From contig JAICSU010000004.1 of assembly GCA_025936735.1 (NCBI GenBank), forward strand, positions 1 to 40,874: 40,874 nt of DNA. Reading direction: 5' to 3'. Shown here piece by piece: positions 1 through 40,874 of this stretch. How positions within the stretch are numbered: the stretch's first letter is position 1; each line of letters starts with the position of its first letter. The translations under genes were made by a program, and so were the position numbers. The notes under the pieces are model-generated. The model was not told the DNA's origin and searched no databases. It saw nothing but the letters and a program-made list of their open reading frames with translations. Origin of the DNA: Amnibacterium sp. (GTDB taxonomy: Bacteria; Actinomycetota; Actinomycetes; Actinomycetales; Microbacteriaceae).

Positions 1-4
1 GCTG

Positions 5-730
5 GTGCACCCCGCGGTCGGCCTGCTGCTCGCGGCGGTCACGGCCGTCGCCGGCGCTCTGCTGCTCGCGCGGCAGGGCAGGACCCAGCCGCCGATCGGT
101 GACGGGTCACCCCATCCGGAGCACGCCAGGGGTCCGGTGCTGCGGATGCGCGGGATGCTGGTGCTCGTCGCCGTGTTCCTCGCCGCCGGCGGCGTGTTCG
201 GGTCGGCGGAGGTCGCCGTCGCGGCCGTGGCGAAGGCGGCGGGAGTGCCGGCGGCCGCGGGCGTGGTGCTCGCCCTGTGGGCGACGGGCAGCATGCTCGG
301 CGGCCTCGTCTACGGCTCGGTGCACTGGCGGGGACGGATGCACCGGCGGTTCGCGGCGGTCGCCGTGGTGCTCGCCGTGCTCACGGCCCCGATGGCGCTC
401 GTGCCCCCGATCCCGCTGCTCGCGGTCGTGTTCCTCGTCGCGGGCATCGCGATCGCCCCGGTGATCGCCACCGGCTCGACGCTCGTGGAGACGCTCGTCC
501 CGCGCGCGCGCCTCACGGAGGGGCTGGCCTGGACCAACACCGCGCTCAGCCTCACCTACGCGCTGTCGGCCGGGATCGCCGGCGCGGTGATCGACCGCGC
601 CGGACCGGGCGCCGGCTTCCTCGTGCCGACCCTCGCCGCGGGAGCCGTCGGCGTCATCGGGCTGCTCGGGCTGCCGCGCCTCGTCCCGCGCCGCGAGCTG
701 CCGGGCGAGGTGGGGTTGTCCGGGGCGTAG
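5..730 (+). CDS. MFS transporter, C-terminal part (truncated by window start)
   Basis: ORF open to the left edge; six hydrophobic helices with MFS-like repeats (LVLVAVFLAAGGVFGSAEVAVAAVAKAAG...LWATGSMLGGLVYG...). Confidence 0.8.
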   Translation: MHPAVGLLLAAVTAVAGALLLARQGRTQPPIGDGSPHPEHARGPVLRMRGMLVLVAVFLAAGGVFGSAEVAVAAVAKAAGVPAAAGVVLALWATGSMLGGLVYGSVHWRGRMHRRFAAVAVVLAVLTAPMALVPPIPLLAVVFLVAGIAIAPVIATGSTLVETLVPRARLTEGLAWTNTALSLTYALSAGIAGAVIDRAGPGAGFLVPTLAAGAVGVIGLLGLPRLVPRRELPGEVGLSGA

Positions 731-735
731 AGCCG

Positions 736-810
736 TCCCGCGTGCATGCGGATGTGCCGAAGCGGGCCCCGAACCGGCCTTTTTCCGCATGCACACGGGA
801 CATCCGCATG
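736..810. terminator. Nested inverted repeat between convergent genes, possible bidirectional terminator
   Basis: Arms tcccgcgtgcatgcgga (736-752) and tccgcatgcacacggga (784-800) pair at 16/17 positions; inner stem gccg/cggc plus cggg/cccg at 756-778; a further arm acatccgcatg (800-810) is also complementary to 745-755. Confidence 0.5.
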
Positions 811-827
811 CGGGCGGCACGCGGCTG

Positions 828-1610
828 CTAGGCGGCCTCCGGGTCGGGCGCGGGCGCGAGCAGCGCGCGGGAGAGCACGGTGGCGCCGGCCACCGCGGCC
901 GGCATGAGCACCACCGGCGCGAACGGCACGAGGAACAGGGCGGAGACCGCCGCACCGAAGCCGAGAGCGCGCATCCGGTGCCGGCGCACCGCCCGGCGGC
1001 GGTCGCGGAGGCGCAGCCCGCGGGCCGCGAAGGGTGTGCCGGTCAGCTCGAGCACGAGCAGCCGCCCGCCGAGCACCAGGCCCACGAGCAGGGCGAGCAC
1101 GGCGCCGGCCACCGGGACGAACCCCGCCGCGAACGCGAGCAGGGCGACGACCACCCCGGAGGCGGCGAGCCGGAGGCCCTCCCCCGCGGCCCGCAGCATG
1201 CCGGCGACGACGGGCTCCTCGATCTCGGGGGGCGGGTCGCCCAGGCGCACCTCGACCGCCCTGCTGATCCGCTCGTAGAAGGGGTCGCCGACCGTCAGCA
1301 CCACCGCGGTGAACACGAGCACGAGCACGACGCCCGCGAGCAGCAGCACCGCGACCCCGGCGAGCAGGCGCACGGCATCCCGGAGGGACCGGTCCCACCC
1401 GTCGGCGAAGGGCGTGATCGCGGCCGTGATCCCGGGCAGCGCGGCCAGCAGCACGACGAGCAGCACCGCGAAGCCGGCACCCACGATCGCGGCGGGCACC
1501 GCCCCGAGCAGCATGAGCCGCGGTGAGGTGCCCCAGACGGCGAAGCCGCGTCCGAGGTCCGCCACGCCCGCGCCGAGCTCGCGGAGGGGGTTGCGGCGGG
1601 GGGCGGGCAT
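828..1610 (-). CDS. EI24 domain-containing (CysZ-like) membrane protein
   Basis: 260 aa; multiple TM helices and the EI24-like segment TVGDPFYERISRAVEVRLGDPP. Confidence 0.8.
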   Translation of the reverse strand: MPAPRRNPLRELGAGVADLGRGFAVWGTSPRLMLLGAVPAAIVGAGFAVLLVVLLAALPGITAAITPFADGWDRSLRDAVRLLAGVAVLLLAGVVLVLVFTAVVLTVGDPFYERISRAVEVRLGDPPPEIEEPVVAGMLRAAGEGLRLAASGVVVALLAFAAGFVPVAGAVLALLVGLVLGGRLLVLELTGTPFAARGLRLRDRRRAVRRHRMRALGFGAAVSALFLVPFAPVVLMPAAVAGATVLSRALLAPAPDPEAA

Positions 1611-1697
1611 GCTTCAGCGTCCCATCCCCGTACGGCGGGTTCCCCCGGCCGTACAGTGGACGGCGGGTCGAGGACGACCCGGGAAGGCGGCGCAGGC

Positions 1698-2870
1698 ATG
1701 GCTGCGGTGATCGTGGGGTTCGCCAGGACCCCGTTCGCGAAGTACATGGGGGCGTTCGCCACGATCCCGGCGACGACGCTCGGGGCGCACGCGATCCGCG
1801 CGGCGCTCGAGCGCGCCGGCGTCGGCGGCGACCAGGTCGACCGGGTGCTGATGGGCCAGGTGCTGCAGGGCGGCGCCGGACAGGGCCCCGCCCGGCAGGC
1901 GGCGGTCGGCGGCGGCGTGCCGCTCACGGTCCCGGCGGCGACGATCAACGCCGTCTGCCTCTCCGGCACGGAGGCGGTCGTCCAGGGCGCGATGCTCATC
2001 GAGACCGGGCGGGCACGGGTCGTGGTCGCGGGCGGCATGGAGTCGATGACCCTCGCGCCGCACGCCTGGCCGGGCAGCCGCCTCGGGCACCGGTACGGCG
2101 CGGTCGAGTTCATCGACACGATGGACCACGACGGCCTCTGGGACGCCTTCGAGCACGTCGCGATGGGCGCCTCCACCGAGCAGCACAACGCCGACCACGG
2201 GGTCACCCGCGAGGACCAGGACGCCTGGGCGGCGGAGTCCCACCGCCGGCTCGAGGCGGGCGCCGAGTTCCTCGAGGCCGAGATCGCGCCGTACACGATC
2301 CACGGCCGCAAGGGCGACACGGTCCTGTCCGCGGACGACGGCCTCCGCAAGGGCACCACCGTCGACTCCCTCTCCAGCCTCGCCCCCGCGTTCGGCACGG
2401 GCGGCGGCATCACGGCCGGCAACGCCTCGCAGATCACGGACGGCGCAGCCGCGGTCGTGCTCGCCGACGAGGACACCGCCCGGGAGCTCGGCCTCACCGC
2501 GATCGCGCGGGTCGTCGGATCCGCGATGGTCGCGGGACCCGACGTCTCCCTGCACTCGCAGCCGTCGAACGCCATCCGCCGGGCGCTCGCCGACGCCGGG
2601 CGATCGGCGGAGGACCTCGCGGCCGTGGAGATCAACGAGGCCTTCGCGGCCGTCGCCGTCGTCTCCACGCGGCAGCTGGGCGTCGACCCCGCGATCGTGA
2701 ACGCGTACGGCGGCGCGATCGCGCTCGGGCACCCCATCGGCGCGTCCGGGGCCCGGATCGTCGGCCACCTCGCTCGGCGGCTCGCGGCCGCCGGAAGCGG
2801 TTCGTTCGGCGCGGCGGGGATTTGCGGCGGCGGCGGGCAGGGCTCCGCGGTGCTGCTCGAGGCGATCTGA
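1698..2870 (+). CDS. Acetyl-CoA C-acyltransferase (thiolase)
   Basis: Active-site Cys in NAVCLSGTEAV, GHPIGASGARI and GICGGGGQGSAVLLE motifs; internal ATG at 1698 (MAAVIVGFARTPFAKYMG) fits the family N-terminus better than the ORF-track start. Confidence 0.95.
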   Translation: MAAVIVGFARTPFAKYMGAFATIPATTLGAHAIRAALERAGVGGDQVDRVLMGQVLQGGAGQGPARQAAVGGGVPLTVPAATINAVCLSGTEAVVQGAMLIETGRARVVVAGGMESMTLAPHAWPGSRLGHRYGAVEFIDTMDHDGLWDAFEHVAMGASTEQHNADHGVTREDQDAWAAESHRRLEAGAEFLEAEIAPYTIHGRKGDTVLSADDGLRKGTTVDSLSSLAPAFGTGGGITAGNASQITDGAAAVVLADEDTARELGLTAIARVVGSAMVAGPDVSLHSQPSNAIRRALADAGRSAEDLAAVEINEAFAAVAVVSTRQLGVDPAIVNAYGGAIALGHPIGASGARIVGHLARRLAAAGSGSFGAAGICGGGGQGSAVLLEAI

Positions 2871-2880
2871 CGGAGGCGGG

Positions 2881-3630
2881 ATGCACACGGACCTGACCGG
2901 CCGGCGGGCGATCGTCACGGGCGGCGCCAGCGGCATCGGCGCGGCGACCGCCCACGCCCTCGCGGCGGTCGGCGCCCACGTCGTGGTTGCGGACCTGGAC
3001 GGCGACGGCGCCGCCCGGGTCGCGGCGGACATCGGGGGCGAGGCGTGGCAGGTGGACCTGTCGAAGCCCGCCGACCTCGACGACCTGACGCTCGACGCGG
3101 ACGTGCTCGTGAACAACGCCGGGGTGCAGACGGTCAGCCCCATCGAGGAGTTCGATCCCGCCCGCTGGCGCTTCATCGTCGACCTCATGCTCGTCGCGCC
3201 GTTCGCGCTCGTCCGGGCCGCGCTGCCCACGATGTACGAGCGCGGCTGGGGCCGGATCGTGAACATCAGCTCGGTGCACGGGCTCCGCGCGAGCGCCTAC
3301 AAGTCGGCGTACGTCGCCGCGAAGCACGGTCTGGAAGGCCTCTCGAAGACGATCGCGCAGGAGGGCGGCGGCCGGGGCGTGACGAGCAACTGCGTCGATC
3401 CCTCGTACGTGCGCACGCCGCTCGTCGAGAAGCAGATCGCCGATCAGGCGCGCGTGCACGGCATCGGCGAGGACGAGGTGGTCGAGAAGATCATGCTCAC
3501 CGAGAGCGCGGTGAAGCGGCTGGTGGAGCCGGACGAGGTCGCCGACCTCGTGGTCTGGCTCGTCGGGGACACCGCGGGGATGGTGAACGGCGCCTCGTAC
3601 ACGATGGACGGCGGGTGGACCGCCCGATGA
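2881..3630 (+). CDS. 3-hydroxybutyrate dehydrogenase-like SDR oxidoreductase
   Basis: TGGASGIG cofactor motif, NNAG, YVAAKHGLEGLSKT (YxxxK), and the HBDH-like C-terminus DPSYVRTPLVEKQIADQA; RBS ggagg before ATG. Confidence 0.9.
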   Translation: MHTDLTGRRAIVTGGASGIGAATAHALAAVGAHVVVADLDGDGAARVAADIGGEAWQVDLSKPADLDDLTLDADVLVNNAGVQTVSPIEEFDPARWRFIVDLMLVAPFALVRAALPTMYERGWGRIVNISSVHGLRASAYKSAYVAAKHGLEGLSKTIAQEGGGRGVTSNCVDPSYVRTPLVEKQIADQARVHGIGEDEVVEKIMLTESAVKRLVEPDEVADLVVWLVGDTAGMVNGASYTMDGGWTAR

Positions 3631-4511
3631 GGGAGCCCACCGACGGCGTCGTCGAGGTGGACGGCGGGGACCTCGCGGTCGCCGTGTGGCCCGCGACGGA
3701 CGCCCCGGTCGTGCTCGCCGTGCACGGGATCACCGCCTCGAGCCGGTCGTTCCTCGCGCTCGCCGGTGCGCTGCCGGAGCTCCGGATCGTCGCGCCCGAC
3801 CTGCGCGGCCGGTCGCGCAGCAACGGGCTCCCCCACGGCATCGGCCTCGAGCAGCACGCCGAGGACCTCCGCGTGCTGCTGGAACGGATCGGCGCGGACC
3901 GGGTAACGGTGGTGGGGCACTCGATGGGCGCGTTCGTCGCGACCCTCCTCGCGGCCGCCGAGCCGGAACGCGTCGCCTCGCTGGTCCTCGTGGACGGGGG
4001 CTTCCCGCTGGCGGTACCACCCGGCGTCGACGTGCGGGATCCGCGCCCCCTGCTCGGCCCGGTCTTCGAGCGGCTCACCCGTGTGTTCCCGTCCCGCGAC
4101 GCCTACCTCGACTACTGGCGGCAGGCGCCCGCCTTCGCCCGGCCCGGCGGGTGGACGGACGAGGTCGAGGCGTACATCCAGTACGACCTGCAGCCGGTGG
4201 ACGGCGGTTTCCGGCCGTCCGCGGACCCGGACGCCGTCGCCACCGACCAGGCCCAGCAGTACGGCTCCCCCGCGCACCTCGCCGCGCTGCGCTCGCTCCA
4301 GCAGCCGGTCACGTTCCTCCGCGCCCCGCGCGGCCTCCGGGACGAGCCGCCGGGGCTCTACGCCCCGGACCGGGTCGCGGCCTTCCGCACCCTCGTGCCG
4401 CAGCTCGAGGTGGTCGAGGTGCCCGACGTGAACCACTACACGATCCTCATGACGAGCCCCGGCGTCGACCAGGTCGCCGATGCCGTCCGCGCCGCGACCA
4501 AGGAGTCCTGA
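3627..4511 (+). CDS. Alpha/beta hydrolase
   Basis: ATGA overlap with the preceding SDR; HGITAS oxyanion motif, nucleophile elbow GHSMGA, late His (VNHYTIL). Confidence 0.92.
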   Translation: MREPTDGVVEVDGGDLAVAVWPATDAPVVLAVHGITASSRSFLALAGALPELRIVAPDLRGRSRSNGLPHGIGLEQHAEDLRVLLERIGADRVTVVGHSMGAFVATLLAAAEPERVASLVLVDGGFPLAVPPGVDVRDPRPLLGPVFERLTRVFPSRDAYLDYWRQAPAFARPGGWTDEVEAYIQYDLQPVDGGFRPSADPDAVATDQAQQYGSPAHLAALRSLQQPVTFLRAPRGLRDEPPGLYAPDRVAAFRTLVPQLEVVEVPDVNHYTILMTSPGVDQVADAVRAATKES

Positions 4512-5560
4512 TGCCCACCGTCCTCGCCGGCCTCACCGCATCCGACGTGCGGACGCCGCGGCTCACCGCGCACGTCGTCGAACGCGCGGGCGTCGGGAAC
4601 GGCTCGCCGGTCGTGCTCGTGCACGGCAACGTGTCGTCCTCCCTGTTCTTCCAGCCGCTGATGCTCGGGCTTCCGGAGGGGGTCCGCGCCCTCGCCGTCG
4701 ACCTCCGCGGCTTCGGCGACAGCGAGCGGCTGCCCGTCGACGCCACCCGGGGCCTGCGCGACTACAGCGACGACGTCGCCGCCGTGCTCGACACGCTCGG
4801 CACGGGTCCCGTGCACCTCGTGGGGTGGTCGATGGGGGGCGGCGTCGTGCTGCAGCTGCTGCTCGACCGTCCCGACCTCGTGGCCTCCGTGACCCTCGAG
4901 TCGCCGGTCTCGCCGTACGGCTTCGGTGGCACGACGGCGGACGGCACGATCCTGAACGGCGGCGCCGGCACCGGAGGGGGTGGGGCGAACCCGGAGTTCG
5001 TCGCCGCCCTGCAGGCCGGCGACCGCACCGATGCGAGCCCGACCTCGCCGCGCACCGTCTACCGGACCACGTACGTCAAGCACCCGGAGCGCGTGCCGAA
5101 CGAGGACCTCTGGGTGGAGTCGATGCTCACCACCGCGATCGGCGAGGACCACTACCCGGGCGACGCGACGGTCGTCGAGGCCTGGCCGGGGTTCGGCCCG
5201 GGCTCGCGCGGCGTGCTGAACACGATGACGCCCGACCACCTCGACCTCACCGGGATCGTCGACGCGCCGGCGAAGCCGCCGATCCTCTGGGTGCACGGCG
5301 CCGACGACGCGATCGTGTCGGACGCGTCGTTCTTCGACCTGAACCTGCTCGGTTCGATCGGGGCGATCCCCGGCTGGCCCGGCGCGGACGTCGCCCCGCC
5401 GCAACCGATGGTGAGCCAGACCCGCGCGGTGCTGGAGCGCTACCGGGCCGCAGGGGGCGCCGTCACCGAGGTGGTCGTGCCGGACTGCGGGCACTCGCCC
5501 CATCTCGAGGCGCCGGCGACGTTCACGTCCGCCCTCGTCGCGCACATCGGCGCCGCCTGA
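4511..5560 (+). CDS. Alpha/beta hydrolase
   Basis: Start overlaps the previous stop by 1 nt (tgATG); HGNVSSS, nucleophile elbow GWSMGG, HGADDAIV acid, CGHSPH late His. Confidence 0.92.
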   Translation: MPTVLAGLTASDVRTPRLTAHVVERAGVGNGSPVVLVHGNVSSSLFFQPLMLGLPEGVRALAVDLRGFGDSERLPVDATRGLRDYSDDVAAVLDTLGTGPVHLVGWSMGGGVVLQLLLDRPDLVASVTLESPVSPYGFGGTTADGTILNGGAGTGGGGANPEFVAALQAGDRTDASPTSPRTVYRTTYVKHPERVPNEDLWVESMLTTAIGEDHYPGDATVVEAWPGFGPGSRGVLNTMTPDHLDLTGIVDAPAKPPILWVHGADDAIVSDASFFDLNLLGSIGAIPGWPGADVAPPQPMVSQTRAVLERYRAAGGAVTEVVVPDCGHSPHLEAPATFTSALVAHIGAA

Positions 5561-5563
5561 TCC

Positions 5564-6535
5564 TCAGGCGTCGGCGAAGGCGGGGACGCGGATCCGGCCG
5601 CTCGCCGCGAGGTGCTCGACGCCCTCCCGCACCGCCTCCAGCGCGGTGAAGGCCGGCGCGTAGCCGAGGCGGCTGCGCGCCTCCTCGATGCTCATCACGT
5701 GGCTGCGGGCGACGTGCTCGTACGAGGTGTCGGCGTGCTCGGCCGTCGTCGTCGCCCGCCACTCGTCGAACGGCAGGAAGGCGAGGTCGGCCTCCACGCC
5801 GAACCACCCGGCGACCGCCTCCGCGAAGCCCGCGAGGGCGAGGGCCCGCTCCGCGACGACGTGGAAGGAGCGGCCGACCGCGGCGTCGGGGCGGTCCAGG
5901 GCGAGCTGGAACGCCTGCGCCACGTCGTCCGCGTGCACGTGGTGCACCGTCTCGAGGCCGAGGTTCGGCAGCACGACCCGGCCGCCGGTGGCGAGGCGCT
6001 CCCAGACCGTGAGGTCAAGGTTGCCGACCGGGTTGATGACGGGCCAGCCGGGGCCGCTGATGTGCCCGGGGTGCAGCACCGCGCCCCGCACGTCGCCCGC
6101 GGCGGCCGCGTCGAGCACGAGCGCCTCGATCGCCGCCTTCTGCACGCCGTACTCGCCCCAGGGCCGGCGGGGATCGGATTCGCGGGCCGGTACCGCGGTG
6201 AGCCGGCCGTGCACCCAGATGGTGCCGCACATCAGCAGCAGGGTCTCCGTGCCGCGGAGCGCGTCGAGCAGCTGCGCGGCGGAGGCCGCGGTGAAGCACG
6301 CCATGTCGATCACCGCGTCGGGGGCGAGCGCGGCGACCCGGTCGCCGAACGTGTGCGCTGCGTCCTCCGCGTCCCGGTCGGCCGTCACCCGCTGGACGGA
6401 CGCCCAGGCGGGGTCCTCCCGGTACAGCCGCTGCCGGCCGCGGCTGATCGCGACCACGTCGTGGCCGGCCTCCACGAGCCGGGGCACCAGGTAGCCCCCG
6501 ACGTGGCCGGTGGCACCGATGACGAGCACACGCAT
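5564..6535 (-). CDS. NAD-dependent epimerase/dehydratase family protein
   Basis: MRVLVIGATGHVGGYLVPRLVEAGHDVVAISRG Rossmann start; YGVQKAAIE (YxxxK-like). Confidence 0.9.
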   Translation of the reverse strand: MRVLVIGATGHVGGYLVPRLVEAGHDVVAISRGRQRLYREDPAWASVQRVTADRDAEDAAHTFGDRVAALAPDAVIDMACFTAASAAQLLDALRGTETLLLMCGTIWVHGRLTAVPARESDPRRPWGEYGVQKAAIEALVLDAAAAGDVRGAVLHPGHISGPGWPVINPVGNLDLTVWERLATGGRVVLPNLGLETVHHVHADDVAQAFQLALDRPDAAVGRSFHVVAERALALAGFAEAVAGWFGVEADLAFLPFDEWRATTTAEHADTSYEHVARSHVMSIEEARSRLGYAPAFTALEAVREGVEHLAASGRIRVPAFADA

Positions 6536-6539
6536 GCCC

Positions 6540-7943
6540 TCATCCTCTCCCCGGCGCCTGAACGGCGCGGCGCGGCCGGATCCGTTCGCCCAGCGCGCCG
6601 GGAGCGATCAGGGACTCGACCGCCGCGACGGCGAGGATCGCCGCGATCACGAGGAACGCGACCCGGTACGGCAGGAGGCCGCCGTGCCCGGCGAGCGCCG
6701 TGCCGCCGCGCAGCGCGACCGCGCCGACCGCGACGCCGAGGCCGGCGGCGACCTGCTGCAGCGTGGAGGCGAGCGTGTTCGCATCCGTCATGCCGTCCGA
6801 GGGCACGTCGGCGAAGGCGACCGTGTTGTACGCCGTGAAGCCGACCGACCGGGCCGCGCCGCCGAAGAGCAGCACGAGACCGATCAGCGTCAGCGGTGTC
6901 GACGGGGTGAGGAACGCGTTCAGCACCGCGGCCACCACCGAGCAGACGGTCGCGAGCACGAGCACGGGCCGGAAGCCGAACCGGCTGAGCAGCGGCGTCG
7001 TGATCGGCTTGATGCCCAGGTTGCCGACGAACAGCACGAGCACGAGCGCGCCCGCCTCGACCGGCGACCAGCCGAAACCGACCTGGAAGAGCAGCGGCAG
7101 CAGGAACGGCACGGCGTTCACCGCGAGCCGGAAGGCGGATCCGCCGGCGTGCGCGATCCGGAACGAGCCGATCCGGAACGCCCGGAGCGCGAGCAGCGGG
7201 CGCGGGAACGCCGACAGGTGCCGGACGGCGAGGGCGCCGACGACGAGTCCGACGGCGGCGAGCGCGGCGGCGAGCGGCCACACGACCTCGGGCGCGGACA
7301 GCACCGAACCGAGCGCGGTCATCGCGGCGACGGGGACGCACACGAGCAGCAGCCCGACGACGTCGAGGCGCGGCACGGATGGGGCGGGGCCGCCCCGCAC
7401 GAGCCGGGAGGCGGCGATCAGCGCGACGAGCCCGAGCGGCAGGTTGACGAGGAAGATCCATCGCCAGCCGAGTGTCGAGGCGAGCAGGCCGCCGAGGAGC
7501 GGGGCGATCACGGGCGCGGCGAGCGCCGGCCAGGTGAGCAGCGCGACGACGTGCACGAGGTCCGACTTCTCGGTCTCGCGCAGCACGATGAGCCGGCCGA
7601 CGGGGACCATGAGCGCCCCGCCGACCCCCTGCAGGACGCGGGCGGCGATCAGCGCCGGCAGGCCGGGTGCCGCCGCGCAGAGCGCCGAGGCGAGGGTGAA
7701 GACGACGATCGCGCCGAGCAGCACCCTGCGGGGGCCGAACCGCTCCGTCAGCCAGCCGGACAGCGGGATCAGCACGGCCAGCGTGACGAGGTAGGCCGTG
7801 ATCGCGGTGCCGATGGCGGCGGCGCCGTCGCCGAAGGAGCGGGCGATGCTCGGGACGGCCGTGACGAGGATGGTGCCGTCGAGGTTCTCCATGAAGAAGG
7901 TGCCCGCGACGAGCAGCGCCGTCCCCCGCCCGTGTCGCTCCAC
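6540..7943 (-). CDS. MFS transporter, DHA2 (EmrB/QacA-like) drug efflux family
   Basis: 467 aa; FFMENLDGTILVTAVPSIARSFG and GWLTERFGPRRVLLGAIVVFTLASALCAAAP motif A region. Confidence 0.93.
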   Translation of the reverse strand: MERHGRGTALLVAGTFFMENLDGTILVTAVPSIARSFGDGAAAIGTAITAYLVTLAVLIPLSGWLTERFGPRRVLLGAIVVFTLASALCAAAPGLPALIAARVLQGVGGALMVPVGRLIVLRETEKSDLVHVVALLTWPALAAPVIAPLLGGLLASTLGWRWIFLVNLPLGLVALIAASRLVRGGPAPSVPRLDVVGLLLVCVPVAAMTALGSVLSAPEVVWPLAAALAAVGLVVGALAVRHLSAFPRPLLALRAFRIGSFRIAHAGGSAFRLAVNAVPFLLPLLFQVGFGWSPVEAGALVLVLFVGNLGIKPITTPLLSRFGFRPVLVLATVCSVVAAVLNAFLTPSTPLTLIGLVLLFGGAARSVGFTAYNTVAFADVPSDGMTDANTLASTLQQVAAGLGVAVGAVALRGGTALAGHGGLLPYRVAFLVIAAILAVAAVESLIAPGALGERIRPRRAVQAPGRG

Positions 7944-8138
7944 CGCTCCCCCTCACGACCGAACGCCGCCGGGTCAACGCTACGGCCCTCCGCGGACCCC
8001 TGCCCGGGGCATCCGCCGCCGACGCGGCGGGGGTGCCCGCGCGCGGTCGGCGCATCATCAGGCAGGCACGCCATCATGGTGCGTTCGAGGTCGTCGCAGG
8101 ACGTGCCCTGGCGGGCTGACTCGCGCGGAGGTGATGAG

Positions 8139-8648
8139 GTGCTGCTGCTGCCGGCGCTGCTGGTCGCCGTCGCCGTCCTCGTCGGGCTGGTGCTCCTTCT
8201 GCGCCCCGCGCTGATGAGCGCGCCGCCGCTCGAGGCCGACCCCGCCTCCCCCCGCATCAGCACCGAGGTGCGCAGCGGCGAGGAGCAGGTCATGATCCAC
8301 GTCGCCCGCTCCCTCAGCGTGGCGGTCGGTCCGGACCAGGTGGGCTACGGCGAGATCTACGTCGTCTCGTCCGCCGACGGCGTGATCAGGCTCGCGTCGA
8401 GGTCCGAGATCGGCCGCGGGTTCGACGGCGAAATCCGGTTGCAGCGCGGTCGCCGCGGAACGGTCGTGGAGTACTACGTGCTCCGGCTGCCCGGCGACGA
8501 GAGCCTGCACGGCCGGGTCCTCCGCCTCGACCGGCAGATCGCCGACGCGCTGCGCGGCCTCGACCCGCAGGCCGACGTGCGGATGGTCGCGGACCAGCCG
8601 CGGGAGCGCAGCGGCGGCCGGATGCCCCCGCAGCTCCCCGCGGGCTGA
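8139..8648 (+). CDS. Hypothetical membrane-anchored protein
   Basis: GTG start with good Shine-Dalgarno (ggagg-tgatgag-gtg); N-terminal TM (LLLPALLVAVAVLVGLVLLLRP) followed by a soluble beta-rich domain. An upstream ATG at 8076 is an alternative start. Confidence 0.7.
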   Translation: MLLLPALLVAVAVLVGLVLLLRPALMSAPPLEADPASPRISTEVRSGEEQVMIHVARSLSVAVGPDQVGYGEIYVVSSADGVIRLASRSEIGRGFDGEIRLQRGRRGTVVEYYVLRLPGDESLHGRVLRLDRQIADALRGLDPQADVRMVADQPRERSGGRMPPQLPAG

Positions 8649-8678
8649 GCCGGGCGCCGGTCCTCAGCGGCCCGGCTC
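8647..8678. terminator. Inverted repeat at convergent gene ends, possible bidirectional terminator
   Basis: Perfect 9-bp arms gagccgggc (8647-8655) and gcccggctc (8670-8678); no clear T-tract. Confidence 0.4.
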
Positions 8679-9551
8679 GTCGCGGACGGCCGGCAGGAGC
8701 CCGTCCGACAGCTTGCGCTGATCGAGCCAGATCGACTCGGGATGCGTGTCCAGCCCGGCGTGCACGTCGGATGCGCTGCGGATGCGGGCCACGCGGGCGA
8801 GGAGGGTGCCGTAGCCGACCTTCGCCACGACGTCGGCGGCGCAGAGCGCGAGCTGCTCGCCCGTCGTCCACGGGCCGCCCCACACCTGGCCCTGCAGGCC
8901 GAACACGACCGGGTAGACGAACCAGACGATCAGCAGCACCAGCATCGCCGAGCGGTACGGGCTGCGGGCGGACGGCGGCATCGAGGGCAGCGAGCGCACG
9001 ACCGTGGTGATCACGACGACGTAGAGCACCGCGAAGAAGACCGCCGAGACGCCGCCCCAGATCGCGAGGGCGGCCGGATCCGTCCCGCCGTCGACGACGA
9101 CGCCGCCGACGAACCCGAGCGCGATCATCACGAAGGCCGCGCTCGCGCCCGCGAGGCGGAAGCGACGCGCCACCGGTCCCGTGAGGCTGCTCACCGCGAT
9201 CAGCTCGACCACCAGCAGCGGCACGCTCACCGACCAGTCCATGTAGCGCGCCGCCCACGAGATCATGGCGGCGTCGTTCGGCCGCCAGAGGGTCCCGCTC
9301 CGGTCGTAGCCGAGCAGGAACAGCACGGCGATGAGGACGTAGGACGCGAACGCCACCGCCGTCACCTGCATCCCGGTGAGGGTCGCCGCCCGGTATCGGG
9401 GCGTCACGTCGCGCCGGGTCGCCGCCATCCGGAGGAAGGTCGCGCCGAGCGCGAGGCCGGCGACGACGATCCCGTACAGCACGAGCGAGTGCTCGGCGTC
9501 CGTGAGCGGGACGTTCCAGGGGGCGACGGCGCTCGGCACGGCGATGGGCAA
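8664..9551 (-). CDS. Type-1 microbial rhodopsin (putative light-driven proton pump)
   Basis: Seven TM segments; helix C RYMDWSVSVPLLVVEL, helix F WFVYPVVFGL, helix G ADVVAKVGYG with Schiff-base Lys. TTG start at 9551 inferred from an upstream GGAGG. Confidence 0.93.
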   Translation of the reverse strand: MPIAVPSAVAPWNVPLTDAEHSLVLYGIVVAGLALGATFLRMAATRRDVTPRYRAATLTGMQVTAVAFASYVLIAVLFLLGYDRSGTLWRPNDAAMISWAARYMDWSVSVPLLVVELIAVSSLTGPVARRFRLAGASAAFVMIALGFVGGVVVDGGTDPAALAIWGGVSAVFFAVLYVVVITTVVRSLPSMPPSARSPYRSAMLVLLIVWFVYPVVFGLQGQVWGGPWTTGEQLALCAADVVAKVGYGTLLARVARIRSASDVHAGLDTHPESIWLDQRKLSDGLLPAVRDEPGR

Positions 9552-9640
9552 CGGACCTCCTGGCTCCCGGTGGCCGCTGCGGCCGGATCCATGCTGCCGT
9601 GTGCGGCGCACGAATCCTGGGAGGCGACCGTGTCGCCGCC

Positions 9641-12600
9641 TCAGCCGAGCAGCTCGCGCACGTCCTCGGCGGTGATGCCGGCCCCGGCGCTGCCCTCGGC
9701 GTCGGCCATGACCGCGTCGAACAGGTCGGCCTTCGCGGCCTTCAGCGCCATGACCTTCTGCTCGATCGTGTCCTTCGCAACCAGCCGGTACACGTACACC
9801 GAGCGGGTCTGGCCGATCCGGTGGGCGCGGTCGATCGCCTGCTCCTCGGCGGCCGGGTTCCACCACGGGTCGAGCAGGATGCAGTAGTCGGCCTCGGCGA
9901 GGTTGAGGCCGAACCCGCCGGCCTTCAGCGAGACGAGGAACACGTCGGCGTCGCCGCCCCGGAACCGCTGGATCGCCTCGTCGCGCCGCACGGTGGATCC
10001 GTCGAGGTAGGCGTAGCCGATGTCGGCCGCGTCCAGGCGCTTCCGCACCCGGCCGAGCAGCCTCGTGAACTGGCTGAAGACCAGCACGCGGTGGCCCTCG
10101 TCGAGGGCGTCGCCGAGCAGCTCCTCGAGCAGGTCGAGCTTCGTCGACGGCACGTCGTCGAGCTCCGGGTCGACGAGCGCCGCGTCGAGCGCGGCCTGCC
10201 GCAGGGTCGTGAGGGCGCGGAAGATCGCGAAGCGGTTGCGGCCGAACTCGTCGATGAGCCCGAGCACCCGCTGCCGCTCCCTGGCGAGCAGCCGGTCGTA
10301 GACGGCCCGCTGCTCCGGATGCAGCTCGACCTCGAGCACCTGCTCGACCTTGTCGGGCAGGTCGGCCGCGACCGCGCCCTTCGTCCTTCGCAGCATCAGG
10401 GGGCGGATGCGGCGCCGCAGCTGGGCGAGCCGCTCGGCGTCGCCCTCACGCTCGATCGGCCGCTGGTACGCCTCGGCGAAACCGGTCGGCGAGGGGAAGA
10501 GGCCGGGGGCGACGATCGAGAAGACGCTCCACAGGTCCATGAGGGAGTTCTCCATGGGCGTGCCCGTGATCGCGAGCTTGAACGGCACGTCGAGGCTGCG
10601 CACGGCGGTGTGCGTGGCCGCGTTCCGGTTCTTCACGAACTGCGCCTCGTCGAGCAGCATCCCGGACCACAGGATGCTGCGGTACGCCTCCGCCTCCAGC
10701 CGGAAGAGCGCGTACGAGGTGATGACGAGGTCGGCGTCGCCGATCGTCTGCCCGATCGTGCGGCCGCTGCGCCTCGTGGTCTCGGAGATCGCGGCGACCC
10801 GCACGTCGGGGACGAAGCGGGCGGCCTCCGCGGTCCAGTTCGGCACGACGCTGGTGGGGGCGATGACGAGGAACCGCGGCCGCCCCTGCTCGCCGCCGGG
10901 CAGCCGCTGATCGGCGACGGCGCGCGCGACGAGGGCGAGGGACTGCACCGTCTTGCCGAGGCCCATGTCGTCGGCGAGCACACCGCCGAGGGCGCTGTCG
11001 TAGAGGAAGGAGAGCCAGTCGTAGCCGGTCTGCTGGTAGGGGCGCAGCACCGCAGGGAAGTGCTCGGGCAGGGCTTGCGGCGGCAGCCGTCCCTCCGCGC
11101 TGCCGGCGAGCCCGGCGACGGCGCGGCGCCAGGACTCCGCCTGCCGCTGCACGATCCCGAGCTCCGCGAGCTCCTCCCAGAGGGAGCCCTGGAAGCGGGA
11201 GATGCGCATCCCGCCCGCGCCGTCGTCCGCCAGCTCCCTGGCCTCCGCGAGCAGGTCGCGGAGCCGCGCGAACGCGTCGGAGTCGAGGGGGAAGTAGACG
11301 CCGCCCGGCAGGACCATGTAGTCGTCGCCCCGGGCGAGCGCGCGGATGACGTCGGCGATCGGCACCGAGTCGTCGCCGACCCGGACGGCGATGTCGAGGT
11401 CGAACCAGTCGCGGTCGCCCGCCCGCTCCCGGGTCTCGATCGTGACGACGGGGGCCTGCTCGGCCGGCCGGTAGTCGACCGGTGCGCCGCGCTCCTCGAG
11501 CAGCAGTCCCTCGATCGCGCGGATGCGGGGCAGCACCTCGCGGGCGAAGTCGATCGCGGCGGTGCCGGCGAAGCCGAACGTCGCCTTCAGCCGCGAGGAG
11601 CCGGGCACGAAGAGCTCGGGCGCCGTGTCCGGGGTGATCCCGGCTGCGGACACGTGCTCGAGCAGGCGGCGCTCGGCGGCGGCGTCCCGGAAGGCGTGGC
11701 CGCCGTCCGGCTCGAACGGCGAGCGCGGGGTCGTGGCGTCCTCGCCCGGCACGCGGTAGCGCCACCACCAGGTGCCCTCGACGGGCTTCGTCGCCGCGAA
11801 GCGCAGGGTGACGCCGAGCTCCGGCACGGGCAGGGCCGGCGGCGAGAAGGTGCCGTCGCGGGAGACGACCGGCAGCAGTGTGGCGAGGCGCCGGTAGTGC
11901 TCGGCGAGGAACACGCCCTCCTCCTCCCGCGGCACGCGGATGGGATCGTCGAGCGTCAAGAAGGCCCGGGCCCGCGGGGCGACGGGCTCGGCGAACCGCG
12001 CGAGTCCGACCGCCGCCTCGGTGAGGGCGCTGCCCGGTTCCTGCTGCCAGGTGGCGAGCCCGGTGGCGGGATCCCCCACGAGCACGAACGGCTGCGGCAC
12101 GGGGCGGGCGGAGGCGGGGTCGCCGTCGGCGACGAGCGGCTTCAGCACGAGTCCCTCGTCGTCGCGGCCGACGTCGATGGCGGGCACCGCGGGGGCCGCC
12201 GCGAGCAGGAGGGGCGTCTGCGCCTTGCCCCCGGTCACGAGCCCGAGCCCGAGGTGCTGCGCCTCGTCGAGGAGGGACCAGAGCCGCCCGCTGCGGGCGC
12301 GGTCGAGGCCGAGCCACGTGCCGGTGGCGAGGGGAGCCGCGCCGTCGGTGAGCAGCAGGTGGAGCTCCCGGAGCAGGCGCGCCTGGTCGTCGTCGTAGTC
12401 GTGCAGCGCGGTCACCTGGGCGAAGTCGCGCCAGGAGATCCCGGTGCGCCGCCAGCGGCCGCCGGGGCCGAGCTGCACGGGCCGCAGGGCGACGACCGGG
12501 GCCACCGGCCTGCGCGGGCCGTTCGGCCGGCCGGGCTGCAGCTCGAACCAGAGCCCGAGCGGCGAGGTCCCGCCGCGGGGGTCGAGCCCTTCGAGGATGG

Positions 12601-12916
12601 GGTCGAGCGCCCGCCGCCACGGCGCCCCGACGCCTTCCCGCGCGGTCTGCGCGGGGGTCCGCAGGGCCTCCAGCAGCAGGGCGCCGACGTGCTTGCACCG
12701 CTCCCCGACCGGGCAGTCGCAGAGGCCGGTGACCGGCTCCGGGCCGTGCTCGCCGATCCGCATCCGCACGCGCACCGCGTAGGGCAGCCGCCGCGCGCCG
12801 CGCACGTGTCCGGTGAGGATCGTGCGGTCGTTGCTCCAGCGCGTGTCCGCGACGTGCCCCTGCCGCTGGTACGCGTCGGCGCGGGCGAAGACGGCACGGC
12901 CGACGAAGTGCTGCAC
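9641..12916 (-). CDS. SNF2-family DEAD/DEAH helicase with N-terminal SWIM zinc finger
   Basis: CDCPVGERCKHVGALLLEAL (SWIM); DDMGLGKTVQSLAL Walker A; LLDEAQFVKN; C-terminal FSQFTRLLGRVR, AGGFGLNLAEADYCILLDPWWNPAAEEQAIDRAHRIGQ. Confidence 0.96.
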   Translation of the reverse strand: MQHFVGRAVFARADAYQRQGHVADTRWSNDRTILTGHVRGARRLPYAVRVRMRIGEHGPEPVTGLCDCPVGERCKHVGALLLEALRTPAQTAREGVGAPWRRALDPILEGLDPRGGTSPLGLWFELQPGRPNGPRRPVAPVVALRPVQLGPGGRWRRTGISWRDFAQVTALHDYDDDQARLLRELHLLLTDGAAPLATGTWLGLDRARSGRLWSLLDEAQHLGLGLVTGGKAQTPLLLAAAPAVPAIDVGRDDEGLVLKPLVADGDPASARPVPQPFVLVGDPATGLATWQQEPGSALTEAAVGLARFAEPVAPRARAFLTLDDPIRVPREEEGVFLAEHYRRLATLLPVVSRDGTFSPPALPVPELGVTLRFAATKPVEGTWWWRYRVPGEDATTPRSPFEPDGGHAFRDAAAERRLLEHVSAAGITPDTAPELFVPGSSRLKATFGFAGTAAIDFAREVLPRIRAIEGLLLEERGAPVDYRPAEQAPVVTIETRERAGDRDWFDLDIAVRVGDDSVPIADVIRALARGDDYMVLPGGVYFPLDSDAFARLRDLLAEARELADDGAGGMRISRFQGSLWEELAELGIVQRQAESWRRAVAGLAGSAEGRLPPQALPEHFPAVLRPYQQTGYDWLSFLYDSALGGVLADDMGLGKTVQSLALVARAVADQRLPGGEQGRPRFLVIAPTSVVPNWTAEAARFVPDVRVAAISETTRRSGRTIGQTIGDADLVITSYALFRLEAEAYRSILWSGMLLDEAQFVKNRNAATHTAVRSLDVPFKLAITGTPMENSLMDLWSVFSIVAPGLFPSPTGFAEAYQRPIEREGDAERLAQLRRRIRPLMLRRTKGAVAADLPDKVEQVLEVELHPEQRAVYDRLLARERQRVLGLIDEFGRNRFAIFRALTTLRQAALDAALVDPELDDVPSTKLDLLEELLGDALDEGHRVLVFSQFTRLLGRVRKRLDAADIGYAYLDGSTVRRDEAIQRFRGGDADVFLVSLKAGGFGLNLAEADYCILLDPWWNPAAEEQAIDRAHRIGQTRSVYVYRLVAKDTIEQKVMALKAAKADLFDAVMADAEGSAGAGITAEDVRELLG

Positions 12917-13000
12917 GCCGGCCTCGGAGTAGATGGTGCGCCCCCGTCCCCCGCCGGACCCGGGCGGGCAGGCGACCTCCCAGTTTAGGCGGCGGCCGTG

Positions 13001-13573
13001 CTACTGCGGCGCGCCTCCGCCGTGGCGGCCGTGGGGGTGGTCGACCACGTCGTCGGCGTCCCAGGGCAGCCGCCGCTCGTCCTCGGTGGGCGCGATCGGC
13101 ACGACGACCACGGGGCGGTACTGCCGGTGGCTGAGCCGCACCGCGACGGAGCCGCCGAAGAAGCGCCGCACCGCTCCCGAGAAGCCGTTCTGCCGGGTGC
13201 CGACGACGATCATCAGGGCGTTCTCCTCGTCCGCCACCGTCATCAGCGAGGTCGCGGCCTCGCCGACCAGCTCGCGCATGGACCAGCGCACGCCCATCGG
13301 CTCGAGCAGCGCATCGATCTCCTCGAGGCGCTCCGGCGGGAACATAGGCTCGTCGCCGTCGGACTCGGGATCGATCGGTGCGGAGATGAGGGTGCCGTCC
13401 GGCAGGTCCTGGAGCACGTACCGGGTCGCGTCGACGGTGACGCAGACGAGCTGCGCCCGGAAGGTGCGAGCGAACTCTCCGGCCACCTGGACGACCCAGA
13501 GGGGCTGATCGGGCAGCACCCCGACCACGATCACCGGCTCGATGAGCCGCCGGGGTTCCGATGCCTCAGCCAT
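13001..13573 (-). CDS. Universal stress protein (UspA family)
   Basis: C-terminal nucleotide-binding type segment MIVVGTRQNGFSGAVRRFFGGSVAVRLSHRQYRPVVVVP. Confidence 0.85.
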   Translation of the reverse strand: MAEASEPRRLIEPVIVVGVLPDQPLWVVQVAGEFARTFRAQLVCVTVDATRYVLQDLPDGTLISAPIDPESDGDEPMFPPERLEEIDALLEPMGVRWSMRELVGEAATSLMTVADEENALMIVVGTRQNGFSGAVRRFFGGSVAVRLSHRQYRPVVVVPIAPTEDERRLPWDADDVVDHPHGRHGGGAPQ

Positions 13574-13637
13574 TGAGCACCTCCGCCCGCATCATCGCCG
13601 ACGGGGGGTGGGCGGTCAACGGGTGCGCAGCGGACGG

Positions 13638-14417
13638 TCAGCGGGGACGCTGCTCCCCGACGCTGTTGCCGCCGTCGACGACGAGCACCTGCCCCGTCGT
13701 GTACGCGGCGCCGGGCGTGCAGAGCCAGGCGACCGCCGCGGCGACCTCGTCGGGCGTCCCGCTCCGGCCGAGGGGGACCCGCTCGCCCTCGAGCGCCTCC
13801 TCCGGCAGCTGGGACCCCGTCGCGATCCAGCCCGGCGCGACCGCGTTGACCGTGATGCCGTGCCGCGCCTCGTCGACGGCGACCGCGCGGGCCAGCCCGA
13901 CCATGCCGGCCTTCGCCGCGGCGTAGGCGACGTCCGCGCGGTTCGCCATCACCGGTCCGGTCACGCTCGAGACGTTCACGATCCGGCCCCATCCGGCCTC
14001 GCGCATCGCGGGCACGAGGGCGCGGGTGACGAGGAACGCGCTGGTCAGGTTCTGGGCGAGCGAGGCGTTCCAGGCGGCGGGGTCGACGGTGACGTCCCCG
14101 GATCCCATCGCCTCGCCGGTGGCCACCATGCCCGCGTTGTTCACGAGCACGGTCGGGGTGGCCGCCCCGAGCGCGGCGACGAGCCCCTGGACGCCGGCCT
14201 CGTGCTCGAGCCGGGCGACGAGGCCGGTCGCGGCGATCCCCTCGGCGCGGAGCTCGGCGACCCGCTCGTGGACCCGGTCCGTGGTGGCGGTGAGCACGAC
14301 GGCGGCGCCGAGGCGGCCGAGCAGCCGTGCGGTGGCGAAGCCGATCCCGGTGGGGCCGCCCGCTCCGGTGACGAGGGCGGTGCGGCCGGTCAGGTCGAAC
14401 GACGGAGGCGTCTTCAT
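13638..14417 (-). CDS. SDR family oxidoreductase (FabG-like)
   Basis: TGAGGPTGIGFATARLLGRLGA; NNAGMV; YAAAKAGMVGLARAVA; C-terminal TGQVLVVDGGNSV. Confidence 0.93.
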   Translation of the reverse strand: MKTPPSFDLTGRTALVTGAGGPTGIGFATARLLGRLGAAVVLTATTDRVHERVAELRAEGIAATGLVARLEHEAGVQGLVAALGAATPTVLVNNAGMVATGEAMGSGDVTVDPAAWNASLAQNLTSAFLVTRALVPAMREAGWGRIVNVSSVTGPVMANRADVAYAAAKAGMVGLARAVAVDEARHGITVNAVAPGWIATGSQLPEEALEGERVPLGRSGTPDEVAAAVAWLCTPGAAYTTGQVLVVDGGNSVGEQRPR

Positions 14418-14441
14418 GCGGAACAGGCTACGGAGACGGCG

Positions 14442-15365
14442 TCAGCGCACGGCGACGTCCGCGTCCATGCCGTCGACGATGACCTGCACGATCGTGATCC
14501 GGCCGTTCGGCGTGAACGGCGCGAGCTCGGGCGCCGCGCGGGCGGCGTCGGCGGGGGTGCCCGGTCCGATCGGGTACCACTCGTCCAGCCGGTCGAGCGG
14601 GCTGCCGGGACGCAGATCGCCGACGATCGAGCCCCAGTAGTAGAGGTTCGAGTACAGCCCGGTGGACGTGCCGAGGCCGCCCGCCGACGGGGGCGCCGTG
14701 AAGTAGGCCGCCATCCCCTCGATGATCGCCTCATTGAACCGGGGGTCGGTGCGGAAGTCGCGGAGGGTCTCGACGTCGATCCACCAGCGGTGCCGGGCCG
14801 GGTCGGTGACGCCGGGGATGGCGGCGTCCCGGCGGGCGGTCGCCCAGCCGAACACGTAGGCGCAGGCGCGGCTGACGTGGCTCCCGGCGCAGTCGGTGCC
14901 GAAGGCGGCCGGGATGGGGATGCGGCGGCCGGCGACGACCGCCGAGGAGGGCCAGATCGGCTTCGCCCATCGCCGCTCGGCGGGCTGCCACGGGTCGGCG
15001 GCCATCACGTAGTAGCCGAGCGACGCCGGCCCGCCGGTGGCCGTCCGCGCCCACGCCATCGTCTTGGCGAGGCAGCCGCTCGTCGTGCCGGGGACGCCGT
15101 CGTTCACGCCGACGATCGCGAAGGCCGGGTGCGGCACGGCGTGCGCGGTGAGCGCGCGGCGGCAGTTCGGCCACGACGCGTCACCCCCGACGGGAGGCGA
15201 GGCGGCGGGCGCGGCCGGGCGGGGCAGCGCCGTCGACTCCTGCGAGGGCAGAGACAGCAGCACCACCGCGAGCGCCCCGAGCCCGACCGCGATCAGCAGA
15301 GCATGCACGCCGGACGGACCGCCGCCCCTCCCCCGGCGTCGCACGGGCGGGCGTCGGCGGGGCAT
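14442..15365 (-). CDS. Secreted or membrane-anchored hypothetical protein with possible glycosidase-like fold
   Basis: N-terminal TM (VHALLIAVGLGALAVVLLSL); ASWPNCRR...FAIVGVNDGVPGT; RWWIDVETLRDF; GLYSNLYYWGSIVG. Resembles a widespread actinobacterial secreted family; function uncertain. Confidence 0.75.
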   Translation of the reverse strand: MPRRRPPVRRRGRGGGPSGVHALLIAVGLGALAVVLLSLPSQESTALPRPAAPAASPPVGGDASWPNCRRALTAHAVPHPAFAIVGVNDGVPGTTSGCLAKTMAWARTATGGPASLGYYVMAADPWQPAERRWAKPIWPSSAVVAGRRIPIPAAFGTDCAGSHVSRACAYVFGWATARRDAAIPGVTDPARHRWWIDVETLRDFRTDPRFNEAIIEGMAAYFTAPPSAGGLGTSTGLYSNLYYWGSIVGDLRPGSPLDRLDEWYPIGPGTPADAARAAPELAPFTPNGRITIVQVIVDGMDADVAVR

Positions 15366-15495
15366 GCGGACACGGTGGCAGACGGGAGGGCGGCCCTTCG
15401 GTCAGCACGCCGGGACCCGGCCGACACGCCGCGAAGCGCCGGATCCGTCCTCCGCTCCCTGTCAGCGAGCAGCATCGATACGAAAGAATGCTCGC

Positions 15496-17124
15496 GTGGG
15501 GACGGCGCGCGGTACGGATGAGCCCGCGCCCGGTGACGTGCTCGGCGGCCGCTACGAGATCCTCGAGGAGCTCGGCCGCGGTGGCATGGCGACCGTCTAC
15601 AAGGGTCGCGACCTGCGTCTCTCGCGCAAGGTGGCCGTGAAGGTCTTCCGCGGCGGGTTCGCCGACGCCGTCGATCCGCGGCGCACGGGGCAGGAGATGC
15701 GCCTCCTCGCCGGGGTGGACCACCCCGCGATCGTGTCGGTGCTCGACGCGTCGAACGGCGACGGCCGCTTCGGCACCTACCTCGTCATGGAGCTCGTCGT
15801 CGGGGACGACCTGGGTGCGCTGCTGAAGCGGGCCCGCGGCCCGCTGTCCGCCGATTTCGCCCGCCGCATCGTGGCCGACGTCGCGAGCGCCCTCGAGCTG
15901 CTGCACGGTCAGGGTGTCGTGCACCGGGACGTGAAGCCCGGCAACATCCTCGTCTGCTCCGGCGCCGGCCAGAACGGGCTGTCGGGCGTGACCGCGAAGC
16001 TCACCGACTTCGGCATCGCGCAGATGGTCGACGGCGCGGCCCTCACCGCACCCGACTCCATCCTCGGCACGGCCGCCTACCTCAGCCCCGAGCAGGTGCG
16101 CGGCACGCGGATCCGGCCGGCGAGCGACGTCTACTCGCTCGGCCTCGTGCTCCTCGAGGCGCTGACCGGCCGCCGCGCCTTCCCCGGGCCGGCCGCCGAG
16201 GCCGCCGTGGCGCGGCTCACGCGCCCGCCCGCCCTGCCCGCCGAGGCCTCCCCCGCCCTCGCCGACCTGCTGTCGCGCATGACGGCCCTGGACCCCTCCG
16301 ACCGGCCCCGCGCCGCCGAGGTCGCCGAGGCGCTCCGCGACGGGCTCGCCGGCGCCATCACCGTGCCGGACGCCGCGCACACCGCGGAGGTGCCCCGCCC
16401 CGACCTGCCGCTGCCGCTGCCCGCGGTTCCCGAGCCCGGCGAGGACGAGACCCTCCCCCACCAGCGGCTCTGGACCCCGGCCGCGGGCGTCTCCCTCAGC
16501 GCCGCATCGCTCGACACCGGCCCCCGGCCGCTCGTCGTCCCCGTCGCCGACGAGCAGCCCGCGCCGCGACGGCGCTTCCCGACGGTGCTCGCGGTCGGCG
16601 CCTCCGCGCTCGCGGCGGCCGTCGCCGGCATCCTCATCTCCACGAGCGCCGGCCTCACCAGCACGCCCCCGGACGCCGCGGCGGTGGGCGGCGACCTCGT
16701 GAAGGGCGGCGTCACCGCGAGCTCACCGGCCCCATCCGCGTCGGCCTCCCCCCTCGGCGGCGCCGGGACCGCTCCCCTGCGGGCCGCGCAGGGCGGGGCG
16801 GCGGTCGCCACCACCCCGCACGACATCCCGCGCCCGACCGCCGCCTCGTCGTCGCCTGCACCCACCCGGTCGGCGTCCCCGATCGCGACGCCGACGGTGA
16901 GCCCGAGCGGGTCGGCCACCTCGTCGCCGGCGCCCACCACGAGCGCGTCGACGAGCCCGCCGCCCGCCACGACCGTCACGCCCACGCCGGACCCGACCAC
17001 GACGCCGCCCGCCGACACGCCGACGCCGTCCGGGTCCGCGTCGGGCGGGGACACGCCGAGCACGGACAGCGCCAGCCCCTCGACCCTCTCGGCCGACGGG
17101 GCGTCGCCCTCTGCACCGGCCTAG
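15496..17124 (+). CDS. Transmembrane serine/threonine protein kinase with S/T/P-rich extracellular tail
   Basis: GRGGMATVYKGRD glycine loop, VAVKVF, VVHRDVKPGNILV, LTDFGIAQ, YLSPEQ; single TM (VLAVGASALAAAVAGILIS); low-complexity S/T/P/A C-terminus. GTG start at 15496. Confidence 0.93.
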   Translation: MGTARGTDEPAPGDVLGGRYEILEELGRGGMATVYKGRDLRLSRKVAVKVFRGGFADAVDPRRTGQEMRLLAGVDHPAIVSVLDASNGDGRFGTYLVMELVVGDDLGALLKRARGPLSADFARRIVADVASALELLHGQGVVHRDVKPGNILVCSGAGQNGLSGVTAKLTDFGIAQMVDGAALTAPDSILGTAAYLSPEQVRGTRIRPASDVYSLGLVLLEALTGRRAFPGPAAEAAVARLTRPPALPAEASPALADLLSRMTALDPSDRPRAAEVAEALRDGLAGAITVPDAAHTAEVPRPDLPLPLPAVPEPGEDETLPHQRLWTPAAGVSLSAASLDTGPRPLVVPVADEQPAPRRRFPTVLAVGASALAAAVAGILISTSAGLTSTPPDAAAVGGDLVKGGVTASSPAPSASASPLGGAGTAPLRAAQGGAAVATTPHDIPRPTAASSSPAPTRSASPIATPTVSPSGSATSSPAPTTSASTSPPPATTVTPTPDPTTTPPADTPTPSGSASGGDTPSTDSASPSTLSADGASPSAPA

Positions 17125-17963
17125 GAGGCGGTGAGGGCCTGCTCGATGGTCCTGGCGGGGTGCCCGGTCAGCCGCTCGACGTGGTCGCTCACCGCGTCCA
17201 GGGTGCCCTCGGCGATCGCGGTGTAGGTCGAGACCCACGCGTCGAGCTGCCACTGCCGGTCCGTGAAGGCCCTGCGGCTCTCGTACGCCGCAGCGACCGT
17301 CTGCTCCTCGTAGCGGAAGGGGCGGCCGAGCGTCCGCGTCATCCGCTCGGCCGCCTCGGCGACCGTGATCGCCTCCGGCCCCGTCAGCGTGTACGCGGCC
17401 CCCTCGTGGGCGGCCGGGTCGGCCAGGACCACCGCCGCCACGTCCCCGACGTCCGCCCTGGCCACGGCCGCCGCCGCGCCGTCGCCCGCCGGGCCGCGGA
17501 TGACGCCCTGCTCGTCGGCGAACATCGGGAAGAAGTCGCTGTAGAGGTTGTCGCGGAGGAACGTGAACGCCATCCCCGACTCGCGGATGGCCTGCTCGGC
17601 GTCCCAGTGGTCGCGGCCGAGGGTGAAGACGGCGTCCGGGGCAGCGCCGTCGAAGCTCGTGTAGACGACGTGCCGGACCCCGGCGTCGGCCGCGGCCTGG
17701 ATGAACCGGCGGTGCTGGGCGTGGCGGTGCTCCGACTCGGCGCCCGAGACCATGAGCAGCACGTCGATGCCGGCGAGAGCGGCGAGGGCGGCGTCCCGGT
17801 CCTCGTAGTCGATGCGAGCGACCTCCGGGTCGCCGTCGATCCGCGGCGCGCGGGCGGGGTCGCGGACGAGCAGGCGGGTGACCTGCGAGCCGAGGATGCG
17901 GGCGGCGCGCCCGCCGACGTGGCCGGTGGCGCCGGTGATGGCGATCGTCGTCATGGCAGGCAC
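17121..17963 (-). CDS. NAD(P)H-binding NmrA-like oxidoreductase
   Basis: TIAITGATGHVGGRAARIL; VLLMVSGAES; long NmrA-like C-terminus. Start may be the second Met (17954). Confidence 0.9.
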   Translation of the reverse strand: MPAMTTIAITGATGHVGGRAARILGSQVTRLLVRDPARAPRIDGDPEVARIDYEDRDAALAALAGIDVLLMVSGAESEHRHAQHRRFIQAAADAGVRHVVYTSFDGAAPDAVFTLGRDHWDAEQAIRESGMAFTFLRDNLYSDFFPMFADEQGVIRGPAGDGAAAAVARADVGDVAAVVLADPAAHEGAAYTLTGPEAITVAEAAERMTRTLGRPFRYEEQTVAAAYESRRAFTDRQWQLDAWVSTYTAIAEGTLDAVSDHVERLTGHPARTIEQALTAS

Positions 17964-18007
17964 AGCAGCCCGGCGGGCCGGCGCATTCCCCCGGCTACGC
18001 TCGAACG

Positions 18008-18646
18008 ATGCCGATCGTCCGCGCCGTGCTCTTCGACCTGGACGGGACGCTCATCGACTCGACTCCCGCCGTCGCCCGCTCCTGGGCCCGATGGGGTGAG
18101 CAGTGGGGCGTCGGCGACCCCTTCGCGAGCCACGAGCACGGCCGCCCGGCACGCGAGATCGTCGCCGGGCATCTGCCGCCGGACCGGGTGGATGCGGCCT
18201 TCGCCTCGATCGAGGCCCTCGAGATCGCGGACACCGACGGCATCGTCGTGCTGCCCGGAGCCCGCGAGCTGCTCGCGGCGCTCCCCCGCGGCTCCTGGGC
18301 GATCGTCACGTCCTGCAGCCGGCCGCTCGCCGACGCCCGCCTGGCCGCGGTGGGACTCGAGCCGCCGGTGCTCGTCACGGCGAGCGACACCGCGATCGGC
18401 AAGCCCGCCCCGGACCCGTTCCTCGAGGCCGCTCGCCGCCTCGGCGTGGATCCGGCCGACTGCCTCGTCGTCGAGGACGCCCCCGCGGGTCTGACCGCGG
18501 CCCGAGCGGCGGGGGCGGCGACCCTCGCGGTGCAGGGCACCGTGGACCCCGCGCTGCTCGACGCGGACCTCGTCGCGCCGAGCCTCACGGCGGTGGCCGT
18601 CGAGGTGCTCCCGGACGGGATCCAGGTGACGCTCCTACCGTCCTGA
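18008..18646 (+). CDS. HAD-family hydrolase (sugar-phosphatase-like)
   Basis: DLDGTLIDSTPAV; VTSCSRPLADARL; GKPAPDPFLEAARRLGVDPADCLVVEDAPAGLTAARAAG. Confidence 0.95.
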   Translation: MPIVRAVLFDLDGTLIDSTPAVARSWARWGEQWGVGDPFASHEHGRPAREIVAGHLPPDRVDAAFASIEALEIADTDGIVVLPGARELLAALPRGSWAIVTSCSRPLADARLAAVGLEPPVLVTASDTAIGKPAPDPFLEAARRLGVDPADCLVVEDAPAGLTAARAAGAATLAVQGTVDPALLDADLVAPSLTAVAVEVLPDGIQVTLLPS

Positions 18647-18665
18647 CGAACGGAAGGAGCCCGCG

Positions 18666-18869
18666 ATGGCGAAGCTGAGCGCGGCGGACCGCAAGAAGCT
18701 GAAGGACTCGGACTTCGCGGAGCCGGATCGGCGCAAGTACCCGATCGAGGACGAGACGCACGCGAGGGACGCGCTCGCCCGCGTGTCGCAGAACGGCAGC
18801 GAGGCGGAGCAGAAGCAGGTGCGGAAGAAGGTCGAGGAGCGCTACCCGGAGATCGGGAAGGACGACTGA
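18666..18869 (+). CDS. Small conserved hypothetical protein (DUF6582-like)
   Basis: 67 aa highly charged: MAKLSAADRKKLKDSDFAEPDRRKYPIEDETHARDALARVSQNG...; RBS ggagg 7 nt upstream. Confidence 0.8.
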   Translation: MAKLSAADRKKLKDSDFAEPDRRKYPIEDETHARDALARVSQNGSEAEQKQVRKKVEERYPEIGKDD

Positions 18870-18873
18870 GCCC

Positions 18874-19881
18874 TCACCAGCGGCCGTGCACCGCCGCGCG
18901 GAACCACGTGTCGTAGAGGTCCTGGACGCCGGCGCGCAAGGCGTCCGACAGCGGCGGGAGCGTCGCCGCCGCGGCGTTGGACCGCGCCTGCTCCGGGTTG
19001 CGGGCACCCGGGATGACGCTCGTGACGCCGGGCAGCTGCGCGATCCAGGCGATCGCCACCTGGGCGGGCGTGGCGTCCGCCGGTCCGTGCTCCCGGACGA
19101 GGGCGGTGAAGGCGGCGGCCGCCTTCACGCCGGCCTCGTAGTCGACGCCCGAGAAGGTCTCGCCCTGGTCGAAGGCCTCGCCGTGCCGGTTGTAGTTCCG
19201 GTGGTCGGTCTCCGCGAAGGTCGTCCGCTCGTCGTACTTGCCGGACAGCAGGCCCGACGCGAGCGGCACGCGGGCGAGGATGCCGACGCCCGCGGCCTTT
19301 GCGGCGGGCAGGACCTCGTCGAGCGGCTTGAGCCGGAACGCGTTCAGGATGATCTGCACCGTCGCGACGTGCGGCCGGGCGATCGCGGTGAGGGCCTGGC
19401 CGGCCTCCTCGACGCTCACCCCGTACGCCGCGATCGCGCCGTCCGCGACGAGCGTGTCCAGGGCGTCGTACACGCGGTCGTCGGCGAAGACGGCGGTCGG
19501 CGGGCAGTGCAGCTGGACCAGGTCGAGGGTGTCCTGTCCGAGGTTCCTCCGTGAGCGGTCGGTCCACTCGCGGAAGCTCGGGAGCGTGTACGCCTCGGGG
19601 GTCTGCGGCACACGCCGGCCCATCTTCGTCGCGATCGTCAGCGGCAGGGACGGGTTCGCGGACCGGAAGGAGCCGATGATCCGCTCGCTGCGGCCGTCGC
19701 CGTAGACGTCCGCCGTGTCGAACAGCGTGACTCCCGCCTCGGCGCTCGCCTCGAGCACGGCCCGCGCGTCGGCCTCGCTGACGTCCCCCCAGTCGCCGCC
19801 GAGCTGCCAGGTGCCGAGGCCGACGGTCGAGACGGAGCGGCCGGTTCGGCCGAGGACGCGGGAGGGCAGGGGGGAGCTCAC
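18874..19881 (-). CDS. Aldo/keto reductase
   Basis: GLGTWQLGGDWG; LFDTADVYGDGRSERIIG; TIATKMGR; LDLVQLHCPP; SVIPGARNPEQ. Confidence 0.95.
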   Translation of the reverse strand: MSSPLPSRVLGRTGRSVSTVGLGTWQLGGDWGDVSEADARAVLEASAEAGVTLFDTADVYGDGRSERIIGSFRSANPSLPLTIATKMGRRVPQTPEAYTLPSFREWTDRSRRNLGQDTLDLVQLHCPPTAVFADDRVYDALDTLVADGAIAAYGVSVEEAGQALTAIARPHVATVQIILNAFRLKPLDEVLPAAKAAGVGILARVPLASGLLSGKYDERTTFAETDHRNYNRHGEAFDQGETFSGVDYEAGVKAAAAFTALVREHGPADATPAQVAIAWIAQLPGVTSVIPGARNPEQARSNAAAATLPPLSDALRAGVQDLYDTWFRAAVHGRW

Positions 19882-19928
19882 CGCTCCAATCTACGGGCGG
19901 CGGATGAGCGCAACAGTCACGAGCGGGG

Positions 19929-22277
19929 TCAGCCGGAGCTCGGGAAGATCGTCACCTCGGTGTGCTGCGGGGCCGAGGAGCCGATCGCCGGTGACGTGGA
20001 GACGATCTCGCCGGCGGGGAGGCTCGAGGAGACCGGCGCGCCGATCGCCCACGCGTAGCCGGCGGAGACGAGCGCCTGCTCCGCCGCCGACTTCGACATG
20101 CCCTGCACGTTCGGCACGGTCCCCGTGGCGGTCGCCGTGTCGGGGGCGCTGAAGCTGCTGCCGCCGTAGAGGTACTTCGACTCGGGCTGCGGCCAGGTCG
20201 TGGCGCCGCCGTAGACCTTGTTCACGGCCGTCTGGATGCCCTTCCAGAGGCAGTGCCGCTGAACGGCCGCCCGCGAGCCGTAGCCGGCCGGGCAGTAGCC
20301 GAGGTCCGTCTGACGCAGGTCCTGGTAGCCGGTGATGTTGCCGACCCACACCGCGGTCGTCACCTTCGAGGTCGTGCCGATCATCCAGGTGTTCGCGTTG
20401 CCGTCGGTGGTCCCGGTCTTGCCGAACTCGTAGAGGCCGTCCGAGGTGTTGTCGCCGGATGCCGTTCCGCTCTGCATGACGGCGCGGAGGGCGTACGCCG
20501 CGGCGATCGCCACCTGCGGGTCGACCGACTGCCTGCACGTGCTCTTCGGGACCGGCAGCGTGGATCCGTCCGCCTTGACGACCTTGTCGATCGCCACCGG
20601 GGTGCAGGTCCTCCCGTTGTTCGCGATGCCGGCGTACGCGGTCGCCATGGAGAGCGGTGAGACGTAGTTCGTGCCGATGATCGACGACGGGTTGTCCTCG
20701 AGCCGCCCGCCCTTGGCCGGGTGCACGTCGAAGCTCTCGGCGGTCTTGCGGATGTCGCAGAGGTCGAGCTGCTCGCCCATCGTGGCGAAGGCGCCGTTGA
20801 TCGACATCGCGGTCGCCTGCGTGACCGAGTGGAGACCGTTCTCGCTCGTGCCCTCGTCGTTGCCGACCGACCACGGCTTGTCGACGGTGTCGGGCCGGCC
20901 GCACTGGGTGAAGTCGGTCGCGGGGATGGTGCGCTGGTCCGAGTTCACCTCGGCGTTCAGGGTGTGGCCGGTCTTCAGCCAGTCGACCAGGGTGAACAGC
21001 TTGTAGGTCGACCCCGGCTGGAGGCCGCTCGAGCCGCCGTAGGCGAAGTCGGTGTTGAGGTTCACCGTCAGGTTGTCGCGGCCGGCATTGCTGTCGTAGT
21101 TCTTGTTCTGCACCATCGTGACGATGCGCCCCGTGCCCACCTCGACCGAGATCGCGGCGGAGCCGACGTCGAACACGTTCGAGTGCTTCGGGATGTAGGT
21201 GTTCATCACCGTCTGGGCCTTCTTCTCGAGGTCCAGGTCCAGCGTGGTGTAGATCTTCCAGCCGGCGCTCTGCAGGTTCGCGTACCGCGTGTCCTGGTCC
21301 TTGCCGAACGCCTTGCTGTTCAGGACCGTGTTGACGACGTAGTCGCAGAAGTAGCCGGCGACGCCCGCCGCCTGGCAGCCCGTCTTCGGCTCGGTGATGT
21401 TCGGCTTCACCGGCGTGTTCACCGCCGCGTAGTACTGCGTCTGGGTGATGAGCCTGTGGTTCAGCTCGTTGCCCAGGATGTAGTTGCGGCGGATCGTGTT
21501 CGGGCCGATGTTGGCCTTGTCGTCGATCCGCAGCACGTTCGGGTTGTTCACCATCGCGAGCAGGCTCGCGGCCTGCGCGACGCTGAGCTTCTTCGCGTCG
21601 ACGCCGTAGTAGTACTGCGCGGCCGACTGGATCCCGTACACCCGCCCGCCGAACGGCGCGATGTTCAGGTACCCGAGCAGGATCTGGTCCTTCGTGTACT
21701 TCTTCTCGAGCGCGATCGCGAGGCGCGCCTCCCGCAGCTTACGGCCGACCGACGGGTCGACGCAGACGTTGTAGGCCTTCTGCACCTCCGCCGTCGTGTG
21801 CAGCTGCTCGGCCTCCTGCACGCACACGTTCTTCACGTACTGCTGCGTGATCGTCGAGGCGCCCTGCACGTTCCTGCCGAGCAGGTCGGCGACGGTCGCG
21901 CGGAGGATGCCGGTCGGGTCGACGCCGCCGTGGGAGTAGAACCGGACGTCCTCGGCCGCCAGCGTCGCGTTCTTCACCGTGGGCGTGATGTCGCTCCACG
22001 GGATGACCTCGCGGTCCTGCGTGTAGAAGGACGCGAGGAGCACGTCCTTGCCACCGGACTTCGCGTAGATCTTCGTCTTCTGGTCGAGGGGCGCGATCTT
22101 CAGGTCGGTGGGCAGGTCCTCGAACAGGCCGATGCCGTTCTTGGCCGTCGTGCCGGTGAGCGCGATGGCGGGCGTGACCGCCACTGCGACCATCACGCCG
22201 GCGATCACGGCGACGGCGATCATGCCGAGGAATGCGGAGAAGGCGGTTCCGATACGACGAGGAGCGGAGCCGGGCAT
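19929..22277 (-). CDS. Class A penicillin-binding protein (transglycosylase/transpeptidase) with one PASTA domain
   Basis: GT51 motifs ATLAAEDVRFYSHGGVDPTGI and QGASTITQQYVKN; transpeptidase STYK, SIN and KTGTTD; C-terminal PASTA VPNVQGMSKSAAEQALVSAGY. Confidence 0.96.
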   Translation of the reverse strand: MPGSAPRRIGTAFSAFLGMIAVAVIAGVMVAVAVTPAIALTGTTAKNGIGLFEDLPTDLKIAPLDQKTKIYAKSGGKDVLLASFYTQDREVIPWSDITPTVKNATLAAEDVRFYSHGGVDPTGILRATVADLLGRNVQGASTITQQYVKNVCVQEAEQLHTTAEVQKAYNVCVDPSVGRKLREARLAIALEKKYTKDQILLGYLNIAPFGGRVYGIQSAAQYYYGVDAKKLSVAQAASLLAMVNNPNVLRIDDKANIGPNTIRRNYILGNELNHRLITQTQYYAAVNTPVKPNITEPKTGCQAAGVAGYFCDYVVNTVLNSKAFGKDQDTRYANLQSAGWKIYTTLDLDLEKKAQTVMNTYIPKHSNVFDVGSAAISVEVGTGRIVTMVQNKNYDSNAGRDNLTVNLNTDFAYGGSSGLQPGSTYKLFTLVDWLKTGHTLNAEVNSDQRTIPATDFTQCGRPDTVDKPWSVGNDEGTSENGLHSVTQATAMSINGAFATMGEQLDLCDIRKTAESFDVHPAKGGRLEDNPSSIIGTNYVSPLSMATAYAGIANNGRTCTPVAIDKVVKADGSTLPVPKSTCRQSVDPQVAIAAAYALRAVMQSGTASGDNTSDGLYEFGKTGTTDGNANTWMIGTTSKVTTAVWVGNITGYQDLRQTDLGYCPAGYGSRAAVQRHCLWKGIQTAVNKVYGGATTWPQPESKYLYGGSSFSAPDTATATGTVPNVQGMSKSAAEQALVSAGYAWAIGAPVSSSLPAGEIVSTSPAIGSSAPQHTEVTIFPSSG

Positions 22278-22399
22278 TCAGGCATGCTACGAAGTGGGTC
22301 TGACCGTCCCGTGTCCGACGGGCGCGCCGAACCCGATCTGTTACCGAATGCCAAGGATCCCGAGGCGGATACCCAGGAGAGCCTGGGCAGGAGGAGACC

Positions 22400-23341
22400 A
22401 TGGCGGACCAGCCGGACCCGGACGTCGTCGCCGCGGCGGCCGCGGACCTCTACGCCCTGCCTCCCGAGGCGTTCCTGTCCGCCCGCACGGCCCGCGTCGG
22501 TGCGCTGAGGAAGGCGGGCGACCGCGGGTCGGCGGCCGCCGTGGGACGGCTGCCGAAGCCGACGCTCGCCGCCTCCCTCGTGGACAGGCTGGTGCGGGAG
22601 CGCCCCGACCTCGTGCACGCGCTGCTCGCCACGGCGGCGGACCTGCGGCGGGCGCAGGAGGAGCTCGACGCGGGCCGCCTCAAGGAGCTCGGGGCGGAGC
22701 GGCGGCAGCGGGTGACGGACGCGGTCGAGGCGGCCGCCGCGATCGGGGAGGCGGCGGGACATGCCCCCGGCGCGGCGGCGACCGAGGAGATCGGCGCCAC
22801 CCTCACGGCGGCGATCCTCGACCCGGCCGCGGCGGGCGCGGTCGCGTCCGGTCGTCTCGTCCGCTCGCTACCGGCCGACGGGCTCGAGGGCGCCCACGTC
22901 GAGGAGCTCGTCGCGCTCCCCGACGCGCCGCCGGTGCTGGGTGCCGCCCGCGGGACGACGGGACGCACGCGGGCGCAGCCGCCCCCACCGGCGCCGGACG
23001 AGCACGGGGACCGCGTGGCGGCGGCGGCCCGCCGGGACGCGGTGCGCGCGGTCGCCGACGCCGAGCGGATCCGGGACCGTGCCCGGCGAGCCGAGCGCGA
23101 CGCCGAGGACGACGTGGCGGACGCGGAGCGCCGGCGCGAGGAGGCGGATGCCCGCGCCACGGATCTCCGTACTCGGATCGCGGAGCTGCGGCGCCGGCTC
23201 GACGCCGCCGAGGACGACCTGACCGCGGCGGAGCGCGAGGTCCGGGACCGGCGGAGCGACGAGCGGTCCGCGCGGCAGGCGGCCGAGGACGCCGACGACG
23301 CGCTCGGCCGCGCCAGGGCGCACCTCGAGTCGCTCGGCTGA
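22400..23341 (+). CDS. Hypothetical coiled-coil protein
   Basis: 313 aa; ATG with upstream gaggaga RBS; globular N-terminal half, then a long Arg/Glu/Ala heptad-rich C-terminus (ERIRDRARRAERDAEDDVADAERRREEADARATDLRTRIAELRRRLDAAEDDLTAAEREV). Confidence 0.85.
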   Translation: MADQPDPDVVAAAAADLYALPPEAFLSARTARVGALRKAGDRGSAAAVGRLPKPTLAASLVDRLVRERPDLVHALLATAADLRRAQEELDAGRLKELGAERRQRVTDAVEAAAAIGEAAGHAPGAAATEEIGATLTAAILDPAAAGAVASGRLVRSLPADGLEGAHVEELVALPDAPPVLGAARGTTGRTRAQPPPPAPDEHGDRVAAAARRDAVRAVADAERIRDRARRAERDAEDDVADAERRREEADARATDLRTRIAELRRRLDAAEDDLTAAEREVRDRRSDERSARQAAEDADDALGRARAHLESLG

Positions 23342-23344
23342 GGG

Positions 23345-23923
23345 TCAGGAGGCGAGGACGGCCTCGAGCTCGGGGAGGCGGTCCTTCGGCATCAGCACCT
23401 GGCGGGGCAGCGAGCCCGTCGCCGGGCCGACGACGTGCCGCTGCTCCAGGTCCGTGAGCAGCCGCCGGGCGCGGGAGTACGGCACCTGCAGCTCGCGCTG
23501 CAGGCGGGCGGCCGACGCGTACTGGGTCTCCACGACGAGGCGCGCTGCGCGGGCGAAGTCGGGGTAGTCGTCGCCGAGCTGCGCCTTCAGGCCGGAGAGC
23601 TCGGAGCGGATCTCGTCACGCAGCGCGGGAACGGCTGCAGGCCTCTGGGCCTCCTGGTCGGTGGTCGTCGGCGCGGCCAGCGCGCTGTCGTGCGCGGGCT
23701 CGCGGTCCTCCAGCCAGGCCGTCACCTGGTGGAGGTCCGCCCAGTGCTGGTCGTCGGCCGAGCGCTGCATGGCCGTGCCGATGCGGACGACGGCGAGGCC
23801 GCCCGCCGCGAGGCCGAGCAGGGTGCCGGCGGGCCACCAGAGGAAGAGGAGCGCGGCGACGGCGAGGAAGCCGGCGAGCAGGAGCAGGGCGGTGCGCTTC
23901 GGGTCGGACGTGAGCGGGAGCAT
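23345..23923 (-). CDS. Membrane protein with C-terminal FtsK-gamma-like winged-helix domain (paralog A)
   Basis: Two N-terminal TM helices; ASAARLQRELQVPYSRARRLLTDLEQRHVVGPATGSLPRQVL resembles the FtsK/SpoIIIE gamma domain (LQRxxxIGYxRAARLxDxLExxGIVGPxxGSKPREVL). Confidence 0.85.
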   Translation of the reverse strand: MLPLTSDPKRTALLLLAGFLAVAALLFLWWPAGTLLGLAAGGLAVVRIGTAMQRSADDQHWADLHQVTAWLEDREPAHDSALAAPTTTDQEAQRPAAVPALRDEIRSELSGLKAQLGDDYPDFARAARLVVETQYASAARLQRELQVPYSRARRLLTDLEQRHVVGPATGSLPRQVLMPKDRLPELEAVLAS

Positions 23924-24136
23924 GGGCGGGCCTTCGCGGGTCGGAGCGGGCCGCCGGGCGCGCGCACACGACTCCCATCGCTGCCCGTGACGGCGCGACG
24001 GAGGAGACAGCCGGCGACGACACGGCGACGCTGGCGAGACGGTGCGGTGGGTACCGCGGCGGTGGCACCATTCTTCCCGGCCGAACCTGATCCCGCACCC
24101 GGAAGGGGCAGGACTGGGCGTCTTCTCGGCGCGTCG

Positions 24137-24655
24137 TTATCGAGTCGAGAGGAACCGCGGCGTGTCGACCTGGACGTGGAGCAGGCGACGGACCTCATCC
24201 GCGGACTCGGCCGGCACGAGCACCGCGCGCGGCGCCGTCCCCCGCGCCGGTCCGACGAACCCCTCGGCCTCCAGCAGGTCGAGGAGGTGCCGCGCCCGCG
24301 AGGCGGGCACGCCGAGGTCCCGCTGCAGGCCGGCGGTGGACGCCCACTGCGACGCGGTCACCACGGCCGCGGCGCGGGCGAAGTCCCGCCAGTCGTCGCC
24401 GAGGCGCACCCGCATCCGGCGCACCTCGCGGCCGAGGTCGCTCGGCCCGGGCGCGTCGAAGTCGATCTCGCCGTCGTGCGGCACCCGGGCCGCCTGACGC
24501 TGCATGCCGACGCCGATCAGGACGGTCCCGGCGACGCCGACCGCGAGCGCGACGACGACCCCGACCTGCCAGCTCTGCCAGAGCGCGACGACCGCCACGG
24601 CGAACACCGCGAGCGCGACCGCCCCGATCCGTTCCGAATGCGCCTGGTCCCGCAC
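24137..24655 (-). CDS. Membrane protein with C-terminal FtsK-gamma-like winged-helix domain (paralog B)
   Basis: Two N-terminal TM helices; ASTAGLQRDLGVPASRARHLLDLLEAEGFVGPARGTAPRAVLVP; aligns over about 70 residues to paralog A with about half the positions identical. Confidence 0.85.
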   Translation of the reverse strand: MRDQAHSERIGAVALAVFAVAVVALWQSWQVGVVVALAVGVAGTVLIGVGMQRQAARVPHDGEIDFDAPGPSDLGREVRRMRVRLGDDWRDFARAAAVVTASQWASTAGLQRDLGVPASRARHLLDLLEAEGFVGPARGTAPRAVLVPAESADEVRRLLHVQVDTPRFLSTR

Positions 24656-24782
24656 GGTTCCCCCCGTTCGAGCCGTGGACGGATCGCTCCCCCGAGCGCG
24701 TCCGCGGCTGCGCCATCAGGATCGCCGATCGGGGCGCCGAGGGCACGCGGAGCCGCACCCCCAGAGTGCGGGCCCGGGACGA

Positions 24783-25769
24783 TCAGGGCACCGCGGGCGC
24801 GTCCCCGGGCACGGACAGGGTGAGGATCGCCCTGCGCACGTGCGGCCGCTGCTCGAGCGACTCGGCGAGGCGGCGGAGGCGCTCCGCGACCTCGTGCTCG
24901 GGGGCGTCCTCGATGAGGTCGACGGCCGCGACGAGGAACACGAGGCCGGGCCCGACGTACTCGAGGTGCAGGTAGGTGACCCCGAGCACGTCGTCGTTCT
25001 CGAGGAGGAGGTCGAGCACCGACGCGCGCACGCGGGGGTCGACGGCCTCCCCGATGAGGAAGCGGCGGTTCTGCTGGATGAGCAGGATCGCGGTGAGCCC
25101 CAGCACGACGCCGACGGCGATGGAGCCCGCCGCATCCCAGATCGCGTTCCTGGTGATCTCGTGCAGCGTGATGCCCGCCGCGGCGATCACGATGCCGACG
25201 AGGGCGGCCGCATCCTCGAAGACGACGGCCCGGACCGTCGGGTCGCTCGTCGTGAGCGCGTAGTCGAGCAGGTCCTGCTCCGCCGCGCCCGCGCTCCGCC
25301 GGACCTGCTGGAACGCCCGCGCGAACGACACGGCCTCGAGCACGAAGGAGACCGCGAGGACGAGGTAGTTGAGCAGCAGGTCCTCCGCCGGCCCCTTCGC
25401 TCCGAGCTCCTGGATCCCGTGCAGCACGGAGACGGCGGCGCCGACGGTGAACAGGCCGACCGCCGCGAACATCGACCAGACGTAGGTGTCGCGCCCGAAG
25501 CCGAGAGGATGCCGCGGGGTCGGCGGCTTCTCGGCGCGGCGCCCGGCGATGAAGAGGAAGACCTCGTTGCCGGTGTCCGCCCACGAGTGGGCGGCCTCCG
25601 CCAGCATGGACGCGGATCCGCTGATCAGCGAGGCGACCGACTTCGCGATGGCGATGAGCAGGTTCGCGCCCAGCGCCACGAGGACGGTGACGGTCGACTC
25701 CCCGCCGGACTTCTTCTCCTGCTTCCCCACCCGCCCAGCCTGCCGGACGGGGACCTCGCGCGCAGCCAC
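24783..25769 (-). CDS. Cation diffusion facilitator (CDF) family transporter
   Basis: ANLLIAIAKSVASLISGSASMLAEAAHSWADTGNEVFL (HxxxD), GFGRDTYVWSMFAAVGLF, and a soluble C-terminal domain. Confidence 0.93.
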   Translation of the reverse strand: MAAREVPVRQAGRVGKQEKKSGGESTVTVLVALGANLLIAIAKSVASLISGSASMLAEAAHSWADTGNEVFLFIAGRRAEKPPTPRHPLGFGRDTYVWSMFAAVGLFTVGAAVSVLHGIQELGAKGPAEDLLLNYLVLAVSFVLEAVSFARAFQQVRRSAGAAEQDLLDYALTTSDPTVRAVVFEDAAALVGIVIAAAGITLHEITRNAIWDAAGSIAVGVVLGLTAILLIQQNRRFLIGEAVDPRVRASVLDLLLENDDVLGVTYLHLEYVGPGLVFLVAAVDLIEDAPEHEVAERLRRLAESLEQRPHVRRAILTLSVPGDAPAVP

Positions 25770-25772
25770 GGA

Positions 25773-26702
25773 TCAGGCGGAGACGGGCTCGGTGGCCGCC
25801 GACAGCAGCTGGAGCTCGTGCCGGGTCAGCACCACCGACACCGACTGCATCAGGTCCGCGACCTGCTCCGGCGTGCGGGCGCTGGCGATCGGGGCGGCGA
25901 CGTGCGGCTGCTCCCTGAGCCAGGCGAGGGCGACGGCGCCGACCCCGACGCCGTGCTCGGCCGCCACGTCGTCGAGCGCGTCGAGGAGGTCGACGTTGCG
26001 GGGATCACGCAGGTAGGCCGAGGCGCCCTTCGCGCGCTCCGACGCCACCTCGACACCGGGCCGGTACTTGCCGGTGAGAAAACCGCCGGCGAGCGACGAG
26101 TAGGGCACCTCGACCATGCCGAGCTCGCTGACGGTCGGCACGAGGTCGATCTCGGCGTCGCGCTCGACGAGGCTCCACCGGTCCTGCGCCACGGTGTACG
26201 GCGTGAGCCCCGCCGCGGCCGCGATCCGCGCGGCGCTGCGGAGCCGCGCGGGCGAGAAGTTCGACGCCCCGATCTCGCGCACCTTGCCCGCGGTGACGAG
26301 GGCGGAGAAGGCGGACATCGTCTCCTCCTGCGGCACGGTCTCGTCGTCCCGGTGGGCGAAGTAGATGTCGATCCGGTCCGTCCGGAGGCGGCGCAGGGAG
26401 TCGTCGGCGGCGGCGGCGATGTTCGCAGCGGACAGGCCGCGGCGACGGTCGAGGCTCGACACCTTCGTGGCGACGACGACGCGGTCGCGCACGCCGCGGG
26501 AGGCGAGCCACTCGCCGAGGATCGCCTCGGACTCGCCGCCCGAGCAGCCGGGGGCCCATGCCGGGTAGACGTCGGCGGTGTCGATCGAGCGGCCCCCGGC
26601 GTCGAGGAACGCGTCGAGCACCCGGAAGCTCTCCTCCCGGTCCGCCGTCCAGCCGAAGACGTTGCCGCCCAGCATCACCGGGCCGAAGTCGAGTGAAGTC
26701 AT
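25773..26702 (-). CDS. Aldo/keto reductase
   Basis: GGNVFGWTADREESFRVLDAF; SIDTADVYPAWAPG; VVVATKV; IDIYFAHRDDETVPQEETM; AAPIASARTPEQV. Confidence 0.95.
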   Translation of the reverse strand: MTSLDFGPVMLGGNVFGWTADREESFRVLDAFLDAGGRSIDTADVYPAWAPGCSGGESEAILGEWLASRGVRDRVVVATKVSSLDRRRGLSAANIAAAADDSLRRLRTDRIDIYFAHRDDETVPQEETMSAFSALVTAGKVREIGASNFSPARLRSAARIAAAAGLTPYTVAQDRWSLVERDAEIDLVPTVSELGMVEVPYSSLAGGFLTGKYRPGVEVASERAKGASAYLRDPRNVDLLDALDDVAAEHGVGVGAVALAWLREQPHVAAPIASARTPEQVADLMQSVSVVLTRHELQLLSAATEPVSA

Positions 26703-26881
26703 GCCGCTCCCCCTCCGCAGGCGGTGCCCGCGTCCGCCCCCAGTCAGCCAGATCCGGGCTCCGAGTAACCCGAGCGCAGGCCGCGTGTACCCCGATCGGT
26801 CCCCCTGAACGCCGACGCCGGGAGAGGGGCTCGCCCCGGAGCCGCGCCCCGGATAGCGTCGCCAGCGGGAAGGAGGGCCGG

Positions 26882-27466
26882 ATGCCCTGGATCGCGCTCG
26901 CCGCCATGGCCTGGGGCGTTGTGCTCGGCGCGACCGAGGGCCCGGCCGTCGGTGCCGCCGTGATCGGCGCCGGCCTCACGCTGCTCGCGCTCCGCGGCGT
27001 CGCCGACGCGCGCCGGACTCGCCGCACCCGTGCCGCGCTGATCGCCTCGACGGCCGCCCGCCGCCCGGCGGCCATCGGCCGCGCCGCCGATCCGGGCGTC
27101 CCCGAGCAGCCCGCTCCGGTCGTGCTCCGCTCCCCCGCCTTCCGGGAGCCGGACGAGCTCGACCTGCGGCTGCTGAACGCGTTCTGGAACTTCGGCGGGA
27201 TCGACGACGCCGCCGCGCTCGCCGGCTGCCGCCGGGACGAGGCGCAGCGGCGGCTCATCGAGCTGATGCTCGAGCCGGAGGCACCCGTCGCGGCGCCCGC
27301 GGTCCCCGACCGCCCGCTGACCGGCTCCGAGGAGCGCGCCGTGCTGCGGGGCTGGAACAGCGGCTCGACGCTCGCCGCGCTGTCCGCCGCGTTCGGCGTC
27401 TCCCTGTACGGGCTGGGCGGGGTCCTGCTCGCGGCGGGCCCCGTGCCGGCGCGCGTGCCCGCCTGA
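26882..27466 (+). CDS. Hypothetical membrane-anchored protein
   Basis: Internal ATG at 26882 with aaggagg upstream; N-terminal hydrophobic pair (IALAAMAWGVVLGATEGPAVGAAVIGAGLTLLAL); C-terminal possible helix-turn-helix segments. Confidence 0.75.
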   Translation: MPWIALAAMAWGVVLGATEGPAVGAAVIGAGLTLLALRGVADARRTRRTRAALIASTAARRPAAIGRAADPGVPEQPAPVVLRSPAFREPDELDLRLLNAFWNFGGIDDAAALAGCRRDEAQRRLIELMLEPEAPVAAPAVPDRPLTGSEERAVLRGWNSGSTLAALSAAFGVSLYGLGGVLLAAGPVPARVPA

Positions 27467-27472
27467 CGGCGG

Positions 27473-28768
27473 TCAGCGCCGCGCGAGGGCCGTCCGACGC
27501 GCCGCCCGGCGCAGCTCCAGCTCGTGCAGCACGATCGCCGCGAGGTCGGTGAGCGTCTCGTCCGCCGTCGGCGGAAGGGTGCGGGGCCCGGTGTCGTAGA
27601 CGGCCAGGAGGCCGAGCAGCAGCCCGTCGACGGTGACGAGCGGCGCCGCGGCCGCGAACCGCACCGTCGGGCCGTCCGGGCCGAGCGGGGCCGGGGCGTC
27701 GAGCGGCAGCTCGACCACGCCGTCCCCGTCGAGCAGGCCCTCGTGCACGGCGTCGCTCCGGGGCAGCTCGGGGGGCACCGGCCCGGTGCGGGCCTTGAAC
27801 CAGACCCGGTCGGCGTCGAGGATCCCGATCGCGGCCATCGGCACGTCGAGGACGCGGGACGCGAGGTGCGTGATCCGGTCGAACGGGGCGTCGGGAGGCG
27901 TGTCGAGGACGGCGTACCCGCGCACCGCCGCGAGCCGTGCGTCCTCCCCCGGCGACTCGGATCCGCGGTGCCGGCCGGTCTCCGCGACGATCAGCTCACG
28001 GAACGCCTGGACCAGCGACCCCGCCCCCGGCCGGCGTCCCGGGTCCGGATCGAGCATGCCGGCGAGCGTGTCGCGCCACGGACCGGAGGGGACGGCGTCG
28101 AGCGCCGCGGGTCCCGGGGTGCCGGTGAGGCATTCGAGCAGCACGAGCCCGAGCGCGTAGACGTCCGAGGCGGCCGTCGGCCGGCCGTGCTCGCCCTCCT
28201 CGGGGCTGCGGTAGGGGCCGTGGGCGGCGCCGACGACGTCCTGCACGCCGAAGTCGCCGAGCTTCACCCGGGGCCGCCGCTCGGAGCCGTGGGCGAGCAG
28301 CAGCACGTTCGCGGGCGTCACGTCCTGGTGCACGACGCCCCTGTCGTGCATGTACTGGAGGGCCTCGGCGACGTCGAAGCCGATGTGCGCGACCTGGCGG
28401 GGCTGGAGCGGACCGCGGGCCAGCACGCGCTTGAGGTCGGTGCCCTCGACGAGCTCGAGGACGAGGAAGATCCGCGGGCCACCCTCGGCCTCGACGTCGA
28501 TCCCCGCGTCGAGCAGCGTGACGAGCCCGTGCATGGTCAGCGAGGCGAGCCGGCGCGCCTCCGCCTCCTGCGCGGACAGCGCCTCCGGACCGGCCGCCGT
28601 CGCGGCGATCAGCTTGATCGCCACGTCCCGGCCGAGCAGCAGGTCCTCCGCCCGGTGGACGGTCGCCCTGGAGCCGTGACCGAGCACCTCACGGAGGCGG
28701 TACCGGCCCTGGACGATGCGCCCGGGCCCGGTCGGTGGTCCACCCATCGGGCCTCTCCTCGCGGTCAC
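27473..28768 (-). CDS. Serine/threonine protein kinase fused to a C-terminal GAF-like domain
   Basis: GHGSRATVHRAED; DVAIKLIA; VVHQDVTPANVLL; LGDFGVQDV; YRSPEE; then GAF-like region ERITHLASRVLDVPMAAIGILDADRVWFKARTG (read as FDRITHLASRVLDVPMAAIGILDADRVWFKARTG) ... AAPLVTVDGLLLGLLAVYD. Confidence 0.9.
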   Translation of the reverse strand: MTARRGPMGGPPTGPGRIVQGRYRLREVLGHGSRATVHRAEDLLLGRDVAIKLIAATAAGPEALSAQEAEARRLASLTMHGLVTLLDAGIDVEAEGGPRIFLVLELVEGTDLKRVLARGPLQPRQVAHIGFDVAEALQYMHDRGVVHQDVTPANVLLLAHGSERRPRVKLGDFGVQDVVGAAHGPYRSPEEGEHGRPTAASDVYALGLVLLECLTGTPGPAALDAVPSGPWRDTLAGMLDPDPGRRPGAGSLVQAFRELIVAETGRHRGSESPGEDARLAAVRGYAVLDTPPDAPFDRITHLASRVLDVPMAAIGILDADRVWFKARTGPVPPELPRSDAVHEGLLDGDGVVELPLDAPAPLGPDGPTVRFAAAAPLVTVDGLLLGLLAVYDTGPRTLPPTADETLTDLAAIVLHELELRRAARRTALARR

Positions 28769-28805
28769 CGGATCCTATCCGGCGGGGAGGGGCGAGGATG
28801 GGGCG

Positions 28806-30290
28806 GTGGGTGCTGCCGGGCATGCGGAGATCGAGGTCAAGTACGCGGTCGACGAGCGGGCCGTCGTGCCCGATCTCGCCGCCGTGCCGGGCGCGGTGAC
28901 GGTCGAGCGGCTGGAGCCCGTGCGGCTCGAGGCCGTGTACTACGACACCCCCGACCGGGTGCTCGTGCGGGCGCGGATCGCGCTGCGTCGCCGGACGGGC
29001 GGGCACGACGCGGGCTGGCACGTGAAGCTGCCCGCCGCGGTGGGACGGACGGAGCTGCAGGCCCCGATCGACCCGGAACGGCCCGACGTGCTGCCCGACG
29101 CCCTGCGCGAGGTGATCGCGAGCCGTGTCCGCGCCGCCCCCCTGGAGCCGATCGCCCGGGTCGCGACGGAGCGCATCGCGACGGTGCTCCGGGACGCCTC
29201 GGGCGCCGGCGCCGTCGAGGTGGTCGACGACCGGGTGACCGCGACGGACGTCGCGGCCGGGGTGGTGCGCACCTGGCGGGAGTGGGAGGTCGAGCAGGTC
29301 GGGGCCGACGCCGAGGCCTCCGCCGCGCTGCTCGCGGCGACGGATCCCGTGCTGCAGGCCGCGGGCGCGCGCATCTCGCCGAGCCCCGCGAAGCTCGCGC
29401 AGGCGCTCGGCGGCGAGCGGACCGAGGTCGCCGCCGCCCCCACGACCGCGGGCGAGGTGGTGCGCAGGATCGTCGGCCGACTCACCGAGCAGCTGCACCG
29501 CGACGTCGCCGACCTCCGCTCGGGCGGCGCCGACCAGGTGCACGCGGCGCGCAAGACCATCCGCCGCATCCGCTCGGTGCTCGCCCTCGAGGACGTCACC
29601 GGGGAGGCGGGCGGGGCGCTCCGGCAGCAGCTGCGATCGCTCGGCGCGACGCTCGGCGACGCCCGCGACCCGGTGGTCGCGGCCCGCGTGTCCGCCGAGC
29701 TGCTGGCCGGGCTCGGCGACGACGTGCCGGATGCGGTGCGGCGACGGCTCGTGGACGAGCGGCTCGCGGCCGCGGAGGACGCCCGGGTGCGGGCGCTCGG
29801 CGCACTGGACTCACCCGCGGGCTCCGCCGCCTTCGCCGCCCTCGACGCGTTCGCGGCGGCGACGCCGACGGGGCCGCGGGCCGGCGCCGCCGTGCCGGTG
29901 CTCGCCGACCTCGCCCGCAGCACCGTCCGGCGGGCCGTGCGGCGGACGAAGCACGCCGACCGTTCGCTGCGGGCCCTGCACGACGCGAGGAGGGCGGCCA
30001 AGCGGGCCCGGTACGTGATCGAGGAGCTCGAGGCCGAGGGGGCGCTGCGCGACGGATCCGCCCTGCGCCGATCGGCGCGGCGCGCCGCCGCGGTGCACGA
30101 CGCGATCGGGGCCCACCGCGACCTCGAGCTCGTCGTCGCCGACCTGCCGTTCGTCGCGGGCCGCGCGGCGGCGAACGGCGAGAACGCGTACAGCTACGGG
30201 GTGCTCGCCGAGCGCGGCGCGAGGCAGGCCGCCCGGCTGCGACGCAAGGCGAAGCGGGCCATGGAGCGCCTCAGGGCCGCCGCCCGCTAG
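28806..30290 (+). CDS. CYTH and CHAD domain-containing protein
   Basis: GTG start VGAAGHAEIEVKYAVDE (ExExK of CYTH); YYDTPDRVLVRARIALRRRTGG; CHAD: VHAARKTIRRIRSVLALF-type helices (VHAARKTIRRIRSVLALEDV) and LHDARRAAKRARYVIE. Confidence 0.93.
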   Translation: MGAAGHAEIEVKYAVDERAVVPDLAAVPGAVTVERLEPVRLEAVYYDTPDRVLVRARIALRRRTGGHDAGWHVKLPAAVGRTELQAPIDPERPDVLPDALREVIASRVRAAPLEPIARVATERIATVLRDASGAGAVEVVDDRVTATDVAAGVVRTWREWEVEQVGADAEASAALLAATDPVLQAAGARISPSPAKLAQALGGERTEVAAAPTTAGEVVRRIVGRLTEQLHRDVADLRSGGADQVHAARKTIRRIRSVLALEDVTGEAGGALRQQLRSLGATLGDARDPVVAARVSAELLAGLGDDVPDAVRRRLVDERLAAAEDARVRALGALDSPAGSAAFAALDAFAAATPTGPRAGAAVPVLADLARSTVRRAVRRTKHADRSLRALHDARRAAKRARYVIEELEAEGALRDGSALRRSARRAAAVHDAIGAHRDLELVVADLPFVAGRAAANGENAYSYGVLAERGARQAARLRRKAKRAMERLRAAAR

Positions 30291-31690
30291 GTGCGGGACG
30301 GGTTCCGGATCCCGAGGAACGACGTCCCGCCGCCGACCGCGAGCAGCAGCGCGGTCACGAGCGCCGCCCGATCGAAGCCCGACGTGGTGACCGCCCCGCC
30401 GACGATCCAGCCGACGCAGGCCGTCGCCACGAGCCCGGCGACCCGCGCCACGGCGTTGTTCACGGCGGACCCGATGCCGCTCTGCTGGGCGGGCACCGCG
30501 CCGAGCACCGCGGAGGTGAGCGGCGCGACGGTCATCGCGAGGCCGACGCCGAAGATCACGATGCCCGGCACGATCAGCCACAGGGCGGTCGAGGGGTCGC
30601 GCACGAAGGTCATCAGCCCCGCCCCTACCGCGGCGGTGATCGGTCCCGCCGTCATGAACAGCCGGGGCCCGAACCGGCCCGACAGCGCGCCGAACCGCCC
30701 GGACAGCAGGATCATCAGGACCGTCGAGGGCAGTCCGACGACCGCGGCGAGGGTCGCCGGCAGCCTCACGACCTGCTGCAGGAACAGGGTGGGCACGAGC
30801 CCGGCGATGTTCAGCCCGGCGTAGATGAACAGGGTCGCGAGGTTGCCCCAGCGGAAGTTGCGGGCCCGGAACAGGGCCCCGGGCACGAGCGGATGCGCGG
30901 CCCGCCGGTCCCAGAGGACGAAGGCGGCGAGCAGCGCCACGCCCGCGACGAGCAGGCCGACGGCGACGGACAGCGGCAGCGTCGCGGTGCCGCCGCCTCT
31001 GCTGTGCGCGCCGACCTCGATCAAGCCGGTGACGAGCGCCCCGAGGCCGAGCGCGGCGAGCGCCGCGGATGGCACGTCGATGCGGGACCGCGGTTCCGGC
31101 ATCGCGCCGTCGCGGGTGCGGCCGAGCAGCAGCATGGAGGCGGCGGCGGGCAGCACGGAGAGCACGAAGACGCTGCGCCACCCGACGGCGTCGACGAGCA
31201 GGCCGCCGATGATCGGGCCGGCGAGGAACGACACGCTCGTCCAGGACGTCCAGCGTCCGATCGCCCGGCTCTGCTCCGGGCCCTCGAACGTGGCGATGAT
31301 CAGGGACAGCGAGCCGGGTACGAGCAGGGCCCCCGCGACGCCCTGCAGCAGCCGCGCGGCCACGAGCACGCCCGCCGACGGGGCGACGGCGCAGAGCAGC
31401 GACGTGATCGCGAAGGCGACGACGGCGATCCGCAGCACCTTCAGCCGGCCGAAGGCGTCCGAGACGGAACCGGCCGTGAGGATGAACGCCGAGAGGGTGA
31501 GCAGGTAGCCGTCGACGACCCACTGCTGCAGCACGATGCCCCCGCCGATGTCGCGGGCGATGGCGGGCAGCGCGATGTTCACGATCGAGCCGTCGAGGAA
31601 GGACACGAACGAGGCGAGGATCGCGGCCCACAGCAGCCTGTTCTTCGCCGCCGTCCCCACGGTCGCGTCGAGGGAGGGGGCACCGGTCAC
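30287..31690 (-). CDS. MFS transporter, DHA2 (EmrB/QacA-like) drug efflux family
   Basis: ASFVSFLDGSIVNIALPAIARDIGGG; YLLTLSAFILTAGSVSDAFGRLKVL; 14-TM-type length. Confidence 0.93.
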   Translation of the reverse strand: MTGAPSLDATVGTAAKNRLLWAAILASFVSFLDGSIVNIALPAIARDIGGGIVLQQWVVDGYLLTLSAFILTAGSVSDAFGRLKVLRIAVVAFAITSLLCAVAPSAGVLVAARLLQGVAGALLVPGSLSLIIATFEGPEQSRAIGRWTSWTSVSFLAGPIIGGLLVDAVGWRSVFVLSVLPAAASMLLLGRTRDGAMPEPRSRIDVPSAALAALGLGALVTGLIEVGAHSRGGGTATLPLSVAVGLLVAGVALLAAFVLWDRRAAHPLVPGALFRARNFRWGNLATLFIYAGLNIAGLVPTLFLQQVVRLPATLAAVVGLPSTVLMILLSGRFGALSGRFGPRLFMTAGPITAAVGAGLMTFVRDPSTALWLIVPGIVIFGVGLAMTVAPLTSAVLGAVPAQQSGIGSAVNNAVARVAGLVATACVGWIVGGAVTTSGFDRAALVTALLLAVGGGTSFLGIRNPSRT

Positions 31691-31755
31691 GGGCGTCAGT
31701 ATGCTCCGCCGCCCCGACCTCGCGAGGCGCCCGCGGCGGCGGGCAGGATGAGCAC

Positions 31756-32487
31756 GTGCCGACGCTGACGGACCTGCCGCTGCCCACGATCGACGGCGGC
31801 AGCCCCGGCCTGACGGGGGTGCTCGGCGTGCCGGACGGCGAGGGGCCGTGGCCGGGCGTCGTGATGGTGCACGAGGCGTTCGGGGTGACGCCGGTCATGC
31901 GGCGACAGGTGGAACGCGGCGCGGCCGCCGGGTTCCTCGTCCTCATGCCCGACCTGTTCGTGGACGGCGGGCCGAGGAGGTGCCTCCGCCGGACCTTCGG
32001 CGACATCGCCCGCGGCTCCGGGCGCACCTTCGACGACGTCGAGTCGGCGCGCCGCGTGCTCGCGGCGCGGGACGACTGCACCGGCAAGGTCGGCGTGCTC
32101 GGCTTCTGCATGGGCGGCGGCTTCGCGCTGATGGCCGTCCAGGGCAGGGGCTTCTCGGCCGCGAGCGTCAACTACGGCCGGCTGCCGAAGCCGCTCGATC
32201 CGCGCCTCGTCGGCGCCTGCCCCGTCGTCGGCAGCTACGGCGGGCGCGACGGGAGCCTGCGGGGAGCCGCGGCGAGGCTCGAGGCGGCGCTCGACCGGCA
32301 CGGCGTCCCGCACGACGTGAAGGAGTACCCGACGGCCGGGCACTCGTTCCTGAACGACGAGCCGCACGCGGCTAATCCCCTGATGGGCCTGCTGCTCGAG
32401 CAGGTGCTGCACGCCGGGCCCGACCCGGAGGCCGCGGCCGACGCCTGGACCCGGATCGACACCTTCTTCTCGCTGCATCTGAAGTGA
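31756..32487 (+). CDS. Dienelactone hydrolase family protein
   Basis: VVMVHEAFGVTPVMRRQVERGAAAGFLVLMPDLF; Cys nucleophile VGVLGFCMGGGFAL; late His GHSFLNDEPHAANPL. Confidence 0.92.
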   Translation: MPTLTDLPLPTIDGGSPGLTGVLGVPDGEGPWPGVVMVHEAFGVTPVMRRQVERGAAAGFLVLMPDLFVDGGPRRCLRRTFGDIARGSGRTFDDVESARRVLAARDDCTGKVGVLGFCMGGGFALMAVQGRGFSAASVNYGRLPKPLDPRLVGACPVVGSYGGRDGSLRGAAARLEAALDRHGVPHDVKEYPTAGHSFLNDEPHAANPLMGLLLEQVLHAGPDPEAAADAWTRIDTFFSLHLK

Positions 32488-32556
32488 TCACGGCGCCCCG
32501 CTGACCTACACTGACGGCTGCGAGCGGCCGCCGCCGCGGGACGTACGGACGGTGGG

Positions 32557-34572
<2,016 letters not shown>

Positions 34573-34641
34573 GCCACGCCGGTGCCGAGGGCCCGGCGAC
34601 GAGCCGGGCGTGCGGTGGTCGCCCAGGGGCGGCGTGATCGG

Positions 34642-36375
34642 ATGCGTCCCGTGAGCAGCACCGAGATCCAGATCGAGGAGACCCGCGGCGAGGCCGCCGG
34701 CCGGCACGCCGAGGACATCGAGCGGGTCGCCCGTGAGGTGTTCGGCTGGGATCCGCTGCGGCCCGGCCTGACCCGCGCCGTCGCGGCCGTGCTCGCCGGG
34801 CACGACGTGCTCGGGGTCATGCCGACCGGCTACGGCAAGTCCGCCGCGTACCGGGTCGCCGGCGCGCTGCTGCCCGGCACCACCCTCGTCGTGTCCCCGC
34901 TCATCGCGCTGCAGGCGGATCAGCTGGCGCACCTCGCCGAGACGCCGGGAGCCCGGCCGGCGCGGCTGGTCAACTCCACCCAGCCGAAGGCGAGGACCGA
35001 CGAGGCCTGGGCGATGCTCGAGCAGGGCGAGCTCGGCTACCTGTTCCTCGCCCCCGAGCAGCTCGCGAACGACGAGGTCGTCGCCCGGCTCGCGACCGCG
35101 TCGATCTCGCTGCTCGCCGTCGACGAGGCGCACTGCGTCTCCTCGTGGGGGCACGACTTCCGCCCCGACTACCTCCGGCTCGGCGAGATCGCCGAGCGGC
35201 TGCCCTCGCCGCCGCAGTCCCCGCAGGCGACCAGGCCCCCCATCCTCGCCCTCACCGCGACCGGGTCCCGCCCGGTCCGGGAGGAGATCGTCGAGCGGCT
35301 GAGGATGCGGGACCCGCGCATCCTCATCCACGGCTTCGACCGGCCGAACATCGCCCTGCGGGTCAGCCGGCACGCCGACCTGGACCAGCAGGTCGCCGCC
35401 GTCCTCGACGACGTGGCCACGCTGCCGGCCCCCGGCCTGCTGTACGTCGCCACCCGGCGCGCGACGGAGGAGTACGCGGAGGCCCTCCGCGAGCGGGGCG
35501 TCGCCGCCGACGGCTACCACGGCGCCCTGCCGGCGAAGCGGCGCCGGCAGCTGTCCGCCGCGTTCCACGAGGGCGAGGTGGCCGTCATGGTGGCCACGAG
35601 CGCCTTCGGGATGGGGATCGACAAGGCCGACGTGCGGTTCGTCGTGCACGCCGCCGCACCGGAGAGCGTCGACCAGTACTACCAGGAGCTCGGCCGTGCC
35701 GGCCGGGACGGGGAGCCGGCGGTCGCCGCCCTGCACTACCGCCCGGAGGACCTGGCGCTGCGCAAGTTCTTCGCGAGCGCCGTGCCGAAGCGGAAGGACC
35801 TGAAGGCCCTGCTCCTCGCCCTCGCCGAGGACCCGGACGTGCGGGCGGCCGGGAAGCGGGCCGGGCTGAGCGCCCGGCGGGCCACCGCCCTGACCGCGCT
35901 GTTCGAGGAGGCCGGCGTGCTCGCGACGGTCGACGGACGCGCGGTGCCCCGGCAGCATCCGATCGTCGCCGACGCCGCGGTCGACGGGGCGCTGGAGCAG
36001 GCGGAGGCGCGCAAGCGGATCGACGAGTCGCGGCTGGCCATGATGCGCTCGTACGCGGAGACCATGCAGTGCCGCCGCCAGTACCTCCTCGGCTACTTCG
36101 GGGACGAGGACACCGACCTCTGCCACGCCTGCGACAACTGCAAGAGCGGCGCGGCGGAGCGGTACGCCGAGTCCCGCGGCACGGCGGGGGACGCGCCCTT
36201 CGACGTCGACGCGAAGGTGCGGCACGCGGAGTGGGGGGACGGCCGGGTGATGAGCGTCGAGGACGACCGCATCACGGTCTTCTTCGAGTCCGAGGGCTAC
36301 CGGGTCCTGTCGCTCGCGACGGTCGCCGAGCACGGCCTGCTCGCTGTGACGTCGCGCTCAGCCGACCGGCCGTAG
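34642..36375 (+). CDS. recQ: RecQ-family ATP-dependent DNA helicase
   Basis: VMPTGYGKSAAYRVA (Walker A), LLAVDEAHCVSSWGHDFRPDY, GMGIDKADVRFVVH, YQELGRAGRDGEPA; zinc-binding CRRQYLLGYFGD...CHACDNC. Confidence 0.93.
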   Translation: MRPVSSTEIQIEETRGEAAGRHAEDIERVAREVFGWDPLRPGLTRAVAAVLAGHDVLGVMPTGYGKSAAYRVAGALLPGTTLVVSPLIALQADQLAHLAETPGARPARLVNSTQPKARTDEAWAMLEQGELGYLFLAPEQLANDEVVARLATASISLLAVDEAHCVSSWGHDFRPDYLRLGEIAERLPSPPQSPQATRPPILALTATGSRPVREEIVERLRMRDPRILIHGFDRPNIALRVSRHADLDQQVAAVLDDVATLPAPGLLYVATRRATEEYAEALRERGVAADGYHGALPAKRRRQLSAAFHEGEVAVMVATSAFGMGIDKADVRFVVHAAAPESVDQYYQELGRAGRDGEPAVAALHYRPEDLALRKFFASAVPKRKDLKALLLALAEDPDVRAAGKRAGLSARRATALTALFEEAGVLATVDGRAVPRQHPIVADAAVDGALEQAEARKRIDESRLAMMRSYAETMQCRRQYLLGYFGDEDTDLCHACDNCKSGAAERYAESRGTAGDAPFDVDAKVRHAEWGDGRVMSVEDDRITVFFESEGYRVLSLATVAEHGLLAVTSRSADRP

Positions 36376-36384
36376 CGTCGGGGC

Positions 36385-36768
36385 ATGAGCGAGCCAGGAA
36401 CGGACGACATCGACGCCGACGCCACGGGCGAGGGCGCCGACCTCCCCACCGCCGACCCGGTCACGGGGCTCCCCGGCGGCGAGAGCGACCTCGACGAGAC
36501 GGCGGTGCTCCCCGACGACCCCGGCGTGGACTACGCGGCCGCCGATCCGCTTGCGCTCCGCGCGGAGTCGATGGACACGGTGACGAACGACGCGGTCGCG
36601 GGCGAGACCGTCCTGCCCGGCCGCGGCGACGGCAACGACGGGCCGACCGGGGGCGCGCCCGCGGAGGTGGAGCCGATCCTCCCCGCGAACGAGCTCGACC
36701 CCCGCGCCGTGATCCACCGCAACGACGAGCGCGCGGGCAAGCTCGGCTCAGGATCGGACGCGGGGTAG
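36385..36768 (+). CDS. Short acidic, probably disordered hypothetical protein
   Basis: 127 aa rich in D/E/G/P, ATG start immediately after recQ; 3' end overlaps the antiporter gene on the opposite strand by 21 nt. Confidence 0.65.
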   Translation: MSEPGTDDIDADATGEGADLPTADPVTGLPGGESDLDETAVLPDDPGVDYAAADPLALRAESMDTVTNDAVAGETVLPGRGDGNDGPTGGAPAEVEPILPANELDPRAVIHRNDERAGKLGSGSDAG

Positions 36769-38346
36769 CCGGGACGGCACGTCCCGACGGTAGGAGCGCT
36801 TCATCGCGGCCTCGATCGTGTCGAAGTCGCCGAGCACCGCGTTGATGGTGCTCTCCTCGTACCGGCCCTCCTGGCGCGCGTCGAGCACGGCCCGGCGCTC
36901 GGCGTCGAGCATCGCGAGCCGGAGGCGCGCGTAGACGTCGGGCTGCGCGGCGACGCCCTGCTCGTCGGTGGTGCCGATGCCCATCCGGTAGCGCGCCGTC
37001 TGGCGCAGGCTCGTCACCACCTCCTCGGGGTCGTTCTCGGCGGCCTCGCGCTCGAGCCGCTCGAGCGCCGCGGCCTGCGCCTCCCCCATCAGGATGCGGA
37101 TCTGCATCCGGTCCTGGTCGGGGTTCGGCAGCGGCAGGCGCATCCAGCGCACGAGGCTCGACAGGCCGAGGCCCTGCAGCAGCGACAGCACCACGATCAC
37201 GAAGGCGGCGAGCTGCAGGAAGCCGGCCTGCGGGGTGCGCGGCGGGAGCAGGAACACGGCCGCGAGCGTCACGACGCCGCGGACGCCCGCGAACGAGATC
37301 GCGAACGCGGTGCGCCATTCCCAGCGCCGCTCCCGCAGCCGCTCCGGCCCGAGCCGGTACAGCACGGTGACGGCGAAGACCCAGACGTACCGGGCGAGCA
37401 CCATCGCGACGTAGAGGCCGAGGATGAGCAGCGCGCCCTCCAGCAGGCCGATGCGGCTCGCCGACGCCCGGCGGACGATGTCGGGCAGCTGCAGCCCGAT
37501 CAGCAGGAAGACGGCGTTCTCGAGCAGGAACGAGACGGTGCGCCAGTTGATCCGCTCGGCGATGCGGGATTCCGCGGACTGGAACAGCGGCGCCCGGTAG
37601 CCGAGCCAGACGCCGGTCACGACGACGGCGAGGAAGCCGGAGCCGCCCACCGCGAGTGCGGGGAGGTAGGCGATGTAGGGGGCGGCGAGGGAGAGGGACG
37701 TGTCGAGCACCGGGGCCTTCAGGCGGCGGCGGATGGCGGTGATCACGACCGCGACCAGCGCGCCGGAGAGCAGGCCGCCGACGACGGCGAGCACGGCGTC
37801 GCCGGCGACGTGACCGATGCCGATCGGCGCCTCGATGGCCGCGATCGCGGTGTTCAGGGTCACGAGCGCCGTGGCGTCGTTGAGCAGCCCCTCCCCCTCG
37901 AGCAGGGTCGCGAGGCGCCGCGGCAGCTTGCCGCTGCCCGCGATCGCGCCGACGCTCACGGCGTCGGTCGGCGCCACGATGGCCCCGAACGCGATGGCCG
38001 CCGCGAAGGTCATCTGCGGCACGAGCCACCAGGTGACGAGCCCGACGGCGAACGCGGAGAACACGACGAGGCCGACGGACAGGGCGAGGATCGAGTCGCC
38101 CCTGGCCCGCACCTCGAGGAACGACGTCTGCAGCGCCGCGGCGAACAGCACGGCGGGCAGCACGCCGACGAGCACCACGTCGGGGTCGAGCCGCACCTCG
38201 GGCACGCCGGGGACGAACGCGACCCCGACCCCGACCGCCACGAGCACGAGCGGCGCGGACCAGCCGACCTTGCGGGCGAGGCCGGTCACGCCGACGACGA
38301 GCAGCAGGGCGCCGACGCACCAGGCGACGGCCTGGGGGAAGGTCAC
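36748..38346 (-). CDS. Na+/H+ antiporter (CPA1/NhaP-like)
   Basis: GAIVAPTDAVSVGAIAGSGKLPRRLATLLEGEGLLNDATALV; SFAGVRGVVTLAAVFLLP; GTG start at 38346 inferred because upstream residues are not membrane-protein-like. Confidence 0.92.
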   Translation of the reverse strand: MTFPQAVAWCVGALLLVVGVTGLARKVGWSAPLVLVAVGVGVAFVPGVPEVRLDPDVVLVGVLPAVLFAAALQTSFLEVRARGDSILALSVGLVVFSAFAVGLVTWWLVPQMTFAAAIAFGAIVAPTDAVSVGAIAGSGKLPRRLATLLEGEGLLNDATALVTLNTAIAAIEAPIGIGHVAGDAVLAVVGGLLSGALVAVVITAIRRRLKAPVLDTSLSLAAPYIAYLPALAVGGSGFLAVVVTGVWLGYRAPLFQSAESRIAERINWRTVSFLLENAVFLLIGLQLPDIVRRASASRIGLLEGALLILGLYVAMVLARYVWVFAVTVLYRLGPERLRERRWEWRTAFAISFAGVRGVVTLAAVFLLPPRTPQAGFLQLAAFVIVVLSLLQGLGLSSLVRWMRLPLPNPDQDRMQIRILMGEAQAAALERLEREAAENDPEEVVTSLRQTARYRMGIGTTDEQGVAAQPDVYARLRLAMLDAERRAVLDARQEGRYEESTINAVLGDFDTIEAAMKRSYRRDVPSRLPRVRS

Positions 38347-38418
38347 CGGGAGTGCGGTTCCGTCGCGTCGGTCACGGGGGCAGCGTAGCGAGCAGGGACG
38401 ACGCGCGTGTTGCGCTCC

Positions 38419-38434
38419 TCGAACTGGTGTTCGA
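38419..38434. promoter_or_regulatory. LexA-binding SOS box
   Basis: Perfect palindromic tcgaac-tggt-gttcga, 9 nt before the GTG start of the imuA-like gene; matches the Gram-positive/actinobacterial SOS box consensus CGAACnnnnGTTCG. Confidence 0.9.
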
Positions 38435-38443
38435 AGATGAGGC

Positions 38444-39118
38444 GTGCCCTCCTCCGCCCTGCAGCTCGCGCCCGACGAGCGCGCCCGAACGGTGGAGCAG
38501 CTGCAGGCGCAGATCCGCGCCATGCAGGCCACCGGGCTCGGCACCCGCACGCTGCCGACGCGGCCGGAGCTGGCGCCGCTGCTGCCCGGCGGCGCGCTGA
38601 AGGCCGGGGTCGCCTACGCGGTGCCCGACTCGCTGACGCTCGCGATGCTGCTGATGGCCGGGCCGAGCGCCGCGGGCGGCTGGTGCGCCGTGATCGGCGT
38701 GCCCGACTTCGGCGTCGAGGCGGCGGCGGGATTCGGGGTGGACCTCGACCGGCTCGTGCTCGTGCCGCAGCCCGGCGAGCACTGGCTCGCGGTCGCCGCC
38801 CAGATCGCCGACGTGCTCCCCGTCGTGCTGCTGCGGCCGCCGGCCCGCGCGGCCGCAGGCGACACCGCGCGGCTCGCCTCCCGGCTGCGGCAGCGCGGCT
38901 CGACGCTGCTCGTGCTCGGCCCGTGGGCGCAGGCGGAGGCGACGCTCGAGGTGCGCACGACCGCCTGGACGGGCATCGGCACCGGATCGGGCTACCTCGC
39001 CGGCCGGGACGTGACGGTCACGGTGACCTCCCGCGAGATCCGCGCCGCGCATCCCGTGCGGATCCGCGACGACCGGTGGTGCATCGAGCAGGCCGCCACC
39101 CGGCTGGAGGCGGTGTGA
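38444..39118 (+). CDS. ImuA-like (RecA-fold) mutasome accessory protein
   Basis: Immediately upstream of and overlapping imuB; GTG start; MPSSALQLAPDERARTVEQLQAQIRAMQ..., LLPGGALKAGVAYAVPDSLTLAMLLMAGPSAAGGWCAVIGVPDFG resembles a degenerate RecA-like core. Confidence 0.8.
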   Translation: MPSSALQLAPDERARTVEQLQAQIRAMQATGLGTRTLPTRPELAPLLPGGALKAGVAYAVPDSLTLAMLLMAGPSAAGGWCAVIGVPDFGVEAAAGFGVDLDRLVLVPQPGEHWLAVAAQIADVLPVVLLRPPARAAAGDTARLASRLRQRGSTLLVLGPWAQAEATLEVRTTAWTGIGTGSGYLAGRDVTVTVTSREIRAAHPVRIRDDRWCIEQAATRLEAV

Positions 39119-40656
39119 GCACCGAGCGGGCGATCGTCGCCTGGTGCCCCGACTGGCCGGTCCGGGCAGGCGCGGCGGAGGCGGCCCTCGACCCGGACGG
39201 GCCGATCGCGATCGTCGAGGCCGGCGTCGTCACGGCGTGCTCGGCCGCGGCGCGGGCGGCGGGGGTGCGGCGGGGCCTGAGGATCCGCGAGGCCCAGTCG
39301 CGCTGCGCGAGCCTCGTCGTGCTGCCCGCGAACCCCGCCGCCGACGCCCGGCGGTTCGAGCCGGTGCTGACCGCGCTCGAGTCGGGCATCCCGACCGTGC
39401 AGGTCGTGCGGCCCGGCGTGGTCGTGATCCGGGCCCAGGGCCCCGCACGCTTCTTCGGCGGGGAGCCCGAGGCGGCCGACGCGGTGCTCGCCCTGCTCGC
39501 GGGAGCCGGGGTGCCGGAGGCGCGGGTCGGGATCGCGGACGGGCCGTTCGCGGCCGAGCAGGCGGCGAGGCGCACCACGCCCGAGGCGCGGGCGCGCCTC
39601 GTGCCGCCGGGGGGCAGCGCCGCGTTCCTCGCTCCGCTGCCCGTCGCGCTCACCGGCCTGCCGGAGCTCACGGCGGTGCTCGCCAAGCTCGGGGTCCGCA
39701 CGCTCGGCGAGTTCGCGGCGCTGCCCGTCGACCAGGTGCGGGACCGGTTCGGCCCCGCGGGCGAGGCCGCGCACCGGGTCGCCGCGGGCCTCGATCAGCG
39801 CCGGGTGGTGCCGCGGGTCGCGCCGAAGGACCGCACGGCGACGATCGAGTTCGAGCCGCCGCTCGACCGGGTCGACCAGATCGCGTTCGCGCTGAAGCGG
39901 ACCGCGGAGGGGTTCCTCGACGCGCTCGCGGCCGACCTGCTCGTCTGCACCGGCCTCACCGTCGAGATCGGCACGGAGGACGGCGGGGCGCGGCGGCGCA
40001 CCTGGCTGCATCCGCGGTCCTTCACGACGCTCGACGTGATCGACCGGGTGCGCTGGCAGCTCTCCGGCATCGGGGTCGAGGCCCTCGAGGCCGCGGTGAC
40101 GGCCGTGCGGCTCGCACCGGCGAGCATCGACGCGGCGGCGAACCACGAGCAGGGGCTCTGGGGCGGCGGGCCGGACGAGCGGATCCACCACGCCCTCTCC
40201 CGGGTGCAGAGCATGCTCGGCCACGAGGCGGTGCTCACCGCGACGATCGGCGGGGGCCGCCTCGTCGCCGACCGGCGGGTGCTCGCCCCCTGGGGCGAGC
40301 GGGCCGCCCCGCAGCGCGACCCGGAGCGGCCGTGGCCGGGCCGGCTGCCCGGGTTCGGGCCGTCCAGCGTGCTCGGCGACCGGCCCGACGTGGCGGTGCT
40401 CGACCCGGCGGGCGTCCCCGTCGCGGTGGACGAGCGCGGCATGCCGAGCGGGCCGCCCGCGGGCTTCGTGCCCCCGGCGTCGAGCCGCCGCCGCACGGTC
40501 ACCGCGTGGGCGGGGCCGTGGCCGGTCGACGAGCGCTGGTGGGATCCGGTCGCGGCGCGCAGCGTGCACCGGCTGCAGGTGGTCGACGACGACGGGTCGG
40601 CCTGGCTGCTCTGCTACGAGGCGGGCCGCTGGTGGGCGGAGGCGCGGTACGACTAG
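39115..40656 (+). CDS. imuB: Y-family DNA polymerase-like protein ImuB
   Basis: TERAIVAWCPDWPVRAG; AARAAGVRRGLRIREAQSRCASLVVLPANPAADARRFEPVLTALES; LGVRTLGEFAALP (HhH); catalytic acidic positions not conserved. Confidence 0.92.
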   Translation: MSTERAIVAWCPDWPVRAGAAEAALDPDGPIAIVEAGVVTACSAAARAAGVRRGLRIREAQSRCASLVVLPANPAADARRFEPVLTALESGIPTVQVVRPGVVVIRAQGPARFFGGEPEAADAVLALLAGAGVPEARVGIADGPFAAEQAARRTTPEARARLVPPGGSAAFLAPLPVALTGLPELTAVLAKLGVRTLGEFAALPVDQVRDRFGPAGEAAHRVAAGLDQRRVVPRVAPKDRTATIEFEPPLDRVDQIAFALKRTAEGFLDALAADLLVCTGLTVEIGTEDGGARRRTWLHPRSFTTLDVIDRVRWQLSGIGVEALEAAVTAVRLAPASIDAAANHEQGLWGGGPDERIHHALSRVQSMLGHEAVLTATIGGGRLVADRRVLAPWGERAAPQRDPERPWPGRLPGFGPSSVLGDRPDVAVLDPAGVPVAVDERGMPSGPPAGFVPPASSRRRTVTAWAGPWPVDERWWDPVAARSVHRLQVVDDDGSAWLLCYEAGRWWAEARYD

Positions 40657-40670
40657 CCGACCGCCCCGGC

Positions 40671-40874
40671 TCAGCCCGCAGCGGCGGCCGCGGTCCTCAG
40701 GTCGGTGACGAGCGCGGCGTAGGCGGCGTCGTAGCCGGGCTCGTCCTTCATCCGCAGCACGGCGGACGGATGCGCGGTGAGCAGCGCCTTCGCGTCCGAG
40801 TCCGGGATCGCGCCCTCGAGCACGCGGCCGCGCGCGGCGCCGATACGCACGGGCCCCCCGAAGAGGGAGCGGCC
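40671..40874 (-). CDS. Uracil-DNA glycosylase superfamily protein, C-terminal fragment (truncated by window end)
   Basis: My translation of the minus strand: GRSLFGGPVRIGAARGRVLEGAIPDSDAKALLTAHPSAVLRMKDEPGYDAAYAALVTDLRTAAAAAG*; HPSAVLR fits the family 4/UdgX-type C-terminal motif. Confidence 0.75.
   Translation of the reverse strand, partial: GRSLFGGPVRIGAARGRVLEGAIPDSDAKALLTAHPSAVLRMKDEPGYDAAYAALVTDLRTAAAAAG

Follow-up and report, generated by a model that had tools for sequence, protein, structure and literature searches.

What does a microbial rhodopsin do when it carries the helix-C carboxylates of an outward proton pump but lacks the helix-B histidine of the xanthorhodopsin-type pumps? 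The question is raised by a gene in the window, by which we mean the whole 40.9-kb stretch of Amnibacterium sp. DNA analysed here. An earlier note, made from the sequence, took the combination of a D-S-E motif with a missing His as the mark of a modified proton pump, for which proteorhodopsin, xanthorhodopsin and actinorhodopsin were the comparison. As set out below, placing the protein in its clade corrects that reading.

The rhodopsin gene and its functional residues

The gene is a complete open reading frame on the minus strand (8664–9551), encoding 295 amino acids; reading the sequence directly gives a TTG start codon (9549–9551) and, 5' of it on the same strand, an AGGAGG ribosome-binding site (9556–9561). 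Its GC content by codon position (0.70/0.51/0.97) follows the pattern of a real gene, as does that of the neighbouring SNF2 gene, and the product matches Pfam Bac_rhodopsin with E 3.4e-28. Among solved structures it is matched best by CryoR1, at 231 bits, and CryoR2, at 230 bits, both aligned over residues 9–289 with the C-terminal tail included; the next best scores 85. Because of these 231-bit matches, and of a sister-species orthologue that is 77% identical, chance resemblance is excluded. No second rhodopsin was found in the window's genome, a 2.94-Mb draft that is 84% complete.

Residue alignment (all codons on the minus strand) gives Lys244 (8820–8822) as the retinal Schiff base lysine, equivalent to bacteriorhodopsin (BR) K216, with Asp105 (9237–9239) at the primary counterion and proton acceptor site, BR D85 or proteorhodopsin (PR) D97, and Asp240 (8832–8834) as the second counterion, BR D212. 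Glu116 (9204–9206) occupies the proton donor site, BR D96/PR E108, and Ser109 (9225–9227) the position of BR T89/PR T101; R102, L113 (PR L105) and the helix-F residues W210xxY213-P214 are also present. The earlier note was thus right in its description of a rhodopsin with retinal lysine, two carboxylate counterions and a donor-site carboxylate, and in the helix-C D-S-E, the Leu at the PR 105 site and the WxxYP motif. Conservation of the retinal lysine and of the two counterion sites extends to about 35 relatives.

The Ser that had been claimed for the helix-B His site is likewise found: Ser70 (9342–9344), at the position of PR His75, aligns with the His of all five xanthorhodopsin/Gloeobacter/actinorhodopsin-type references. 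At the position of BR T46 and CryoR1 R57, the window protein has Gly60 (9372–9374), so that the hallmark Arg of the CryoRhodopsins is absent. Glu232 (8856–8858) lies eight residues ahead of D240, a spacing that would put it at the BR E204 proton-release position. The conserved C-terminal tail, DVHAGLDTHPESIWLDQRKLSDGL (8697–8768), is predicted to form beta strands and is common to the CryoRhodopsins.

Placement in the DSE/CryoRhodopsin clade

CryoRhodopsins are defined by an Arg at BR T46, and a DUF7882 gene lies beside every one of them (Lamm et al., 2025; PMC12227055). The same paper gives the DSE rhodopsins (Marin et al., 2023) as their closest relatives, with similarly long termini and without the Arg. 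The CryoRhodopsin hosts are Microbacteriaceae of cold environments; the host of the window gene is placed in the Microbacteriaceae. The AlphaFold2 model of the window rhodopsin (pLDDT 92.9) superposes on CryoR1 with an rmsd of 1.1 Å and a TM score of 0.93, against TM scores of 0.73–0.78 for xanthorhodopsin-type pumps. Identity is about 42–44% with CryoR1 and CryoR2 (PDB 8r0k–8r0p, 8r96–8r98) in structural alignment, and about 25–31% with the xanthorhodopsin-type pumps.

A maximum-likelihood tree was built from 41 sequences, proteorhodopsin and the three published DSE proteins (Marin et al., 2023) not among them. In it, a DSE plus CryoR clade is split at 100/100 from xanthorhodopsin, Gloeobacter rhodopsin, Kin4B8 and actinorhodopsin. 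Within this clade the Arg-bearing CryoRhodopsins form one group (100/99), with the window protein outside; the latter joins four sequences of its own genus at 87/82, and those five join three others at 98/92. The phylogeny that the earlier note had proposed is thereby answered for xanthorhodopsin and actinorhodopsin, the window protein standing apart from both at 100/100, and proteorhodopsin is absent from the tree; the frame of reference that the note had chosen gives way to the DSE/CryoRhodopsin clade. With the pumps of the xanthorhodopsin, Gloeobacter rhodopsin and actinorhodopsin type, the window protein shares the D...E counterion and donor sites, the D212 and K216 equivalents and the green-tuning Leu, but it differs in its missing helix-B His, its C-terminal tail and its separate clade. 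On the evidence of tree and alignment, then, it is a member of the DSE/CryoRhodopsin clade and no xanthorhodopsin-type pump that has lost its His.

The same comparison bears on the His itself. The site is Ser in every non-Arg member of the tree and in most CryoRs (three have Thr and one Ala), and among seven more distant relatives it is Ala in five and Ser in two. Judged from these aligned sequences, lacking the helix-B His is a trait of the whole DSE/CryoRhodopsin clade and no peculiarity of the window gene. More restricted is the literal D-S-E: among the non-Arg sequences of the sample, Ser at BR T89 is confined to the window protein and the four relatives nearest to it; the remainder are D-T-E, save for a D-T-Q type. 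These same five proteins have, by spacing, Glu at the BR E204 position, where CryoRs have Met or Ile, although it is not unique to them, since four distant relatives (L105–L108) share it.

Is the window protein then, like a CryoRhodopsin, a UV/blue photoswitch that moves protons inward? CryoR1 and CryoR2 are its nearest solved relatives, and it shares with the CryoRhodopsins the conserved cytoplasmic tail (HPESIW...SD) and the Ser that is usual at the pump His site. On the other hand, Gly60 replaces the defining, buried Arg, no DUF7882 gene is adjacent, and the protein falls outside the Arg clade; CryoRhodopsin identity is ruled out by the first two. The window protein differs further in having Asp where CryoR1 and CryoR2 have a Glu counterion, Ala at the position of CryoR1 His249, and Glu232 on the extracellular side. 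A photoswitch of this kind is, to our minds, highly improbable.

The DSE rhodopsins fit better. The window protein has the literal D-S-E in helix C (D105-S109-E116); it lacks the Arg at BR T46 and is nearest to the CryoRhodopsins, outside their Arg group; and its N- and C-termini are elongated, with a tail that aligns with CryoR1 and CryoR2 to residue 289 and is conserved across the clade. The window protein has the DSE features compared here and lacks both the Arg and the adjacent DUF7882 gene of the CryoRhodopsins, an assignment made by features. The window rhodopsin is, on these features, a new member of an actinobacterial group that is already described, if little studied. A 213-kb plasmid of Frondihabitans sp. 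PAMC 28766 (listed host Himantormia) carries a related non-Arg rhodopsin (L057, NZ_CP014514.1:95539–96375), and the group can therefore be plasmid-borne.

DUF7882 linkage

Counted at loci flanked by at least about 1.5 kb of sequence, a DUF7882 gene is adjacent to 16 of 16 Arg rhodopsins versus 0 of 19 non-Arg ones, a pattern that supports the boundary between the two groups. Because the Arg group is a single clade, the association of Arg with DUF7882 may reflect a single event. The proposal that CryoRhodopsins are sensors rests partly on the constant adjacency of DUF7882, a linkage that their non-Arg relatives never show in our sample; this makes for a natural comparison, namely whether signalling goes with the rhodopsin Arg or with the shared tail.

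The 40.9-kb window holds no DUF7882 (PF25355) gene. The window's genome has two away from the rhodopsin locus, G000:C236:1496–1783 (L062) and G000:C99:757–1044 (L063); the copy on C236 is about 6 kb from a phytoene synthase gene (8157–8909), and a copy in genome G005 (contig C60) likewise lies about 6 kb from one. We rejected the presence of DUF7882 in the window's genome as a sign of a rhodopsin pathway, since 262 of the 400 genomes of the bacterial family contain it, often in many copies (up to 12 or more each). Since most of these genomes have no CryoRhodopsin, the general role of DUF7882 must be broader.

c4, a small, probably membrane-anchored protein beside the rhodopsin

In this one genus the rhodopsin has a different small neighbour. 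The gene that we call c4 (8139–8648, plus strand) is unannotated and encodes 169 amino acids, with a predicted N-terminal membrane helix followed by a soluble b-a-bbbb-a domain; it is convergent with the window rhodopsin, the two stop codons lying 15 bp apart. It has no match in Pfam or NCBIfam. The model has a pLDDT of 80.8 overall, with the soluble domain well predicted, and comparison of this fold with the PDB gave no match below E 1e-3; the hits obtained were weak, of START-like and KA1-like type. A divergent DUF7882 was considered, as the topology is similar by eye, and was rejected at the sequence level, where profile comparison gave a probability of 0.1%.

Among the 400 family genomes, strong c4 matches are confined to this genus, with nine copies (the window, L044–L047, L049–L051 and L094) in seven of seven genomes; the motifs RSEIxRG and LRLPxD are invariant among the copies, and other matches in the family are short and score near 20 bits. 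Eight of the nine lie no more than two genes from a rhodopsin, and between them they cover every one of the eight rhodopsins that the genus has of the window type or the L012-14 type. The arrangements vary: at L050 and L051, c4 precedes the rhodopsin gene and shares an ATGA overlap with its start; in G005 the two genes are convergent, as in the window; at L045–L047, c4 lies beyond a kinase gene as seen from the rhodopsin. In their main branches the trees of c4 and of the rhodopsin agree, which is what joint duplication and inheritance of the two genes would produce.

Adjacency that survives such rearrangement suggests a functional link, and c4, which at some loci is in one operon with the rhodopsin, is a specific candidate partner protein. 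Counting against such a partnership, the c4 of the window is convergent and not co-transcribed with the rhodopsin, and the ninth copy, in G004, persists next to a kinase where no rhodopsin gene is present. The association of c4 with rhodopsins is undescribed as far as our literature search reached, PMC12227055 making no mention of a c4 or kinase neighbourhood for DSE rhodopsins, and it is the part of this locus most worth following.

Ser/Thr kinase neighbours

In sister species a Ser/Thr kinase gene lies directly 3' of the rhodopsin on the same strand (L045, L046, L047 and L049); that of L045 (5052–6413) has a weak GAF-domain match. Related Ser/Thr kinases number 15–20 per genome in the genus, two or more of these ending in GAF-like domains, and the case for the kinase as a specific partner by adjacency is weakened by these paralogues. 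Because of them, and because the first three loci (L045–L047) are orthologous, the independent evidence for a kinase is small. In the window, no kinase gene adjoins the rhodopsin, the nearest being at about 15.5 and 27.5 kb. Our literature search returned no Amnibacterium rhodopsin and no rhodopsin–kinase neighbourhood in Microbacteriaceae.

Pump or sensor

The DSE rhodopsins that Marin et al. described in 2023 (in Biophys. Physicobiol.) reportedly show no or very small outward pumping, with extremely slow turnover. CryoR1 and CryoR2 have extremely slow, M-dominated photocycles, and mutation of the donor-site Glu in CryoR1 (E113Q) leaves the photocycle unaffected; the DSE photocycle is said to resemble theirs (PMC12227055). 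Because these cycles are slow, the donor Glu of CryoR1 is inert and the DSE photocycle is said there to be similar, the efficient outward green-light pump that the earlier note thought likely is not to be inferred from the letters D-S-E. By analogy with the CryoRs, and with the DSE rhodopsins as described there, a slow photosensor or weak pump would be likelier than an efficient green pump.

An ordinary outward pump that supplements the proton motive force, perhaps slowly or with the help of some activator, nevertheless has D105, E116, D240 and K244 all in place, no Arg barrier on the cytoplasmic side of the kind seen in CryoRs, and Glu232 at the position of the BR release-group E204. In addition, the R57T mutation of CryoR1 quickens M decay about 100-fold at pH 8 (PMC12227055), so a non-Arg protein could cycle faster than a CryoR and might do some outward pumping. 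Set against these points are the very slow turnover of the clade members that have been studied, the lack of a His present in five of five xanthorhodopsin-type references, and the retention of an extra cytoplasmic tail that those references lack and for which no part in pumping is known. We judge such a pump rather unlikely.

The reading to which we lean, with some reserve, is that of a seven-helix rhodopsin of the DSE group acting as a slow light sensor, or in regulated weak proton transport, with c4 as its candidate partner. Visible light, probably green, would isomerise the retinal, and the Schiff base proton would pass to the D105/D240 pair. With neither a helix-B His nor another efficient relay, the cycle would be slow and would run through a long-lived deprotonated, M-like state, suited to light sensing or regulated weak proton transport as the main role. 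The C-terminal tail of the CryoRhodopsins has been proposed to meet a transducer (PMC12227055), and here the cytoplasmic tail might relay the state of the rhodopsin to a partner, for which the neighbouring c4 is the best candidate in the genus. Possibly c4 would in turn feed a Ser/Thr kinase, as in the sister species in which a kinase gene follows that of the rhodopsin. Glu232 counts against this slow-sensor or weak-transport reading, as a possible extracellular proton-release group that is missing in CryoRs and would favour transport.

More tentative, and in our estimate doubtful, is an extension to the genus at large, by which its non-Arg DSE rhodopsins would be sensory receptors with a dedicated membrane-anchored c4, not detectably related to DUF7882, in a pathway from rhodopsin through c4 to a Ser/Thr kinase.

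Retinal supply

Neither Blh (PF15461) nor an RPE65-type oxygenase (PF03055) was found in the window's genome, in G005 (95% complete) or in G006 (100% complete), all three of which have a phytoene synthase; Blh is present in some sister species and, in G001, lies about 1.5 kb from another rhodopsin. The host might then make a rhodopsin that is seldom loaded with retinal, for want of a retinal-forming enzyme, and the protein would then scavenge retinal from outside or be in effect idle. Against this, the genome in question is a draft of the incomplete kind noted above, the retinal lysine and counterion sites are conserved as described, and a rhodopsin of the DSE/CryoRhodopsin group is kept in seven of seven genomes of the genus; such conservation and retention mean that selection acts on the rhodopsin. 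We therefore consider a seldom-loaded protein very unlikely.

Two further observations concern the genome and the window. At G000:C238:3947–5550 there are two adjacent squalene/phytoene synthase-like genes, seen within the genus only in the window's genome, which may represent a pair of hopanoid type or else contaminating sequence in the draft. The minus strand of the window also encodes two small proteins (23348–23926 and 24140–24658) that each carry an FtsK gamma domain, the DNA-binding tail, without the FtsK motor.
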